IMG/VR virus record: IMGVR_UViG_3300038701_000942 | Coordinates: 1 to 58,784 of that record | DNA: 58,784 bases | Source: a virus | Reading direction: 5' to 3' (one strand) | Shown: positions 1 to 58,784 of the stretch, in pieces | Layout: each line of letters begins with the position of its first letter | How positions within the stretch are numbered: the first letter of the stretch is position 1 | The notes under the pieces: model-generated | The model's database searches: none | Seen by the model: only the letters and a program-made list of their open reading frames with translations | Told to the model about the DNA's origin: nothing | Translations under genes and position numbers: made by a program

Positions 1-2
1 AG

Positions 3-123
3 AACGCACGCGAATATCTATACACACGGGGATTACAAAATGCAAGACACGGAGACCAACACCGAGATGGAGTTGACGGTAAAGCTGGGACTGACGGCAT
101 TGCAGGTGTCGATGGTGCAGTGG
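3..123. repeat. Left copy of 121-bp terminal redundancy
   Basis: These bases are identical to 58663-58783. The match stops at one mismatch on each side (position 2 against 58662, and 124 against 58784). The collagen-like gene stays in one frame when the two copies are overlaid, so this is the join of a circular or terminally redundant molecule rather than a chance repeat. An assembly overlap is the simplest origin; a true physical terminal repeat cannot be excluded. Confidence 0.9.
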
Positions 124-596
124 GGCCTAAAGGAGATAAGGGTGATACTGGAGCACATGGAGTGGCCGGAGACAAAGGCGACCAAGGTGATATGGGACCA
201 GCTGGCGCAACTGGAGACCAAGGTATCCAAGGTGAACAGGGAGATGTCGGTCCGCAAGGTGTAGCTGGTCCCCAAGGCGAGCAGGGCATCCAAGGTGAAA
301 CCGGAGCTAAGGGTGAAAAAGGTGACAAGGGAGATAAAGGCAACAAGGGTAACAAGGGCAACGCTGGTGCCGATGGCATTGACGGCGAAGATGCAGTAAC
401 CGAGATCATTGATCCATGCGGTGACAACCCCAACAAGTTTGACGAAGTGCTGTTGGTCATGTCAGACGGTAGTATTCTGGTATACTTTGAAGACGGCAAC
501 AAACGATTCTTGGCAGTCCTGGGTGACGGCAATTACCGCACCAGCGACAAACAACAGTGTCGCTTCTCAATAGTTAACGGCGAGTATGTCGAGTAA
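3..596 (+). CDS. Collagen-like lipoprotein, C-terminal part (gene continues from 58411)
   Basis: This is the downstream part of a gene that starts at 58411 and crosses the window join; the joined product is 281 residues. Here it contains about 36 consecutive Gly-X-Y triplets, rich in GDK, GPQ, GEQ and GNK. A roughly 75-residue globular tail follows, with two cysteines and the C-terminus NGEYVE. The frame is open from base 3 although no start codon is needed here; the GTG at 120 is internal. Gly-X-Y tracts form collagen triple helices, which phages usually place in tail fibres. This gene lies in the accessory/early region and carries a lipoprotein signal, so I infer a membrane-anchored protein made in the infected cell. 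A terminator follows directly. Confidence 0.9.
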   Translation, partial: NAREYLYTRGLQNARHGDQHRDGVDGKAGTDGIAGVDGAVGPKGDKGDTGAHGVAGDKGDQGDMGPAGATGDQGIQGEQGDVGPQGVAGPQGEQGIQGETGAKGEKGDKGDKGNKGNKGNAGADGIDGEDAVTEIIDPCGDNPNKFDEVLLVMSDGSILVYFEDGNKRFLAVLGDGNYRTSDKQQCRFSIVNGEYVE

Positions 597-618
597 CACC
601 TAACTACTTGGAACATTG

Positions 619-641
619 CCCGCCCACAACGGCGGGTTTTT
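619..641 (+). terminator. Rho-independent terminator after the collagen-like gene
   Basis: A perfect 6-bp GC stem (CCCGCC at 619-624, GGCGGG at 631-636) with a 6-nt loop is followed by five T residues (637-641). It closes the accessory operon that ends with the collagen-like gene and is the clearest intrinsic terminator in the window. Confidence 0.88.
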
Positions 642-657
642 ACATTGGAGTATCCAT

Positions 658-864
658 ATGAAAGACCCAAAGTATTCACTTGACTTAGATAAGTGGTCCG
701 ACGTCCAATTAGTAACTTTCCACCGACAATATGTTATCAGTAACGGCGAGTTTATCGAAGCCATGCGAGACCGTGGACATTCCGACGAACACATTCGTGG
801 ACTGGCAATGGCAAATGTCGCAGTACGCAACCCAGACATTGAGTCACTAGATTACTTACACTAG
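658..864 (+). CDS. Hypothetical 68-aa protein
   Basis: The start is the ATG at 658, eight bases after a TTGGAG ribosome-binding site. An earlier in-frame ATG at 616 would place the terminator hairpin inside the gene. The product is soluble and acidic, begins MKDPKYSLDLDKW, and has an RDRGHSDEHIRGLAMANVAVRN segment likely to be helical. No family was recognised. It is the first gene after the terminator. Confidence 0.7.
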   Translation: MKDPKYSLDLDKWSDVQLVTFHRQYVISNGEFIEAMRDRGHSDEHIRGLAMANVAVRNPDIESLDYLH

Positions 865-881
865 CGGACCAAGGAACACCC

Positions 882-1106
882 ATGATCTATACCCTAGCAG
901 CCGCAATCTTATTGTGTGCCCAGACATCTTATATAACATCTGAAGGCAAGAAGCGTGCCAAGGACAAGTTTGATGTCCTAATTGAGAAGAATAATCAGTG
1001 CGCGAAACGTGTGCCCGGCAAGCCATGTATCGGAGCTATTGTGCTAGGTGCCGAAAATCACCGTAGTATAATCTGCGTAAAAGAAATCGAGCCGGATCGC
1101 ACCTAG
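882..1106 (+). CDS. Small exported protein, unknown function
   Basis: This 74-residue protein starts at ATG 882 behind AAGGA. Residues 1-15 are hydrophobic (MIYTLAAAILLCAQT) and read as a signal peptide or membrane anchor. A Lys-rich stretch and three further cysteines follow (NNQCAKRV, KPCIGA, IICVKE), which would suit disulfide formation outside the cytoplasm. No family was recognised. The next promoter begins five bases after its stop codon. Confidence 0.65.
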   Translation: MIYTLAAAILLCAQTSYITSEGKKRAKDKFDVLIEKNNQCAKRVPGKPCIGAIVLGAENHRSIICVKEIEPDRT

Positions 1107-1111
1107 TCAGC

Positions 1112-1140
1112 TTGACATTTAAGTTGGCCCGGTATATACT
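1112..1140 (+). promoter_or_regulatory. Sigma-70 promoter for the ClpP-like operon
   Basis: TTGACA at 1112-1117 and TATACT at 1135-1140 are separated by exactly 17 bp. The spacer contains the recurring element TTTAAGTTGGCCCGG. Initiation would fall near 1147 and give a structured leader of about 125 nt before the ClpP-like gene. Confidence 0.88.
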
Positions 1141-1165
1141 GTAGTTGTCAGTCGGGGTTACCATC

Positions 1166-1241
1166 GATCGCGTCAGCGATTGGTCAGATCTTGATCTGAT
1201 GGGGGCCGCATGATCCCACCCTTGGTGATGCTTGGGTGGGA
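1166..1241 (+). other. Structured 5' leader with three hairpins
   Basis: Three stem-loops lie in a row between the promoter and the ClpP-like gene. They are GATCGC/GCGATT at 1166-1181 with a GTCA loop, TCAGAT/ATCTGA at 1184-1199 with a CTTG loop, and CCCACCC/GGGTGGG at 1215-1240 with a 12-nt loop (extendable by one A-T pair). None is followed by a T run, so these are not ordinary terminators. They may stabilise the mRNA or control translation; no known riboswitch was recognised. Confidence 0.5.
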
Positions 1242-1270
1242 CATGGGTTATTTAAACACATGGAGAGTAT

Positions 1271-1969
1271 ATGAAATCATTTATCACAACAGCTATTTTG
1301 GTACTGGGATTTTCCTGCTGGCTCCCAACAGCACATGCAGTCGAAGCCGACCTGGTGATCTCTGGGGTTATTGCAAATCAGATGGGCCAAGCTTCCAAGG
1401 ACTTGCTAGAGTTGGCCAAGGATAAAAATGTAGTCACGATTACAATTGATTCGCCAGGTGGTTCTGTTTACGCAGGGTGGGAGTTTATGTCGGCCATGCA
1501 GCAAGCCAAGGCCGGCGGTACTCGACTAGATTGTTATGTCACAGGTATGGCTGCATCGATGGCATTCCAAATTTTTAATTACTGTGATCGGCGGTATGCA
1601 TTGCCCTACAGTACACTGTTGTGGCATCCGGTTCGCATGTCGTTGCGCGGTGGACTGACTCCCAATGACGCCAAGGATGTTTATCTGGTACTGCGCGACC
1701 TGGAGATTGAATTATTGGCCCAGCTACGCGAGACTTTCCGCGTCAATAGTAAATACTTTTGGTTCCACTACCGCATTGAGACACTGCATTTGGCCAGATC
1801 CTTGAGTAAGCATTCTGGTTCCTTTTTCAAGCTAACTAGGTTGGCTCCGAAGGTAAACAATAATACCAAGATACCGGAAGCCCGGGGCATGTTTTTCCGC
1901 AAAATGGATGTTCAATATATTCACCCCCGCGCACTAGAGAGATATAATATTCGCACCGGAGTTAAGTAA
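1271..1969 (+). CDS. Secreted ClpP-like serine protease
   Basis: The 232-residue protein starts at ATG 1271 behind GGAG. Residues 1-23 form a Sec signal peptide ending in a good signal-peptidase I site (TAHA then VEAD). The rest has the ClpP/crotonase-type fold signature: TITIDSPGGSVYAG around residues 56-69, the nucleophile Ser96 in GMAASMA, and His119 in LLWHPV. ClpP-family enzymes cut peptides through a Ser-His-Asp triad. Phage relatives are usually cytoplasmic or capsid proteases, so export to the periplasm is unusual. The C-terminal 90 residues are less conserved. The gene heads a tightly coupled group (TAATG junction to the next gene) driven by the promoter at 1112. Confidence 0.85.
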   Translation: MKSFITTAILVLGFSCWLPTAHAVEADLVISGVIANQMGQASKDLLELAKDKNVVTITIDSPGGSVYAGWEFMSAMQQAKAGGTRLDCYVTGMAASMAFQIFNYCDRRYALPYSTLLWHPVRMSLRGGLTPNDAKDVYLVLRDLEIELLAQLRETFRVNSKYFWFHYRIETLHLARSLSKHSGSFFKLTRLAPKVNNNTKIPEARGMFFRKMDVQYIHPRALERYNIRTGVK

Positions 1970-2052
1970 TGCGAGAACTGGTGGACTGGGTTTGCTGCTT
2001 ACTGATGATATCAGCCACAGTGTTGCTAATTATGTACCTGGAGAACATCTAA
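1969..2052 (+). CDS. 27-aa membrane microprotein
   Basis: The ATG overlaps the stop codon of the protease gene (TAATG), and its own TAA overlaps the next ATG in the same way. The product, MRELVDWVCCLLMISATVLL and so on, is a single hydrophobic helix with short polar ends. Coupling on both sides is the main reason to believe it. It may be a small membrane-active or regulatory peptide; the function is unknown. Confidence 0.6.
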   Translation: MRELVDWVCCLLMISATVLLIMYLENI

Positions 2053-2342
2053 TGGATGATATAACATTGGTTAATGTTGCTACCATCATTGGCTTAATAC
2101 AAGCCAAATTCCCGGCCAACAAATTAGAACATGAATCGTTTGATGCCTTGGAGAAATTGGGATTGTTGAATGGCACCGAACTGGAGAACATGGATAATTT
2201 CATGCACTACTGCAACGAGACACTAGGGACGCATGTGTTCCTAGAGACATTGACAACATTGATTACTAATGGCATACTCAAGTTTGATAATGTCAAGTTT
2301 GATTATCACATTGAAGTTACCGGCGAAGGAGTCGTACATTGA
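2052..2342 (+). CDS. Hypothetical 96-aa acidic protein
   Basis: The start is ATG 2052, eight bases after GGAG and overlapping the preceding stop. An earlier in-frame ATG at 1992 would run through the membrane microprotein gene. The sequence is acidic and mostly helical (VNVATIIGLIQAKFPANK, DNFMHYCNETLG). No family was recognised. It ends four bases into the next gene. Confidence 0.7.
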   Translation: MDDITLVNVATIIGLIQAKFPANKLEHESFDALEKLGLLNGTELENMDNFMHYCNETLGTHVFLETLTTLITNGILKFDNVKFDYHIEVTGEGVVH

Positions 2343-3373
2343 AATATACAGATCTAGACAGACAAGTTGGCATCCCAAAGTTCGACGAGTTCGACATCAT
2401 TGGGGATATGTGGTTGGCCAGAAAGTCCATGGCATCCGAACGACATGCTGAACGAGTACCTGGTACTGTACGCGGTGGCTCTATTGGTGCAATTATTGAC
2501 GGTACAACTCATGGGGTTTGTCATCGTAAGGCATACCTTAGATTCAATGGCATTGAGACTCCACTGGACGGACCAATTGATCTTATGGTGGCGCAGGGAG
2601 AGAAGAATGAAGACATCTTCTTGGAGGAGTTGAGACATAAATATAAAGATACCGAGTTTACAGTGAAAGATCAGACAGAGTTCGAGTGTTTGTGGGAATT
2701 ACCTGGAGACATAAAAGGCAGTGGGTCCCCCGATATCTGTATTTGGGACAAAGACAAGCCAGTAATTGGTATTGAAAACAAGAACATTGGATCTATTTCC
2801 AAAGTAAAGTCCACCCACTATGAGTTGAAGCCCGACCCCACTCACGTCATCCAAGCGGCAAACTATAGCCTGCGGATGGGGGACATGTATTGCGGCGGCG
2901 AACCACTACCATACAGACTTATCTATTCCAACAGAAATATGTACCACTTCTTCGCCATGTCTGAGGCAGTTAAGAAGATTATACTACAGCGTGGTTGGGA
3001 CATCAACTACAGCTTTGGCAGACCAATGACAATTGGTTGCTTTCACCGCGAGTACCTATTGGATTGGGATATCGATGGCCGACTCAGGTATTGGACTGCG
3101 GGGTATAAAGACTGGGTTGTCACTCACATTACCCGAGAGTCTATTGATCTTTACTATACAGTTGTGGCCAAGAAAATGGACACCAACAACACGCTTGGGC
3201 CTAAGCCTGCGATCAAACACATTGATGGATCAAAACATTATTCACAGTGTTCGTATTGTGATTTTAAAAACATCTGTGCAGACGGAGATCGACTTACCCC
3301 ACAAGAGTTCAAGGATCGCGGACAAATATTGGCTGCAGAAATGTGGAAAGAAAGATTGGACAAGGACACGTGA
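2339..3373 (+). CDS. Cas4/RecB-like PD-(D/E)XK nuclease with Cys cluster
   Basis: The 344-residue protein is read from a TTG start at 2339, preceded by GAAGGAG and overlapping the upstream stop by 4 nt. It carries the PD-(D/E)XK core as GSPDICIWD followed by GIENKN (Asp, then Glu-x-Lys). A lone cysteine (GVCHRKAY) near residue 62 and a C-terminal CSYCDFKNIC cluster match the four-cysteine Fe-S arrangement of Cas4/AddB-type exonucleases. Such enzymes process DNA ends in recombination and replication. The last residues may be altered, because an HNH gene starts inside its stop codon. Confidence 0.78.
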   Translation: MKYTDLDRQVGIPKFDEFDIIGDMWLARKSMASERHAERVPGTVRGGSIGAIIDGTTHGVCHRKAYLRFNGIETPLDGPIDLMVAQGEKNEDIFLEELRHKYKDTEFTVKDQTEFECLWELPGDIKGSGSPDICIWDKDKPVIGIENKNIGSISKVKSTHYELKPDPTHVIQAANYSLRMGDMYCGGEPLPYRLIYSNRNMYHFFAMSEAVKKIILQRGWDINYSFGRPMTIGCFHREYLLDWDIDGRLRYWTAGYKDWVVTHITRESIDLYYTVVAKKMDTNNTLGPKPAIKHIDGSKHYSQCSYCDFKNICADGDRLTPQEFKDRGQILAAEMWKERLDKDT

Positions 3374-3897
3374 ATCTGCCAGGATATAAATCAGTCTCTG
3401 AGTTCTCTAGGCAAGTTGGAATTTCCAACAGTGCTGCCTTACGACACGTCCGCCAAGGATATTGCGAGTGGCCCAGGAGGTCTAGGAATAATCAGACCAA
3501 GCACCCACTGTACTACACTTGGATAAATATGAAGCGCAGGGTATACGATGTCACACATCCCGCATATGCAAACTATGGCGGACGGGGAATACAGATATGC
3601 ACTAGATGGTATGTATCCTTTGAGAATTTCTGCAAAGATGTTGGTGAAAAGCCAAGACCTGAATATACTCTAGACAGAATAAATAACGAAGGTAACTATA
3701 CACCTGAAAACTGCCGGTGGGCTACAAGACTGGAACAAAACAATAATCGATCAGTTTGTGGCGGGACAATCTCAGTGGCACCTAATGGAAAGTTCAAAGC
3801 AGAGATAACTGTTTGGGGAAACAGGTACTACTTGGGCACACACTTAACCAAAGATCTTGCCCAAGAGAGTATTGATAAAATAACAAGGGAGAATTGA
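3370..3897 (+). CDS. HNH homing endonuclease (copy 1)
   Basis: The 175-residue product starts at GTG 3370, which overlaps the stop of the nuclease gene (GTGA). The order is an N-terminal module NLPGYKSVSEF ending in WPRR, then YGGRGIQICTRW, then the HNH core DRINNEGNYTPENCRWAT, and a C-terminal DNA-binding tail (GKFKAEITVWGNRYYLGTH) resembling AP2-associated HNH enzymes. It is a clear paralogue of the gene at 15762, sharing the N-terminal module, the NYxPxNCRWAT core and the GTG start. It is probably a free-standing homing endonuclease and contains none of the genome's abundant TTGGCC hexamers. Confidence 0.85.
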   Translation: MNLPGYKSVSEFSRQVGISNSAALRHVRQGYCEWPRRSRNNQTKHPLYYTWINMKRRVYDVTHPAYANYGGRGIQICTRWYVSFENFCKDVGEKPRPEYTLDRINNEGNYTPENCRWATRLEQNNNRSVCGGTISVAPNGKFKAEITVWGNRYYLGTHLTKDLAQESIDKITREN

Positions 3898-3898
3898 T

Positions 3899-4076
3899 AT
3901 TTGGCGGCGGTGCTGGAAGCTAGGGGGTCTCGTGACCCAAACCCAATCAGTGTAAAATACTTTAGGTTGGTACAGTTTAACCCCTTTGAGAAGCACTCGA
4001 AAGATAATAGAGAGTACTGAACAAGTGGAACCCCACAGTAAGTACATTGGCAGGAGTCGCGCCCTGCCCGCCAAAT
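3899..4076 (+). ncRNA. Candidate structured RNA closed by a 9-bp helix
   Basis: This gene-free stretch is closed by a perfect long-range helix, ATTTGGCGG (3899-3907) with CCGCCAAAT (4068-4076). Inside are GGGTC-TCGT-GACCC (3925-3938), GTGG-AACC-CCAC (4025-4036) and GCAGG/CCTGC (4050-4067). The last abuts the closing helix as a T-arm abuts an acceptor stem. No canonical T-loop or anticodon arm was found, so it is not called a tRNA. It starts two bases after the HNH stop, so it could instead be part of the mobile element or remnant sequence. Confidence 0.3.
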
Positions 4077-4126
4077 TACAAACCGACATCTAGTATACAT
4101 CTTTGTATAATAACTGGGAGCATGAA

Positions 4127-4315
4127 ATGAAGTATTTAATAATGGCAATATTTATGGTCGGCTGTGAATCGCAACTAGGTGGTTGCATATCATTGTCCGC
4201 CGTAACTAATCGCGCCACAGTATCTCAGCCATACTGTTGGGTATCTGGGCCAACCGAATATTGTGTATCGAAACGCATGCTACAGCCGGTAATTAAACCG
4301 GGCCACACTAAATGA
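4127..4315 (+). CDS. Small lipoprotein
   Basis: This 62-residue product starts at ATG 4127, behind GGGAG. It begins with a hydrophobic signal and a lipobox-like FMVGC with the acceptor cysteine at residue 13, followed by polar residues. Five further cysteines are present. It should be lipid-anchored in the cell envelope. The stop overlaps the next start (ATGA), coupling it to the PQ-loop membrane protein. No family was recognised. Confidence 0.65.
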   Translation: MKYLIMAIFMVGCESQLGGCISLSAVTNRATVSQPYCWVSGPTEYCVSKRMLQPVIKPGHTK

Positions 4316-4566
4316 CTATTGAAGCCATTGGCTGGTTAAGTGCAATCATGTTGGGATTGTGTGGTCTACCGCAGGCCATCCGTGCAGTTCGCACGAAGTC
4401 CATAGCCGGCTTAGATCCATGGTTCCTGGGAATGTGGACAGCAGGTGAGTTGGCCGGATTGGTTTATGTCATTGCGTTGGGCAATCCTGCGCTAATATTA
4501 AATTATCTTGTGAACTCGGTAGCCTGTTGTGTGCTGGTTATGGTCCACCTAGGAGAAGCTAGATGA
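4312..4566 (+). CDS. SemiSWEET / PQ-loop membrane protein
   Basis: The 84-residue protein has the hallmark PQ-loop motif LPQAIRAVRTKSIAGLD at residues 19-35. Three hydrophobic helices are visible (about 5-21, 38-57 and 61-79). This is the length and layout of bacterial SemiSWEETs, three-helix half-transporters that dimerise to move sugars. It may alter solute uptake of the infected cell. It is coupled by ATGA overlaps to the lipoprotein before it and to a small frame after it. Substrate and activity cannot be read from the sequence. Confidence 0.75.
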   Translation: MTIEAIGWLSAIMLGLCGLPQAIRAVRTKSIAGLDPWFLGMWTAGELAGLVYVIALGNPALILNYLVNSVACCVLVMVHLGEAR

Positions 4567-4700
4567 AGAAAGCATTGATAAGACAGACCTATCAACCATT
4601 TCCGGCACCGAGGAAATTGAACCGGAACTTGACAAATAGAATCTGGTATGACATAATGTATTCATTAACTGGGAATTATCCCACAAGACTGCAAAAGTAA
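4563..4700 (+). CDS. Possible 45-aa basic protein
   Basis: The ATG at 4563 overlaps the preceding stop (ATGA) and has AGGAG eleven bases upstream. The product is basic and has no recognised family. Its second half coincides with a strong promoter (4629-4657), so the coding sense may be incidental. Confidence 0.4.
   Translation: MKKALIRQTYQPFPAPRKLNRNLTNRIWYDIMYSLTGNYPTRLQK
4629..4657 (+). promoter_or_regulatory. Sigma-70 promoter with extended -10
   Basis: TTGACA (4629-4634) and CATAAT (4652-4657) are spaced by 17 bp, with a TG one base before the -10 box (TGA-CATAAT). It would start RNA near 4664, ahead of the gene at 4718. Confidence 0.8.
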
Positions 4701-4717
4701 TAGAAGGAATTTTAAGT

Positions 4718-5098
4718 ATGGCAAAGAAAGCAATCTCAATTAAACTGGAAGTCGCTGGTGAAAACAAGTTCGCACGCGAGAGCTGGTATGGACTTGGGCC
4801 GTTCACAGCGCAGCTCAATGACGACCAGTCATTGGCACTCGGGATTCCAAATTCCGATGTGCAGATTTGCACACCTGCCCAAAACGACTACGGGACATAC
4901 TACATGTTCAACATCGGCGGCGGCAAAGGATTCGCATCGGTCGTAGACCACGAGAAGTATGGCAAGTATTTGCGATTACGTCTTGGCGACAAGGTAGAAT
5001 TGCCAGCATCAGTTGTCGAAAAGATGAACTTCAAGCCAGGCAAAGCAGCCGGCAGCAAGAAGCCCGCAGCAGCAACCAACACTGGTTTCTGGTCTTAA
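4718..5098 (+). CDS. Hypothetical 126-aa protein, possibly DNA-binding
   Basis: It has its own promoter and an AGAAGGA ribosome-binding site. The body contains beta-rich segments (ISIKLEVAGENKFA, GTYYMFNIGGGKGFASV). It ends in a Lys/Ala-rich flexible tail (KPGKAAGSKKPAAA) with a terminal GFWS. Position at the head of the replication genes and the strong promoter would fit an abundant single-strand DNA-binding protein. The tail is basic rather than acidic, however, so that assignment is only a guess. Confidence 0.6.
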   Translation: MAKKAISIKLEVAGENKFARESWYGLGPFTAQLNDDQSLALGIPNSDVQICTPAQNDYGTYYMFNIGGGKGFASVVDHEKYGKYLRLRLGDKVELPASVVEKMNFKPGKAAGSKKPAAATNTGFWS

Positions 5099-5104
5099 TT
5101 ACTT

Positions 5105-5121
5105 CACCATCCAGGATGGTG
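5105..5121 (+). terminator. Hairpin after the 126-aa gene, weak terminator
   Basis: CACCAT (5105-5110) and ATGGTG (5116-5121) form a 6-bp stem with a 5-nt loop a few bases after the stop codon. A T-rich stretch (GTTCGTTTTC) follows after a short gap. It may attenuate transcription between the highly expressed gene and the polymerase group. Confidence 0.45.
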
Positions 5122-5198
5122 TGGTTCGTTTTCATGGTCCTCGGTCGGCATTGCCGGCTGGGGATTTCTCTATACTAGCGTATAAACTGGAGATCAAT

Positions 5199-5603
5199 AT
5201 GAAGTATGTAAAGAACAATGGCTCAGTTGATCTTACCAACATAGTGGTTCGTGGTGGCCTGCCAACCATGCCAGTAGGCAAGTACACCGGCATCTATGTT
5301 GGCCGAACTGTAGACAACGATGGCCTGCAATGGCTTACGGTCTCCACAACCAAATTGTCACATGTTGAACAGTCGGACATTGAAGTGCCCAACCTACAAC
5401 CTGGCCAACAAATCAACTTCGAAATAGAAGCACGTAACGGTGCCATTGCTTGCATGCAGGGCAATCAATACAAGTTGCAGAATATAGATCGTTCTGATAT
5501 AACAGACTGGATGGATGTGTCGGACTTGTATCGGTACATCAAAGACAACGAGATCGTGTTGGCCGAACCTAAGTTGTCAAAGTTGGAGAAGTTGGATGAG
5601 TGA
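5199..5603 (+). CDS. Hypothetical 134-aa protein upstream of DNA polymerase
   Basis: The start is ATG 5199 with TGGAG upstream; an earlier in-frame ATG at 5121 would include the hairpin. The sequence looks like a beta-barrel (GKYTGIYVGRTVDNDGLQW, GQQINFEIEARNGAIACMQG). It overlaps the polymerase gene by 7 nt, suggesting a replication role. No family was recognised. Confidence 0.7.
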   Translation: MKYVKNNGSVDLTNIVVRGGLPTMPVGKYTGIYVGRTVDNDGLQWLTVSTTKLSHVEQSDIEVPNLQPGQQINFEIEARNGAIACMQGNQYKLQNIDRSDITDWMDVSDLYRYIKDNEIVLAEPKLSKLEKLDE

Positions 5604-7041
5604 ATCTTACTACAGATTCTTAACCAAGCAATCGTTGACACCTCGCCAACCGCAGGTTGCCGTTGGTCTGGATGCAATAAAAGCCATCGAGTGGATTGTC
5701 CAACAGAACCCAACTGTTGTCCACTACGACCTTGAGACTACTGGGCTACAATACGCAGACCCCAACCAAATTATTACTAATGTTGGTCTTGCTTCGCCGG
5801 ACTGGCTTGTAGGTATCGACCTTATGCAGGTACCGTTTGAGTTGGCCCAGGAACTGTGGGCCTGGCTGGGTAAGCAGAATCTTGGGGGATTTAACCTGGG
5901 GTTCGACTTGGCATGGCCGTGGCGCACTCCGACCGGCGATGGACGCGTCAATCCCAATGTTGACTCACTCAAGGTTGCTTCGGATACCGCACTGTGGTTC
6001 CGGCTGCTGGCCACCGAAGGCCATTATCTACAGAATTACCAACTTGAGACATTGATATCCAACGTTCTTGGTTGGCCCGATGAATATCTTCAGAAAGACT
6101 GGTTGAAGCATGCACTGTCTTCCCGGGGATATAAGAAGTCCGAGATGTGGCGATTGGCCATTGCGGCCCCCACCGAATACACAACATACTGTGCATTGGA
6201 TGCCGAAGCTAGTTACCAAGCACACGGTGTATTCCAAGATGTACTCAAGAAGTATGGATTCGAAGGTCTCAATGTTTATCACGATTCCATTCTGGTTCCA
6301 AAAGTCAAGCGGAATATTAAGGCATGCTGCCACGGCATTCCAATCAATCGAGAAAAGTTAATTAGAAATCTGGAATGGTGCCACCGACGAATGCTGATGC
6401 TAGAAGCCAAGGCACTGGCACATCCCGAAATGCAGCCCATCATGGAAGAATACACCCAGGCCAAGTTGGCCAAGAGTCACACCTTGCGATACAACATGAA
6501 GAAGGTATGGGCCAAGGCATCAGACGAGCCATGGAAGTACCCAAACAAGTATCGCGTAGCATACGTAGATGACCCAGCAAAGCAGGCCAACTTACCAAAG
6601 TGGTGCCGAGAATTCGGTGGCAAATTCTACACAACTGAAACCCAGTTCACCATCAGCAACCAGGCCGCCGAGTGGCCACGATTCAATGTCAACTCGATAG
6701 CGGATATGAAATGGTTACTGTATACAAAGTGGCTAGAAGACGAGTACTCGGTGTGGCACCGTAACCCGGCCAACCCCAAAGCAGGTGGTTTACTGACGGT
6801 CCGAGTAGCCGGCAAAGAGTACCAACTTGACCTAACGAAATCAGGGGGTTTGCCAACAGGCGGTCCCATCTTGACATTGTTCGGAGAAATTGGTAGTATC
6901 TTAGACGAGTACAAGTCGTTACAAAAGTTGAGTGGCGACTTCCTTGAGAAGTTCGAAGCGGCATCACGCAGAACAGGACACATACACCCACAAGGGAAAG
7001 TACTGGGCACACAAACCGGCAGGATGTCCGGTGGTAACTAA
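5597..7041 (+). CDS. Family-A DNA polymerase, N-terminal gene (exonuclease and thumb)
   Basis: The 481-residue protein starts at ATG 5597 inside the previous gene's end. It carries a DEDD 3'-5' exonuclease domain: Exo I HYDLETTG, Exo II GGFNLGFDLAW, Exo III YCALDAEASY. The polymerase thumb follows and the gene ends at GTQTGRMSGGN then stop. That last segment is the conserved TGRxS motif that normally precedes the palm, so the protein stops in the middle of the polymerase core. The remaining palm and fingers (motifs A, B, C) are encoded by a separate gene at 8061, with four genes between. No intein half is visible at the break, so the enzyme is probably a two-chain polymerase. Confidence 0.9.
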
Positions 7042-7071
7042 CTAGTATCATTAACAAATATGGAGAATCCA

Positions 7072-7380
7072 ATGCCAGGACCAAGCTTAAAATTGTACTT
7101 TGCAGATGAAACCGAGTACCACACCGTACTCAAGATTGCAGCACAGCACGACATGACACTGCCGCAGTATGCTCATGCGTGTATCATCAGAACAACCAAT
7201 GAAGTGTTGGCCGAACGCGCAAAGATTCGAGAAGCCCAGGCCGCTCAGGTTGCCGAGTCTGCCGAGCCCACTGAGTCTGCCGAGCAACCCGAGACAGTCG
7301 TTGAACCCACTGAGCAGGCCGTTGAGCCATTGGCGCAATCTGAGGTATCGAATGCTAGTGAAGATACAGAAGTTAAATAA
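7072..7380 (+). CDS. Hypothetical 102-aa protein with acidic tail
   Basis: The start is ATG 7072, seven bases after GGAG. The ordered N-terminus (KLYFADETEYHTVLKIAAQH) resembles a small helix-rich domain. The last 45 residues are a low-complexity Pro/Glu/Ala/Val tail. It lies between the two polymerase genes and overlaps dUTPase by 29 nt in another frame. No family was recognised. Confidence 0.65.
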   Translation: MPGPSLKLYFADETEYHTVLKIAAQHDMTLPQYAHACIIRTTNEVLAERAKIREAQAAQVAESAEPTESAEQPETVVEPTEQAVEPLAQSEVSNASEDTEVK

Positions 7381-7771
7381 GAAAGCAGTGTTACCCCAGT
7401 ACGCTAAGTTTGGGGATGCAGCTGTAGATCTGACGGCTGTATCCAAGCGACACGTCGAGTACGGCAGGGTCAAATACGGCACTGGTCTGGCTATCGAGAT
7501 ACCGAACAATTATGTCGGTTTGTTGTTTCCCAGATCGTCGATATGCAAGACCGACCTGTTCTTGAGTAACTCGGTGGGCGTAATCGACAGCGGGTATCGT
7601 GGCGAGATCTCGATGGTATTTGGTCGCAGACCATATGGTGACGAATACGAGATCGGAGACCGAGTTGGTCAGTTGATTATTATGCCGTATCCCAAGGTGG
7701 AATTTGAAGTGGTTGACGCATTATCGCCGTCCGAGCGTGGCGACACGGGGTTTGGCTCCAGTGGAAAATAA
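7352..7771 (+). CDS. dut: dUTPase (deoxyuridine triphosphatase)
   Basis: The 139-residue protein starts at ATG 7352 inside the end of the previous gene. All five trimeric dUTPase motifs are present in order: AAVDLTA, PRSSI, GVIDSGYRGEI, GDRVGQLIIMP and RGDTGFGSSGK. The enzyme hydrolyses dUTP to dUMP and pyrophosphate, lowering uracil incorporation and supplying dTMP synthesis. Its place between two halves of the polymerase links it to replication. Confidence 0.93.
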   Translation: MLVKIQKLNKKAVLPQYAKFGDAAVDLTAVSKRHVEYGRVKYGTGLAIEIPNNYVGLLFPRSSICKTDLFLSNSVGVIDSGYRGEISMVFGRRPYGDEYEIGDRVGQLIIMPYPKVEFEVVDALSPSERGDTGFGSSGK

Positions 7772-7889
7772 ACCAACAGCCGAAGAATTGGCAAAAGTAC
7801 TTGAGTACATTCGTGACAACTGGGAGAACGCATGGATGCGTTACATTATCCGCGAGTCCCTAAAGGGGAATTTTGACTGGAGAGATTAA
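7761..7889 (+). CDS. Hypothetical ~42-aa protein
   Basis: The reading frame opens at GTG 7761 within the end of dUTPase and ends in TAATG with the next gene. The product is helical and charged (PTAEELAKVLEYIRDNWENA). The start is uncertain because the upstream sequence lacks a convincing ribosome-binding site; coupling to dUTPase is likely. Confidence 0.5.
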   Translation: MENKPTAEELAKVLEYIRDNWENAWMRYIIRESLKGNFDWRD

Positions 7890-8074
7890 TGAAGTACACT
7901 GTACGCTGGACACTGGCATTCAGTACCGATATCATCGAGTGTGCCCAGGATGCCGATTCGTTGGAACAAGCTGGCCTTATGTTGTCTGATATCCTGGCGT
8001 CCGCACATACATTAGGTATTCAAGATTATCTTGTGGAATCTGATATCAAGGAATACGACGATGACCTACAGTAA
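7889..8074 (+). CDS. Hypothetical 61-aa protein
   Basis: It starts at the ATG of the TAATG junction at 7889. The product has a beta-alpha pattern (MKYTVRWTLAFSTDIIEC, then SLEQAGLMLSDILA) and an acidic end. It overlaps the second polymerase gene by 14 nt. No family was recognised. Confidence 0.6.
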   Translation: MKYTVRWTLAFSTDIIECAQDADSLEQAGLMLSDILASAHTLGIQDYLVESDIKEYDDDLQ

Positions 8075-9959
8075 TCCCCTTGAGCAATTACAATCTGACT
8101 GGTGGTCTGAATATTCCCAGAATCCAGATAACGACTATTACAAGATTAATGCCCAGCAGTTGGCAAAGACGCCAATACTACTTGATTGTATTGAAGCCCC
8201 TGAGGGATACAAGTTTGTTCAACTGGACTACTGTTTCACGGAAGGAACTGAATTATTAACTAAACGCGGGTGGCTTGAGTTTTCTAAGCTAGACTCAGAA
8301 GACTTGGTGTGGCAAGTAGAGCCTTACTCATTAATAGGTAGCTGGGTAAGACCTAAGCGTGTAATACACAAACATTACAGTGGACCTATTTATACATTCG
8401 GTAACCGACGGGGTAAACTTGAAGTAACATATGGACACAGTATGGTATGGGCAGGACCTCAAACCCACCAAAGGGAAGATAAGAAAAGATTACGAAAGTT
8501 TCAGAGAGCTGAGAACGGAGTACCTAGTACGGCAACCACAATGCTAACAGCAAGCAACTCAAACACCCGGTCATATTATTCCGAACAGGAGATATGGATG
8601 GCCTGCATGTTGGCTGCCGACGGGAGCAGAACCCCAAGCGGTAGCTATACAATAGAAGTCAGCAAGCCACACAAAGTAGCCCAGATTGAAAAACTGTTAG
8701 GACGAGCTGGCACTGTTAGACCAGCCCGACAAAATCAAACCAGAGATTCTCACAGTTGGTATGGTATCAAATTTGAGTCGAAACTATTGTGCCCTGAAAC
8801 CAAAGCACTAAAGTTAAATACTTTAGGATCAAATCAAGTCAATGTATTTGTTGCTGCTCTTAGCTTCTGGGACAGCAGTAAAACGGGATACAAAACCGAA
8901 AGGTTTAACTTTTGCTCAACAAACGAAGTCGAAATTGACAGCATACAAGCATATCTAGTAACTTCTGGGTATGAAGCCAGGAAAACCAGCGGCAACTCTA
9001 AGTCGCTGAAGCACAAAAAGCCATTTTACTTGTCTATTAGAAAGTCTGCCGGAATAAGACTTCGCAGAAACAAAGATGAGCAGATATCAGACTACACTGG
9101 AATGGTTGGCTGTGTTACAGTGGATCATGGATTTATCCAAGTGCGAAGAGATGGACAAACATTTATCTCAGGCAATTGCGCCCTTGAGCCGACAGTGTTG
9201 GCTGAATTCTCGCGTGACAAATGTTATCACGAGATATATGCTTCCGGTAAGCCCCACGAGGTTTACTTGTACGTAGTATGCAAATTACTGGACCCCAATG
9301 GCAAGATCAATGCGGTATATAACCTCGACAATCCCACTGAAGAGTCGGTCGCCAAGACCAAGAAGATGTTCAAGACCGAACGCACAATGGGCAAGATCTT
9401 CCAGCTTATGTCTACATATAAAGCCGGCGCACCAAAGATACATCGACAGTTGGTATTATCAGGCGTAGACATTACCCGAGAAGAAGTAATCGAGATACGC
9501 AAGAAGTACTGGGGGCCGGACCTGTTTGCCGGTATTGTTGACTACGAAGATAATTTGTTGGCCGAAGTTGATCAGCGTGATGGGTGGTTCTTCAATGGCA
9601 TGGGCCGACCATTTGCTGTGACTGACAAGAAACGCAAGGATGTAGTGAACACACATACGCAATCCACTGGGCACGACTTGACCGACCTGATGATTCTTGA
9701 GACCGAGAAGAATGTTGTGGCCAACCAACTGGATTGTATTCCGATCATACCAGATTACCATGATGAAACTATTTGGATGGCCCCAATTGACGATGCCGAA
9801 TCCGCAGCCAATGCAATGTCGGACGCAATTGACGCAGTCAATTCTATGGTAAACTTCAGTATCCCACTCAAGGGAGAACCGGAGATCACAGATAACTTTA
9901 CACAATTTAAGATGCCAGACCCAGTGGGCTGGTATGCGGAGAAATTAAATGACAAGTGA
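8061..9959 (+). CDS. Family-A DNA polymerase, C-terminal gene (palm/fingers) with intein
   Basis: The gene starts at ATG 8061, with AAGGA eight bases upstream. After 57 residues ending FVQLDY it is interrupted by a 315-residue intein. The mature sequence then continues as CALEPTVLAEFS, restoring motif A (LDYCALEP). Motif B is RTMGKIFQLMSTYKAG and motif C is the catalytic YHDE. The segment YYKINAQQLAK near residue 30 continues the template-binding motif left off at 7041, so this gene completes the polymerase begun at 5597. Residues 1-25 look like an added N-terminus for the separate chain. The 3' end overlaps the RNA ligase gene. Confidence 0.9.
   Translation: MTYSNPLEQLQSDWWSEYSQNPDNDYYKINAQQLAKTPILLDCIEAPEGYKFVQLDYCFTEGTELLTKRGWLEFSKLDSEDLVWQVEPYSLIGSWVRPKRVIHKHYSGPIYTFGNRRGKLEVTYGHSMVWAGPQTHQREDKKRLRKFQRAENGVPSTATTMLTASNSNTRSYYSEQEIWMACMLAADGSRTPSGSYTIEVSKPHKVAQIEKLLGRAGTVRPARQNQTRDSHSWYGIKFESKLLCPETKALKLNTLGSNQVNVFVAALSFWDSSKTGYKTERFNFCSTNEVEIDSIQAYLVTSGYEARKTSGNSKSLKHKKPFYLSIRKSAGIRLRRNKDEQISDYTGMVGCVTVDHGFIQVRRDGQTFISGNCALEPTVLAEFSRDKCYHEIYASGKPHEVYLYVVCKLLDPNGKINAVYNLDNPTEESVAKTKKMFKTERTMGKIFQLMSTYKAGAPKIHRQLVLSGVDITREEVIEIRKKYWGPDLFAGIVDYEDNLLAEVDQRDGWFFNGMGRPFAVTDKKRKDVVNTHTQSTGHDLTDLMILETEKNVVANQLDCIPIIPDYHDETIWMAPIDDAESAANAMSDAIDAVNSMVNFSIPLKGEPEITDNFTQFKMPDPVGWYAEKLNDK
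8232..9176 (+). mobile_element. Intein in polymerase motif A
   Basis: This is a 315-residue in-frame insertion. It begins with Cys1 (CFTEGTELLTKRGWLEF), has block B VTYGHSMVW, ends in FISGN, and is followed by Cys+1 of the extein. A LAGLIDADG-type homing endonuclease domain is suggested by IWMACMLAADGS and the later VAALSFWDSS. Splicing would join LDY to CALEP directly at the catalytic Asp motif. The base composition is plainer than the flanks, and no TTGGCC/GGCCAA occurs in it. Confidence 0.92.
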
Positions 9960-11061
9960 ATCAACATTTATGGTACCCTTGACCAAAATAAAAGCAGTTC
10001 GCACGCACCCAAATGCACACAGTTTAGATATAGCAACTGTGTTCGGATTTGATGTAGTGTGTGGAAAGGACGTTTACAAAACAGGAGACTTGGTAATATA
10101 CATACCTATTGACTCCATATTGCCGCCCCACCTTGAGTCGGCGTTATTCCCTTGGGATTCCAAGATAAAGTTGTCCAAGTCCAGGGTGAAGCAGATTCGC
10201 ATCCGTAAATTCCCATCCCAGGGAATGCTGGTACATCCACGAGTAATCGAGGAAACTTACGGATTTCGGCCAACCAAAATGACAGACTACAGCAAGAAAC
10301 TGGGAATTGTAAAGCATGAGCCACCGGCCCCCAAGACACAAATGCAAGGCCAATCAAAAAAGAAATCCAAGGACAATCCCAAGTTCTCGAAATACAATGG
10401 CCTCAATAATTTCAAGTGGATGCCCGATAAGTTCCAGATAGGTGAACAGGTTACTATACAAGAAAAGATACACGGAACGAATGCTAGGGCTGGATTGTTA
10501 CCCTACCACGCAAACACATGGTGGAAAAAGATCAAGAAATTGTTTGGGTTGACCCCAAAATATGAATTCTGCTATGGATCAAACAATGTCCAATTAAGTG
10601 GAAAATCAAACAAAAGTGGATATTATGGAGAGGATGTATACGGTCGTGTATTTTCCTCATTGAATATTGAAGCCAAGCTGCTACCAGGAGAACAGATCTT
10701 CGGGGAGATATATGGAGATGGTATTCAAAAAGGATATGCTTATGGATGCAAACAAGGCGAGCTGAAGTTTGTGTTGTTCGATGTTAAAATGAATGGCAAG
10801 TGGCTAGACCCAGATGAAGTTCGTAAGCGTGCAGAAGCACACGGACTGCGTATGATTCCGGAATTATTCCGTGGACCATTTAATCCAGAAGCGGCCAAAG
10901 AACTAACTCTAGGGGATTCAGTATTGGCCCCAAGTCAGAAAGTCCGCGAGGGGGTTGTAATTAAGTCCATCCTGGGGTACAATGAAGGCTGTGGATCAAA
11001 GCGGGCACTCAAGATGATTTCAGAAAAGTATCTTGACAAAGATCAAACCGACTTCCATTAG
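9949..11061 (+). CDS. RNA ligase, DRB0094/Rnl5-like
   Basis: The 370-residue protein overlaps the polymerase gene by 11 nt. An N-terminal OB-like domain (SLDIATVFGFDVVCG, YKTGDLVIYIPIDSILP) precedes the nucleotidyltransferase. The nucleophile is Lys173 in motif I EKIHGTNAR, followed by FGEIYGDG, motif IV REGVVIKS and motif V LKMISEKY. This order matches the Deinococcus DRB0094 (Rnl5) RNA ligases, which seal nicked RNA using ATP. In a phage it may repair host tRNA cleavage or RNA made in defence. Confidence 0.88.
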   Translation: MTSESTFMVPLTKIKAVRTHPNAHSLDIATVFGFDVVCGKDVYKTGDLVIYIPIDSILPPHLESALFPWDSKIKLSKSRVKQIRIRKFPSQGMLVHPRVIEETYGFRPTKMTDYSKKLGIVKHEPPAPKTQMQGQSKKKSKDNPKFSKYNGLNNFKWMPDKFQIGEQVTIQEKIHGTNARAGLLPYHANTWWKKIKKLFGLTPKYEFCYGSNNVQLSGKSNKSGYYGEDVYGRVFSSLNIEAKLLPGEQIFGEIYGDGIQKGYAYGCKQGELKFVLFDVKMNGKWLDPDEVRKRAEAHGLRMIPELFRGPFNPEAAKELTLGDSVLAPSQKVREGVVIKSILGYNEGCGSKRALKMISEKYLDKDQTDFH

Positions 11062-11082
11062 ACCAACCTTAGGAGAAATTAG

Positions 11083-11361
11083 ATGATACTAAATGATGGG
11101 ACAATGTCCAACGAATCAATAGCTGAACTGGTGACAAAAGAAGCCATAAGAGTAATGCAGACTATGGTGGAGGATTGTGAATTTTTACAGTTCTACAAAG
11201 ACGGGCCGGCCGTAGCAGTACAGACTTGTGAAGGCCACATTAATGTCTACCCACAAGTCACGATAAAATTAACAAAGGAAATAGAACAGCTACGAGAAGA
11301 AAATAAGAAGCTCAGGGACATAATCGTGAAAGCCAGGGCAGACCTGGTAGATTGGAATTAA
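11083..11361 (+). CDS. Hypothetical 92-aa coiled-coil protein
   Basis: It starts at ATG 11083 after TTAGGAG. The C-terminal third (KEIEQLREENKKLRDIIVKA) is a heptad-repeat coiled coil, so the protein probably dimerises. No family was recognised. It lies between the RNA ligase and RusA genes. Confidence 0.65.
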   Translation: MILNDGTMSNESIAELVTKEAIRVMQTMVEDCEFLQFYKDGPAVAVQTCEGHINVYPQVTIKLTKEIEQLREENKKLRDIIVKARADLVDWN

Positions 11362-11364
11362 GCT

Positions 11365-11847
11365 GTGCCCAAGGTAACCTTTTTCCTGGAAATCAAACCC
11401 CACCCCCAGGAACGCATACGTTTCCACTTTAAAGGTTGGGGCAAGCGCCGACAGATATTACCATACCTGCCCGAGAAGACCAGGGATTTCCAGAACGGAG
11501 TTCGACAAATGGCACGGGATTACATGGAAGCCAATAATATCCCCGAGTTCCCAAAAAAGATCCCACTTGAGCTGACGGCCATCTTTTACTTGGATCGGCC
11601 AGCGTCCGCCAAGAAACGGCTGGCACCAATAGTTCGCCCAGACCTGAGTAACTATTTAAAGTCGATCGAGGATGGACTCCAGCGTGCAGCAAAGGATGAC
11701 AAAGATCCTGCGTTAATCGAAGACGACAGCTCGGTATGTCGAATTGTTTGCGAGAAACGATATGTAGATGACGACTACCCAACAGCCGGAATATTGGTGA
11801 CCTTAGCAGAATGGAGTCCAAATGTCGAACCTAGTGTATCTGACTAA
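11365..11847 (+). CDS. RusA-type Holliday-junction resolvase
   Basis: The 160-residue product uses a GTG start at 11365. It has the RusA signature: a basic N-terminus (KPHPQERIRFHFKGWGKR), then KKRLAPIVRPDLSNYLKSIEDGLQ with the conserved DxxN, and ALIEDDSSVCRIVCEK with the paired catalytic aspartates. RusA dimers cut four-way DNA junctions, useful for resolving replication and recombination intermediates before packaging. Its end overlaps the next start. Confidence 0.88.
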   Translation: MPKVTFFLEIKPHPQERIRFHFKGWGKRRQILPYLPEKTRDFQNGVRQMARDYMEANNIPEFPKKIPLELTAIFYLDRPASAKKRLAPIVRPDLSNYLKSIEDGLQRAAKDDKDPALIEDDSSVCRIVCEKRYVDDDYPTAGILVTLAEWSPNVEPSVSD

Positions 11848-12016
11848 GAATATACGAGAACGAATCAAGAACGCATACCTGGATAGACACGAATTGCGTA
11901 TCCAGTTTCTAAAGGCACGTGACATTCTGTATGAACTTAGACGGCGACAACTAGAGCTAGATGACCACATAGCTAAGTTGAAAGCCAGATTGGACCAGGT
12001 GACTGATGATAAATGA
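11822..12016 (+). CDS. Hypothetical 64-aa coiled-coil protein
   Basis: It starts at ATG 11822 with GGAG upstream, inside the end of RusA. The product is almost entirely helical and charged (LRRRQLELDDHIAKLKARL). No family was recognised; dimerisation is likely. Confidence 0.6.
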   Translation: MSNLVYLTKNIRERIKNAYLDRHELRIQFLKARDILYELRRRQLELDDHIAKLKARLDQVTDDK

Positions 12017-12236
12017 TAACATACGTAAAGCACTGATCTTGGCAATACAAGAACTGCACAGAATTCAGCTACCAGATTATGTAGTTAGAAATGATGGGGG
12101 CTTATCAATGTATTCAGAATTAAATAAACGCATGAGATGGGCTAAGGATGCTGAGAGAAAAATTCTAGATATGACAGGAATGGATTATTATAATCTAACG
12201 ATTGATCCTCAAGACCTTGTGAGAAATCACAAATGA
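12006..12236 (+). CDS. Hypothetical 76-aa protein
   Basis: It overlaps both neighbours (11 nt upstream, 4 nt downstream), consistent with translational coupling to the helicase. It is helical and basic at the start (NIRKALILAIQELHRIQ) with a MTGMDYYNLTIDP end. No family was recognised. Confidence 0.6.
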   Translation: MINDNIRKALILAIQELHRIQLPDYVVRNDGGLSMYSELNKRMRWAKDAERKILDMTGMDYYNLTIDPQDLVRNHK

Positions 12237-14533
12237 CCAGCACAACTTCTATACTGGATTACTTTCCATATGATAAACCGCGCCCTAGTCAGCTCAAGGT
12301 ATTGCTGTGGGTCGAGAAGAATTGGGATCGGTTCGACCTGATGGTCCTTCAGTGTCCCGTGGCAGCCGGTAAATCTGGTCTTGCGGTGACTATTGCCAAC
12401 TGGGCCAACCAAGAACATGGTGTCCTTACGGGCATCACAACGCCGGACAATGTACTGGTTAATCAATACAAGCAAGATTTCAATCTATTGACGTTGCCGT
12501 ACCGCAATTCATTTGCCAGCGGTGATCTGTATGTTCAGGCCAAGAACGAGTTCAAAGCGGCCCCCCTAAAGGTGATGAATAATTTCACACTACTGGCCAA
12601 TCGTGCCTACAGCGATCTGCAAATTATGGATGAGTGCTTCCCAGGAGATGTGGAAGTTCTTACTAATTTTGGATTTAAAAGATTCGATGAGCTAGGAACA
12701 CATGAGAAGGTTGCTCAGGTTGACTCCAACAGCTTAGAACTAGATTTTGTTATGCCTAGTCGTTATGTAAAAAAGCAGGTTGTAGATCATGATATGGTTC
12801 GTTTTTCGTCTACTAAGAATATCAACCTAACGTGTACGGCAAAGCATGCCATGCTTGTGACTAACAGGCTCAACGGGATCACTAGTAAGTACTACGCCGA
12901 TGCAGTACCTCTAAGTACTAGCCAAGTGTATCGAGCAGGAATCAGCACACAGTTTGGTCCTGAGACTATGTCCTCTTGGCAGAAGCTTATGATTGCCACG
13001 CAAGCAGATGGATGTATTACAGGGAAATCAAACATCCAATTCTCTTTTTCCAAGCAACGCAAGATAGATAAGTTCAAAGAATTAATGGCTGAAGGCAAGT
13101 TTGAATATAGTGAAGTAAAAGGAAAACCAGTAAACGGAGCATGCCAAGCCAAACGTAGGTTTATTGTTCGCAGAATGCAAGGTGCCAGTAAGGTATTGTG
13201 GGATCATTTTGAGATACAGGATATATCAGCTAACTTAGGTAGAGAAATTTTAGAGTATATGGTAGAGTGGGACGGCTGCAGAATCAATAAGAATCAGTTG
13301 TACTTTTCTTCTGTCATAAAGACCAATGCAGACTTTTACCAAACAGTGGCCTGCTTGTCTGGATACTCCTCAAACATGACAGTACAAGTAGATCCTAGAA
13401 AGGATACATTTTCCGATGTACACAGACTTTTCATTTCCAAGGATCGTAGTTCGGTGGGCCTGTCTACTTCCAAAAGAACTTCTCATAAATACAGTGGAAA
13501 TGTATTTTGTGTAACTGTACCCAAAGGCAATATTATAGTTAGACAAAAAGGTAAACCCATAGTAGTTGGAAACTGCCATCAACTTATTCCTATGTTGCAG
13601 GATTTCGAAGGTATAAAGATATGGCAACACCTCGAAGGCTATCCTAAGACTATTAAGACTGTGGCAGATCTGCTGGTTTGGGCCGGCTCGCGTGGCCCAA
13701 AGGACAAGCTGGGCAAAAAGATAACCAAACTGGTGTCAAGAAACCCCAGTGATTATGTGGTAGTCCAAGACTCGGAACTTTATCGCGGACGCATACGTGA
13801 CTACTTGCGTATATATCCACTGACACCCAAGAATAATAAGCCCATATTGTGGCCACCCAGCAAGGTAAAGAAGTTGATACTTATGTCGGCTACCATTGCC
13901 AAGCCGGATATCGAAGATTTGGGGCTACATAACCGGCGTGTGGGGTACATCGAAGTTCCTTCGGATATACCGCCGGCTAATCGACCATTTATATTTGTTG
14001 GCCAAGGCAGCATGGGCCGTGGTAACGCACGGGAAACATTACCAAAGATCATGACTAAGTTGCGAGATATTCACAACGGCAACGGGGGCCGTGGGATGTT
14101 GCATACCACTTACAGTTTGTCTTCGAGTATGCAAGCCAAAGGTGAAACACCTGCCTTGATATTCCACGGCATAACAGATAAGCGTGATAAATTAAATGCT
14201 TGGATGTACGACCAGTCGGATAAACGAACTTTTGTTGGCTGCGGCTTGACAACTGGGCTAAACTTGAAGTATACTGTGTGTAATTGGCAAGCCATTATGA
14301 AGTGTCAATTTCCCGATTTGGCTGATCCAGCGGTTGCAGCCAAGGCAGAACGCAGCCCCGAGTGGTATGCTTGGACGACCATCAAGCAAATAGTACAGGC
14401 ATATGGCCGCGTCTGCCGAGCACCAGACGACCTGGGGGCAACATACATGCTAGACAGTGATTTTATAAGATTGTATACAGAATATAAACACCTGTGGCCA
14501 ACCTGGTTTACAGAAGCCCTGGAGATACGATGA
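12233..14533 (+). CDS. DinG/XPD-like superfamily 2 helicase with intein
   Basis: The start is ATG 12233 at an ATGA junction. Motif I is CPVAAGKSG (residues 41-49). Motif II reads MDE-CHQL after removal of a 313-residue intein, giving a DECH box. Motif III-like LILMSATI and motif VI QAYGRVCRAPDDLGATYMLD follow, the last being typical of Rad3/XPD/DinG helicases. No iron-sulfur cysteine cluster is obvious, so it is a minimal version. It probably unwinds DNA 5'-3' during replication. It is followed directly by an exonuclease gene. Confidence 0.87.
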   Translation: MTSTTSILDYFPYDKPRPSQLKVLLWVEKNWDRFDLMVLQCPVAAGKSGLAVTIANWANQEHGVLTGITTPDNVLVNQYKQDFNLLTLPYRNSFASGDLYVQAKNEFKAAPLKVMNNFTLLANRAYSDLQIMDECFPGDVEVLTNFGFKRFDELGTHEKVAQVDSNSLELDFVMPSRYVKKQVVDHDMVRFSSTKNINLTCTAKHAMLVTNRLNGITSKYYADAVPLSTSQVYRAGISTQFGPETMSSWQKLMIATQADGCITGKSNIQFSFSKQRKIDKFKELMAEGKFEYSEVKGKPVNGACQAKRRFIVRRMQGASKVLWDHFEIQDISANLGREILEYMVEWDGCRINKNQLYFSSVIKTNADFYQTVACLSGYSSNMTVQVDPRKDTFSDVHRLFISKDRSSVGLSTSKRTSHKYSGNVFCVTVPKGNIIVRQKGKPIVVGNCHQLIPMLQDFEGIKIWQHLEGYPKTIKTVADLLVWAGSRGPKDKLGKKITKLVSRNPSDYVVVQDSELYRGRIRDYLRIYPLTPKNNKPILWPPSKVKKLILMSATIAKPDIEDLGLHNRRVGYIEVPSDIPPANRPFIFVGQGSMGRGNARETLPKIMTKLRDIHNGNGGRGMLHTTYSLSSSMQAKGETPALIFHGITDKRDKLNAWMYDQSDKRTFVGCGLTTGLNLKYTVCNWQAIMKCQFPDLADPAVAAKAERSPEWYAWTTIKQIVQAYGRVCRAPDDLGATYMLDSDFIRLYTEYKHLWPTWFTEALEIR
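12635..13573 (+). mobile_element. Intein in the helicase DECH box
   Basis: This 313-residue insertion begins CFPGDVEVLTNFGFKRF, has block B NLTCTAKHAMLV, and ends CVTVPKGNIIV then PIVVGN before the extein Cys. Two degenerate LAGLIDADG motifs (LMIATQADGCI and ILEYMVEWDGC) mark a homing endonuclease domain. Splicing joins MDE to CHQL, so the insertion splits the ATPase box that the host protein needs. It contains no TTGGCC/GGCCAA hexamer. Confidence 0.93.
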
Positions 14534-15321
14534 AGAAGCCAAAAACATTGATATTCGACCTTGAGTCGAGCCCTAAGACTGCATACGTCTGGGGACTGTG
14601 GAACCAGAATATTGGTATCAACCAAATTAAAGATGACATGTACATCCTAGACTGGTCTGCCAAATGGTTAGACGACGAATATGTCTACAGTGACTCGTTG
14701 CATTACCACAAGCTGTGGGACAAAGAGCCACAGAATGACCGCATCATTGTCGAGTCTGCGTGGGAAATGTTTGACCAAGCTGACATCATTGTCGGCCACA
14801 ACGTCAAACGATTTGATATTGCCACCATGAATTCTCGGTTTGTCCAATTAGGCATGCGCCCCCCTAGTACGTTCCAAGTAGTAGATACACTAGCCATTGC
14901 CAAGCGCAGAATGAAGTTCACTAGTAACAAGCTGGACTTTATTGCACAAGCACTGGGGGTTGGCCAGAAAGTACAGACTGGTGGATTCCAGTTGTGGGCC
15001 GACATCATCGAGAACCATGACCGCAAGGCATTCGATCTTATGGTAGAATACTGCGAGAATGACGTATTCATCACTGAAGAAGTATACAAGATTCTCAGGC
15101 CGTGGGATGACAAGCACCCGTCAGTTGTTATTGCCGGAGATCTCAGCAGGCCACGCTGTAACGCCTGTGGCTCGAATAAAATACACAAGCGCGGGTTTCA
15201 CTATACGCCTACGCAGACATATCAGAAGTACAACTGCGTCACATGTGGACACAACATGAGATCCCGTATAGCCGAGAAACGTACGATAGAACAAAAACGT
15301 AACTTATTGCGGAGCAATTAA
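14530..15321 (+). CDS. DEDD 3'-5' exonuclease with C-terminal zinc ribbon
   Basis: The 263-residue product starts at ATG 14530, overlapping the helicase stop. Exo I is IFDLESSP, Exo II is VGHNVKRFD, Exo III is YCENDV (DEDDy spacing), as in PolB-like proofreading exonucleases. The last 60 residues hold a zinc ribbon (CNACGSNKIHKRG, then YNCVTCGHN). Because the polymerase already has its own exonuclease domain, this second enzyme probably acts in recombination, repair or host DNA breakdown. Confidence 0.83.
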   Translation: MKKPKTLIFDLESSPKTAYVWGLWNQNIGINQIKDDMYILDWSAKWLDDEYVYSDSLHYHKLWDKEPQNDRIIVESAWEMFDQADIIVGHNVKRFDIATMNSRFVQLGMRPPSTFQVVDTLAIAKRRMKFTSNKLDFIAQALGVGQKVQTGGFQLWADIIENHDRKAFDLMVEYCENDVFITEEVYKILRPWDDKHPSVVIAGDLSRPRCNACGSNKIHKRGFHYTPTQTYQKYNCVTCGHNMRSRIAEKRTIEQKRNLLRSN

Positions 15322-15322
15322 T

Positions 15323-15544
15323 ATGCCAAACAGATACATTTGTTCAGTACTCAGCGAGATGCGAGAATGTCGGAAGACCAATAACTTCAGCTATCTGGGC
15401 GGGTTGATCGAGGAAGCACAGGTTATGGCGAACCGCATGGAAGCCAGGATACACACCGTCCACGACCTTGAACGTCTGGAGAAACGCACAAAAGAAATGC
15501 GCACCGAGTTAAAAAAGAATGACAAATCAGAGTACGGAGACTAG
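15323..15544 (+). CDS. Hypothetical 73-aa helical protein
   Basis: It starts at ATG 15323 after GGAG. The sequence (SVLSEMRECRKTNNFSYLGGLIEEAQVMANRME) is a helical hairpin of a type I associate with small phage proteins of unknown role. It lies in the replication operon, coupled to its neighbours by a few bases. Confidence 0.7.
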   Translation: MPNRYICSVLSEMRECRKTNNFSYLGGLIEEAQVMANRMEARIHTVHDLERLEKRTKEMRTELKKNDKSEYGD

Positions 15545-15546
15545 GG

Positions 15547-15789
15547 ATGCCCATTTACGAATTCCGCTGCGAGAACTGTAGCAAGACCCAGGAACATATT
15601 GTGAAGCTGTCAGAAGCGGACACCTTCGAACCCAGCAAAGACTGCTGTGATAAGCCAGAACCGAAGCGGTTCATTGGCAAAGTCAACATCAAAAAGGGTG
15701 CCAGCTGGGGACCAGGTAAGGGGAATTGGCTTATTCCATTGATATTATTAGGAGAATCGGCGTGGAGTTACCTGGCTACAGCAGTATAG
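15547..15789 (+). CDS. FmdB-like zinc-ribbon protein, C-terminus altered by HNH insertion
   Basis: MPIYEFRCENCSKTQE at the start and a second Cys pair (DCCDKPE) are typical of FmdB-family zinc ribbons. After GASWGPGKGNW the protein runs on for about 21 hydrophobic residues that overlap the start of the inserted HNH gene. Removing the insertion between the two copies of GGGGAATTGG makes the original end GKGNW followed by TAATG, the start of RNase H. The present tail is therefore read-through of the mobile element. Confidence 0.8.
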   Translation: MPIYEFRCENCSKTQEHIVKLSEADTFEPSKDCCDKPEPKRFIGKVNIKKGASWGPGKGNWLIPLILLGESAWSYLATAV

Positions 15790-16309
15790 TAGAGTTCTGC
15801 AAAGAACAAAGCATACCCTACATGACCACAGTTAATGCGTTAAAGCGAGGATACAGCAAGTGGCCACGTCGGACTATATCTGGTCAAAGCAAGAACCCAG
15901 CCTACAAATGTTGGGAGAATATGGTTCAACGAGCAACAAACCACAAAGTCTCTGGAGCACACAATTACTGCGGAAGAGGAATCAAGGTTTGCGATAGGTG
16001 GCGCGTATCCTTTGAGTGGTTCCTAGAGGACATGGGATCACGCCCAAGCAGGCGACACAGTATCGACAGGATCGACGTTGACGGCAACTACGAACCTGGT
16101 AACTGCAGATGGGCAACACCTTCAGAGCAAGGCATAAACAAGAGATATATCCGGGGCCGGCCCGGATCAATAGGAAGGTGTGCATCCGGAAAATGGAGAG
16201 CCCAAATATCTAGAGACAACAAAACATACCATCTTGGTACACATGTTACAGAAAATCAGGCAGAGCAAGCTATTGAGGACTTTTTAACAGAAGAACGTGG
16301 GGGAATTGG
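15720..16309 (+). mobile_element. HNH insertion flanked by 10-bp direct repeats
   Basis: GGGGAATTGG occurs at 15720-15729 and again at 16300-16309. Collapsing the two copies removes 580 bp carrying the HNH gene and its ribosome-binding site (AGGAG at 15750). It also restores a FmdB gene ending in TAATG that overlaps the RNase H start, matching the spacing style of the rest of the operon. Confidence 0.75.
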
Positions 16310-16319
16310 TAATGCTTAA
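15762..16319 (+). CDS. HNH homing endonuclease (copy 2)
   Basis: The 185-residue product starts at GTG 15762, seven bases after AGGAG. The N-terminal module ELPGYSSIVEF to KWPRR, YCGRGIKVCDRW, the HNH core DRIDVDGNYEPGNCRWAT and the C-terminal KTYHLGTHV tail parallel the copy at 3370 closely. It is a free-standing homing endonuclease. Its last codons lie in the right-hand direct repeat and overlap the RNase H start. Confidence 0.87.
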   Translation: MELPGYSSIVEFCKEQSIPYMTTVNALKRGYSKWPRRTISGQSKNPAYKCWENMVQRATNHKVSGAHNYCGRGIKVCDRWRVSFEWFLEDMGSRPSRRHSIDRIDVDGNYEPGNCRWATPSEQGINKRYIRGRPGSIGRCASGKWRAQISRDNKTYHLGTHVTENQAEQAIEDFLTEERGGIGNA

Positions 16320-16800
16320 GCTATATACCGATGGATCTGGACAAGCATCCGGCCCCTGCGGTTGGGCGTTTGTTGTCGTAGATAAATCCGAGACAATTGA
16401 ATACGCAGTGGAATCTGGCGGCCAGTTGAATGGCACATCGAACATCGGCGAAATGTTAGCCATAATCAACGGACTGGAGTGGGTCCAGGCCAACAGACCA
16501 CCCGAGACAGTGCACATCTTCACCGACTCTGCGTATTGCATGAATGCATTTGTACAGTCATGGACAACCATGTGGTTGAAACGCAATTGGAAGAATGCAC
16601 GTGGCCGAAAGGTAGCAAACAAAGAACTGTGGCTACAGCTTATGGGACTGGTTGACAACTTAGATGTAATGTGGCATCATGTCCCCAGTCACACAGGCAT
16701 TAAGTACAACGAATTGTGTGATACACTAGCAGGCAAGGAGAGAAAGAAATGGCTGGATATATCTGCTATGACTACAGATGCGCAAGCTGCGCAACAATAA
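16312..16800 (+). CDS. rnhA: Ribonuclease H
   Basis: The start is ATG 16312 (MLKLYTDGSG); the earlier in-frame ATG at 16297 lies in the inserted element. The four acidic residues of RNase HI are in place: Asp in YTDGSG, Glu in NIGEMLAI, Asp in IFTDSAYC and Asp in NELCDTLAG, with His in VPSHTG. The enzyme degrades RNA in RNA-DNA hybrids and would remove primers. Its end overlaps the next gene by 52 nt. Confidence 0.9.
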   Translation: MLKLYTDGSGQASGPCGWAFVVVDKSETIEYAVESGGQLNGTSNIGEMLAIINGLEWVQANRPPETVHIFTDSAYCMNAFVQSWTTMWLKRNWKNARGRKVANKELWLQLMGLVDNLDVMWHHVPSHTGIKYNELCDTLAGKERKKWLDISAMTTDAQAAQQ

Positions 16801-17099
16801 CAACATCCATGATGAAGCGGGATGCCGTCGTAGAGATGGTTGAGTGCGAGAAATGTGGCGAAACTGCTGGTCGTATATTGACGGCAAACATTTGCCGCGT
16901 CAGTTACCCCGACGGAACTACAGATCGGTTCAAAATGGCCAAGGAGAAACGAGCACTGGACAAGCTCAAGCGGGCAGCCAAGAAGTCGCAGAACAGTGAC
17001 GAAGTTGCTCGGATTAATACCGAATTAGGTAATGTCCGAGAAGTATCAAAACGAGACAGACAAGCAGCAAATATTTGCAAAGTATCGGAGAAAGAATAA
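16749..17099 (+). CDS. Second zinc-ribbon (FmdB-like) protein
   Basis: It starts at ATG 16749 behind GGAG. Two CxxC pairs (RCASC and CEKC) form an N-terminal zinc ribbon (YDYRCASCATITTS, VECEKCGETAGRIL). A long basic helix follows (MAKEKRALDKLKRAAKKSQ). It is a structural cousin of the protein at 15547 with an added C-terminal helix. The role is unknown; nucleic-acid binding is plausible. Confidence 0.72.
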   Translation: MAGYICYDYRCASCATITTSMMKRDAVVEMVECEKCGETAGRILTANICRVSYPDGTTDRFKMAKEKRALDKLKRAAKKSQNSDEVARINTELGNVREVSKRDRQAANICKVSEKE

Positions 17100-17428
17100 T
17101 GTACACAAGGTTAAATTCAAAGGCAATGCCCAGTAGAATACTGGTAACAAACAACGAATATACGATTGCCCCAGACAAGTCATCGGTATTAATTACTGGA
17201 TTAATAGACGAAACCGGTAATTTTTCCACTAAATCTGTTGCTGTCAAAACACATGCACTGCATGTCCAACTCAATCCTGCGTTGGGCAACTCATTGCAAA
17301 TCATCACACCCGATGACGGCGAAGTCACATTAACCAAGCCAGTCAAGAACAAGTTGTCCGCTGTCGAATCTTTAGATTGGACACATCGTATTTTCTTTGT
17401 TAGAATTGATCTACTACCACCTAATTAA
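17099..17428 (+). CDS. Hypothetical 109-aa protein
   Basis: The start is the ATG at 17099 in a TAATG junction, behind GGAGAAAG. The sequence alternates beta strands (ILVTNNEYTIAPDKSSVLITG, ALGNSLQIITPDDGEVTL). No family was recognised. Confidence 0.65.
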   Translation: MYTRLNSKAMPSRILVTNNEYTIAPDKSSVLITGLIDETGNFSTKSVAVKTHALHVQLNPALGNSLQIITPDDGEVTLTKPVKNKLSAVESLDWTHRIFFVRIDLLPPN

Positions 17429-17440
17429 TGGAGACAACAT

Positions 17441-17947
17441 ATGACACCGTGTGAAGAGATTGGATTAAAGGTTGGAGATACAGTTGAACTAATGGAGCAG
17501 TTTTATGGATATCCGGCAGGCACACATATTACATTGATACACGATGACACAACAACAACCCCATCTTTCCAATATGAGTGTGGCCAGCTATACACCCCAC
17601 TAAGTAGGGTAAAGCCGATTGCATATTCAGCAGAGAGGGCTGTAGCCAAACGATTCAATGCAGACAAGGTTGATTACACACTAGTGCCTACTGATGCGTT
17701 GACTGAAGAAGCCAAGGTATGGATGGCCGGCGAGAAGAAATATGGGCGGGATAATTGGCAGAAGTTGTGGGGGAGTGATACCGTAGCTGTGGTATTGGCG
17801 TCCTTGTTGCGGCATGCATATGCGATTCAATCCGGCGAATCACATGATGCAGAAACTGGGTTCCAACATGCTGCTCACATTCGTTGTAATGCAGCAATGC
17901 TAGTGAGATATTTTAATAATAAACTAGATCCTTCTAGCCATCCCTGA
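17441..17947 (+). CDS. MazZ-like dATP/dGTP pyrophosphohydrolase (DUF5664)
   Basis: The 168-residue protein has an N-terminal beta module (about 60 residues). A helical domain follows with DALTEEAKVWMAGEKKYGRDNW and HDAETGFQHAAHIRCNAAML, the acidic helix pairs of all-alpha NTP pyrophosphohydrolases in the DUF5664/MazZ group. MazZ converts dGTP (and dATP) to monophosphates in 2-aminoadenine phages. The partner PurZ and a DatZ-type HD enzyme were not found, so a general dNTP-pool role is more likely. The gene ends convergently with the late region, overlapping its last gene by 24 bp. Confidence 0.78.
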   Translation: MTPCEEIGLKVGDTVELMEQFYGYPAGTHITLIHDDTTTTPSFQYECGQLYTPLSRVKPIAYSAERAVAKRFNADKVDYTLVPTDALTEEAKVWMAGEKKYGRDNWQKLWGSDTVAVVLASLLRHAYAIQSGESHDAETGFQHAAHIRCNAAMLVRYFNNKLDPSSHP

Positions 17948-18781
17948 TTGCCTTGATGCCTGCTTATTAAACCCCTTAAGATATGGGTCGTATTTGGGGG
18001 CCGGAAGTTCTACTTCCGGTTCAACTGGCTGCTTCGCCATCTGCTTGAATTTCTCGGACAATCTGGTTGGTTCTACTGGGGATTCTGATCCGCCAACGGG
18101 TAATTCGATTTCTTGTCCGACATCTATCTCGTCGGGGTTCTCAATGTTATTACTTCGGGCCAACTCACGATAATCTAATCCGTACTTGCCGGCTATTTCA
18201 GATAATGTGTCGCCGGCTTTTACGGTGTATTTGTCACCGGCCTGTGGTGGAATGTCTCCGAACATGTCATCCGCCTTGGATGCCCACTCGGCGTCCATTT
18301 CTTCCGGCGTTGATTTGACTGGTTGGGTTGGCCCGGCATCTTTTGCCGGCTGTGGGGTCTCGTCGTCGCCTTCGATGTCATATTTATCGAACCACTTAAG
18401 TCGTTCCTTGGCACGCTGTTTGGCATTTGCTGGTCGTTCCCACTTCTCAGTAAACCAAGTTGATGCATCTTGTGGTGTACTGAAGTCTTGTTTCAAATAC
18501 TTCTTAGTGTCACCTTCGGTTAATGCATAATCTACTTGCGTCTTCCAATCTTCCCAACTAGAGTCATTCTTGTCAGCATATTTCTTGAGCTTGTCTGCCC
18601 GGTCTTTATAATACTGAAACAATCCCAAACTGTAGTTGCCATCAGCTTCCTTGCCCTTGGCTCCTGGTTTGAATCCCGATTCGGCTTCGATGTTAGCCAT
18701 CATGCCCAAGGCATGGTTCTTACTTACACCCTTGCTGCGGATATAGTTATAAACTTCGGTTCTGTCTGCTTGCTTAGCCAT
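17924..18781 (-). CDS. Phage tail lysozyme with LysM domain
   Basis: The start is ATG 18781, six bases after GGAG; longer in-frame options run through the preceding small gene. Residues about 10-135 match phage tail-lysozyme domains (YNYIRSKGVSKNHALGMMANIEAESGF with the catalytic Glu, NYSLGLFQYYKDR). Residues about 195-240 form a LysM peptidoglycan-binding domain (YTVKAGDTLSEIAGKYGL, IDVGQEIELP). It would cut cell-wall glycan during DNA entry or at lysis. It is the last gene of the late region. Confidence 0.85.
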   Translation of the reverse strand: MAKQADRTEVYNYIRSKGVSKNHALGMMANIEAESGFKPGAKGKEADGNYSLGLFQYYKDRADKLKKYADKNDSSWEDWKTQVDYALTEGDTKKYLKQDFSTPQDASTWFTEKWERPANAKQRAKERLKWFDKYDIEGDDETPQPAKDAGPTQPVKSTPEEMDAEWASKADDMFGDIPPQAGDKYTVKAGDTLSEIAGKYGLDYRELARSNNIENPDEIDVGQEIELPVGGSESPVEPTRLSEKFKQMAKQPVEPEVELPAPKYDPYLKGFNKQASRQSGMARRI

Positions 18782-18810
18782 CGGTATCTCCGGGATGTTA
18801 TCTTTTCTGA

Positions 18811-19011
18811 CTACTTTGTAATTGGGCTGACGTTGGACTTCTTCGCCGCTTCTCGATGCTCTTTGATCTTCGCGATCAATTCGTCGTCCACTGTTGTCCG
18901 CGAAGACTTGGCAGCTTGCTCCAATGCCCAGAACAAGAACCACTCCAAGAATGGTCCCATGATTAATGATCTTCCGATAGACACCAGTGTGCCCAAAATT
19001 ACTGTTGGCAT
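18811..19011 (-). CDS. Small membrane protein, possible holin
   Basis: The 66-residue product starts at ATG 19011, seven bases after GGAG, better than the overlapping longer frame. It has hydrophobic segments (VILGTLVSIGRSLIMGPFLEWFLFWAL). A polar C-terminus follows with TTVDDELIAKIKEH, a pattern I associate with small phage virion or membrane proteins. Position just before the lysozyme makes a holin-like role possible, but this is inference. Confidence 0.65.
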   Translation of the reverse strand: MPTVILGTLVSIGRSLIMGPFLEWFLFWALEQAAKSSRTTVDDELIAKIKEHREAAKKSNVSPITK

Positions 19012-19025
19012 AATCTTTCTCCATG

Positions 19026-22000
19026 TTAATCAAATAGTTCGTCGACCATTTCACTGGACAACGATGGTTTATTATCGGCCTTACGCCAACGATCTGCTTC
19101 ATTTAATATTGATGATCCAACTGGCACGGTTGACTTCATCAATGACTGTGTTGCCTTCTTAACCTTGTCTTCTAGGGTGGCAGGACTTGGGTCCTCTATG
19201 ATTGCTTTAAAGAATCCAGGTACACTCATGGCTGCCTCGATTGCTGGGTTATTCAATATGCCCATATCCAGTACAGACATTACGGGTGCCCAAGACTTTA
19301 TATCTCCAATCAATGCATTATATACTTGATCATCGTCGCCGATCTGAGATTGCAGTGTTGCAAATGCCGCCAATGGTGCGCCGTATCTTTCGAACATGCG
19401 TAACGCGGCCTTGTGGGCTTTTGGATTCTCACGCCATATTGTATTAAAATCTGATGCAATGGATACCGGCCACTTGGTGAACATTGAGAACATTGGCCCC
19501 ATGGTTCTCAGAAATTCGGCCTTTTGTTCAACCCCATAGTGAAACTGCGTTCTGGCCACAGTGTGCTTACCAATGATGTCACCTACCTTGTCCATGTCCG
19601 CACGCATAGCTTCAACAGTAGTTAATCCGGCCTTACGCAGACTCAGGCGAACACCTGGACCCATCTTCTCTAATGCCTGTAAGGCGTCAGCTGACCCGCG
19701 ACTGAGATCTCGGGCCAACACATGGCCGGCATTATAAGCTACCATTCGATTTAAGTTGTCACTAAGTTCGTAAAATTTCATAGATATATCGCCAAGCCGA
19801 CCGTATGCACGTCCTGCTTTGGTTGTCTGATGTGACAATGCTTCGGCCTTGAATCCTGCTGCCAACAGTCCATCGGCCTTCATGCGTTTGGTGTGTTTGA
19901 AAAAGTTAGACGCACTGGATCGAGCTACGACATTCAGTCCATAAGTTCCACCCATCCAGGGGGCCGTTTGAACCCAGTTCTGGCCGATATTACGTATCGT
20001 AGCCTTGGCATTCAGCCCCAAGTATGCTGGATATACTGCGGTCTGCCACCCCTCGAACATCTTCATGCCCAAGTTGGCCGTATTCCAACCAACCGCTTCC
20101 ACAATATTCTTCTCTTCTTTTTGCATTCCCTTGAAGATCTGGTATTTGATCCTGTTACCTTTGTCCAGGAAGAATTGTCTCGTTTCGCCGCGAACATCTC
20201 CACTCAGGTCTTGCAATAAATTTCCCCACCACTGGGCGGTCTTTGGCATACCTGCTAGCGCGAATGCTTCATGCTGACCATATGCTTTTCGTGTTGCTTT
20301 AGACATTATTGCTGACTTTACGGACCCGTTAACGTATCCAAGAAATGTCTTAGATATATCAAATTCCCGCAATGCATCTGAGAAGTCATCGTTTCCTTTT
20401 GAGAAAACAGCCGACACATCATTACCCATTCGGTACGTGTTCTTGGAATCCAACAACCGCCCCTTGAGTGTGCCAAGGTCAGACATTGTTAATGACTTGC
20501 GCTCACCTCCTGCAGACACGTTGATCTTCCTTAGATCTTTGATTTGTCCAATAATATTGTCTGCGTCGGCCCCCTTGATACCAATGCTTTCCAAGTCATC
20601 CAGATTCCAAGTCCTGAGATTGGGCTTATCTATGCGGCCACTTAGTTGTCCCAAGGTGCGCGTATAATCTTCCACCAGTAATGTCTTTTCATTTAATCCC
20701 AGCATCTGCCGGGGGACATAGTAATCTTGGTGATTTGGATCAAATCCATGTGCTTTTACCAAGTTGTATCCTTCGTCAAATGCATCAGACCATGCATCTA
20801 CAGCAGTCTTTACTTTGCCAGCCACATTGCCGTCTGCATCCACCAAATGCTCAATACCCTTGAGATGCTGTGGCTGCTTTCCTTCGGACAAGAACACCCT
20901 GAGTTGACCCATCTGCTTGTTAGACATGCGTGCTTTCTTGGTCAACTTCTGGGCGGCGATTCCTTTTTTCAACAACAGCGGACTCAGGTTCTCGTACATA
21001 CCCCGAGCTTCGGCCAACCCATTAAGAACTTCAGTTGCTCCGGTGCCGGCTGTTCTGTCCATTTCTCCAACAGCTGCCAATCCGTCCACTACCTTAGTGT
21101 GGAAGTCTTCTGTAGATTGTAGTTGTGCTTTTAAGGAACCACGTTTTGCAAACTCGGCTCCCAGTTCGTCATTGATCTTGCCCATTTCGCGGCCCATGGT
21201 CTTGGTAAGAATCCAGTCCTGCCACATTCCCTGTTGGGTTTCTTCATCTACCGTATCCAATATTCTTTTGGCAGCAGCTATGCCCTTCTTTTGTGACTTG
21301 ACTCCGCCTTTGGTCATTGCCCCGGAACGGTTAACGAAGCGTGCAAAGCCGGCATCAATCTTGTCCGGCGAGAATGTCAGCTCGTCTGGCGACATTTCCT
21401 GCATTATTTTGTTGGCCCGGACTACTGCCTCGGCTCCGGCTTCTTCTGATGCTTCTCCGATTACTCGGGATGTCATTGGATTGATGTCCATGCCTGACTT
21501 GAATGCCAGTCCATGTATGCCCAGTGATGCAACGGCCGCCAGTATCGCACCGTCCTTGCCGAATTCTGATCCTGCTACTGCGGATTCCCCGGCCGCCTGC
21601 AGACCAACTCGGGCCACGCGGCTTCCAACTTTCTCGGTTGCTTTTAGTACGGTATTTAGTTTGGGCGCATACTTCGCGGCAGCAGATGATAACTTGCCAC
21701 CATATCTCAGCATTGGGTTTATTGATAATGCCACACGACCAATAGCACGTGGCGTTGAAAATTCGCCAGTACGTTTCTCGGCTAAGTTCTCGCCTTGAAT
21801 CCCCGAATAAATACCATAGCCAACTAACCCGGCCAACCCACCCACAGCTGTCCCAACGCCGGGAAATACAGCGGTCCCAACAGCTGCACCTACTTTGGCA
21901 GATACCCATGCAGCGGCCAGGTCGGTACCAATAGCGCCGACAATTTCTCCACCAGCTTCCCACATGTCTTTTTCACGTGTGAGATCTTCTTTGGTGACAT

Positions 22001-22283
22001 CGTCGGGGTTGATTGTTTCCTGAGCGCCCAGCTTGACCCCAGACACGAACCGCTCGAAGGCGGACGGTTGGTCCCCGGATTGCTCCGAGGACCTTGGTCC
22101 TTGAGATTGTGCGCCCACAACGGTATCCGGTGGCTGCGACACACTCCCAATTCCCTTGAGTTCATCTTTAGTGACAGGAGCAAACAAGTCAGCACTAGGT
22201 TGTCCTGCTGTCTGTGCCGGCTGTATGTCTTGTAATCCTGTTAATTCTTCAGGAGTTACGGGTGCAAATAAATCCTTGGCCAT
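19026..22283 (-). CDS. Large internal virion (ejection) protein
   Basis: This 1085-residue protein has two N-terminal copies of the short motif DLFAPVT. A glycine-rich hydrophobic stretch follows (about residues 110-160, AAAWVSAKVGAAVGTAV, GGLAGLVGYGIYSG) that could insert into membranes, and then long helical regions. Size, hydrophobic stretch and position after the tail hub match the high-molecular-weight internal proteins that podoviruses eject to build a conduit through the envelope. No catalytic motif was identified. Confidence 0.65.
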   Translation of the reverse strand: MAKDLFAPVTPEELTGLQDIQPAQTAGQPSADLFAPVTKDELKGIGSVSQPPDTVVGAQSQGPRSSEQSGDQPSAFERFVSGVKLGAQETINPDDVTKEDLTREKDMWEAGGEIVGAIGTDLAAAWVSAKVGAAVGTAVFPGVGTAVGGLAGLVGYGIYSGIQGENLAEKRTGEFSTPRAIGRVALSINPMLRYGGKLSSAAAKYAPKLNTVLKATEKVGSRVARVGLQAAGESAVAGSEFGKDGAILAAVASLGIHGLAFKSGMDINPMTSRVIGEASEEAGAEAVVRANKIMQEMSPDELTFSPDKIDAGFARFVNRSGAMTKGGVKSQKKGIAAAKRILDTVDEETQQGMWQDWILTKTMGREMGKINDELGAEFAKRGSLKAQLQSTEDFHTKVVDGLAAVGEMDRTAGTGATEVLNGLAEARGMYENLSPLLLKKGIAAQKLTKKARMSNKQMGQLRVFLSEGKQPQHLKGIEHLVDADGNVAGKVKTAVDAWSDAFDEGYNLVKAHGFDPNHQDYYVPRQMLGLNEKTLLVEDYTRTLGQLSGRIDKPNLRTWNLDDLESIGIKGADADNIIGQIKDLRKINVSAGGERKSLTMSDLGTLKGRLLDSKNTYRMGNDVSAVFSKGNDDFSDALREFDISKTFLGYVNGSVKSAIMSKATRKAYGQHEAFALAGMPKTAQWWGNLLQDLSGDVRGETRQFFLDKGNRIKYQIFKGMQKEEKNIVEAVGWNTANLGMKMFEGWQTAVYPAYLGLNAKATIRNIGQNWVQTAPWMGGTYGLNVVARSSASNFFKHTKRMKADGLLAAGFKAEALSHQTTKAGRAYGRLGDISMKFYELSDNLNRMVAYNAGHVLARDLSRGSADALQALEKMGPGVRLSLRKAGLTTVEAMRADMDKVGDIIGKHTVARTQFHYGVEQKAEFLRTMGPMFSMFTKWPVSIASDFNTIWRENPKAHKAALRMFERYGAPLAAFATLQSQIGDDDQVYNALIGDIKSWAPVMSVLDMGILNNPAIEAAMSVPGFFKAIIEDPSPATLEDKVKKATQSLMKSTVPVGSSILNEADRWRKADNKPSLSSEMVDELFD

Positions 22284-23569
22284 TATTGTGCCCTACGTTT
22301 CTCGATTACTTGAACTGCTTCTGCATAAGAGATATTGTTGTCCTGTGCAAACTTGGCAATTTGCGGATCTTCCTCGGGGCCGCCCAAGTGGTCTTGTAAC
22401 TGCTTAGTGACATCTTCAAACTTAGATACGTTCGTACCCCATATCATACCAGGTTTCACTATGTTTGTCAAGTCTGGATATGGTTCTGGCAATTCCAATG
22501 CAGCAGCTCGCTTGTTGGCTTCCGATGCCTGCAACTTGAGATCTGCAGCATTCTCCTTGCTGGAGTCCTTCTTAAGTGCCTGTAGCGCCGAATCAACGTT
22601 TCCAACAACCCGATTATAATCCTTGAGTTGCTGCTTTTTGACTTCGTCGTTGCCATCTCGGATGGCTTTAATTCTGTCCGTAACTGCCTTGGCCTGGTCA
22701 ACCTTGAGTTTACCTTCGGCCAGACCTTGGCTGAACTCAGTCTGTTCTTTACGTAATGCCCGATCTAATTCATCCGATCCAATCTTATATCCTTGATACG
22801 CTGCTGCACGCTTGTCGGCAATACGTTGACGGTCTTCAGACATCTTACGGTATGCATCCTGCTTTGATGATTGCATCTCGTTAAATATTTGATCTCGTCG
22901 TCTGTCCCAACCTGTCTGGTTGAACTTCAGTCCGCCCAAATTGAGACCAGTCTGGTGTCCGATAACGCCGGCTGCTATGTGTGCTATGCCTTGGATCATC
23001 GACTCCCACAGTTGTTTGTTGGCCTCGGAATCCTTGGATGTCTGGTACATTGCTTTTGCTTCTTGGATACCACGCATTAATTCCGAGTCAGTGTCTCGGG
23101 CTTCCTGGTTGAATCCTTCGTTGTCTTCTTCCCATTGCTGGCGCATCGAGTTGATGCGTGCCTCTTTGGGATCTACGGCTGGTGTTTCGGGGGCCGGGGG
23201 TTCTGATGTGTCTGATGTCTCGGAATCTGCTGACGCATCTTTCTCGACAACCTTGGGGCCATTCAGGTTCCACAGATCTTCTTCTGGCTCAATTGGGTCC
23301 TGCTTGCCGCGCATAAAATCAGACTCGATCTGTTGGTCTTCCTTGGGTACAGGAGACCAATCTATCACTGGCTTATCCTCGGCTGCGGACTTCTCGCCAG
23401 AACCACGCTCAGCAACGGCTGTCTCAAACAAGGATTTCCTAGGTCTAGCGGGAACGAATTCGGAATCTTCCTTGTTGGCTGCTGCAATTTCTGCAGGAGT
23501 CATCTTAGACTTGTCCAATTTCTCTTGTCGTCGTTTCTTCACTAGTTCTTCGTAGGTCATTGATGCCAC
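22283..23569 (-). CDS. Internal virion protein, coiled-coil
   Basis: The 428-residue product starts near GGAG and joins the next gene by a TAATG overlap. The first 150 residues are charged and low in order (SSPEP-like spacing, EDEP-rich). The middle is coiled coil (QDAYRKMSEDRQRIADKRAAAYQ); an EERKR-like end follows. It belongs to the run of four or five helical, Gln-rich proteins likely packed inside the head. The function is inferred from context only. Confidence 0.55.
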   Translation of the reverse strand: MASMTYEELVKKRRQEKLDKSKMTPAEIAAANKEDSEFVPARPRKSLFETAVAERGSGEKSAAEDKPVIDWSPVPKEDQQIESDFMRGKQDPIEPEEDLWNLNGPKVVEKDASADSETSDTSEPPAPETPAVDPKEARINSMRQQWEEDNEGFNQEARDTDSELMRGIQEAKAMYQTSKDSEANKQLWESMIQGIAHIAAGVIGHQTGLNLGGLKFNQTGWDRRRDQIFNEMQSSKQDAYRKMSEDRQRIADKRAAAYQGYKIGSDELDRALRKEQTEFSQGLAEGKLKVDQAKAVTDRIKAIRDGNDEVKKQQLKDYNRVVGNVDSALQALKKDSSKENAADLKLQASEANKRAAALELPEPYPDLTNIVKPGMIWGTNVSKFEDVTKQLQDHLGGPEEDPQIAKFAQDNNISYAEAVQVIEKRRAQ

Positions 23570-23608
23570 GAGTAATCTCCTATGGGCCAGGTAAACCGGG
23601 CCAACTAA

Positions 23609-24571
23609 TTAATATACTTCTGCTGATTGTAATCCGCCGGCAACTACTTCGCCTGCTCCCTTGCCTGCTATGGCACCGGCAGGACTTCCGGTTATGGCTG
23701 CACCGGCAATCATTGATCCTCCAACAATAACGTTGCTTATCATGGCACCTTGTGCTGCCTTGCGGCGCATCTTTTCAGCTAATGCATTCTTCTTGGCTTG
23801 CAGATCTTTCATCAGCCTGTAGTCCTTCTGGCGTTCTGCACGCTGAAATTCCAACTCCAGCTTTTGAGATACCATGCTGTGTGCATGTTGTAATATCGAC
23901 ATCTCACGTGCTGCTGCCTGCTCCATTTCTCGCATTTTGGTTTGCAGCTGCTGGTTCTCGCGGAAATTGGCCACACTGTAGTCAGCCAGTTGTTGCATAT
24001 TACTAAAGCGGCGGCCATCCTCAGACTTTTGAAACATCAGTCGTTGATCAAACAATATCTGCTTTGTGTACTGGCTAATGTTTGACAAATCTTCTCGTTG
24101 CTTGCGGGTCATAAAAGACAACGAGTTGTCGTAATCCATCTTGGCAGATGTCAAACGCTTCTGTACTCCCAGTTCTTTGGCCTGCAGTCTTTTGGATTGC
24201 TCTAGTGCGGCTGAATTCTGCCTGAGTTGCCCAGATCGTTGCAGCTCAGATATCTGTGAATCATTCAATAATTGTTGTTCATTCAACGACTGTTGCTTGG
24301 CTTGGCCGGCTTGCTGCAATACCTGATTCCCTAGTTGTCCCATGATCTGCTGCTGGCCAGCTGCTGCCTGTGTGGCAACTTGTGCTTGGCCAGCTGTTGT
24401 GCCCGCAGCTATTTGCTGTGCCGATGCCTTTGCTTGGGGGCCGGTTGTTGCTGTTTGCTGTATGGCTTGGTTGGCCTGGGTTGCGACATTAGCATTGCCA
24501 ATATTCTGCTGTTGGCCAGTGTCGGCTCGTACTTTGTCGGCAATTGCTCGTAATTGATTGCTAAGTGCCAT
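23609..24571 (-). CDS. Internal virion protein, Gln/Ala-rich, 320 aa
   Basis: This protein has the same length (320 residues) as its upstream neighbour and the same design. A Gln/Ala-rich low-complexity N-terminus precedes long charged helices (EMEQAAAREMSILQHAH). A hydrophobic Gly/Ala C-terminus follows (MISNVIVGGSMIAGAAITG) that could cross a membrane. The pair may be ancient duplicates. I infer an ejected internal protein. Confidence 0.55.
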   Translation of the reverse strand: MALSNQLRAIADKVRADTGQQQNIGNANVATQANQAIQQTATTGPQAKASAQQIAAGTTAGQAQVATQAAAGQQQIMGQLGNQVLQQAGQAKQQSLNEQQLLNDSQISELQRSGQLRQNSAALEQSKRLQAKELGVQKRLTSAKMDYDNSLSFMTRKQREDLSNISQYTKQILFDQRLMFQKSEDGRRFSNMQQLADYSVANFRENQQLQTKMREMEQAAAREMSILQHAHSMVSQKLELEFQRAERQKDYRLMKDLQAKKNALAEKMRRKAAQGAMISNVIVGGSMIAGAAITGSPAGAIAGKGAGEVVAGGLQSAEVY

Positions 24572-25533
24572 TATGTGCTCCAGATGGTCGGGCCAGATGT
24601 GCTTGCACCCATCGCCGTGTTACTGGTTGCCTCGGTGGTTCCTTCTACGCCTGTATTCGGTGAATCTGAGATTGCATAAGCAGTGGCCATGCTCGTGGCT
24701 CCAGTCAATATGCTAGTGTATGCCTGTTCCTTTGACGCCTGTTCAGCCAACTTCATTGCCGTGTCCATATCCATTTGGGCCATGGCCTTTTTGAATTCTC
24801 GTTCGTCGGCGTTCATTAACTTCTTCATGTCAAACTGCTGATTCATGATCTCGAAATCTTGACCAAATGCCAACTTCTGTGCTTCCTTGCGGAATTCAAT
24901 CTCATCCTGCAGATTGGCTTGTTGTCCAATGCGCGTCAGTTCGTCAACATATTTCTGATTAGACATGGCCATTGCATGTGCTGCCTGATCTAGATATGCT
25001 TTGAATTGATCGGCCCCAAAAGATTCGCGTTCTCGGGCTGCGTTCATGAATATATCTTGCTCTACGATCCCACGCTCGGAAGCCATGTTAGCCAATGCAT
25101 TGGCATATCCATTAGACAATTCTTTGCCGCCAATGTCTTCACGTTGCTGTAATTCCTTGACTGCCATTTCTTCGCGTGCTGCGCGGGCTGCATCTGCTTG
25201 TTGAGTCTGGGCGGCGATGTTGGCTTGCTGCTGTTGGAATTGATTAGTTTGGGCGTTCTGGGCCAACCCAAACTGCTGGTTCTGTTGTGTCTCGGCTTGC
25301 TTTAATCCCTGTTGCTGGATCATGCCTTGGGTGTTGATGGCATCCAATTGCTGTTGTCCAGTGGCAGCTGCCAACTGAGAACCAACATTAGACATTGCCG
25401 GACCACCGGAAGCACGTCCGGCTTTGCCGGTGGCTGCTGCTTGCTGTTGCGCAGAAACGTCTTCCGCCGAGACCGGGGCTGGTCCCTGGGTCTTCTTGCG
25501 TTGATTAATTATGTCCATTAATGAACTAGCCAT
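24571..25533 (-). CDS. Internal virion protein, Gln-rich, 320 aa
   Basis: It starts at a TAATG junction with the EF-hand protein gene and ends in the same way with the next. It is Gln/Ala-rich (QQQANIAAQTQQADAAR), then helical (QLAFGQDFEIMNQQFDMKK-like segments), with a small hydrophobic patch (SILTGATSMATAYAI) near the C-terminus. The design parallels the next gene. Function from context: virion internal or tail-associated. Confidence 0.55.
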   Translation of the reverse strand: MASSLMDIINQRKKTQGPAPVSAEDVSAQQQAAATGKAGRASGGPAMSNVGSQLAAATGQQQLDAINTQGMIQQQGLKQAETQQNQQFGLAQNAQTNQFQQQQANIAAQTQQADAARAAREEMAVKELQQREDIGGKELSNGYANALANMASERGIVEQDIFMNAARERESFGADQFKAYLDQAAHAMAMSNQKYVDELTRIGQQANLQDEIEFRKEAQKLAFGQDFEIMNQQFDMKKLMNADEREFKKAMAQMDMDTAMKLAEQASKEQAYTSILTGATSMATAYAISDSPNTGVEGTTEATSNTAMGASTSGPTIWST

Positions 25534-28100
25534 TACATGTATTTCTCCATAAATTTGGCCAGATCTTCCTCGTCTTCAGGAGACATTTCACCTAGTTGCT
25601 TGTAGAACTTCTTAAATTTATTACTTTTCTCTATTGCCTTGGTTCTGGCTTTGTCTGCCTTGTCTATTCGCGCAAAGTTCCAACCGCCTGCGTTGGTAAT
25701 ATCAAACTCGTAGTTGTTTTGTAATTCGGCCAATTCTTTCTTACTGTTGTTACGTATCTTTTCTTTTACTCGATTGTGAAAAGCATCCATTGGTTCGTAC
25801 CAACGATTTTTTGGCCCTTTGATCCACCCCTTGGGGCCATGTCGGGACGACGTCCACTGCTGGACCATATCATACTTTTCTTTTATTTGATCCTCAGATA
25901 GGCTGGTGACAGCCGCACGTTCGGCTAGGTGCTTTTTATTGAGATCTAAATACTGCCTTTTTGCCCTGCGTGCTGTTCCCAGCTTTCCTTCTGGAATACC
26001 CAGTTTGCTCAAGGCTTTGGATATTTCAGTGTCATATTTTGCAGCTGCATCCGAATATCTCGCAGACTCAGACTTGGACCAACTGGTGGCGTCCGAGTGC
26101 TGAGTGTTAAACCACCCACCTTTAGTGACCTCTAGAGATTCACGTATCCCTTGTGCATCCCAGTCCCCGCCGGCCTTGGTTATGTCTGATGCAGACATTC
26201 CAATTCCCAGTGTATCCATGGCGCGAGCCGCATTTGCAGGACTTTTAAATTCTTTGTCCGTAATCTTACCGTCACCGTCGGCGTCGAATATGGCCAGCAA
26301 TTTGGCCTTGGTCTCTTCATCTGCCCCGGCCACAGTAGCATTAAGATCTCTAACTGAGAATCCAGACTGACCAAAAAGATACTCAAGTAGACCCTTGTGC
26401 TTGTCTTTTGCCTTGCTTACTGTATCCTTCCAGGACTTTGCTTCGACTCTAGATTGACTGATGTCAGCAAGAATGTCTTCTCGGTTTGGTGATTCACTGA
26501 TATCCTGTAGATCTTCCAAGGATAACTTTCCAGCTTGTACCAGATCTCCCAGTGCCTGTGTTGACGGATCTAGATTTTCGTAGATCTCTAGGTCGGCTTG
26601 CATTTTGGCCCAGTCTTCTGGACTTTCCGGTAAATCGCTGCCGAACAATGCTGCCATTGTTTTATCTGATTTGATCTCGGTCATAGCATCAAGAACATCG
26701 TCCATGTCTTCTGGAGCAAACCCCGAAGAAGCCAAGTCTTGTATGTCTTCTAGTGTGTCGGGACTATTCTTTGCTTCATTTAGCCATCTCTCGTTGTCTT
26801 CTGATGTCAGGAATTGATATGCGGAATTGCCTTTTAGCTTGGTCTTAAGGGCATTCATTCCACCAGACATTATCGTCTTACCTGAGAAATCTTCGTTAGG
26901 GAATAACTCGGCCAATAGTTCTTGACCATCGGTTCCCAACGAGTTCTTTATGTCTTCGTACTCATATTGCAGTGTTACAAAGTCACCTGTGGTATCTTCG
27001 ATTTCACCGACTAATGTCTCCAGGGATTCCTTGTTTTCTTCGATCCAGCTTGCCAGTCCTTCGTATCCAGGCAGATCAATCAGGTCATCTAGGTAGTCGG
27101 GGTCTTGTACGGCTTTTGCAATAGTTGCCGAGATACCTTTGTCACTAAGGGCGTCCTCCAGGGACATGTCCACACCACCGATACTTACAGTGTCGGCTGC
27201 TTGTATCTGGGCGTCAAGACGATCAATGCCGGCTTCGGCACCTGTGATACCAGCTGCACTGAGTTGGCCCAATTGCTTCAGCAGATCTTGTCGTACTTGC
27301 GGGGGTAACGCCAGGTCATTTAACTGCGCACGTATCTGCTCAACTTGATTCAGTTCGTTGGCTTCAACTGCATCTATTGATGCGTCCAGTTGCTGCAAGG
27401 TCATTGTCTGAACTTGCTCGATTGAGACCCCAAGTGCATCAGCAATGGATTGTAAGTCTGTTTCTAGTCCACCTTCGGCACTCAATGCCCCCAGTGTAAC
27501 TGCATCGCCCAGTGCACCCTGAGTAACCTGCTGTATTGTGGCTTCATCTCCTTGGATGAAATTTCGAATACCTTGGTTCTCAAGTGCTTCGGGGCCCAAC
27601 AGATTGTACACAGCATTTGCTGTTGTCTCAGACGGGCTTTCGAGATACGCTTGCATGGCAGTAGTTACAGCTGCCTGTTGATCTGCTGGCAGCTGTTCAA
27701 TTGCCGTAGTATTTAGTTGCAGTGATGCGGCCAACTTAGGAAGTGTGTCAGTGCCAGTTATGGTCTGCATCCTAGATTGAATCAGAGATTGTACGTTGGC
27801 TCGGACTGGTCCCAGTGTACTCAGGGTATCAGCGGCTTCTCGGGCACTCTGCTGCTGATTGGTGGTATCCTGTGGCTTTTTGTCGTACCGCTTGGTTTGC
27901 TCAAGTGTCTTTGATGGCTGAGACTGGGCGTTCTGGGTTTGGTTTGGGGTTCCAGTTTGTGCTGCTTGCTGTGGAGTACCACCAGCTGCTGCTGCACCTT
28001 TGGGAGTTTCAGGCGTACCTAGGCCCTGGTCAACACTGGATTGAGTAATCGACTGCGGTGTCTCTTCGGTAAAGAATCCGTTTGCTGATTTAATCGCCAT
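25533..28100 (-). CDS. Internal virion protein with an EF-hand
   Basis: The 855-residue protein has a Gln/Thr-rich N-terminus (residues 30-90) and a long acidic helical middle. A canonical EF-hand loop, DADGDGKITDKE, lies near residue 610 with every calcium-ligand position filled. The C-terminus is basic and helical. It follows the tail hub gene and begins the ejection-protein block. Calcium binding may fix folding in the virion or trigger changes in the calcium-poor cytoplasm; that part is speculation. Confidence 0.6.
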   Translation of the reverse strand: MAIKSANGFFTEETPQSITQSSVDQGLGTPETPKGAAAAGGTPQQAAQTGTPNQTQNAQSQPSKTLEQTKRYDKKPQDTTNQQQSAREAADTLSTLGPVRANVQSLIQSRMQTITGTDTLPKLAASLQLNTTAIEQLPADQQAAVTTAMQAYLESPSETTANAVYNLLGPEALENQGIRNFIQGDEATIQQVTQGALGDAVTLGALSAEGGLETDLQSIADALGVSIEQVQTMTLQQLDASIDAVEANELNQVEQIRAQLNDLALPPQVRQDLLKQLGQLSAAGITGAEAGIDRLDAQIQAADTVSIGGVDMSLEDALSDKGISATIAKAVQDPDYLDDLIDLPGYEGLASWIEENKESLETLVGEIEDTTGDFVTLQYEYEDIKNSLGTDGQELLAELFPNEDFSGKTIMSGGMNALKTKLKGNSAYQFLTSEDNERWLNEAKNSPDTLEDIQDLASSGFAPEDMDDVLDAMTEIKSDKTMAALFGSDLPESPEDWAKMQADLEIYENLDPSTQALGDLVQAGKLSLEDLQDISESPNREDILADISQSRVEAKSWKDTVSKAKDKHKGLLEYLFGQSGFSVRDLNATVAGADEETKAKLLAIFDADGDGKITDKEFKSPANAARAMDTLGIGMSASDITKAGGDWDAQGIRESLEVTKGGWFNTQHSDATSWSKSESARYSDAAAKYDTEISKALSKLGIPEGKLGTARRAKRQYLDLNKKHLAERAAVTSLSEDQIKEKYDMVQQWTSSRHGPKGWIKGPKNRWYEPMDAFHNRVKEKIRNNSKKELAELQNNYEFDITNAGGWNFARIDKADKARTKAIEKSNKFKKFYKQLGEMSPEDEEDLAKFMEKYM

Positions 28101-28210
28101 GTGGCTCCTGGGGTTTATATTGGCTGGGCGGGCCAGTTTCTACCTATGGGGTTTGCGTGCTGCAGATTCAACGATCTTGACGCCGAATGGAGCCCAACCA
28201 ATATGTATAC

Positions 28211-28239
28211 AATGTATCATACTATACGTTATGTGTCAA
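28211..28239 (-). promoter_or_regulatory. Promoter for the internal virion protein genes
   Basis: On the minus strand TTGACA (28239-28234) and TACATT (28216-28211) are 17 bp apart, with TG one base before the -10 box. It lies in the 152-bp gap before the 855-aa gene, giving a leader of about 100 nt. Confidence 0.7.
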
Positions 28240-28252
28240 GTACAAACTCAGA

Positions 28253-31200
28253 TTAATCGGCAGCTTCTTTTGTACCGGCTTCTCCGATATCCTTGACATG
28301 GAATGTCATTCGACTGAGCTGCAACTGCTCGTCTAGGGTGCCGGACTTGGTCAATTTCACCCGTAAAAACGTACCCTTACGTTCGACCAACGAGTATCGC
28401 ACCGAGTCGTTACTGGCTGATATGTTCACCTGGGTTGACGCGTTGAACGTCCCGCTAAGAGACTGCTCGGTAAATATATTTATGTCTGTCAGCGCGGCAT
28501 CGTTTTGGTACTGCAGGGTGAACCCAGACGTGGTCTTGCGGTTTCCCGGCAAACCGTAGTGAATTCCACCAGTTACCAGCTGTTGCTCGGCCACGGGAGA
28601 TGCATCATCTCGATAGTCTGTCATGGTACCAGAATTGCGTATCTTGAATACTTGACCAGACTGATTACCAAAGAACGAGTCACTGGATTGGTTTGTCCAG
28701 CCTGTGGCTGCGTGATTTGTATATTCTGTCCAACTGCCTGGTTGGCCCGATTGTTCTCGGGTGTGGTCGTATACCAACACATTCGAGGGATAACTTGAGC
28801 CAGCAATTACCGTACTCAGTTTGTACTGCTGGCCTTGGGCGTAGTTGTGGCCGGCAAATTCCGCCAATGCTGTAAGCTCAAGGTCTTTCTTCCACAGCTG
28901 GTCAGCCATCCGGCCAACCCATGATATACGCATGTCCCATCCTAGCCGCCAAATGCCGGACTCGTTGGCAAATACAATACCGTCTCGTGTGACGGCAACC
29001 GATCGGGGGGCCGTACATCCTTGACCTTGGGTCTGCAGTTTCTGCGTCTGGCCTGATTCCACACTCACCAAGTAGATTGAACGTGTCTTGGCCACAACTA
29101 CAACCTGTGTTAGATTAGCTGCGCCAAATGCGGATTGACCAAAGAATGGTACTGCAAATGTTATTTCTTGTCCGTCGGCTGGATTTACGTCGATGACCGA
29201 GTAGCCATCGTCCGAGTATGGGTCATCGAATACTTCGGGGAAGTTGGGATAACTTACGGCCAACCTGGAGTTGAACAGTCGTATTTGAGATGGTGCATCT
29301 GTAGATTCTGATACCAACAGACTGTTGACATATGTCTCAACATCAGATGATATGCCTGACCATTGCATGTTTACTATGCCGGTTGGATTATCAACCATAT
29401 TGACACGCAACGAGCCGGTATTAAATGATAAGCCGGATTGTGCCATTAGCCATGGGGTTGGCCGGGTTCCGTTCCAATACGCGTTGCTGGGGGGATCAGA
29501 TGACATTACTGCATTTATGGCCAACCCAAGTCGAGTGGCAACAATACTCAGGAAGCTGGCGGAAGAATAGAATGACTGAATGAAGTTACCATCGTTTCCC
29601 ACCCACACTGGTACGCGTTCTCCTGCTGAGAATGTAGATGATCCACTGGCGACCCAAGTGTCCACATCTTCGGCAGTGGCAAATCCAGTTGCCCTGTTGT
29701 GATCCATTTCAATCAGCACTGCGTTACCCGTGGGGTCCACTTGGGACAGCCGGTACCAGCCTGCGAAATCCAGACGATTATTTTCGCCCACAGCTGCATG
29801 AAAAAGGTATATCCAGGAGCCGGCAGCTTCGTCTGCCAGGTCGGCATCCAGCAACACAACATGTGGGCCGTAAACTGTCGTAGTAAAGGTGTCATCTTGG
29901 GTGGCGGAATTGCCGAGATCGATGACGGTGCTGGCCATGGCGTTGGCAAAGGTCGTAGCCAATTTATACGTGTCGGCGTCTATACGGACAACATAGTAAT
30001 CAGTGTCCACGGCCAACCCACTAGGTAGTTCATCGCCGGACGTAGATACCCGTACTCGGGTGCCGGTCTTTAATCCATGTGCTGTCTCGGCTATCAGATC
30101 TGTGGCAATTGTCAGATCAGCATCAACCCACGTATGTGATGTTGTTGGGTTAGCAATAATTATCTCAGATGTACCCGTCAGTGTTCCGCCTGCCGAAGAT
30201 TCAAATGAGAAGACCGCCGAGTTATTGAAGTTGGCCGTGGTTGTTCCTGATACCTGAAACTGTACTTCTCCGCCGCCTGCTACGAAATCAGCAGCAACCG
30301 GGGTACTGGTGCCGGCATCGTTAAACGTAATGTCCAATGTCGGTGGCGATTTTATGTTGGCCAAGATTAATCTATTGTCTACTGTGGTGATTACTGAAGC
30401 CAGTGGTGGATTGGTCCACGTGTTACCAATCTCGGATGGGGCCAACCCAATTGGACGTGCTTCATCTTGCAACGAGAAAACCAATTGGTCATCTGTCTTG
30501 GTATCAGTCCAGGTTATATATCCCCCCAGGTCGCCGTAGTCCAACAGTTTACGGTGTACTCGGTAAAACTGTCCGGGGACATTTCCACGTGTCCTGTAGA
30601 TCTCTAGTTCTATGCGGTCATGGTCTAGCTCGGCAAATGGTGGCAGTCCACCGAACTTTAGTTGTATAGCCGAACTGGTGAATGTGTCTACGTACATGTC
30701 ATCGGCCCCTAATGAAGCCGATGCTATGATGTTTCTATTGGCGTCTAAGGCATTGAGTCGAACATAGTATCTGTATTGGATTGCTCCGATTAATTCGTCG
30801 GTTCCGCCAGTGGCTTCCGAGTTCATTGTCTCGACTACATACATGGCGGTTGTTGATCCACCTGCGATGTCTTCAACTGAACTCAGGGTGTATATTGATC
30901 CAGTATCCGCATCCTTTACTCGGTCTCCGACTTCAAATACAGGTGCCGCAACAGTAAAGAACTTATTGCCTGTGTCGACTGCCGAGTAAGCCAGACGTCG
31001 ACCACTAGGTAAAGCGCCGGCGTCCGAGTCAACTCCGGCAAAGAACCATCCTTGCCATGGTACCAATCCAGCATTAGTCAATGTGGTGCCATCAAACTTC
31101 TTAACTTCGTCAGTATCATTTACCAAGTACATTGAATCATTTACAATGACCGACTTCAGGTATGGCTGATCTACATATATGGACTCATCCCAATGCCGTG

Positions 31201-33586
31201 TCTTTGTTTCCTGGACCCGCGTTGATGTGGACTTGGGATTTTCTACCACAGTCCATCGACCTTGTGGTCGAATTGTTACAGTAGTCGGGCCACTGGTGAG
31301 TAGCAATGCTTCATCTAGTTCTATGGTCTTACCACGGAATGTGGCTGTAACAGTCGAGCTGTCGGCGGCGGTAGTTGCTACCGTAAACGTTCCTGAAGTT
31401 GGCACGCCAGTAACTACATATTCACCTTCGAAATCCGGGTCACTGGAGGCAGCAAACCGAACAGTCTGCCCAACATTGAGGTAGTGGTTGGCCAAGGTGA
31501 TTGTAGCAACGCCGCCCGATATTACAATATTGCCCGATGTCAAGGCCGTGGTTGCTTTTGTGTTTACATATTTGATCTTCGGGGATTGTGTGACCCCAGT
31601 AATTATTACCGAGTCACCGATCACTAGTCCACCTAAAGTATCAGATCCAACTGTCTCGGAAGGAAATGATTGCAATGGCAGAACTGAGCTGGTACGTTTT
31701 ACATACAGGTTGATGCCATCAGAAATATTGGTGACTGCAGAGATACCATCTATGAAGATGTAATTAGATGCAGACACATCCACTGCCTTCACGACGTTGT
31801 CATTGGTATCCCCGCTTGAGACTTTGTCACCAACTATAAACACCGGAGTATCGGTCAACAAGATGCGATCCGTGAAAACGTTACCTTGGCCAACTAGGTT
31901 TGATTCGTCAATGGAATCATCTACGGCTGCTGCATTCTCGACTCGTATAACTACCGATGTGGTGCTGGGGGTTCCTTGGACATCAACAACTCGGAATGTT
32001 CCATTGTTTATAGACCGTCCGCATTTACGCACCGTCAAAAAGTCATTGGTATCAAAGTAGGATGCAATTGATGCCCCATTGACCAGATTATCAAATGTAA
32101 AAGTATAGTTAACTCGGCCCGTGCTTTCAAAGTTAACAGCGGTTACCTTGGCATAGCCATCCCCATCGACAGCAGTAGCGTCATATGCGTCTCCACGTGT
32201 TCTGGATGTCGAGGCCGCGTTAAACAACGGAGCCAGTATCTGAGCACCAGAAACACGATTAGATCCGCGCAATGTCAGACTGGCCATCTTGTATGTTGTT
32301 GCACCGTCAGCATAGCTGGTGGCCTGCATTAAATTGCCGCCCAAAGCAGTTACTATGCGCTCTGTGTTCTCGGATTTGTAATTGTCAATGTGATGTGAGA
32401 ATCCGCCCTTGGGAGCCGAATCTTTATAAATGCCTGTGTGCGGTATACCCCAAACAGTTATCTCGGGCTCGGTGGTTACGAAGTCGTCGCCGCCGTCGGT
32501 TCCAGTGAACTCGATAGCATTGGCTACATAATTCAGTTCTTGCCAATTTACTTCTACAGCTTCTGCTCCAGGGCCAACATATTCCACATAAGCAATCGAG
32601 GTGGCTGCATCCCAGCTGATGCTGGCAGGAGTTACTACTGTTCTTGTTCCGGCTATGGTGGCCCACAGCTCATAGACATTAAAAGGACTGGTGACACCTG
32701 TTACCTGTAGTGTCTGGCTTCCCAGAACAGCTGACTCGGATTGAAAGTTATCGGTGGCATAGATTATACATCTGCCGGTCACTGCTGCGTTGAATGTAAT
32801 AGTAATGTCGCCACTGGAGTTGGCTGTAATTTCTTGGGGGATAACTTCTGTCAGTGTTCCGGTTGCCTCAGAGTAACAACGAATAATGAAGTTATCGTTC
32901 TGCAATCCATGTGTTGCTGAGTCGATTGTCTCGGAAGTTGCCGCCGTGAGTGTATGGGTGTATACCCGCCCAGCTTCGGTTGGCACCTCAAGATAGCCAA
33001 AGTAGCCATCGGTATCTGTTACAGACACATGGTCAAATTCTATTTGGTAGCTGGAGGTGCTTACTCGTACCTCTGATGGCACCAGAACCGTATTGTCCAA
33101 CGGTTCGCCGACATCAGACTGGAACCAACCAATGAATACATTGCTTTGTGTTAATCCAGTTTGGGCTGCAGTCTTGGTTACAGTGGCTGGACTGCCGGAC
33201 GGAAATGTCTCAAGAAATGTGACATCAAACGTCTCATAGTACTTGGTTGCAAATGTGTCCGAGAAATCGCCGGAGAATGTGCCGGCGGAAGATGGCAAGT
33301 CGCCAGACACAATGATTGGTCCGGTCTTTGTATTACTCAGGTCTATGCTTATTGCTGTATCAAATTCAATTTTATATACTGCGTCTGTCTTAGTTATCTT
33401 GGACGCCCGTAGCGGCAGCGATCCGTAATACTGCTCAAAGCCCGGACGCGTGACCAACTGTCCGTTGCCACGTGGGTCCAGATTCTTCAGAGTGACCATT
33501 TGGCCATCTGGGATATTGTCTACCGAATTGTAGCGGTTTAATCCAACACCAAGATCGGTAATATGGTATTCGCTGTAATTCTTCAA
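28253..33586 (-). CDS. Giant tail tube/hub protein (tubular protein B-like)
   Basis: The 1777-residue protein starts MKNYSEYHITDLGVGLNRY. Its N-terminus (NIPDGQMVTLKNLDPRGNGQLVTRPGFEQYYG) and a C-terminal beta-propeller-like region (FNSRLAVSYPNFPEVFDDP, VESGQTQKLQTQGQGCTAPR, RDGIVFANESGIWRLGW) are what one sees in podoviral tail-nozzle proteins. Most of the 1000 residues between are repeated beta domains. It includes a TAHG...TGTRV type module (around 29,870-30,095) that also occurs in the gene at 45013. It is far larger than T7 gp12. It directly follows the tubular protein A-like gene. Confidence 0.7.
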   Translation of the reverse strand: MKNYSEYHITDLGVGLNRYNSVDNIPDGQMVTLKNLDPRGNGQLVTRPGFEQYYGSLPLRASKITKTDAVYKIEFDTAISIDLSNTKTGPIIVSGDLPSSAGTFSGDFSDTFATKYYETFDVTFLETFPSGSPATVTKTAAQTGLTQSNVFIGWFQSDVGEPLDNTVLVPSEVRVSTSSYQIEFDHVSVTDTDGYFGYLEVPTEAGRVYTHTLTAATSETIDSATHGLQNDNFIIRCYSEATGTLTEVIPQEITANSSGDITITFNAAVTGRCIIYATDNFQSESAVLGSQTLQVTGVTSPFNVYELWATIAGTRTVVTPASISWDAATSIAYVEYVGPGAEAVEVNWQELNYVANAIEFTGTDGGDDFVTTEPEITVWGIPHTGIYKDSAPKGGFSHHIDNYKSENTERIVTALGGNLMQATSYADGATTYKMASLTLRGSNRVSGAQILAPLFNAASTSRTRGDAYDATAVDGDGYAKVTAVNFESTGRVNYTFTFDNLVNGASIASYFDTNDFLTVRKCGRSINNGTFRVVDVQGTPSTTSVVIRVENAAAVDDSIDESNLVGQGNVFTDRILLTDTPVFIVGDKVSSGDTNDNVVKAVDVSASNYIFIDGISAVTNISDGINLYVKRTSSVLPLQSFPSETVGSDTLGGLVIGDSVIITGVTQSPKIKYVNTKATTALTSGNIVISGGVATITLANHYLNVGQTVRFAASSDPDFEGEYVVTGVPTSGTFTVATTAADSSTVTATFRGKTIELDEALLLTSGPTTVTIRPQGRWTVVENPKSTSTRVQETKTRHWDESIYVDQPYLKSVIVNDSMYLVNDTDEVKKFDGTTLTNAGLVPWQGWFFAGVDSDAGALPSGRRLAYSAVDTGNKFFTVAAPVFEVGDRVKDADTGSIYTLSSVEDIAGGSTTAMYVVETMNSEATGGTDELIGAIQYRYYVRLNALDANRNIIASASLGADDMYVDTFTSSAIQLKFGGLPPFAELDHDRIELEIYRTRGNVPGQFYRVHRKLLDYGDLGGYITWTDTKTDDQLVFSLQDEARPIGLAPSEIGNTWTNPPLASVITTVDNRLILANIKSPPTLDITFNDAGTSTPVAADFVAGGGEVQFQVSGTTTANFNNSAVFSFESSAGGTLTGTSEIIIANPTTSHTWVDADLTIATDLIAETAHGLKTGTRVRVSTSGDELPSGLAVDTDYYVVRIDADTYKLATTFANAMASTVIDLGNSATQDDTFTTTVYGPHVVLLDADLADEAAGSWIYLFHAAVGENNRLDFAGWYRLSQVDPTGNAVLIEMDHNRATGFATAEDVDTWVASGSSTFSAGERVPVWVGNDGNFIQSFYSSASFLSIVATRLGLAINAVMSSDPPSNAYWNGTRPTPWLMAQSGLSFNTGSLRVNMVDNPTGIVNMQWSGISSDVETYVNSLLVSESTDAPSQIRLFNSRLAVSYPNFPEVFDDPYSDDGYSVIDVNPADGQEITFAVPFFGQSAFGAANLTQVVVVAKTRSIYLVSVESGQTQKLQTQGQGCTAPRSVAVTRDGIVFANESGIWRLGWDMRISWVGRMADQLWKKDLELTALAEFAGHNYAQGQQYKLSTVIAGSSYPSNVLVYDHTREQSGQPGSWTEYTNHAATGWTNQSSDSFFGNQSGQVFKIRNSGTMTDYRDDASPVAEQQLVTGGIHYGLPGNRKTTSGFTLQYQNDAALTDINIFTEQSLSGTFNASTQVNISASNDSVRYSLVERKGTFLRVKLTKSGTLDEQLQLSRMTFHVKDIGEAGTKEAAD

Positions 33587-34573
33587 TTAATTTCCCCGAA
33601 ACCAGTGCTGCATGCTGTATGCGCCGGTTAATGACTTGCGCTGTATCTTCTTGGTATATTCTCGTCCGAACTGCATACTGGAGATGGCTTTAATTATTGT
33701 TTCCCTGTCGGCAAAATCTGCGGAATCCACAATACCCAATTTACGCTTGACATAAAACCCGGCAATATCTACTAAGAAGTTAGTTAGATCATGAGCCAGC
33801 AATGGAACACATGTGCCATTAGCTGGACACACATAGTCATCCTTGCTGATGGTAGTTGGTAACGTTGTGGTAGTTGTGTACCCAAATACCGTGTCTCGAT
33901 CTAAGGATGCAGACTTCAAAGATACAATTTTTGTGGACTCTACGAAACCAGATACCTGCATTGTGGCTTTTATCTCGCCGGTCAGGTGATCCACGACGTT
34001 TACGAATGCCCCCAGGGTATCCACAGATGTAGTCAGATTGGCTGCGATTGTGTCCAATGTTACTGTGTTGTTGGCCGAAGAATAGTCGGTGATTCGCCCC
34101 AGTTCGGGAACCATCTGTGGCGCACGGAATTGATACCTGACGCGCACTTGTGTGTTCGTATCGGGCGCAGGATACAAATAGATGTCATTACCTTGTATGG
34201 CATAATTAAGGGGTATGCTGGAGCCGGTGGGATTGTCAAAACCCAACGTATACGAGAATGGTACTTGGTGCACTGGAAACCAGCTGGTACCAATCTTGGC
34301 ATCTATCGAGTTGACTGCAAATCCAAATGCTTGGCTGGACATCTTGAGAACGCGGGATTGACCATTGGCATCAGCTGTCCAGTCTGCGGACGTGTATATC
34401 TGTTCCCGCATAAAATGATTCTTGTACTGGCGGGTCAGTATTCGAACCATTTCTTGTTGGGCGCGATTAAGCATACGGATAACCACAGCGTCGGTGACAT
34501 CAGTGATGTTGTCTTCGTCTGTTATATCACGTACTTGCGTAATCAGTTCAGCAACTGTGTTGTTTAATGTCAT
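33587..34573 (-). CDS. Tail tubular protein A-like / head-tail adaptor
   Basis: The 328-residue protein begins with a helical TDVTDAVVIRMLNRAQQEMVRIL segment, followed by beta-rich structure (PLNYAIQGNDIYLYPAPDTNTQVRVRYQF) and a helical C-terminus. This resembles podoviral tubular protein A adaptors joining portal and nozzle. Position immediately before the giant tail protein supports this. Confidence 0.65.
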   Translation of the reverse strand: MTLNNTVAELITQVRDITDEDNITDVTDAVVIRMLNRAQQEMVRILTRQYKNHFMREQIYTSADWTADANGQSRVLKMSSQAFGFAVNSIDAKIGTSWFPVHQVPFSYTLGFDNPTGSSIPLNYAIQGNDIYLYPAPDTNTQVRVRYQFRAPQMVPELGRITDYSSANNTVTLDTIAANLTTSVDTLGAFVNVVDHLTGEIKATMQVSGFVESTKIVSLKSASLDRDTVFGYTTTTTLPTTISKDDYVCPANGTCVPLLAHDLTNFLVDIAGFYVKRKLGIVDSADFADRETIIKAISSMQFGREYTKKIQRKSLTGAYSMQHWFRGN

Positions 34574-34615
34574 GTATTCTCCAACGTAATCGGGCCAACC
34601 AAATCAAATGCCAGA

Positions 34616-34948
34616 TTAATATGCTGGAGCCGGCTTCTTTTTCTTCTTGGCGGGCATTTCTTCTTCGTCATCTTCTGCCGTGTCTTCAGCAAACATGACT
34701 TCGAAGTCAGCTGCTTCTGAGTCTGCAGGTGCTTCTTCTGGTTCTTCAAATTCCATGCCGAATTCATCGTCTTCCAAGTCCTCATCGCCGTACTCGGCTG
34801 CGAATTGGTCAACAGCTGCCGTTACGTCTTCGTCATCTGGATATTTGGCCTCTAGTCTCTCAAGCAGCTCACTCAAAGAACCCGTAGCACCACCTTGGGG
34901 GGCCGCTGGGTCTGCAGCGTTGTCTATGTTCATGAAATCGTTTGCCAT
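34616..34948 (-). CDS. Acidic 110-aa protein
   Basis: This protein is strongly acidic (ED-rich from residue 40 onward) with a terminal KKKKK patch. It is transcribed from a consensus promoter 135 bp upstream, so it is probably abundant. Acidic proteins of this type can be head-completion, scaffold-like or DNA-mimic proteins; nothing decides among these. Confidence 0.6.
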   Translation of the reverse strand: MANDFMNIDNAADPAAPQGGATGSLSELLERLEAKYPDDEDVTAAVDQFAAEYGDEDLEDDEFGMEFEEPEEAPADSEAADFEVMFAEDTAEDDEEEMPAKKKKKPAPAY

Positions 34949-35082
34949 GTCTTATTCTCCGGTCTTATATTTGTGTGTTTGTATAGTCAACTATTGCCAG
35001 GTACTGCTAGCTATAGCAAGCTAAGGTCTTCTAAGTTCACATCAGGAGTATCTATCGGCCCCCTCAGTGTCTGCTATTGATG

Positions 35083-35111
35083 ATTATAGCAATCAGTGTA
35101 CATCTTGTCAA
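35083..35111 (-). promoter_or_regulatory. Perfect consensus sigma-70 promoter
   Basis: On the minus strand TTGACA (35111-35106) and TATAAT (35088-35083) are separated by 17 bp, a complete match to the bacterial consensus. It would express the acidic protein at 34948 and the tail genes beyond. A GGGGGCCG motif lies about 20 bp downstream of the -10 box. Confidence 0.9.
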
Positions 35112-35114
35112 CTG

Positions 35115-35306
35115 TTATCTGTGTCTACGACTCAACATGTCAGATAACGTCTCGTAATCTTTTCCTTTGGGCTTGGGCTCGGACTTCTTTTTCTTCTTGT
35201 CTTTCTTATCCTTGTCAAAACCGAATATGTCCTTGAATCCCACCTCAACTTTGTCGGTATATTCCTTGATCTTTTGGCCGGCTGTTTTGGATTTCTTATC
35301 CGCCAT
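35115..35306 (-). CDS. Lys-rich 63-aa protein
   Basis: The start is ATG 35306 (MADKKSKTAGQKIKEY) with GGAG upstream. A KDKKDKKKKKSEPKPKGK run dominates the second half. It overlaps the preceding membrane protein gene by 11 nt. It may bind DNA or the cell envelope; no family was recognised. Confidence 0.6.
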   Translation of the reverse strand: MADKKSKTAGQKIKEYTDKVEVGFKDIFGFDKDKKDKKKKKSEPKPKGKDYETLSDMLSRRHR

Positions 35307-35511
35307 TGAATGGACTCCGCAATATGTCATACAAGGCAGCGGCCATGAAACCAACAACAGTCAACAACGCAGTCATAGACAACTTAAGGTGTCCCTTGAT
35401 CCAGCCGATGTCATTGCGGTTCTCGGTAATACGATCTTGGAAAGTTTCTACCTTGTCCTCAAGGCGGTCAAAGCGTTGGTCCATATGTTGCCGTAGGTCT
35501 TCTAGGTTCAT
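35296..35511 (-). CDS. XhlA-like holin/hemolysin candidate
   Basis: The 71-residue product has an amphipathic coiled-coil N-terminus (RQHMDQRFDRLEDKVETFQD) and one C-terminal transmembrane helix (SMTALLTVVGFMAAALYDIL). This layout is shared with XhlA/hemolysin-type accessory lysis proteins. Start ATG 35511 overlaps the stop of a 14-codon gene (TGATG). The lysis role is an inference. Confidence 0.65.
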   Translation of the reverse strand: MNLEDLRQHMDQRFDRLEDKVETFQDRITENRNDIGWIKGHLKLSMTALLTVVGFMAAALYDILRSPFNGG

Positions 35512-35555
35512 CAGAATCCGCTACCGCAATGGCCGCATGTTGGGCATTTTTTCAT
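35511..35555 (-). CDS. 14-aa Cys-rich micropeptide, MKKCPTCGHCGSGF
   Basis: The ATG (35555) overlaps the tail-fibre stop as ATGA and has GGAGG eight bases upstream. Its TGA overlaps the next ATG as TGATG. A strong ribosome-binding site plus coupling at both ends argues that it is translated. The CPTCGHC core could hold a metal ion. It might instead serve only as a translational relay between fibre and holin-like genes. Confidence 0.55.
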   Translation of the reverse strand: MKKCPTCGHCGSGF

Positions 35556-37600
35556 TGAGAAATCCTCCAGGAGACTGAGCCTCTGTAAGTCGTGCTGGTT
35601 GGAAAATTCTCATTAGCAAGCGCATCATCACGGCAATAAAAGTCAAATTGTCCGTTGGTTCGGATGCGAATGCTGAAGATATTATCTCCCGTGACATACC
35701 AGGTTCCATAAACGCTATCTGATGGTCTGTACGCGGCTGCTATTACAGCACTGTCTGGGAATATTTGATTGCTGGTAGAAGATGATCCTGTTGAAATTCT
35801 GAAATCCATGGTGACTAGGCGACCAATTTTTGTAATCCATACAGAGGCTCCGCCTCCTGACCCAACACCTGTTAATCCTGGCGAGCTTTGTAGGTTTTCA
35901 TAATCTAATTCGATATAGTCTGTTAATGTGTTGTCTCCGAGATTGACGCCATCATCAAATGTTTTGACCCCGGAAAAGGTTTGGGCTGAGATTGTAACCA
36001 CTCCGGGGACAGAATCACTTGCAGATACTATTTTCGATCCAGCAATAGCAGCAGAAGCGTTTATGTCTGCGTTGACAATTACGCCTGATTTTATTGTTAA
36101 TCCATTTGTATCGTCGGCCAGGATATCTCCGACTGAAGATGTATCAACGGCTGCTGCGGTTCCAGAGTTGCCTACTTTTATATTCTGTTCGTCGAGCGCA
36201 TCCGTAGCGACCGTTGACCACGAATAGCCTTCCGATCCATCTGTAGTTAAGACCTGTAAATTAGACCCATCAGACAAGTCAGCAAAAGCTTGTAGCTTTG
36301 AATTCTGTGCCTGAACATCTGTTCCTATTACTAAAGAACTTATGGCACTGGTATTGGCAGTCACAGCCGCAGTTGCTGCGACGTCGGTAGCTAGAGTGCC
36401 TAGGGTGTGGTCACCTTTAACATATTGCGCACTGGACCCCGATACAAAGCCAACCGGAGTTTCTGTACCATCACTTGCTAGTGAGTAAAGGGTCTCGTTT
36501 GATTTGAAATAAAGTTTGTTCTGTCCGGCAGGTGGATTAGCAGGCGTAGTCAGTTGGTCAAGGACCAAGGACTTCTGGAACCTAGATTCGCCTTCAGATA
36601 AGATCGAATATGAATTAGTTATTGCTCCACTACTTACAGTGGTTGGTTCTTTGGCTAGAATCGAAGCTGCCGTGGTTATAGTCGATGAGCCACCGGCTGT
36701 GATTAATGCATAGACGCCGGCTGCTGAAGTAGTTGTTCCTGTGCCTTGATTCAGGATGTCGAAGTATCCAGCAGCTACTTGTCCAGAGATATCTTGACTG
36801 GCTCCACTGTCTACAATTACCGAACTCAACACTCCTAGCTGATTTCCGGTGGTAGTTCCTGCTGCAGCATCTACAGTGTGTGCGCTGTCTATCCCATAGC
36901 TGGCGTTAACTGTATCATTGGACTGGATCACCTTGAGCTTCGCTGAACCCAAGGAGCCCCCCAAAGCCAAACTGGTGCCAGTGGCCGCACCCAGAACTGG
37001 AGATATCAAGGTCGGAGTATCGGCAAATACCAATACCCCCGAGCCGGTTTCGTCAGTAATAGCAGCCCTAAGGTTGGCCGAGGATGGGGTGGCCAGTAGT
37101 GTGGCAACACCTGTACCTAAGCCGGTGATGCTGGTCACTGGTAAGCCAGTGGCATTAGTAAGAACAAGAGCAGATGGTGTGCCTAACGCCGGAGTAACTA
37201 GAGTCGGGGATTCAGCGAACACCAGTGCGCCGGTACCTGTTTCATCAGTAATGGCGGCCTTGAGATTGGCACTGGTGGGCGTAGCCAGCAAAGTAGCCAC
37301 TCCGGTGCCCAAGCCGGCAATGCCCGTAGATACTGGTAAACCGGTGGCATTAGTAAGAACACCGCTGGCAGGAGTTCCCAATGCGGGTGCCACAAATGTT
37401 TTATTCTCTAAGGTGTCTGTGGTATTCCGGCCAACTAAAACGTCGGTTGTACCACTGGTGGGCGTGGGCAATGTAAACGTATTATCTGCGGCCAGATCTG
37501 GTGCCAGTAACTTAGTAGATCCACCATTGCTGGCTGAGTCCAAGGTAATGGACGATCCAGTGGTTTCGATTGGTCCGCGTTGATTTTTGGTTGTCGACAT
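35552..37600 (-). CDS. Tail fibre protein
   Basis: The 682-residue protein has two tandem 65-residue repeats (residues about 72-200) rich in Ala, Thr, Gly and Leu. A long beta-rich shaft follows (repeated AQNSKLQAFADLSD-like turns), then a C-terminal domain (GGGASVWITKIGRLVTMDFRI, YCRDDALANENFP) that probably binds the receptor. The layout matches marine and environmental phage fibres. It is separated from the head protein gene by a short gap with a ribosome-binding site. Confidence 0.75.
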   Translation of the reverse strand: MSTTKNQRGPIETTGSSITLDSASNGGSTKLLAPDLAADNTFTLPTPTSGTTDVLVGRNTTDTLENKTFVAPALGTPASGVLTNATGLPVSTGIAGLGTGVATLLATPTSANLKAAITDETGTGALVFAESPTLVTPALGTPSALVLTNATGLPVTSITGLGTGVATLLATPSSANLRAAITDETGSGVLVFADTPTLISPVLGAATGTSLALGGSLGSAKLKVIQSNDTVNASYGIDSAHTVDAAAGTTTGNQLGVLSSVIVDSGASQDISGQVAAGYFDILNQGTGTTTSAAGVYALITAGGSSTITTAASILAKEPTTVSSGAITNSYSILSEGESRFQKSLVLDQLTTPANPPAGQNKLYFKSNETLYSLASDGTETPVGFVSGSSAQYVKGDHTLGTLATDVAATAAVTANTSAISSLVIGTDVQAQNSKLQAFADLSDGSNLQVLTTDGSEGYSWSTVATDALDEQNIKVGNSGTAAAVDTSSVGDILADDTNGLTIKSGVIVNADINASAAIAGSKIVSASDSVPGVVTISAQTFSGVKTFDDGVNLGDNTLTDYIELDYENLQSSPGLTGVGSGGGASVWITKIGRLVTMDFRISTGSSSTSNQIFPDSAVIAAAYRPSDSVYGTWYVTGDNIFSIRIRTNGQFDFYCRDDALANENFPTSTTYRGSVSWRISQ
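37001..37387 (-). repeat. Two tandem 65-residue repeats in the tail fibre
   Basis: The two units begin at PALGTPASGVLTNATGLPV and PALGTPSALVLTNATGLPV, and both continue GLGTGVATLLATPxSANLxAAITDETG. Protein identity is high but the DNA has diverged at many third positions, so this is an old duplication of a fibre-shaft module. Confidence 0.8.
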
Positions 37601-37666
37601 AAATAATTCCCAAGCTCAGATCATGTGTGAAATGCCGGCCCCCGAATGGGAGCCGACAGGTTGGGA

Positions 37667-38158
37667 TTACGCTATGGCTGTTCCGAACAGAATCCACTCG
37701 GTACCATCACAGTACAGATTGGCAAAGTCATTGGCTGCATCTAAAGCTGTGTAGCTTGCGTCTGCTCCGGCAATGTTTGCACCATCTGCATTCTGAGTAA
37801 TAGTCAACGTAGCAGATCCACGTTGGCAGAAGTAAATACTGCGTCCGACATTGTCTGCGGCTGGGGGCAATGTAACAGCAATGGCATCATTGACTACGAC
37901 CTGTGTAACTCCGTCTCCGGTGGCAATGGCAAAATCATCTGCCGCAGCTGCACTGTAGGATACTTTTGGGCTGGCAGCGGCCAACTTGTTAATTGCATCG
38001 TCAGCATCGTTTGGCGCAGCAGGAGTGCCCGGCAGAGTTGTGAAGTCTGTAGCGGCACTGGGGGTAAATGCTTTGGCGGTCTCGATGACCTTGAGTTCGC
38101 GTTTGTTGTGGCGTGTTGGGTATACTCCAGCATCACCTTCTGAGTATGAATTTGCCAT
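37667..38158 (-). CDS. Head decoration or fibre-type protein
   Basis: The start is ATG 38158 with GGAG upstream; an upstream in-frame ATG lacks one. The 163-residue protein has a basic N-terminus (YPTRHNKRELKVIE), a central Ala-rich region and a beta-rich C-terminus (RSIYFCQRGSATLTITQNADGANIAG, YCDGTEWILFG). This resembles head-fibre or decoration proteins. It lies directly after the capsid gene. Confidence 0.6.
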   Translation of the reverse strand: MANSYSEGDAGVYPTRHNKRELKVIETAKAFTPSAATDFTTLPGTPAAPNDADDAINKLAAASPKVSYSAAAADDFAIATGDGVTQVVVNDAIAVTLPPAADNVGRSIYFCQRGSATLTITQNADGANIAGADASYTALDAANDFANLYCDGTEWILFGTAIA

Positions 38159-38324
38159 GTCTTTCTCCGTTGTGGTCTTGGACCACTTGTTGTGTTTGCA
38201 CCGGCTGTAGATCGACCACAATAATCGCTACAGTCTGCATTTAAGTTGGCCCGGATATTACCCTCCGAGCCACAGGGCAGGTGTGTTTTGTAACCGCGAT
38301 ACACCCAGACCGCATTCGTTTGTA

Positions 38325-39698
38325 TTAGCTAGTTACAGTAAAGTTCTCGATACAGCCGATTGCGCGTGGCAACTTACTGATAAGAACACCAGATTGCTCG
38401 AAGAATGTTTCCATTGATCGGCCATATCCGGCACTGGAGACTGACAAGTGCATTGGGTCATTGCCGTTTGGCTTGACTTGCTGCGCATCTTTGCCGATAT
38501 AACATAGTGCTTCCTTGCCTTTAGGTGGCAACCAGATTCGCTGTGCGTGACAGAATTCGTCAGGAACGAACTCGACACGATCACGTCCGTGAACATAACC
38601 AACACCCTTAACACCGCGATCAGAATCTTCGATGCTGTGGAAACGACGATCAGTCTCACGTGACTCAACGATTGAATCATAAGATTCGTCAGCCATGAAA
38701 GCCGAGTCGTAAGTGTTACGGCCTTTACCTGCACGTCTTTTGAGCTTACTGATCAACTGTTGGAAATGCTTGGAATCAAGTGTAGCAGCACTGAGGTCTT
38801 TGCGTGTACCGCTGGTGGCACCTGACATTGTCAGACCGTGAACAGTACGTCCATCATCTGCAGTCAAAGTTTCAAGACCGGCCATTACTTGGCTGAGCTT
38901 AGCATAGTCAACAGCAATCGAGCTGAGATCATTTGCAGTTGTACCAGTACGGTAAATGTGATCAGTAGTAACGATTGTACCAACACCCGTGATTGTAAGG
39001 TCACTGTCAGAAGCAGTGTAACCAGAACAAGTAACAGTCTTGGCTTCGTCGTCTACGGACTCAACTTTGAATACGCTGACGTTGTTACCACCGGCATTAG
39101 CTGCAAGTCTTGCAGTTCCAGCAATAGCAGCAACTTTGATCAAGTCACCGTCTTGGAACCAACGTGTGAACGACTGACCAGCGAAAGCAGTAGCTTCGTT
39201 GATTGTGAATGTGATCTGTCCACCAGAAACTTGAGCAGCACCATTCAGACGCCCAATAGAACCAGAACCATCGCCTTGAAGTTCGATACACTTGAGACGC
39301 GCAAACGCAATCTGCTTGTTATCTAGCTCAGTTGCCAGTGGCTTTGCGTATTGCATAAGCTCGGAACCAGTTTTGCCTTCGAGAACACGTGGAACATCTA
39401 CAGTCCATGCCCATTCTTTGTAAAGTGCTTCTGGCTCAACGAGATTAGAACGTTGCGCACTTGGGTAAGTACCAGTACCATCGGCAGACATTGCCTGGAC
39501 CGCACCGTATCCTAGTTGGTCGATCAACAGAAACTTGACAGAACGTGCCATTGCGTCCATCTCGGACAACTGCTTGACATATCCCCACATGTCACTGTTC
39601 TCAGATACCTGGCGTGTGAAGCCATTCATCTGATAGATTTTTAGAAATTGATGAATATCAATATTTGTAAGTAAGTTTGAAATTGCTGAAGCGGCCAT
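38325..39698 (-). CDS. Major capsid protein
   Basis: The 457-residue protein follows the scaffold gene and starts MAASAISNLLTNIDIHQFLK behind TTAGGAGCC. Features include KFLLIDQLGYGAVQAMSADG, ELDNKQIAFARLKCIEL (spine-helix-like), a beta-rich inserted domain, and DRVEFVPDEFCHAQRIWLPPKGK towards the end. Position (portal, scaffold, this gene), length and codon use fit an HK97-fold major capsid protein. The assignment rests mostly on context. Confidence 0.8.
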   Translation of the reverse strand: MAASAISNLLTNIDIHQFLKIYQMNGFTRQVSENSDMWGYVKQLSEMDAMARSVKFLLIDQLGYGAVQAMSADGTGTYPSAQRSNLVEPEALYKEWAWTVDVPRVLEGKTGSELMQYAKPLATELDNKQIAFARLKCIELQGDGSGSIGRLNGAAQVSGGQITFTINEATAFAGQSFTRWFQDGDLIKVAAIAGTARLAANAGGNNVSVFKVESVDDEAKTVTCSGYTASDSDLTITGVGTIVTTDHIYRTGTTANDLSSIAVDYAKLSQVMAGLETLTADDGRTVHGLTMSGATSGTRKDLSAATLDSKHFQQLISKLKRRAGKGRNTYDSAFMADESYDSIVESRETDRRFHSIEDSDRGVKGVGYVHGRDRVEFVPDEFCHAQRIWLPPKGKEALCYIGKDAQQVKPNGNDPMHLSVSSAGYGRSMETFFEQSGVLISKLPRAIGCIENFTVTS

Positions 39699-39738
39699 TA
39701 TTGGCTCCTAAAGTTAGCTAAGATTAGCTGTAGTTAAA

Positions 39739-40866
39739 TTAAATTGACCCACGGCCTCTGAGCATGTCTACCAAATCAGACATTGACCCGTTGCCTTTTT
39801 GCCATTCCGAGGCAATATCCGGCTGACCGTAGTTACGTGTGGAAGCTACCTGGGCGTTTTGCTTTGATACTTCCGATTGTTGTGAAACTTTTTCATCAGC
39901 GATCTTGGAGGATGTACGCTCCTGGTTCTGAATGAGTCGTTTCGCTCGATTGGCATATGCTCGGCGGATATCTCGTTGTGTGACATTTTGCTCACCATTA
40001 GCTTCGCGTTTACGCTGAATCTTTATGATGTCGGCCATAGCAGCCGAGTGCAGCATATCATTCAAGTCTGATACTGCGTCTGCGTCATCAACCCACTGTG
40101 ACAAATCATATCGACTTCGTGCATCTTCGATGTACCCTGAGAACTCGGTTTCCTGAACTTGTTCAGACCGGGCGTTAAGACGGGCTTCTAAGGCTGCAAT
40201 CCTGTCGGCATCTTTTTGCCGCTGGAGTTGTTCTGTACTCTTTTGTTTTTCCAGATCCATCTGCAGTCGTTTTTCAGGACTGGCGTTCTGGTATGCTACG
40301 CGTTCTTCTACCAGCGACTCGATGAATGCTTCGGTATTTTCTCCGAAGATGGTCGCCAATGCGTGTTCTTTGTGGCCTTGGTCCATAAGACGTCGGGCTG
40401 CCTCAACGCGTTCGGCTACTTCAAACTTTGATTCCGAGTCAGCAAATTTCTGCAACTTGGCTTCAAGATCTTTAGATTGCTGGGCAATCTCCTGAACTCG
40501 TTTGTCAAACCGCAGTCCTTTATTGAGCAGTGACTTAAAGCTCTCGTCAGCTGGATCAATCTTTACTTTGACCGGTTTGTCGTATCCCTTGACTTTTAAT
40601 TCAACTTCTTGTATATTGTCTACAGAAGGTTGAGCACTGGCTTCGGCATTCGGATCAATATCAACAGCAGGGGAGTCTTTGTCATATTCAGTTAAGGACT
40701 CAAGATCAGTCGGACTCGTGACGTGGGACTCGGGTTCCCACTTATCTTGGGCCGGCACAGCGCTTCCTTCTCCGCTCATGGCACTCATCAGGGCGTTGCC
40801 TACATCAGCTGTTGATGTCTGAGCTGATTCCGGCATTGTTGCTGTGTTGTCTTGTGGTATTGTCAT
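39739..40866 (-). CDS. Capsid scaffold protein
   Basis: The 375-residue protein has an acidic, disordered N-terminus. A coiled-coil centre follows (QEIAQQSKDLEAKLQKFAD, RQKDADRIAALEARLNARSEQ), then a basic helical C-terminus (RRAYANRAKRLIQNQ). This is the standard design of podoviral scaffolds, which guide procapsid assembly and leave before DNA packaging. It has its own promoter at 40950 and precedes the capsid gene. Confidence 0.82.
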   Translation of the reverse strand: MTIPQDNTATMPESAQTSTADVGNALMSAMSGEGSAVPAQDKWEPESHVTSPTDLESLTEYDKDSPAVDIDPNAEASAQPSVDNIQEVELKVKGYDKPVKVKIDPADESFKSLLNKGLRFDKRVQEIAQQSKDLEAKLQKFADSESKFEVAERVEAARRLMDQGHKEHALATIFGENTEAFIESLVEERVAYQNASPEKRLQMDLEKQKSTEQLQRQKDADRIAALEARLNARSEQVQETEFSGYIEDARSRYDLSQWVDDADAVSDLNDMLHSAAMADIIKIQRKREANGEQNVTQRDIRRAYANRAKRLIQNQERTSSKIADEKVSQQSEVSKQNAQVASTRNYGQPDIASEWQKGNGSMSDLVDMLRGRGSI

Positions 40867-40949
40867 AATTCTTCCCTTTGAGTTCCAGTGGGCCGTTATT
40901 GGCGAGCTGGTTTACATGCGTGTCAATAAAACACCTGCGGTTGTATTCA

Positions 40950-40978
40950 TGTATAGCACAATCCGTGCCAAAAGTCAA
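40950..40978 (-). promoter_or_regulatory. Promoter for scaffold and capsid genes
   Basis: On the minus strand TTGACT (40978-40973) and TATACA (40955-40950) are 17 bp apart. The predicted leader is about 75 nt. A separate promoter here would raise scaffold and capsid output above portal and terminase, as expected from their copy numbers. Confidence 0.8.
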
Positions 40979-41011
40979 GCATTAATTTAATTATTTTCTA
41001 AGTGCCTGTAA

Positions 41012-43012
41012 TTACAGTACCCCGCCTATGTCTGGCACTGCCGGCATTCCTGGCATTGGTCCACCCGGCGTTGGTTGGCCCGGTGCAGCTGGCACCCCGC
41101 CTGCGGCGTCTGCTGCCGGTGGTGCGGCTTGCTCGGCTGCCAACGCTTCTCGTTCATCGAGATGGGCGTATATGGCTTCCCGTAACTCGGCATCCAGTTC
41201 CAAGAAATCCCGAGTCATAGTGAATTCCAAGCCGGCTTCTGCCATCTCAAGGTGAAATGCCTTGCGCATGACACTAGCGGGTTCTATGTCCACTTGACCA
41301 GTTTTCTCGTAGCGTTCGATTGCTCGTTCAAAGATCTCTAGTTGGCGTTTGCGTGCCACTTCCATGGCATCAAACAGGTTGTCGATCTCGTTATATCTTA
41401 GCATCTGCACAATCTTCTTAGGATTAACGCCGGCTTCTTTGAGAACTTCGCGGGCTTGCATAATCTCTTCTCGACGCATGGCTGGATCAAGGCTGAAGTT
41501 GACGCCGTATTCCACTTGGACGACATATCCCGACTCAATATCGGCCCCCTCAAGGTATCTGATGGTTGGGGCATCTTCTGTTCCCAGTACCTCAAGCTTG
41601 CGCTTGGTCCTCCAGTTGGCAACAACAGACATTAGGTATGTCTTGTAAACAAATTCCACTAAAGCAGTGTATTTATTGAATAATCTGTGGCGCACCATGT
41701 TGGCCGCATTAATCGCAGTCTGATTGGCAAACCCAGACAACTCACGGTTCACTTGTCCCTTAAGTGCCTCGGTTACGCCCATAACGCCATCGATGGCATC
41801 GATCATTTGTGTCCTTAGATTATACACGTCACTGGAGACAGATGCCGGCTTAAGTTGATATGGAGCATGAGCATGCGTGCCATCGACGGTAATGATATCA
41901 ACAGGATCATCCGAGTAGTCTTCATCATTTGTATTAGACGACCCAAATACCACAAGCTTTATTGAACCATGAAGTTCAACGTTGTTCATAGTCATGTTAT
42001 CCAGCATGTCCACGACTTGGGCCAATCTAAGGGCGTAATCTACAGTTGTGCGTCCGTATACTTCGCCAGGCACATCAATGTCCGTAAGTATGCCATAGGG
42101 TAAGATTGCTTTGGGATGGGGGTTCTTGGTCATCGGCCCCAACAGGGTACCGTCTTCCAGGTGGAATGCTCGGCGACCAGCCATGCCATTTTCCGGCGAC
42201 CCCTTTTCGGTGTATTCGTAGACTTCGACCATCGAGTTCTCAAGCTCGTTGTCTGATCTTTGGTTTCCATTGTGCCCAGAGGCACTGTGGTTGCTGGTGA
42301 TACGCGAGGGGTGATTCTGCGCATCTACCAAGAAGTTTGCAAATGTTTCACGGTATTCGGGCCAAATTGAACACGCTTGTTCGTATGGTAACAATTTGCG
42401 CTCGAAGACGTACCGAACATCTTCCCAGAAATTGGGATCACGATCAAACCAGATATCCCAGATCAGCATTGGCCGACACTTATAGTCGCCATGCATCTCG
42501 ATCTCGCCAGACTTCTCGTCGAACTTGAGTACTTCACCAGCATGTGGGTCATGGTAAGATTTAACAAAGCCCGAACCATAGGTCAAGGTACTAAGGCTGA
42601 CTAGGTCCAAGTATTCTTGTAGCCTGTAGTTGTACCTGCCATACTTTATTACATCGTCGGCAGCTTCTGTAGCTCGACGGTCTGTCAGTTCGTTGGATGT
42701 TGGCTGTGGTATGACTGATGGTGGGTTGGCTGACATCTGTGAGTGCAGAAATCTGAGATTCTGGGCAACACGTGGAACGTGAATGCTGGTGCCAGGACTA
42801 GTGGCTTGGGCCTGGAATACTTCGGCCATACTGGAGTATGATAGTGTGGGCTTGGTCGACGGGTCACCGCTTGGCTTGAACAACAACGTCTCATTGGCTT
42901 CCCATCCTGCTTCGAAGTTGTCCTTGCGGTGTTTTTTGGCCAACTCAAGCCGGCGTGCTAGTATACCACGTGCTTCATCAGGAGACCAAGATTTTACTTG
43001 TAGCTTACTCAT
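41012..43012 (-). CDS. Portal protein
   Basis: The 666-residue protein has the size and sequence pattern of podoviral portals. These include IHVPRVAQNLRFLHSQMSA, LVSLSTLTYGSGFVKSYHD, WDIWFDRDPNFWEDVRYVFE, ILPYGILTDIDVPGEVYGR, and the long C-terminal helices (EIDNLFDAMEVARKRQLEIF). It ends in a Pro/Gly/Ala-rich tail. It forms the ring through which DNA enters the head. It follows the terminase and a small membrane protein gene. Confidence 0.87.
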   Translation of the reverse strand: MSKLQVKSWSPDEARGILARRLELAKKHRKDNFEAGWEANETLLFKPSGDPSTKPTLSYSSMAEVFQAQATSPGTSIHVPRVAQNLRFLHSQMSANPPSVIPQPTSNELTDRRATEAADDVIKYGRYNYRLQEYLDLVSLSTLTYGSGFVKSYHDPHAGEVLKFDEKSGEIEMHGDYKCRPMLIWDIWFDRDPNFWEDVRYVFERKLLPYEQACSIWPEYRETFANFLVDAQNHPSRITSNHSASGHNGNQRSDNELENSMVEVYEYTEKGSPENGMAGRRAFHLEDGTLLGPMTKNPHPKAILPYGILTDIDVPGEVYGRTTVDYALRLAQVVDMLDNMTMNNVELHGSIKLVVFGSSNTNDEDYSDDPVDIITVDGTHAHAPYQLKPASVSSDVYNLRTQMIDAIDGVMGVTEALKGQVNRELSGFANQTAINAANMVRHRLFNKYTALVEFVYKTYLMSVVANWRTKRKLEVLGTEDAPTIRYLEGADIESGYVVQVEYGVNFSLDPAMRREEIMQAREVLKEAGVNPKKIVQMLRYNEIDNLFDAMEVARKRQLEIFERAIERYEKTGQVDIEPASVMRKAFHLEMAEAGLEFTMTRDFLELDAELREAIYAHLDEREALAAEQAAPPAADAAGGVPAAPGQPTPGGPMPGMPAVPDIGGVL

Positions 43013-43026
43013 GTGTTATTCCTAGG

Positions 43027-43194
43027 TTAAAACCGGCGTTTACGTTGGGCCACGATTTGTATCAGACTTTGTCGAAACTCGGAGATATCTTTGCGGACTA
43101 TGCGGACTTCCCGCAAGTAATTCATGGCTTGCAAAAAGAAAACCATCGAGAAAATAAACTGTATTGTCAACAACGTAGCTATGACGTAGCCCAT
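43027..43194 (-). CDS. 55-aa membrane protein between terminase and portal
   Basis: The ATG at 43194 lies six bases behind GAGGAG and overlaps the end of the large terminase gene by 16 nt. Residues 3-25 form one membrane helix (IATLLTIQFIFSMVFFL); the rest is basic and cytoplasmic (RKDISEFRQSLIQIVAQRKRRF). Strong ribosome-binding site and coupling support it. It could be a holin- or spanin-like lysis protein; the function is unknown. Confidence 0.65.
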   Translation of the reverse strand: MGYVIATLLTIQFIFSMVFFLQAMNYLREVRIVRKDISEFRQSLIQIVAQRKRRF

Positions 43195-44630
43195 CGGCGT
43201 GCTCCTCGCATTTTGTGCATCTTAGTTATAGCACGTTTCTGTTCTTTTTGCAAGTGCTGTTTCCACTGGTGTCGGATGCGTTCTTCTGGCTTGACTTCTG
43301 CCTTGACTGTCTCGAAGCGTGGTTTCATTTGTATAAAGTATCGGAAGGTGTCGGCCGTATGATATTTCGATGCCTTCACGATGCGATCTGGGTTGTCTTC
43401 CGACCGCTGGCAAGTAAGCAGCTCGTCCACCAGTAGTTCCGATCCAGGACTCAGGAAGACACGGGTGGCTGCCAAAGCCGAGTTAACATCGTCAATCATG
43501 TTCTCTTTATTATATGACTTCTCGGTGATTGGGTGGTACTTGATGCCCACCAGCCCGGCTTCCTTGTAGAACCCACTGGGGTTACAGTCACATATTCTTT
43601 TGACTACGTTGAACGGCTCTAGCATGGCTTCAATAGTGGGAACCATCAGGCTGAAGGCATCGCCGTTGACATATTTTGCCATTACGCAATACCAGATGTC
43701 TTTGGCTGGTTCTCGTGCCCATACTGTCAGACCAGCCTTGCCGGATGCTGCAGGGTCTACAACTGCGACATGTGGCCACAGGTGCGGTTCGTATCCTTCG
43801 GGCCTTGCCCAGTTCTTTTCCGAGTCATACAGAAACACTGCGTTCTCAGAGGACATCCACTTGCCATTTAGTCTGGCTTGGAATTCGGCTTCCGAACTTG
43901 AGTTAGCTCGGTATTCTTCTATTACTTCTTCACGGCGGTTAGCAAATACGGGATTATCCAGTACGCTGATGAACCACTTTTGGGACTTCTTGGACTTGGT
44001 ATCCACAATCTTCTGGATCTCGACATTCCGCAACAACGGCGTAAACGTGCAGTACATAAATCCATTGGTGTCCAAAACACGCGCCCGTAGTTCTGTCAAC
44101 AAGCTGGCTTTGTTCGGCATTTCATCTAGCCACACTACGTGTGCAGCGTAACCTTGGGCTTTCTTACGTGCGGCTTCGGCGTCCTGGTGGCTAATAAAGA
44201 TTATTCGATTTCCAGTGGCAATGTGCTCGATGCGACTGATGGCATTACCGGACTTGACCACCTTATAGGTGCCGGGCTTCAGAAACAATTCCACCTTGGC
44301 GTTCCAAAGTGCGGAATCCATCTGCTCGCCGACCTGGCCAACAAATAGAATCGTTATGGGACCATCCCCCCATTCAGCTGGCCGTTTAACATAGGGGTGT
44401 GTTCCTTCGAACCACCAACTGACAATGCGTGCACCAAGCTGTGATTTGCCGGATCTGTTGGACCCAACCACGTAATGAATGTTCTTCTTTGACTTGATAA
44501 TCTCAAGCTGCCGTGGGGTTGGCCGGGAATTGACATGGTTAGCATCAAACGCCAGTGTCAACTTCTTGCGGTATTCAGCCTGCAGCTTTACCAGCTCCAG
44601 CTTCTTAAGTTGTATTGGCGTTAAATTCAA
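43179..44630 (-). CDS. terL: Terminase large subunit
   Basis: The 483-residue protein carries the packaging ATPase (Walker A GSNRSGKSQ near residue 57, Walker B HVVWLDEM). It also has the RNase H-fold nuclease (VAVVDPAASGKAGLTVW with the first Asp, VKRICDCNPSGF with the second). Together these cut concatemers and pump DNA into the procapsid. It starts 4 nt inside the end of the previous gene. Confidence 0.93.
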   Translation of the reverse strand: MNLTPIQLKKLELVKLQAEYRKKLTLAFDANHVNSRPTPRQLEIIKSKKNIHYVVGSNRSGKSQLGARIVSWWFEGTHPYVKRPAEWGDGPITILFVGQVGEQMDSALWNAKVELFLKPGTYKVVKSGNAISRIEHIATGNRIIFISHQDAEAARKKAQGYAAHVVWLDEMPNKASLLTELRARVLDTNGFMYCTFTPLLRNVEIQKIVDTKSKKSQKWFISVLDNPVFANRREEVIEEYRANSSSEAEFQARLNGKWMSSENAVFLYDSEKNWARPEGYEPHLWPHVAVVDPAASGKAGLTVWAREPAKDIWYCVMAKYVNGDAFSLMVPTIEAMLEPFNVVKRICDCNPSGFYKEAGLVGIKYHPITEKSYNKENMIDDVNSALAATRVFLSPGSELLVDELLTCQRSEDNPDRIVKASKYHTADTFRYFIQMKPRFETVKAEVKPEERIRHQWKQHLQKEQKRAITKMHKMRGARRWATS

Positions 44631-45013
44631 TCTTCGTCCAGCATGGTTGCCATTTTCTTCAACATCTTACTTAGGCAAGCCATTTTGTCTTTGGGTTCTT
44701 TTGGATGTTCTACGGGATCATACTCTAGGTCGTCGCCTGGACGCACAAATGTCTCGGAGAAGCCACGGGCTTTCTCGAACATCTTATCACGTTCTTCGCC
44801 ATCGGCTGGCTTGGGCTTTTTGTCCAACAGTTTGGGATCTATGAACTCGGGACCGATCTCGTCTTCTATGACAATCTCAAGTTGCCATTCTGGGCCAACC
44901 TTAGAGTCCATGTCCTTGACTGCCGCCGGTTTATCGCCGGCATTTCGTTGAACCATTTCCTCGAACAACTTTGATAAGGCAGATGCCCGAGCGTATTTAT
45001 CTCGGCGTGCCAC
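44627..45013 (-). CDS. Hypothetical 128-aa protein before the terminase
   Basis: It begins MARRDKYARASALSKLFEEM, is rich in Lys, Asp and Glu, and ends in MACLSKMLKKMATMLDED. It overlaps the large terminase by 4 nt. It may be a terminase accessory or structural protein; no family was recognised. Confidence 0.6.
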   Translation of the reverse strand: MARRDKYARASALSKLFEEMVQRNAGDKPAAVKDMDSKVGPEWQLEIVIEDEIGPEFIDPKLLDKKPKPADGEERDKMFEKARGFSETFVRPGDDLEYDPVEHPKEPKDKMACLSKMLKKMATMLDED

Positions 45014-45675
45014 TAGAATCTCCTGGAGCGATATACATCAGATACAGTAAACACATCACTAGATCCAGTAGTGGCAACAATGCGCGCATACGGCCTAAGG
45101 GCCATTATGGGTTCGTCGGTACTGTTTTCAACATTCAGACTAAGTTCAGACGTAGTTCTCGTAAAGTAGTGATTATCGGTACCCGATGGTTGCGTTAGAT
45201 CAATTGGGGTACCTGCAATAGCCAGTGCTCGTGTTGCTGCTACTTGGATGTCGTTAGTTCCCGAATCGATTGCATAATACTTGGTGCCACTGGTGAGACC
45301 TGTAATGACTCCGGCTCCGTCACAAAAGTAATACACTTCGTCGCCAGTTTGGAACCCGTGAGCTGTCATAGTAATCTTATCAGTTGCCGTAGTGACATCG
45401 CTGTCTCCAGGGGCATCACTGATGATTGATACAGTTGCCAGTGATCCGCCTGGGTTAGCGTCTTCCCACTCGGTCTGGTTCCACGAATGCTGCAGCTTCC
45501 AGCTTATGCCAGTCACTTCAACTGCAGCCGAGCACGTTAGCTGTACACGAAAGTTCAGTGAATCTTCCGCCGTCAGTTCCATTAGCGATACTACTACGGC
45601 TTCGGTAGCAGAAGCTCCGACTGCTACGTCATCGGTGTTTGCCAGGTTATTGGCAGTCGAGTAATTTTTGGCCAT
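45013..45675 (-). CDS. Virion structural protein with a shared beta module
   Basis: The 220-residue beta-rich protein contains TAHGFQTGDEVYYF followed by GLTSGTKYYAIDSG, IQVAATRALAIAGTPIDL. The same kind of module (TAHGLKTGTRV, then TDYYVVRIDADTYKLATT) occurs in the giant tail protein. It is probably a decoration, neck or fibre protein. Confidence 0.6.
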   Translation of the reverse strand: MAKNYSTANNLANTDDVAVGASATEAVVVSLMELTAEDSLNFRVQLTCSAAVEVTGISWKLQHSWNQTEWEDANPGGSLATVSIISDAPGDSDVTTATDKITMTAHGFQTGDEVYYFCDGAGVITGLTSGTKYYAIDSGTNDIQVAATRALAIAGTPIDLTQPSGTDNHYFTRTTSELSLNVENSTDEPIMALRPYARIVATTGSSDVFTVSDVYRSRRF

Positions 45676-45712
45676 TATAAATGTCTCCGTTGTGTTTATC
45701 TTATCATGGTAA

Positions 45713-46090
45713 TTATACCTTCAACATTCCAACTACATGTAATGTTGCATTTCCTACAGATGTAATACCCCAAAGGGTTGTGTTATTCGCTACACGAATC
45801 TTAAGTGGTGGATCTTCGGGTCGCAAAGGCCATGCATTTGTGTCTCCGGCTGCGACCGAGTTGTCGGCACCAATCCACACTATGTCTGATCCCGTGACAT
45901 GTCTTACAAGAAATATCTCGCATCCAGCCGGAAGTGTTATTTGGGTTGGCGTTGCTGCATTTAAGTCTGTACCACCATCTACAATTGTATCTGTAAAATT
46001 TACTATGTCATCTACTATGCGTACTGGGTCGATAAATACATGAGATATCTTATCATAGTAACTTGAGGATGATCGGTAATCTGTTGTCAT
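45713..46090 (-). CDS. Small beta-rich structural protein
   Basis: The 125-residue product has a polar N-terminus (TTDYRSSSSYYDKISH) and a beta-rich body (QITLPAGCEIFLVRHVTGSDIVW, LHVVGMLKV). Its start overlaps the stop of the upstream gene. It lies among structural genes, and a small fibre or decoration role is inferred from that. Confidence 0.5.
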   Translation of the reverse strand: MTTDYRSSSSYYDKISHVFIDPVRIVDDIVNFTDTIVDGGTDLNAATPTQITLPAGCEIFLVRHVTGSDIVWIGADNSVAAGDTNAWPLRPEDPPLKIRVANNTTLWGITSVGNATLHVVGMLKV

Positions 46091-47655
46091 TACACGTCCT
46101 CGGTGCCGTTAATGTTGATTGATAAAGTAGAAGTGGAAGTGGAAGTACTGGCCACTATGAACAACACTTCGGCACGATCCACTATCAATCTGTTTTCAAA
46201 AGTACTGGTTACTGCTGTGGCTGCTGGAATACTCAGGGATCTGATTAATGATGTTCCAGTAGTGTTAAAGCTGGTGCCAGTGTTGGACACCCACAAGGCC
46301 GACTCATTAGCTGTATCGTTCTCTCGGAAGTCATAGCCCACCAGATTAGCTGCAGTACCTCGGTAGATCTTGACGTCTACATCCTTGGCCCCAGTATTAG
46401 ACAGGTTGATGTCTGTAACCAGCAGTCTGCGTCGGGACACGTCTCCGTCTACCACTTCAACCGGGGCTGTCATTATTGAAAGCTTGGGGGCGGCTGACGT
46501 TCCAACAGCTACGTTAGATCGTTGTGCAGTTATCCTGGGGCCTGTTTGTTCACTAATTAGTCCTTGGATAAACCCGGCAACATAGGCAGTGTTCATGGTC
46601 AGGTTGGTTGTGCTGCCCAGACTGGCCACTGCAAACCCCAACGGCATCCTAGGATCAGACAAAGCCGGAAAGGCATAAGTAGCAACCCAAGAAATCCGAT
46701 GTACAGGTATCATACTTTCCTGGCTGGGGTGATTCACCAAATAGGTAATAGGCGAAGCTGCGTCACCGAAACGTATCTCGTAGGTGTTCATCTTAGTCGG
46801 GTCCAACGTAAGACCTGAAGGTCCGGTACCGTCCAAGGTGTCTATGTTCCAGTTGGCTTGAGATATCCAACTAGACGTACCGTCAGCACCTACTTGTTCT
46901 TGTGTAAACGTGCCAGCAGCAGTGCCAGTACTGGAGAAAGTGTACGCTCCTGACTTTGCTCCGGTGGCCGTGTCTACAAACCACACAGTGTCATTAAGTT
47001 GGTAAGCGTTTACAGCAGTTCCCAACGAGTTTGTATATCCACCTGATCGGTTGGCTATTTCTCGTGCGTTTACTTGTGCGGTGGAGCTGGTTAAGGCTAC
47101 GGTATGCGTCACGCCATCCAGTGTAATGGTGGCTGTTTCGGCACCAGTTGCGGGAGCAGTAATCTGCAGACTACGTACCTCTAGTTTGCGATCATATCTG
47201 TGCAGCACGCCGAAGCTGGTGTTGTCATATCCAAAGGCCAAAGCATTCTCTGCTTGGAACAGTCCGGCCAACTGAGTACTAGAGGCAGCACCGCCGCTGG
47301 TGAATGCAGCAGCAAATCTAGAAACAGCACCTTCACCGGGTTGGTGGGACAACACTGACTTGGTTTGTAAAGTGGAGTAAGATCCCAGCGTGGTTCCAGT
47401 ACTAAGCTGTACTGACCTGCTGTCTGCTTTGACCAAGGCCCCGGTACCTGCTAGGAACTTGTTCCAAACTCGGGAATCATTGAACCTGTGGGTGTATGCT
47501 TGAATCTGTGGAGTAAGTCGAGTCGTGAGTACTTCGCCGTACACACTGGCGTTACCACCTCCGAGTGCCACATCTATGGGATTGTCTTGAGTAGGTACAG
47601 ACCCATCACCTTTGACCGGAACCACTCGTTGATATGTACCTGATACAATTGTCAT
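46090..47655 (-). CDS. Virion structural protein, 521 aa
   Basis: The protein is beta-rich and Thr/Ser/Ala-rich. It contains VNAREIANRSGGYTNSLGTA, YEIRFGDAASPITYLVNHPS and WVATYAFPALSDPRMPLGF, which suggest a lectin-like fold with a fibre-like C-terminus ending in STSTSTSTLSINING. It may be a head or tail appendage that binds the host. It has its own promoter and a 280-nt structured leader. Confidence 0.6.
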   Translation of the reverse strand: MTIVSGTYQRVVPVKGDGSVPTQDNPIDVALGGGNASVYGEVLTTRLTPQIQAYTHRFNDSRVWNKFLAGTGALVKADSRSVQLSTGTTLGSYSTLQTKSVLSHQPGEGAVSRFAAAFTSGGAASSTQLAGLFQAENALAFGYDNTSFGVLHRYDRKLEVRSLQITAPATGAETATITLDGVTHTVALTSSTAQVNAREIANRSGGYTNSLGTAVNAYQLNDTVWFVDTATGAKSGAYTFSSTGTAAGTFTQEQVGADGTSSWISQANWNIDTLDGTGPSGLTLDPTKMNTYEIRFGDAASPITYLVNHPSQESMIPVHRISWVATYAFPALSDPRMPLGFAVASLGSTTNLTMNTAYVAGFIQGLISEQTGPRITAQRSNVAVGTSAAPKLSIMTAPVEVVDGDVSRRRLLVTDINLSNTGAKDVDVKIYRGTAANLVGYDFRENDTANESALWVSNTGTSFNTTGTSLIRSLSIPAATAVTSTFENRLIVDRAEVLFIVASTSTSTSTLSININGTEDV

Positions 47656-47697
47656 CTAGGGTCCACTGGTTATGGACACAGTAGTGGCCATTTATTT

Positions 47698-47936
47698 AAA
47701 AGACGAAAAAGCACGCCCAATAAGCTGCCGCCCATCTAGCAGGCAATGTCGTCTTTTCTTATCCCGTTTACACTTGCTGTCTTTAGACTGCCTTAGTCAT
47801 CAGCTGGGGGGCCGATGTAAGAAAACAGTTGGCCGATAACCCACTTTAGCAGGCTATCGACCTTCCGTAGGCCAACCTCGGGTTGAACAGTTTCACTCGG
47901 GTGTCCCCACCTGTGCGTCTCCACTCGATCCGAGAT
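47698..47936 (-). other. Structured leader of the 521-aa protein gene
   Basis: The 416 bp between 47655 and 48072 carries no gene. It holds a promoter (47943-47971) and a folded leader. Two long helices are visible: AAAAGACGA (47698-47706) with TCGTCTTTT (47749-47757), and GTTGGCC (47828-47834) with GGCCAAC (47870-47876), the latter enclosing CGATA/TATCG. It may be a regulatory leader or processed RNA; no known class was recognised. Confidence 0.45.
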
Positions 47937-47942
47937 ACACAC

Positions 47943-47971
47943 ACGATATCATATTTTGAGCAAAAAGTCAA
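47943..47971 (-). promoter_or_regulatory. Promoter for the 521-aa structural gene
   Basis: On the minus strand TTGACT (47971-47966) and TATCGT (47948-47943) are separated by 17 bp. TG one base before the -10 box supports it (extended -10). Confidence 0.65.
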
Positions 47972-48071
47972 GTACTAATTTATATTTCTGAATAGACCAA
48001 TAAAATAGCCAGTATACCAGGTAATGGCCATAGAAAAGTTAATGTTAATTCCTAATGCCATATGGTATCTT

Positions 48072-49112
48072 TTAGGACACACCTGGTATGGGCCCGTGGG
48101 CTTTGTACAGTCGTTCCCTCAGATACTCGTAGCAGGATTCTGCCAGCTCGGTTATCTCCGAACCATGGTGGGCCAATATCTCGCAGAATATCTCTTCAGT
48201 AGAGTCTGCTTCCAGGTTGGCCGAGCCAGTTAGACAGGAGTGGAAATATGCATGCCCCAGTTCGTGTAGTAAAACCCCCTTGTTGAATTCCGACTTCTTT
48301 ATGTAAATACTGAAATTGGCCGACTCAGTTATGCCTTCCGAGTCCTCCCCAAATCTCTTGTTATATCTATGATCATCTAGCACAATCACTCTCCAACGCA
48401 GTCCTTTTATGGATACCATTTTGGACAACTTGTAGTCTGATACTCTGTATCCCAGTTTCTTCAGCTTAGGTAGATCAAGTACAATCAATGGCAAGTGGGG
48501 GTAATCAGATCTAAATCTGTCAATCTTGGCCTGATCCTTGGCCGACATTCTACCTTTTATTTCAATATATTGATTTGTGGCTTCAATATAGAAGTCCGGC
48601 AGATATCTTGTACCATTAGACAGTTGGTACCAACGCGGCTCATATGTGAATTTTATATTATTCTCGATAAGATACTCGGCAAAAAATGTTTCGTAAGTAC
48701 TTCGCGTACAGAAATTGTCGATTTTCTTCCTAAAAGTCATGCCGTTGTGTCCAGGAGGACTGGGCGTTCTTCTAGCTGCAGAACAGGTGTAACATATTCC
48801 CTTTCCTCTAGAATTGGCATATCCCATATCCTTATTGCAATGCTTGCAGTTTTTCCTGACTTTCCGTACTCGCTGCTCTCCGCGGGAGCCTGCTCGTATT
48901 GTCTCCCAAATAAAATCATCACTGGCGGATTTCTTGATACCACATTCCCTGCATGGGGTATTCTTTCCAACCATGCGCAGGTATCCAGCATCTTGATTGC
49001 AGTCCAGGCAAGTCATTCTGTACTTTCGATAGGATATTCCGCCAGGTGTAGTGTGGATTATAAAATCTTCTAATTGAACCGACTTCTTGTCTGTTGTCTT
49101 AATCCTGGCCAT
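48072..49112 (-). CDS. Zinc-ribbon PD-(D/E)XK nuclease fused to HExxH zincin
   Basis: The start is ATG 49112 (MARIKTTDKK), six bases after GGAG; an earlier ATG is too close to that site. In order, the 346-residue protein has two zinc ribbons (CLDCNQDAGYLRM with CREC; CKHCNKDMGY with CYTC, to residue 110). A PD-(D/E)XK nuclease core follows (LPDFYIEA then YIEIKG, residues 171-187). A C-terminal metallopeptidase domain ends it (LLHELGHAYFH, HELGH at 283-287, with STEEIFCEILAHH downstream). The first part resembles homing nucleases, the last resembles small phage zincins. It sits between small terminase and structural genes. I do not know this fusion from other phages. Confidence 0.75.
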   Translation of the reverse strand: MARIKTTDKKSVQLEDFIIHTTPGGISYRKYRMTCLDCNQDAGYLRMVGKNTPCRECGIKKSASDDFIWETIRAGSRGEQRVRKVRKNCKHCNKDMGYANSRGKGICYTCSAARRTPSPPGHNGMTFRKKIDNFCTRSTYETFFAEYLIENNIKFTYEPRWYQLSNGTRYLPDFYIEATNQYIEIKGRMSAKDQAKIDRFRSDYPHLPLIVLDLPKLKKLGYRVSDYKLSKMVSIKGLRWRVIVLDDHRYNKRFGEDSEGITESANFSIYIKKSEFNKGVLLHELGHAYFHSCLTGSANLEADSTEEIFCEILAHHGSEITELAESCYEYLRERLYKAHGPIPGVS

Positions 49113-49698
49113 CGGCATCTCCTAAGTGGGACCCATCGGCCCCCATAATGGAATCATCGCTGGTCTCGAGCACATCCTCTGGATTTGCCTTGGTCAACTT
49201 AGCCTTCATCTCAGCCAACTCCTTGGTGGTATCAGCTTCTGACATACCTTCGATACGGTCGTCGATGAACCGGTATTCTGACTTCTTACCTGGGAATTGA
49301 TCACCTAGTTCCAATAGCATTCTGGCTGCCTTGAGTCTGTCGCCTTCGGTGGCATCATCAGATTTTAACACATCAGCTACCACCTTGACGGCAGATTGCT
49401 GCAGCGACCTGATGGTATCTACCATGTATTCGGCGTCCACAAACCAGGCAGCAAAGTCCGGCTTCTCCAGCCAAGCCAATATACGATCGGTTCCCGCCAT
49501 TTGGACTACCAGATCCCTACTGGCAAATACGGTTTCCTTGTCGACCTGGTGAGACATCTCTTCGATCCGCCGATAGAACCGAGCTTTGACCCGAGACTGT
49601 AGATCATTCGGTACAAACTCAAGTTCGTTGTGGGCCGTTTGGATCATATCCTTGGTTGCCTGGCGTAATACCGGTATTGGGGTTCTGTCATCCGACAT
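49099..49698 (-). CDS. terS: Putative small terminase subunit
   Basis: The start is ATG 49698 (MSDDRTPIPVLRQAT), nine bases after TTGGAG. The product is helical: RVKARFYRRIEEMSHQVDKE, DTIRSLQQSAVKVVADVLK, then an acidic C-terminus. A helical core, an acidic tail and position at the start of the late region fit a small terminase, but no classical helix-turn-helix is certain. Confidence 0.6.
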   Translation of the reverse strand: MSDDRTPIPVLRQATKDMIQTAHNELEFVPNDLQSRVKARFYRRIEEMSHQVDKETVFASRDLVVQMAGTDRILAWLEKPDFAAWFVDAEYMVDTIRSLQQSAVKVVADVLKSDDATEGDRLKAARMLLELGDQFPGKKSEYRFIDDRIEGMSEADTTKELAEMKAKLTKANPEDVLETSDDSIMGADGSHLGDADGQD

Positions 49699-49963
49699 CG
49701 ATGGTTTCTCCAACATTGTGGCTCATGTTTACTGGGGGAGTCAATTCCACAGTAGTCCAATACTGGTTCCACCTCAGATGGGTAATAATGCCCATATTCT
49801 CCAGCTCATAAAATTGATCCCGCAGCTTGTTGGCACGGGTCCGCAGATGCCGGCCCAAGATTGCATTAGGCAGTCGTATGGTTGGCCCGGTACGTTCCAG
49901 CCACTTGTGTCGGCCGTATTGCAGAAGCGCCATCAGGCGATATGTTCCGATTTTAGTGGTCAT
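49688..49963 (-). CDS. Hypothetical 91-aa winged-helix-like protein
   Basis: This is the first gene of the late region, with GGAGG upstream and a promoter at 49985. The sequence LRDQFYELENMGIITHLRWNQYWTTVELT looks like a recognition helix plus wing. It could be a small regulator or the DNA-binding part of the packaging machinery. It overlaps the small terminase gene by 11 nt. Confidence 0.6.
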   Translation of the reverse strand: MTTKIGTYRLMALLQYGRHKWLERTGPTIRLPNAILGRHLRTRANKLRDQFYELENMGIITHLRWNQYWTTVELTPPVNMSHNVGETIDVG

Positions 49964-49984
49964 TTACACCTCCAGGAGTTCTTG

Positions 49985-50013
49985 AGAATACCACAAATTG
50001 GACGGAATGTCAA
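49985..50013 (-). promoter_or_regulatory. Promoter of the late region
   Basis: On the minus strand TTGACA (50013-50008) and TATTCT (49990-49985) are 17 bp apart. Transcription would begin within about 20 nt of the first late gene at 49963, so its leader is very short. Confidence 0.85.
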
Positions 50014-50987
50014 GTTAAATCTGTGCAAACTTGTATGAATTTGAACACACAGCTGTCGGGCCAACTAAATTACTGTTATCATTGCATTTTCAAGATCCGG
50101 CCCGGGTGTGGAATCCGATTTAAAATGCCGTTTTTGGGACCAAATGCCGATTGGTCTCCACCCCCCAAATGATATCGACGGGGTGCCCAGACCGACCATG
50201 GAAGACATACCCCAAAATGAGATAATTGAAAATCTGTGGGGACGTATATCCCCGCCCTGCCGTCATTTCCAACCCGGGTGTCAATATATGTCTCACCCCC
50301 CCCCCCCTGGCCCGCCGCATCTGGCATATGTCTTGCATTAGCAATATTCGTGCCAATGTGGGTCCAGATTGGGCATTAGGGACCTCTTACCTATACCGAC
50401 TATCCTTGCACCGAATACATATAGTCTCCGATGCCCGCACCCCCCGACAGCTATATTCATATATACGCCGGCATAAGAATACATACGGCCTATGTATTGA
50501 GTTGGCCCGGTTTACAATTACTACTTGGCATGATATTTGACGGGACCGTTGGCATATTCCTTGCTATCATTATATATACAAGCAATCGATTTCAATTATT
50601 ACCACCGGTAATACCACTGATCAATGTCTAAACACCACTAGGTAAAGCTTAGACACCTACGATTACCTCAGTCAACCTAACATCTTACCACAATTATTAC
50701 CACAATCTTCCAATTACTAGTCAATCCCTAGACACTTGGGGGTCAGTAATATCAACTAGTTATAACCTATTGATATCCCGTCAACCCGTACTTCGGCCAA
50801 CTAAATCAACTACTTATGTACTGTTTTTCAACTGTGGCACGCCGTATGCAATGTCCTATATGAGACCAATGGCGGTCTCGGCCAACCAAGAAAAAGGTTG
50901 ACCTAGGGCGAAAAAAGTCCTAAAGTTTATCTTGAGACTGCCGATAAGAGTTAGGTAGTCAGGAAACGAACCAAAAGGATACTACAA
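50014..50987. other. Gene-free divergent control region, possible origin
   Basis: Nearly 1 kb lies between the late (minus) and accessory (plus) operons without a credible gene. It holds a long hairpin (GGTCT and CACCCC at 50153-50164 against GGGGTG and AGACC at 50180-50193). It also holds CCCGGGTGT at 50101 and 50273, a run of 12 C at 50296-50307, TATTACC-ACC-GGTAATA (50597-50613) and GAGACC/GGTCTC (50862-50879). Repeated GTCAA words occur around 50670-50790. Density of inverted repeats and divergent transcription would suit an origin or packaging/control locus. Confidence 0.5.
50898..50926 (+). promoter_or_regulatory. Possible promoter for the accessory operon
   Basis: TTGACC (50898-50903) and TAAAGT (50921-50926) are 17 bp apart, about 60 bp before the gene at 50988. 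The word GTTGACCTAGG recurs at 57194, suggesting a shared control site. The -10 box is weak. Confidence 0.45.
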
Positions 50988-51203
50988 ATGAATGACTTGA
51001 GATTTCGAGAAGAGATATGCGTGCCGTCAAACCGCAATAAAGAAAACCGTAAGATCGGCATCAAATCTGGGCCAGGCAAGAATTGGGGCAAGGCCAAAGC
51101 GGACGCCATGCATACCAAGTTGGCGAAACGAATTGACCGAACCACGCAACGCACTAGCAAGCGAGCAATGGCGAAAGCCGAGCGACTAGCAAGACAGAAG
51201 TAG
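50988..51203 (+). CDS. Basic 71-aa protein
   Basis: It starts at ATG 50988 with AAAGGA upstream. It is very basic (PGKNWGKAKADAMHTKLAKR, RTSKRAMAKAERLARQK) and likely to bind nucleic acid or a host factor. As the first gene of the accessory region it may act early. No family was recognised. Confidence 0.65.
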   Translation: MNDLRFREEICVPSNRNKENRKIGIKSGPGKNWGKAKADAMHTKLAKRIDRTTQRTSKRAMAKAERLARQK

Positions 51204-51217
51204 ACAGCAGAAACATC

Positions 51218-51229
51218 GGCCAATTGGCC
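51218..51229. promoter_or_regulatory. Perfect palindrome GGCCAATTGGCC
   Basis: Two copies of the over-represented hexamer meet head to head in a 12-bp perfect palindrome in the gap between two small genes. It could be a protein-binding site; no function is known. Confidence 0.5.
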
Positions 51230-51302
51230 AGATCAAGGCGAAGATCTAACCCGCGCCATAATCCACCGGATACAACTATGTGTCCTATATGATTGGAGAA
51301 CT

Positions 51303-51470
51303 ATGTATTCTTATACAATTATTGAAACTAAAAAGCATGGCTTGATACTATACGCTTATGGCATTTTCTATGGTAAGGCGTTGATTTCACACGAAACTTT
51401 TGTCTGCCGTGAGTTAGCAGAAACAGCGGCGAGAAGAATTGTTAATAGCTTGAACGAGGCAGTAGCATGA
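51303..51470 (+). CDS. Hypothetical 55-aa protein
   Basis: It begins MYSYTIIETKKHGLILYAYG, with ATG 51303 behind TTGGAG. The second half is helical and basic. The stop overlaps the next start (ATGA). No family was recognised. Confidence 0.6.
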   Translation: MYSYTIIETKKHGLILYAYGIFYGKALISHETFVCRELAETAARRIVNSLNEAVA

Positions 51471-51559
51471 CAACAGCAATGACGATAATTGGGATTTTTG
51501 CAATAATAACAATCGGACTGTTGATAGTTGGCTTATATATAACTTGGGGAAACAAATAA
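51467..51559 (+). CDS. 30-aa membrane microprotein
   Basis: It is joined to its neighbours by ATGA and TAATG overlaps. The product MTTAMTIIGIFAIITIGLLI and so on is one hydrophobic helix with a short basic end. Its function is unknown. Confidence 0.5.
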   Translation: MTTAMTIIGIFAIITIGLLIVGLYITWGNK

Positions 51560-51648
51560 TGACCTTAGCACACTGGTTAATTCTTGGATGGTTTACAGTA
51601 TTGATAATTGGATACATAACATTGTGTATCCTAGTATGGCGGGATTAA
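51559..51648 (+). CDS. 29-aa membrane microprotein
   Basis: It starts in a TAATG junction. The product (HWLILGWFTVLIIGYITLCI core) is again a single membrane helix. With the preceding gene it forms a pair of tiny coupled membrane proteins. Confidence 0.5.
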   Translation: MTLAHWLILGWFTVLIIGYITLCILVWRD

Positions 51649-51650
51649 TC

Positions 51651-51854
51651 ATGCATAAAGCGCATAATAAAAAGTGCCTGGAATGTGTTGGTGGTCAAGT
51701 CGATATCTTGGATATTGATACTGGTTACCATATCGACGAATTATGCCCGCATTGTGGTGGTACACAAATAGTCAGTGAACTACCTGAGTTTACTTGGGAT
51801 TTTGAATTTGAACTAACAAGAATAGCCTTGGGAGAATATAATGGACGCAATTAA
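51651..51854 (+). CDS. 67-aa zinc-finger protein
   Basis: The start is ATG 51651. Two CxxC pairs, CLEC and CPHC, separated by 22 residues form a zinc ribbon; an acidic C-terminus follows. An upstream in-frame start would run through the microprotein gene. It may bind a nucleic acid or a host enzyme. Confidence 0.6.
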   Translation: MHKAHNKKCLECVGGQVDILDIDTGYHIDELCPHCGGTQIVSELPEFTWDFEFELTRIALGEYNGRN

Positions 51855-52059
51855 AGACACCTTTGATATCAACGACTTGGACCACGCCACAATCGAAGTG
51901 GACGGCGTGGACCCAAAGGATTACCCTGATTTCTGTGATGCATATGTATCTTATGCATGTTGGAAAAACGGCCAGGAATTGACAGATTTAGAATTGGATC
52001 AACTAAATGACTCTCACAGTGACATTGCACAAGAATTGGCATTTGAGACTTTAATTTAA
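51841..52059 (+). CDS. Acidic 72-aa protein
   Basis: It overlaps the previous gene by 14 nt and has GGGAG upstream. It is very acidic (DTFDINDLDHATIEVDGVDPKD, DLELDQLNDSHSD). Such proteins are sometimes DNA mimics that block host enzymes, but nothing specific can be claimed here. Confidence 0.6.
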   Translation: MDAIKDTFDINDLDHATIEVDGVDPKDYPDFCDAYVSYACWKNGQELTDLELDQLNDSHSDIAQELAFETLI

Positions 52060-52075
52060 ATCGGGAGATAATTCA

Positions 52076-52780
52076 ATGGCATTATTGACAGCCCAAGCCA
52101 GCAGCTCGAAGTTGGCCAAGAATTCCGGCATTGACGATACCTATATGTCTTTTATTATGTATCTAGCGCCGGCAGATATTGTCGATGGCATTAACGTGTG
52201 CCCTGCTTCGACCGCAGGGTGCCGTAAGGCATGTTTATTCACGGCTGGCCGGGGTAAGTTCTCAAACGTGCAGGCTGCACGTGTGCGCCGAACCACCCAA
52301 TGGCGTGATGATCCCGATGGCTTTATTGAGCAACTAGTTGTCGAAGTTGACAAGGCCATACGTAGGGCAAGACGCGCCGGCAAGAAACCCGCGTTTCGAT
52401 TCAATGGTACATCCGATGTTGACTGGGAGACCGAAATCCGAGACAGGCACCCCTACTTTTATGAAGAGCGCGAAGACGCTGTATTTTACGAATATACGAA
52501 ACGACCTGAGTTGGCATTGCGTAAGTCACCGATTAAATTCACCTTTTCACGGTCAGATACGAACCATAATCTACTAGGTCGTATGCTAGGCAAAGTAAAT
52601 GTTGCAATGGTATTCAGTAAGTTACCGGACATATACATGGGAGTCCGAGTAATCAAGGGTGATAAGCACGATCTTCGTTGGACCGATCCTAAGGGCGTAA
52701 TCGTAGGACTACTTCCAAAGGGAGAGGCTAAAAAAGATAGCAGTGGGTTTGTTATTCATATTCCTTCAAGTATTGAATAG
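52076..52780 (+). CDS. GP88-like phage protein
   Basis: The 234-residue product has YLAPADIVDGINVCPASTAGCRKACLFTAGRG, followed by VQAARVRRTTQWRDD, a signature I associate with the phage gene-product-88 family. The biochemical role of this family is not established; the spaced cysteines suggest metal binding. It overlaps convergently with an endonuclease VII cassette by 29 bp. Confidence 0.72.
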   Translation: MALLTAQASSSKLAKNSGIDDTYMSFIMYLAPADIVDGINVCPASTAGCRKACLFTAGRGKFSNVQAARVRRTTQWRDDPDGFIEQLVVEVDKAIRRARRAGKKPAFRFNGTSDVDWETEIRDRHPYFYEEREDAVFYEYTKRPELALRKSPIKFTFSRSDTNHNLLGRMLGKVNVAMVFSKLPDIYMGVRVIKGDKHDLRWTDPKGVIVGLLPKGEAKKDSSGFVIHIPSSIE

Positions 52781-53270
52781 CTTTCTCCAATAAAATAGTA
52801 TTATCTTTGAAGTGGCCTAGTGCCACATTACAATTATCGCAGAGGAGCTTGCGGACCGTACCAGTTGCATGGCAATGATCTACTGCAAGAATGCGAGGTA
52901 GTTCTGATTCATGGCGACTGCACAAATAGCAACTATGTCCCTGCTCTTTTAACATTGCAGCATACATTTCTGGAGTGATGCCAAAGGCTTTGGTTCGTCT
53001 AGATTCTCTAATGTAGTTTTTGCATGTGGAGCTTAGCTTATTCACGCGGCTTTGGCTGAAGTAAAATCTATCTAGAGATAGTGTTTTATTACACTTATTG
53101 CAGGACTGTGTTCCGTTGGTTTGTAACTTATAGCTTTCCTTGCGCTTCCTCAGTTAGTCTTTGTGGCAAGCTATGCAACTAGCACGTAAGCCCGTAGCGG
53201 TATCATTCCTCTTATGATAAAATCTCAGTGCCTTTTCTTCTTTACATTTGGTACAAATTTTTGTTTTCAT
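52752..53270 (-). pseudogene. Endonuclease VII-type homing nuclease, interrupted by a stop
   Basis: Read from ATG 53270, the frame gives a zinc ribbon (KICTKCKEEKALRFYHKR, then SCIACHKD) and a TAA at codon 39 (53156-53154). It then continues in the same frame with a second ribbon (SCNKCNKTLSLDRFY). The T4 endonuclease VII core follows: CYLCSRHESELPRILAVDHCHATG then VRKLLCDNCNVALGHFKDN. A GTG at 53045 could start a shorter core protein. Oriented against the operon, with its own promoter, it looks like an inserted homing cassette now decaying. It contains no TTGGCC hexamer. Confidence 0.8.
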
Positions 53271-53302
53271 ATTAAACCGCTCATAAGTCTAGGAGTATAT
53301 TC

Positions 53303-53331
53303 AGTATACCACTATACGGAGTGTTTGTCAA
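53303..53331 (-). promoter_or_regulatory. Promoter of the endonuclease VII cassette
   Basis: On the minus strand TTGACA (53331-53326) and TATACT (53308-53303) are separated by 17 bp, about 33 bp before the ATG at 53270. It gives the cassette its own expression against the direction of the surrounding genes. Confidence 0.8.
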
Positions 53332-53348
53332 ATAGATTGGAGCATAGT

Positions 53349-53531
53349 ATGAATAAACCAATAATACACTATGATTATGCTACGGCCAAATCTTCCAAGC
53401 ATGGAACATATAAAATTGCCATATGTGGCGTTGCATCCAAGGATGGCCATATCTTATCCAAGGAAGTCGAAACAACATGCAAGGCATGCCAGTATGGCAT
53501 TCAAACATTATTAAGGACCGGAGGCAACTAA
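53349..53531 (+). CDS. Hypothetical 60-aa protein
   Basis: The start is ATG 53349, behind TTGGAG. It begins MNKPIIHYDYATAKSSKHG and has one CKAC pair. It follows the endonuclease VII cassette and probably directly followed the GP88-like gene before the insertion. Confidence 0.6.
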   Translation: MNKPIIHYDYATAKSSKHGTYKIAICGVASKDGHILSKEVETTCKACQYGIQTLLRTGGN

Positions 53532-53532
53532 T

Positions 53533-53937
53533 ATGAAGTACAGGCTTGGCTCTAGGGAATCAAATGGTTTACATAGGATAATCGCTTTAAAAGATTTTTC
53601 CCATATAAAAACCGGCCAACTAGGTGGCTATGTTGCATCCAAAGCTAACCTTAGTCAATTTGGCGATGCTTGGGTGTATGACAATGCTTGGGTGTCTGGC
53701 GATGCTAGGGTGTATGGCAATATAGTACTAACTGCCCCAATGCTTATGTTCCACCTGGAACGACACGCTATATGTGTATATGACAATTTGGTTGCCGTAG
53801 GGTGTGAATTACATACGATAGATTACTGGCTGAATAATTACGAACAAATTGGCAAAAAGAATAATTACTCAATCGAGGATATAGAAGTGTACGGAGACTT
53901 GTTGCGGTTTATCAATAAACACTGGGATATTAAATAA
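53533..53937 (+). CDS. Beta-helix (hexapeptide-type) repeat protein, short copy
   Basis: This 134-residue protein has LGGYVASKANLSQFGDAWVY followed by DNAWVSGDARVYGN, a left-handed beta-helix repeat. A globular C-terminus follows (AICVYDNLVAVGCELHTIDYWL). It is a paralogue of the gene at 55700, with nearly identical DNA across the GGYVASKANLSQFGDAWVY segment but fewer helix turns. The function is unknown. Confidence 0.7.
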   Translation: MKYRLGSRESNGLHRIIALKDFSHIKTGQLGGYVASKANLSQFGDAWVYDNAWVSGDARVYGNIVLTAPMLMFHLERHAICVYDNLVAVGCELHTIDYWLNNYEQIGKKNNYSIEDIEVYGDLLRFINKHWDIK

Positions 53938-53950
53938 TCTGGGAGAAAAT

Positions 53951-54091
53951 ATGTACGATCCATCTAATTACTACCAAGAAAAAAGAGATCGCGCCATTGA
54001 ATTGCGCAAGCAAATCTGCGAGTGTGACGATCCGGCGGAATTGAGACGACTCAAACGTCTATTGGAATTTGCTGAATACACAGGTGATTAA
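53951..54091 (+). CDS. Hypothetical 46-aa helical protein
   Basis: It starts at ATG 53951 after GGGAG. It is charged and helical (RDRAIELRKQICECDD, ELRRLKRLLEFAEY). No family was recognised. Confidence 0.6.
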   Translation: MYDPSNYYQEKRDRAIELRKQICECDDPAELRRLKRLLEFAEYTGD

Positions 54092-54109
54092 TAACAATTG
54101 GAGATTAAT

Positions 54110-54856
54110 ATGAAAATATTGCAAATCACTCAAAGTGGAATAAACCCGGCCAACCAAACCAAAGCATATGAGACAGTATCAGATAATTATCAATTTATTA
54201 AAACAGATGACGTTGAATCAATATTTTTAGATCATGGGTTTCAACTAGATGGAAGATCATACGGAAATTCGAAAAAACGGGCCGGCTATCAAAAACACGT
54301 GTCTATTTTCACGCGAGATGACTTGATGGTTGGTCCGGATCAGCTACAGCTACTGCTGACTAATTCCCACGATGGGACATCGGCATTTGGATTAGATATT
54401 GGTGTATTCCGGCTGGTGTGTGCCAACGGTTGCGTATCGGGAAACGCCGACACTACACTACGTATTCGTCATACTAAGAATGCACTGGGCCGAATTGATG
54501 CTGCCATTCAATATCTACTAGGCCGTATGCCGCAAGTAGCTGCAAATATTGAACAAATGCAAAACATTGAAATTGATTTCAGCAGTACTACGAACTTGGT
54601 TCGCCAGGCATTCAATATCCGACTAGGATATGTTCCGGTAAGCATTGTTATTCCAACAGCGCGGCGGTTTGAAGATCAAACCAAGGACTTGTGGACTGTA
54701 TTTAATGTATTACAGGAAAGAGTAATCCGAGGTGGGCTTGCGTATATTAATGAAGATGGCCAATGGCGTAAAACACGGAAGATCACGGCAGTCAATAGAA
54801 CCATCAAGGCCAACAAAGCACTATGGAATGCGGCAATGCAAATGGTGGCAACATGA
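54110..54856 (+). CDS. DUF932-type phage/plasmid protein
   Basis: The start is ATG 54110 with GGAG six bases upstream. The 248-residue protein matches the DUF932 pattern: VSIFTRDDL, LLLTNSHDGTSAFGLDIGVFRLVCANGC, and IRHTKNALGRIDAAI. These proteins are common in phages and plasmids; their role is unclear. Its stop overlaps the start of a 20-codon frame. Confidence 0.78.
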   Translation: MKILQITQSGINPANQTKAYETVSDNYQFIKTDDVESIFLDHGFQLDGRSYGNSKKRAGYQKHVSIFTRDDLMVGPDQLQLLLTNSHDGTSAFGLDIGVFRLVCANGCVSGNADTTLRIRHTKNALGRIDAAIQYLLGRMPQVAANIEQMQNIEIDFSSTTNLVRQAFNIRLGYVPVSIVIPTARRFEDQTKDLWTVFNVLQERVIRGGLAYINEDGQWRKTRKITAVNRTIKANKALWNAAMQMVAT

Positions 54857-54915
54857 GCCTGCTGGTACTGGGATTAATGTATCTATGGGTAATTATTACA
54901 GAAAGGAGACCATAA
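54853..54915 (+). CDS. 20-aa membrane microprotein
   Basis: It starts at the ATGA overlap with the DUF932 gene and ends in TAATG with the next gene. The product MSLLVLGLMYLWVIITERRP is one membrane helix. It may act mainly as a coupling frame; evidence for a functional peptide is positional only. Confidence 0.45.
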   Translation: MSLLVLGLMYLWVIITERRP

Positions 54916-55334
54916 TGAGATTACTACTTTTAATTACAGCCATGCTACTGACCAACACCGGCTATGCCCGGTCTGGGGGCTTATATCTTGATGACTCGTA
55001 CATTGAGGGACGCAAGCATTGGCATTTAATTGATCCATTCTTCGATGAGTTGGGACACCAAACATCCGAATATTGGGTATGGGGTATTGCTTTGGGTTTG
55101 GATCTGACGCTACTTGAGCACAACAGACATGCCCTGCGGTTTCACAATCGTGTCGAAGGTGACAGCTCGAATGAACGCTTTAGACGTGTGTCCTGGGACT
55201 ATGATCTATTCTACAGTTACCGTGACCGCATCGAACTGGGATGGGATCACCAATCACAACACTTGTTGGACTTGGGGTCCGAAAACTTTTACCCCTTGCA
55301 TGATTCTTTTTACTTGCGTTTACGGTTTAAATAG
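54915..55334 (+). CDS. Exported protein, possibly outer-membrane
   Basis: The 139-residue product begins with a signal peptide (MRLLLLITAMLLTNTGYA then RSGG). The mature part is aromatic-rich and alternating (ALRFHNRVEGDSS, RRVSWDYDLFYSYRDRIEL) and ends FYLRLRFK. This resembles a small outer-membrane barrel or a periplasmic lipocalin-like protein. Superinfection exclusion is one possible role; this is inference. Confidence 0.6.
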   Translation: MRLLLLITAMLLTNTGYARSGGLYLDDSYIEGRKHWHLIDPFFDELGHQTSEYWVWGIALGLDLTLLEHNRHALRFHNRVEGDSSNERFRRVSWDYDLFYSYRDRIELGWDHQSQHLLDLGSENFYPLHDSFYLRLRFK

Positions 55335-55346
55335 TTGGAGAAACAA

Positions 55347-55520
55347 ATGTCCAGATTTATGTTAAATGTATTGGCTGCGATTGTTGTGGTATTGTTGTTA
55401 CTGGGTGTAATACTTGGAAATTGGATAATCATTGGATTTAATCTGCTGAATTTATGGATTCTATTCCAAATCAGATCAACATCCATAGAACGCGGAGTAT
55501 ATGATGACCAAGATAGTTGA
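55347..55520 (+). CDS. 57-aa membrane protein
   Basis: The start is ATG 55347, behind TTGGAG. Two membrane helices are visible (NVLAAIVVVLLLLGVIL and WIIIGFNLLNLWILF). Its end overlaps the next gene. The function is unknown. Confidence 0.6.
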   Translation: MSRFMLNVLAAIVVVLLLLGVILGNWIIIGFNLLNLWILFQIRSTSIERGVYDDQDS

Positions 55521-55710
55521 TATTAAAACCGGCAAGGAACGGGTTGAATCGCGGTCACTGCTGGTAGATCATGCGTCTGGACAGATCACAGCCAACCCGC
55601 CGTTAACACCTGAAGAAGAACGCATGCTACGCATTCGTGGCAGCCTAGAGCGTGTAAATGCCTTGATGGCAGAACTCAGGAAATTAAAGGAGCATTCTGA
55701 TGAAATATGA
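55504..55710 (+). CDS. Hypothetical 68-aa protein
   Basis: The second of two ATGs is chosen because it lies six bases after GGAG. The C-terminal half is a helical hairpin (PLTPEEERMLRIRGSLERVN, ALMAELRKLKEH). It overlaps both neighbours. No family was recognised. Confidence 0.6.
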   Translation: MTKIVDIKTGKERVESRSLLVDHASGQITANPPLTPEEERMLRIRGSLERVNALMAELRKLKEHSDEI

Positions 55711-56164
55711 ATTGACTAATGACACTAAGTTGGTTGGTTCGGTGACATTACACCGTATTCGCAGGTTGTCTGATGGCGAATTGGGTGGCTATGTTGCATC
55801 CAAAGCTAACCTTAGTCAATTTGGCGATGCTTGGGTGTATGGCAATGCCAAGGTGTCTGGCAATGCTTGGGTGTATGGCAATGCCAAGGTGTCTGGCAAT
55901 GCTTGGGTGTATGGCAATGCCAAGGTGTCTGGCGATGCAGTCGCCAAGGAATTCCACCCTCTAGTATGTCAACTAACTCGGAATACCATCACTGTTACTG
56001 ATAAGCACATTCAAATTGGTTGCGAACTACATCTGTTTGATCATTGGCTAAGGAACATAGAACAAATTGGCCAAGATAATCTATACTCAAAAGCAGATAT
56101 TAAACTATACACAGCGGTGGTAACTGCTATAATTAACTCTAGGAGAAACAAAGATGTCAAATAA
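55700..56164 (+). CDS. Beta-helix repeat protein, long copy
   Basis: This 154-residue paralogue of the gene at 53533 has three exact copies of a 12-residue unit (GNAWVYGNAKVS) built from 36-bp DNA repeats. This gives an extended left-handed beta-helix, flanked by the shared GGYVASKANLSQFGD segment and a C-terminal domain (IQIGCELHLFDHWL). Low DNA divergence between units suggests recent or ongoing change in repeat number. Confidence 0.72.
   Translation: MKYELTNDTKLVGSVTLHRIRRLSDGELGGYVASKANLSQFGDAWVYGNAKVSGNAWVYGNAKVSGNAWVYGNAKVSGDAVAKEFHPLVCQLTRNTITVTDKHIQIGCELHLFDHWLRNIEQIGQDNLYSKADIKLYTAVVTAIINSRRNKDVK
55823..55930 (+). repeat. Three tandem 36-bp repeats in the beta-helix gene
   Basis: Units run 55823-55858, 55859-55894 and 55895-55930; they differ only at one base in the first unit (GGCGATGC instead of GGCAATGC). 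Each encodes two six-residue beta-helix rungs. Unit number can vary without a frameshift. Confidence 0.9.
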
Positions 56165-56336
56165 TAACAACCGCATAAGACTAGCAGGCGTTTGGTCACA
56201 CCAAATGGATGATGGCACCCCCTACCTGAAGGGCAAGATTAACGATTTTCTGACGATTTGTGTTTTCAAACGAGACAAAGAAAATGACAACTCGCCGGAC
56301 TATGACATTGTTCTAACTCAGAAGGGTGGGAAATGA
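56154..56336 (+). CDS. DUF736-like 60-aa protein
   Basis: It begins MSNNNNRIRLAGVWSHQM. The segment GTPYLKGKINDFLTICVFKRD followed by SPDYDIVLTQ is like DUF736 proteins of phages and plasmids, small OB-like folds. The exact role is unknown. It overlaps the beta-helix gene by 11 nt and the next gene by 4 nt. Confidence 0.65.
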   Translation: MSNNNNRIRLAGVWSHQMDDGTPYLKGKINDFLTICVFKRDKENDNSPDYDIVLTQKGGK

Positions 56337-56626
56337 AATACAAACTGATGCACAAAATCGAAGATGTTGAACATTGGACATGGACCTACAGCAACAACGG
56401 AGGTGAAACCGTTGTTGTTATAACTACGCCTGCCGGTGCAACGGCTCCAGATGACCTATTCATTCGACGCATGGCCAAAGTGCAAGCACACAATGATCTA
56501 CCCAGTGACGTTACATCTGACGACTTCTCGGATGCCATCAAGAAAAATGCCAAACGTAAGTCAGACCAAGCAGCAGAACGACTCAAGTCCAACAAGTCCG
56601 TACTAAAGTCTTACCGTATCAAATAA
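56333..56626 (+). CDS. Hypothetical 97-aa protein
   Basis: It starts in an ATGA junction. It has a beta-rich N-terminus (HWTWTYSNNGGETVVVITTP) and a basic helical C-terminus (DAIKKNAKRKSDQAAERLKS). No family was recognised. Confidence 0.6.
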   Translation: MKYKLMHKIEDVEHWTWTYSNNGGETVVVITTPAGATAPDDLFIRRMAKVQAHNDLPSDVTSDDFSDAIKKNAKRKSDQAAERLKSNKSVLKSYRIK

Positions 56627-56636
56627 GGAGATATCT

Positions 56637-56825
56637 ATGTTCGTAAATAATAAGTTAGTAGATATTAACTCGATTCGAATTGCCGAAGCACACGACATCA
56701 CACAGCACCATGTGGTATACGCCGAGTTCTTTGATGGCGTTCCACTGGAAGAAGATGAGTTGTTGGAGCTAGATGAGCAAGCTATCGATATGCTTGTGGA
56801 TTCCTGGTATACCATCTACGGCTAG
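56637..56825 (+). CDS. Acidic 62-aa protein
   Basis: It starts at ATG 56637, behind AAGGAG. It is acidic (PLEEDELLELDEQAIDML). It is the last gene before a gene-free interval with two promoters. No family was recognised. Confidence 0.6.
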   Translation: MFVNNKLVDINSIRIAEAHDITQHHVVYAEFFDGVPLEEDELLELDEQAIDMLVDSWYTIYG

Positions 56826-56834
56826 GTGGTGGAC

Positions 56835-56863
56835 TTGACATTTGGGGGCCGGTGTTATATACT
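56835..56863 (+). promoter_or_regulatory. Sigma-70 promoter opening the gene-free interval
   Basis: TTGACA (56835-56840) and TATACT (56858-56863) are 17 bp apart. The spacer TTTGGGGGCCGGTGTTA resembles that of the promoter at 1112 (TTT, then GGCC, then GG). Confidence 0.87.
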
Positions 56864-57232
56864 GTGTGTACGGTTATCCATTTATTGGGTTGGCCCGGAC
56901 GACGTGTATAACATTGACCCCGAGTGGACCCAGCAGACAAATGGCGCAACCCAGTAACCCGGCCAACTAAACTGTGGTCAACCAAGGAAAATGCCTGCCA
57001 TACGCAGCTACGCCGGTTACGAATTACATAGCAAGCAATCATACAGCACGCTTGCAAACCCAATGTAGACGCCATGGTTCTTGTTCTTGGTTTGTTCTAC
57101 CAGCCCGACCTCAGGTCACGCCACATGGCGACTAAGTGGGCACACGCAGGATGCACTGGGGGCCGATATATGTCATAGGCGATACCGTAATCGGTTGACC
57201 TAGGACATAGAAAGGCAATCTATTGCTTGCAA

Positions 57233-57261
57233 TTGACAACCTTAGCTAACTGTAGTATTAT
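57233..57261 (+). promoter_or_regulatory. Sigma-70 promoter of the terminal small-gene cluster
   Basis: TTGACA (57233-57238) and TATTAT (57256-57261) are separated by 17 bp. It precedes the GTG-started genes from 57420 through the collagen-like lipoprotein, leaving a leader of about 150 nt. Confidence 0.85.
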
Positions 57262-57419
57262 TCATAAACCTGGTGGACATTTCATTTACTAGAATGATAT
57301 TCCATATTAGACGTGAGTAAGCACCACTATTCCTCAAGCTATGAACATCCTTTAATTGGGCAGATCTCCGTGCTCATACCTAAGAGCGAAATAGTCAGAC
57401 ATTTGAAAGGCGATCTTAA

Positions 57420-57626
57420 GTGAAGAAAAACAAACATAAATTTGAAGTCGGCCAAAAGGTCAGGGTCTACGGACTCATGAATCCAAGGCGTGACTACAAA
57501 GAGGATCGAATTATTAAAGCGATTGGACCAATGCACAGCGGTCCAGACATGATTTGGTTTGAGGGCGGCGGTGGCGCTTGGCATCCAGACGCTTGCGAAC
57601 CCATTAATGAAACGGATTTTAAATGA
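57420..57626 (+). CDS. Hypothetical 68-aa protein
   Basis: It uses a GTG start in the context TAAGTGA. It has an SH3/KOW-like beta pattern (HKFEVGQKVRVYGLMNPRRD, GPDMIWFEGGGGAWHPDACEP). It overlaps the next gene by 4 nt. No family was recognised. Confidence 0.6.
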   Translation: MKKNKHKFEVGQKVRVYGLMNPRRDYKEDRIIKAIGPMHSGPDMIWFEGGGGAWHPDACEPINETDFK

Positions 57627-57913
57627 CGATTGAGTATGAACTCAGGCCATCCTGGCAGATATGGAAGTATTTCAATGGAGTGCAAATTACTCCCTTGCTG
57701 GTTGTCAGCTCCTGTGCTGATAGGCTTGGCGGTTACCATATTTCCTACTCAGCGGAGGAACTACTAAAAGACTTGGGTCTGGTGACGGATAAAGGTGCGA
57801 TCAATAAGAGGGGTCGGGAGCTTATTGCCGCATATCTCCATGAGAAGTATCACAAGAGTTTCGGCTGTGACCCAGTGAAAATAATACCCCCTACAGAAAG
57901 TGAAGCTAAGTGA
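57623..57913 (+). CDS. Hypothetical 96-aa protein
   Basis: It starts in an ATGA junction. It contains SYSAEELLKDLGLVTDKGAI, which looks like a helix-turn-helix, and ends EAK before a GTGA junction. No family was recognised. Confidence 0.6.
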   Translation: MTIEYELRPSWQIWKYFNGVQITPLLVVSSCADRLGGYHISYSAEELLKDLGLVTDKGAINKRGRELIAAYLHEKYHKSFGCDPVKIIPPTESEAK

Positions 57914-58029
57914 AGAATATCGATTTACAGATTTTCGTATTAGATTTACTGGCGTGGGTGTCAAATCGACTCAGCGAGGAAGACCTGAAGTGGGTCATTG
58001 GAAACCTCGTTGTGAATCCTAAACTTTAG
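57910..58029 (+). CDS. 39-aa protein
   Basis: It uses GTG in the AAGTGA junction with the previous gene. The product (MKNIDLQIFVLDLLAWVSNR start) is an amphipathic helix with an acidic centre. A short GC hairpin (58032-58050) lies just after the stop. Confidence 0.5.
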   Translation: MKNIDLQIFVLDLLAWVSNRLSEEDLKWVIGNLVVNPKL

Positions 58030-58091
58030 CACCGCTCGCAGCATGGGCGGTTTCAGGCTGGTTAGACAGAAGAAAGTACAGGTGAAGCTAA

Positions 58092-58265
58092 GTGAATATT
58101 GAGACGAAATTAAAACTATTGGAGATACATCACGTTATGGATTCAGTTGTACTAGGTGACAGTGATCCTAACCATATTGAAACGGATCAAGAGTTAAAAG
58201 AGGAGTACCCGCTATTCTGGGTCGCGAAAGAAATTGCACTCCTTGTTTATGGAGAAGCTAAATGA
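58092..58265 (+). CDS. 57-aa protein ending in EAK
   Basis: It starts at GTG 58092 in the sequence GAAGCTAAGTGAA. The product is acidic (DSDPNHIETDQELKEEYP) with a hydrophobic end (WVAKEIALLVYGEAK). The stop overlaps the next ATG. No family was recognised. Confidence 0.5.
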   Translation: MNIETKLKLLEIHHVMDSVVLGDSDPNHIETDQELKEEYPLFWVAKEIALLVYGEAK

Positions 58266-58345
58266 CGATTTGTATCCCAAATAACAATGAAAACGAGAGA
58301 CAAGTAATTTTGTATCTTGCTGACGAGAAAAGAGAAGCTAAGTGA
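58262..58345 (+). CDS. 27-aa protein ending in EAK
   Basis: It starts at an ATGA junction and ends with the same GAAGCTAAGTGA junction seen at 57902. It is polar (IPNNNENERQVILYLADEK). Probably translated by coupling; the function is unknown. Confidence 0.45.
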   Translation: MTICIPNNNENERQVILYLADEKREAK

Positions 58346-58410
58346 ATAATTTGACAAATACAACATATCAATATATCATACAACCAATAACATTAACGGA
58401 GACACAACAC

Positions 58411-58784
58411 ATGAAATTTTACCTGAGTATGTTACTGATTACATTCGCATTTGGTTGCGGACAAGACACAACAATGTTAACCGAGTTTGACTTAGTGCGA
58501 GATCCATCGTTGATCGAAGACGGTGCTCGATATTACGGCGCATCTGTCTCCGACAAGTTCAAGGAGCTACGGGATGCGAACGACAACGACTATGTTCGAC
58601 TCAAAGAACTGGTTGGCCCAGAACTAGCACAACTAGACGACCGAGTTGGTACCGAGTCAAACAACGCACGCGAATATCTATACACACGGGGATTACAAAA
58701 TGCAAGACACGGAGACCAACACCGAGATGGAGTTGACGGTAAAGCTGGGACTGACGGCATTGCAGGTGTCGATGGTGCAGTGGC
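58411..58784 (+). CDS. Collagen-like lipoprotein, N-terminal part (continues at 3)
   Basis: The start is ATG 58411, nine bases after GGAG; an in-frame GTG at 58342 lacks a signal sequence directly behind it. MKFYLSMLLITFAFGCGQ is a lipoprotein signal with the acceptor cysteine at residue 16. A roughly 90-residue charged helical stalk follows (KFKELRDANDNDYVRLKELV), then the Gly-X-Y tract begins. Across the join the product has 281 residues. The anchored stalk with a triple-helical rod would project from the envelope. It may modify the cell surface during infection. Confidence 0.88.
   Translation, partial: MKFYLSMLLITFAFGCGQDTTMLTEFDLVRDPSLIEDGARYYGASVSDKFKELRDANDNDYVRLKELVGPELAQLDDRVGTESNNAREYLYTRGLQNARHGDQHRDGVDGKAGTDGIAGVDGAV
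58663..58783. repeat. Right copy of 121-bp terminal redundancy
   Basis: It is identical to 3-123, and the coding frame is preserved through it. Base 58784 (C) differs from base 124 (G), so the two ends diverge inside the collagen tract, where related repeats or strain variants could explain the break. Confidence 0.9.

Follow-up and report, generated by a model that had tools for sequence, protein, structure and literature searches.

Does a virus whose family-A DNA polymerase is divided between two genes still make one polymerase? The question is raised by a record of IMG/VR (IMGVR_UViG_3300038701_000942), of which the whole stretch of 58,784 nucleotides, called the window here, was analysed. 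A preliminary description of this DNA had proposed that the break in the gene implies a polymerase of two chains. The break proved to be real and recurrent, and neither an intron nor an intein half was detected at it. The two chains are probably translated independently and assemble non-covalently into one family-A polymerase. That the two chains of the window are translated separately, that the intein is spliced out, and that the chains assemble and are active is inferred from sequence comparison.

Results

The features of the locus are summarised in Table 1. Gene 1 had been described as a gene at 5597 that ends after TGRMSGGN. The end was confirmed, but the start is at 5596, and 5597 is out of frame. 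The fold resumes in gene 2 at YYKINAQQLAK and then motif A, as had been described. These are residues 26–36 of gene 2, which follow a leader of 25 residues. The break was also rightly placed inside one continuous fold. However, its place is not strictly between the thumb and the palm; the palm itself is cut, after the conserved Arg of TGR and ahead of motif A. Neither the unbroken relatives nor gene 2 of two other split records, L067 and L079, have the leader. The leader of the window gene 2 is unlikely to have an essential role. The idea that it serves as a docking element in a general mechanism was dropped, because L067 and L079 are without such a leader.

Table 1. Features of the split polymerase locus, with positions in the window.
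Feature	Position	Strand	Evidence and remarks
Polymerase gene 1: 3'-5' exonuclease domain, thumb and first palm segment	5596..7041	+	481 aa; phrog_17 DNA polymerase, 4.8e-21
TGRMSGGN, final eight codons of gene 1	7015..7038	+	holds the conserved TGR Arg; break directly after
Gap gene A, acidic 106-aa protein	7060..7380 (possible start 7072)	+	no Pfam or PHROG family match
Gap gene B, dUTPase	7352..7771	+	Pfam dUTPase, 3.2e-18; phrog_135, 2.5e-45
Gap gene C, small ORF with GTG start, overlaps dUTPase end	7761..7889	+	sequence; weak as a gene
Gap gene D, 61-aa ORF, overlaps gene 2 start	7889..8074	+	sequence
Shine-Dalgarno-like AAGGA	8048..8052	+	8 nt ahead of the gene 2 ATG
Polymerase gene 2: remaining palm and fingers, motifs A, B and C, plus intein	8061..9959	+	632 aa
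25-codon leader of gene 2, MTYSNPLEQLQSDWWSEYSQNPDND	8061..8135	+	helix predicted, low confidence
Complete 315-aa intein in motif A, extein VQLDY / CALEPT	8232..9176	+	LAGLIDADG-like motifs by eye; phage intein matches

The two products were compared with the DNA_pol_A profile (PF00476), of which the curated cut-off is 34.3 bits. Gene 1 alone scored 18.1 bits and gene 2 alone 29.9 bits, both under the cut-off. When the exteins were joined and the intein was removed, a single stretch scored 69.9 bits, above the cut-off. The joined protein was aligned end to end with the unbroken relatives, and the seam adds only two or three residues. Its identity to these relatives is about 26–32%. Measured over the polymerase against each of the 11 other records described below, the window reaches 26–31%, and the relatives are thus distant. 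The residues of exonuclease motifs I–III are on chain 1 (D45, E47, N100, D104, Y198, and D202) and are kept in all of the four split records. The Pfam exonuclease model matched the window weakly (0.029), below its cut-off. The residues of polymerase motifs A, B, and C are on chain 2 (D512, E517, R582, K586, Y594, H708, and D709) and are kept in the same four records. The alignment columns 512, 517, 582, 586, 594, 708, and 709 are invariant across 12 records and comprise the Asp of motif A, the R-x3-K...Y of motif B, and the His-Asp of motif C. The Arg of TGR, which we take to be the equivalent of R668 of Klenow touching the primer terminus, is on chain 1. Chain 2 contributes motif A and the Asn/Gln residues that come after the Arg. 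Therefore, the primer site would be built by both chains. No second polymerase of family A, B, or C (including PF00136 and PF07733) was found in the 58.8-kb record, which is possibly a fragment.

The intact PolA of the related record L016 was modelled with AlphaFold. The model has a pLDDT of 84.8 and matches solved Pol I structures, namely those of phage G20c (7r0k, Z 31.4) and Bacillus. Its only internal segment with a pLDDT below 50 is residues 455–471, and the break point, residue 469, falls within it. Because the model was built on a shallow alignment, which may account in part for the low confidence in this loop, the loop is used as supporting evidence only. In the AlphaFold model of gene 2, the polymerase part is good, and the intein and the leader are poor.

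The relatives were gathered by a motif-A DNA pattern and then by alignment-based scans, which gave 11 other usable records. The same loop position is cut in four of the 12 (the window, L067, L079, and L020), a count that is not a census because the records were fetched by motif searches. The other eight (L014, L016, L017, L069, L070, L072, L019, and L084) are unbroken at the site. The seam of the window reads TGRMSGGN-stop / YYKINAQQ. In L067 it is TGRIAGGGD-stop / MSINITQQPK, and the gap holds a lytic transglycosylase gene (Pfam SLT, 8e-12). In L079 it is TGRLGGGSND-stop / MSKINIQN, with a gap of about 1.7 kb and several other small ORFs. In L020, TGRCSGG is followed by an 18-residue tail, and CQQLPK comes after a 31-residue lead-in; the gap has a 71-codon ORF. 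Thus, the cut is shared and the gap contents differ. The polymerase of L020 has a second cut further on, adjoining an endonuclease-VII-like ORF, and what appear to be split inteins are inserted at other places of PolA in L019 and L072. No other family-A polymerase was found in the records of L067, L020, and L079. The gene order of nuclease, PolA, and helicase is common to the related records wherever the contig extends. No cultured phage of this polymerase clade was found. Single-protein searches with gene 1 or gene 2 against viral contig and phage sets returned nothing usable or mainly inteins, and a pattern search could not be built on the alignment with distant phage polymerases because of its diversity. 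The polymerases of Thermus P23-45 and Flavobacterium immuto, which appeared as two features in the hit table, are really single genes.

The number of fissions was approached with phylogenetic trees. L020 is nested within an unsplit clade with a support of 100/98-100, and a single clade of the window, L067, and L020 was rejected (p 4.7e-6). One origin for all of the splits was thereby ruled out for L020; judged from the trees, its cut arose separately. A single clade of the window, L067, and L079 is compatible with the data (p 0.23 for the polymerase and 0.17 with the nuclease and the helicase included), and these three may go back to one fission or to more than one. Since L020 stands apart and the clade of the other three is neither rejected nor shown, the number of fissions is two to four.

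These results bear on the possibility of a decaying polymerase pseudogene in a phage that relies on the replicase of its host. In the family trees the longest branch is that of the window, a pattern that relaxed selection could produce. However, both reading frames are long and open, and all of the catalytic residues are retained in both halves. In addition, the same split form is found in the strongly diverged window, L067, and L079, whose polymerases share 27–35% identity. There are two cases, an old split enzyme that has been kept and a site that has been hit repeatedly, and both argue against a dead gene. Decay is therefore considered very improbable, and a working enzyme of two chains is preferred.

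The gap between the two genes (7042–8060) is 1,019 bp long and holds four plus-strand ORFs. The dUTPase among them, already named in the preliminary description, was identified by both Pfam and PHROG. The gap ORFs gave no match to an endonuclease family, and no homing endonuclease gene was thus found in the gap. Base composition shows no abrupt step there, and the gap genes overlap one another and gene 2 like those of a normal operon. The window as a whole holds two HNH genes, which lie outside the gap (3343-3897 and 15726-16319), and two inteins.

The gap with its four genes might be a self-splicing or trans-splicing intron, or a part of one, so that one polypeptide would be made after RNA splicing. 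Group I introns are known from the PolA genes of phages. One of them, in PolA of Vibrio phage JSF10, served as a positive control and was recovered (5.5e-9) by the same kind of search. A permissive Rfam search for the group I intron (RF00028) found none in the window gap at E values up to 5, and Rfam found none at the breaks of L067, L079, and L020 at E values up to 1. A degenerate split intron could escape a model. However, gene 2 has its own ATG with an AAGGA ahead of it; a match of at least 5 nt at similar spacing precedes 3.3% of the ATGs in the window. In L067 and L079, the start codon of gene 2 sits at the seam itself, and the gap contents vary among the four records. An intron is thus very unlikely. 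Taken together, the lack of an intron match, the AAGGA and ATG of gene 2, its overlap with the preceding ORF, and the start codons at the seams of L067 and L079 suggest separate translation of the two chains.

Neither half of a split intein was found at the break. Gene 1 ends in the extein TGRMSGGN with no intein N-half, and the 25-residue leader at the start of gene 2 shows no resemblance to an intein C-half. The earlier statement that the break is free of an intein half and an intron therefore holds, with the Rfam search negative at four breaks and the control intron detected. The 315-residue intein in motif A was missed in that description. Its signatures are CFTEGTELLT with Cys1, VTYGHS (TxxH) in block B, and a C-terminal GN / Cys+1, in which Gly precedes the final Asn at the position where His is usual. 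Because of this Gly its splicing is not certain, but it is likely. It is complete, internal to gene 2 and 32 codons past the seam; therefore, it is unable to join the two genes. As it interrupts motif A, chain 2 would also need protein splicing. An intein at the same motif A site, 43% identical to that of the window, is present in L084, where the polymerase is one unbroken gene. Therefore, the intein need not accompany the split. The split chains of L067 and L079 have no intein either.

Discussion

The following course of events is proposed. A phage gene for a family-A polymerase with a 3'-5' exonuclease would have undergone fission in the glycine-rich palm loop. Gene 1 would give a chain with the exonuclease, the thumb, and the first palm segment up to the Arg of TGR, and gene 2 would be translated from its own start within the same operon. 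Chain 2 would first excise the intein from motif A. It would then supply the remaining palm and the fingers with all of the polymerase catalytic residues. The chains would associate via the surfaces that are in contact in an uncut polymerase of this fold, and the pair would work as a single enzyme.

The two genes could also act as separate proteins that do not assemble, for example as a free exonuclease and a palm/fingers protein. An exonuclease domain could fold and be active without the rest of the polymerase, and the phage has a second exonuclease gene (14530-15318; phrog_403, 9.7e-86). Family-A polymerases use the thumb and the primer-binding site, as known from the structure of Pol I. Chain 1 retains the thumb and the Arg of TGR, and chain 2 on its own would be without a thumb and a part of the primer-binding site. 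Separate action is accordingly very doubtful. An assembly artefact or a chimera, which comes to mind with an IMG/VR virus record judged from a metagenomic contig alone, is extremely improbable, because the same loop is also interrupted in L067, L079, and L020 with different gaps, no intact copy was found in these three records or in the window, and the gene overlaps and base composition at the gap are those of an ordinary operon.

The assembly of the two chains is therefore kept as the preferred reading. The split may have originated from mobile DNA that was inserted into the loop and later replaced by ordinary phage genes. The two HNH genes and two inteins of the window make such an origin plausible, but neither a group I intron nor a split intein nor a resident homing endonuclease was found at the break, and it is therefore only a guess. 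A wider proposal is put forward tentatively. The palm loop may be a preferred fission site that was cut at least two times, and one lineage may have retained the two-chain enzyme over a deep divergence in which the inserted genes were exchanged. It would then be a stable two-subunit family-A replicase, of which chain 2 in the window also needs intein splicing. We hold this to be possible at somewhat less than an even chance. If the chains assemble, the break marks a site beside the primer terminus where polymerases of family A, to which Taq and Klenow belong, can be split in nature, and it offers a direct test of how far the core tolerates the loss of covalent continuity. One cut site recurring in diverged phages also provides a natural series of intact, intein-bearing, and split forms in which the change of an essential gene into a multi-subunit enzyme can be studied.

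Family-A phage polymerases had been described as normally one polypeptide, but a split one is not without precedent. Such an enzyme was published for the OM43 phages MEP401 and MEP402 (OP830906 gp13/gp15; PMC10580990), and a split family-B polymerase for Aeromonas phage 25 (PMC2988022). Split phage polymerases are thus already known; the present case differs in the exact cut, the gap contents, and the intein, and also in that one cut is seen in several diverged records alongside records with an intact gene. Most related group I metagenomic genomes are likewise split, and the authors raised a possible intron in MEP401 (PMC10580990). As in the window, the exonuclease and the N-terminal part are in one gene of MEP401, and motif A onwards is in the other. 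However, the break of MEP401 is about 20 residues later than that of the window, just before motif A: gp13 ends in NLQNFDGEIKTLFLSRYGE and gp15 starts with MILNADAKALEW. Its gap is one small ORF and its motif A has no intein, whereas the window has four ORFs in the gap and an intein in motif A.

The products of the split gene 43 of Aeromonas phage 25, 43A and 43B, co-purify and show polymerase activity; the split associates with a seg homing endonuclease in phage 25 or with an untranslated spacer in 44RR (PMC2988022). The 43A/43B pairs of these phages resemble the window in having a replicative polymerase as two chains and are a precedent for function, although their polymerase family is unrelated to the family A of the window. 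The ribonucleotide reductase NrdA of phage Aeh1 is split by mobE as genes-in-pieces (PMC2988022). It is also a phage enzyme cut in a critical region, and it is still functional. In contrast to the window gap, where none was found, the split of Aeh1 still houses a homing endonuclease gene. The PolB of MIJ3 is a fractured gene with a split intein (PMC6892783). Like the window polymerase, it and the PolA of L019 and L072 are replication enzymes in two ORFs with an intein involved. In MIJ3, L019, and L072, however, the intein itself is split and would rejoin the chains covalently, whereas the intein of the window is complete and lies inside gene 2.

Polymerase genes in other loci

The polymerase gene of L020, a relative in the same polymerase clade, lies in at least three pieces together with one interrupted intein (3100-7261). 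Its pieces 2 and 3 each have their own start with a Shine-Dalgarno sequence upstream. The family-A DNA polymerase (PolA) genes of two further relatives in the clade, L019 (2710-6232) and L072 (4659-7624), are apparently broken by split inteins. The layout in both is an intein N-half, an HNH endonuclease ORF and an intein C-half, and the insertion sites differ between the two.

Two DNA polymerase I genes are annotated in Vibrio phage JSF10 (1531-5312). A true split was rejected here because a group I intron match (RF00028) separates the two genes, and JSF10 is thus an intron case. The loci L029, L044 and L045 each match family-A polymerase at two distinct places, with a few kb between them.

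Other features of the window

The helicase gene holds the second complete intein of the window. Judged from the sequence, its insertion site looks like a DEAH-like box of the helicase (MDE/C...GN/CHQ). Sequence comparison showed that this intein and the polymerase intein of the window are related (22% identity). The replication region is flanked by two free-standing HNH endonuclease genes. The 3'-5' exonuclease gene is a second one, in addition to the exonuclease domain of polymerase gene 1. A gene for a collagen-like protein is located near the left end.

Additional features of the window
Feature	Position	Detail
Collagen-like protein gene	120-596	Gly-X-X repeats
HNH endonuclease gene	3343-3897	PHROG match, about 1e-40
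Helicase gene	12233-14533	complete intein at 12635-13573 (313 aa)
Second 3'-5' exonuclease gene	14530-15321	phrog_403 (DNA polymerase exonuclease subunit), 9.7e-86
HNH endonuclease gene	15726-16319	PHROG match, about 1e-42

Follow-up and report, generated by a model that had tools for sequence, protein, structure and literature searches.

An HNH endonuclease gene flanked by zinc-ribbon and RNase H genes in a virus genome: a very likely insertion bracketed by a 10-bp direct repeat

How could an endonuclease gene have come to lie in a junction between two genes so tight that the same few bases would end one and start the other, and still leave both readable? The question is raised by a 58,784-base virus record (the window, that is, the whole stretch of DNA analysed here), in which an HNH gene stands between an FmdB-family zinc-ribbon gene and an RNase HI gene. 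A sequence-only reading of this DNA had proposed that the HNH gene was inserted there; we consider this very likely, since the zinc-ribbon protein carries a tail for which no relatives were found in the loci and contigs searched, and since the HNH family is mobile. All six genes from 14494 to 17099 are on the + strand. The features of the locus, together with a second HNH gene upstream of it, are as follows.

3370-3897, + strand: second HNH gene, same family; its GTG start overlaps the stop of the preceding gene; no border repeat
14494-15321, + strand: exonuclease-like gene
15323-15544, + strand: small gene
15547-15789, + strand: FmdB-family zinc-ribbon gene in its present reading, 80 aa (a 61-aa family-like core and 19 extra residues)
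15720-15729, + strand: left copy of GGGGAATTGG, coding G-N-W, the final residues of the zinc-ribbon core
15730-16299, + strand: stretch between the repeats, the putative insert of 570 bp, delimited from sequence; HNH homology stops near its right edge
15730-15786, + strand: the 19 extra zinc-ribbon codons (LIPLILLGESAWSYLATAV), read from the insert
15750-15754, + strand: AGGAG, assigned from sequence as the HNH gene's ribosome-binding site (upstream 20 nt, duplex energy -7.3 kcal/mol)
15762-16319, + strand: HNH endonuclease gene, 185 aa, GTG start at 15762 (PHROG matches, tblastn, structure model)
16300-16309, + strand: right copy of GGGGAATTGG, the predicted RNase H Shine-Dalgarno sequence and some late in-frame codons of the HNH ORF
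16310-16314, + strand: TAATG, where an uninterrupted zinc-ribbon gene would have its stop, in overlap with the start of RNase H
16312-16800, + strand: RNase HI gene (PF00075, E 7.9e-27; phrog_531, E 2.5e-45)
16749-17099, + strand: second zinc-ribbon-like gene

The two copies of GGGGAATTGG are exact and are the only ones in the window, and they bracket the 570 bp with the HNH gene just as the sequence-only reading had said; the insert also brings its own ribosome-binding site, as that reading had noticed. The bases flanking the two copies differ on each side, so the repeat is exactly 10 bp long. The HNH ORF shares 28 nt with the zinc-ribbon ORF and 8 nt with the RNase H gene, and its stop (16317-16319) falls within the first RNase H codons. 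When the flanks are joined at one copy of the repeat, the sequence reads ASWGPGKGNW and a stop, in the TAATG of the RNase H start.

How much weight can the repeat bear? GGGGAATTGG is expected 0.10 times in the window, and two or more copies were seen in 1 of 100 shuffles. Loose borders (random 80x80 windows) gave a 10-bp repeat in 210 of 20000 trials, about 1 in 100, and a 30-bp window test in 17 of 20000; with tight borders (56 + 25 nt) a common 10-mer was found in 189 of 200000 random pairs (about 1 in 1000), in 394 of 200000 letter shuffles, and in 3 of 420 real gene-border pairs, the HNH pair being one of the three. These border figures flatter the repeat, since the borders were picked once the repeat was known. 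Another exact 10-bp direct repeat is present in the same 1.5 kb, and 2 of the 67 gene-like ORFs of the window have an exact 10-bp border repeat, the HNH gene and the ordinary gene at 9949-11061. The repeat of the latter, GGAGAAATTA, is Shine-Dalgarno-like, and its presence at an ordinary gene is a warning against taking such repeats for footprints. Taken alone, the GGGGAATTGG repeat is modest evidence; its position carries the weight.

These counts bear on the reading that there was no recent insertion, the three-gene order being old, the zinc-ribbon tail native and the repeat a chance word favoured by G-rich, Shine-Dalgarno-like borders. The two ORFs out of 67 speak for it, as do the failure to find an empty site in the collections searched and a base composition that is not foreign (G+C is 47.1% in the insert and 46.9% in the window, so composition was dropped as evidence of insertion). 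It has to contend, however, with a family of HNH genes that moves between sites, and with a tail that overlaps the HNH start region out of frame and is without relatives in the fetched loci listed or in viral_contigs. We regard it as quite improbable.

At this position the bases of the repeat have a predicted role in each neighbour. The right copy places a run of Gs 8 nt ahead of the RNase H ATG, and the predicted pairing with 16S rRNA is -8.4 kcal/mol now and -8.3 kcal/mol in the joined form; if the insert ran straight into TAATG, the second copy being absent, it would be -2.4 kcal/mol (the mean is -5.9 for 16 other genes and -2.7 kcal/mol for random positions). In the joined form the same bases finish the zinc-ribbon gene and serve RNase H. 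Since the GGGGAATTGG bases both end the zinc ribbon and give RNase H its predicted Shine-Dalgarno sequence, the two neighbours would need them twice to work once they are parted, and the duplication would thus let both survive.

The zinc-ribbon protein scores 36.3 bits against TIGR02605 (FmdB) over residues 1-50, above the curated cut-off of 31.3; it matches Zn_ribbon_8 with an E of 7e-8, slightly under that model's cut-off, and its phrog_13665 alignment spans residues 1-62. The gene has no continuation behind the insert, where RNase H comes next. The tail of 19 residues after W61, LIPLILLGESAWSYLATAV (LIPLILL...), is encoded across the HNH start region in a different frame, and no relative of it was found by tblastn against the fetched loci, among the matches listed, or by scanning tail patterns through viral_contigs. 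Zinc-ribbon lengths are 55-69 aa in 26 of 43 distinct proteins (from 58 further loci, among the matches listed), and many relatives, again among the matches listed, end a few residues from a GW.GK-like motif. From this length range and the lack of such a tail elsewhere, 61 residues look normal and the 19 extra ones foreign to the family as sampled. The earlier estimate of about 21 foreign residues thus holds in kind, the tail having no relatives found, but the count is 19; the case that had been named as contrary to it, a long zinc-ribbon C-terminus without the HNH gene, was not found among the fetched loci listed or in viral_contigs. The phage relatives are distant (at most 41.5% over full length). 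Six of them were read whole, and five end [KR]GNW[LF]xxTG[GR]Y and one RWLP; the closest jumbo-phage zinc ribbons have seven residues beyond GNW in 5 of 6, so an ancestral stop right after W is possible rather than established.

An empty site was sought from several sides. The RNase H query had one relative in viral_contigs, at 31%, and none in genome_contigs. The neighbouring exonuclease query kept 80 of 93 loci (best, 43%), plus 2 loci in genome_contigs, with no empty site in either set. Degenerate DNA for GKGNW-TAATG matched 9 stretches, all of them short frames unlike a zinc ribbon, and degenerate DNA for WGPGKGNW matched none. A zinc-ribbon alignment query reached at least 41 loci and a single-protein query 17, with no empty junction among the matches listed; relatives of the zinc ribbon and of RNase H stood together in no fetched locus, among the matches listed and at the thresholds used. 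No close relative of the phage itself was found in viral_contigs or genome_contigs for a comparison of presence and absence at the same site. So the GKGNW-TAATG junction that the sequence-only reading had rebuilt by collapsing the repeats is what the joined sequence reads, but the uninterrupted junction that it had expected in related phages was found in no collection searched.

What kind of gene is the HNH gene? Its protein matches phrog_374 (E 1.9e-42) and phrog_3377 (E 1.1e-36), tblastn gave matches in 973 phage records, and blastn of the region against INPHARED matched part of the HNH gene only, in 6 records. The protein and its paralogue (3370-3897) have 41% identity across 177 aligned positions; both genes have a GTG start at the same position (M-x-LPGY) and each lies directly behind a gene, and the longest word common to both borders of the paralogue is 6 nt. 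Homology between the two stops at about residue 177 of 185, which indicates that the last residues derive from the right flank. R57, W80, R103, Y110, and N114 are invariant across 69 distinct homologues aligned together. Residue 70 of the window protein is Cys, the sole case, against Gly in 68 of 69 homologues; the protein also lacks Cys58, a Cys present there in 64 of 68 homologues. Given Cys70 and the lost Cys58, the enzyme may be altered.

The structure model of the HNH protein (mean pLDDT 78, pTM 0.56) has two N-terminal helices, which we take for a helix-turn-helix on the strength of the model, followed by a strand-strand-helix core; residues 136-161 have a pLDDT below 50. An AP2 domain in the C-terminus reaches a Pfam E of 0.038 and 14.7 bits, below the cut-off of 33.3. 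A fold search of BFVD gave 77 matches with E up to 0.001, the best being a phage HNH protein and many of the top ones named phage HNH and AP2 proteins. The same search of the PDB gave nothing significant (best, PacI, E 1.4), and PDB chains searched by sequence yielded a single weak match; as no PDB fold matches significantly, the HNH assignment is based on sequence families and on viral models. An Rfam search of the window at gathering score had no match. By sequence homology, the HNH gene is of the free-standing homing-endonuclease kind, with no intron or intein as carrier; nuclease activity and homing are predicted for its protein.

Several other features of the window were recorded. The non-coding stretch behind the second HNH gene (3898-4125) has a somewhat better fold than its shuffles (z -1.86; 9 of 200 did as well); TTTGGCGG and CCGCCAAA pair in it, and it has no tRNA or Rfam match. 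Intein-like insertions are seen in the helicase ORF at 12233-14533, which has weak intein N-terminal and Hint matches, and in the DNA polymerase A ORF at 8031-9959, a long N-terminal half of which is unmatched. A gene of the Endonuclease VII family lies on the minus strand at 52752-53045 (PF02945, E 1.7e-25), and two similar proteins (53533-53937 and 55700-56164) have GGYVASKANLSQFGDAWVY in common, followed by short repeated units.

Homologues of the HNH gene are mobile, their site being filled in some close relatives and empty in others, which allows their footprints to be compared with the one seen here. Three occupied/empty pairs were used (VR7 vs VR25, SF1-1 vs anhysbys, and muut vs arall); Klebsiella RCIP0114 and Staphylococcus S2G3, for which no clean empty partner was found, were left out. 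Junctions were read directly from the sequence, as the automatic VR7 alignment put the gap wrongly. In VR7 and MN01 (gene order rIIB, HNH, denB.1), compared with VR25, SP18, and UPEC01, a spacer with a G+C-rich hairpin-like sequence is lost; the rIIB end is TERFND in VR7 versus TEQF, its last 18 codons are recoded relative to VR25, and the denB.1 start is intact. SF1-1 has lost the spacer relative to anhysbys and ABPW7, with the last 16 codons recoded and the leader of the next gene intact. The muut locus differs from arall and phi92 in a recoded stretch of 12 codons at the end of the upstream gene and also in the replacement of the small gene that follows. Outside the recoded tracts, identity per 50 bp is 94-100% to VR25, anhysbys, and arall, and 80-100% to phi92. 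The end of the upstream protein changes in length by 0 to 2 residues, and no target duplication was seen in the three pairs.

This pattern, in which the 3′ end is recoded and the start or leader downstream stays intact, agrees with co-conversion accompanying homing and not with a staggered-cut insertion; such co-conversion is known from T4, according to the available part of PMC2988022. The HNH gene of the window could likewise have arrived by co-conversion from a related phage, with its own version of the upstream 3′ end and in place of whatever had separated the zinc-ribbon gene from RNase H, in which case the 10-bp match would be chance or the trace of a template switch and the joined form would not be ancestral. 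The three pairs support this account, with 18, 16, and 12 upstream codons recoded behind nearly identical preceding sequence, and with the spacer (VR7, SF1-1) or next small gene (muut) replaced while the downstream start or leader is kept and no target is duplicated; that distant zinc ribbons extend past GNW also suits it. It does less well with the size of the change, 19 residues here against 0 to 2 in the pairs, and with a match that tight borders would yield by chance about once in 1000 and that is in frame, which puts the stop over the start of RNase H. We hold it to be a serious possibility, though the lesser one.

The sequence-only reading had suggested staggered cutting as the source of the repeat, and this finds no support in the family: besides the footprints just described, a 10-bp border repeat was found at none of 47 homologous loci (49 less 2 excluded for nearness to a contig end), where the longest border word was 9 bp and the null rate for 10 bp or more 3.2%, with borders that are approximate as ORF starts were set by rule. 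A transposition-like insertion, in which a 10-nt staggered cut by the HNH protein itself gave a true target-site duplication, would account for a perfect 10-bp repeat precisely at the apparent edges, and a short direct repeat at the ends is what a target-site-duplicating element has; a like duplication is absent from the other family insertions, however (the 47 loci and the three resolved pairs), no inverted ends were found at the insert borders, and HNH homing enzymes nick or leave short staggers. Hardly any probability can be given to it.

How does the locus compare with known systems? The IPA-HNH (HNH plus AP2) phage endonucleases, as far as described in the available part of PMC10448857, resemble it in a phage HNH core with a hint of a C-terminal AP2, in strong PHROG HNH matches, and in the presence of two copies in the genome, among DNA-metabolism genes. 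The window protein differs in having a two-helix segment at its N-terminus instead of its relatives' common Cys-rich segment, in an AP2 part that is weak and of low confidence in the model, and in a locus with a 10-bp border repeat. The HNN-AP2 type is a further comparison for the HNH plus AP2 architecture (PMC2248197, in part). The HNH insertion in the Pacc40 gp60 methylase (PMC11855218, from the portion available) has a homologous HNH core, with 75% DNA identity over ~120 bp, and both HNH ORFs are out of frame with the gene entered; gp60, however, reads through the whole insert, whereas the window zinc ribbon stops after 19 residues, the insert being at the gene end. The mob and seg genes of T4 (available part of PMC2988022) are also free-standing, intergenic genes with a start overlapping the upstream gene, by 11 to 24 bp compared with 28 nt here; homing has been shown for some of them and is predicted for the window gene, and that part of the source describes no 10-bp duplication for them. 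The cuts made by known free-standing homing endonucleases lie hundreds or thousands of bp away from the enzyme's own gene (same source, in part), which makes a 20-bp cleavage target at the rebuilt junction, proposed earlier, doubtful. In titles and abstract openings, our literature search met no description of short target duplications at free-standing phage HNH genes. On the whole this is a phage mobile gene of an ordinary kind, with a putative insertion scar that is unusually neat.

Taking the joined junction as the ancestor is plausible and is the best single reading; the Shine-Dalgarno argument strengthens it, and the lack of an empty site and the different usual footprint of the family weaken it. 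We therefore favour, as somewhat the better bet, the account that a free-standing HNH gene entered a tight junction and that 10 bp were kept on both sides, leaving both neighbours readable. In the ancestor, the last zinc-ribbon codons, GGG AAT TGG, would have doubled as the RNase H Shine-Dalgarno sequence, and the zinc-ribbon stop would have overlapped the RNase H start (TAATG), with GGTAAGGGGAATTGGTAATGCTT as the predicted junction. The insertion would have left 10 bp on each side of the insert, presumably duplicated in a single event, so that the zinc-ribbon core would still end in the left copy, with RNase H still driven by the right one. The break would most likely have been joined by illegitimate or microhomology-assisted repair; a 10-nt stagger at this step is possible but unsupported. 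Insertions here without both copies would have harmed a neighbour, which can explain the footprint at this site and not elsewhere in the HNH family. The general proposition, that a short target copied on both sides installs HNH genes and is their way into overlapping junctions where a gene end is also the next ribosome-binding site, seems to us unlikely.

Phages commonly carry free-standing homing endonuclease genes, and to our knowledge the first entry of these genes into new sites without harm to compact neighbours is thinly documented. The present locus suggests one route of entry, the doubling of a few bases that are at once a coding end and the ribosome-binding site of the next gene; the three occupied/empty pairs suggest another, in which the incoming gene brings a recoded end of 12-18 codons for the gene upstream.
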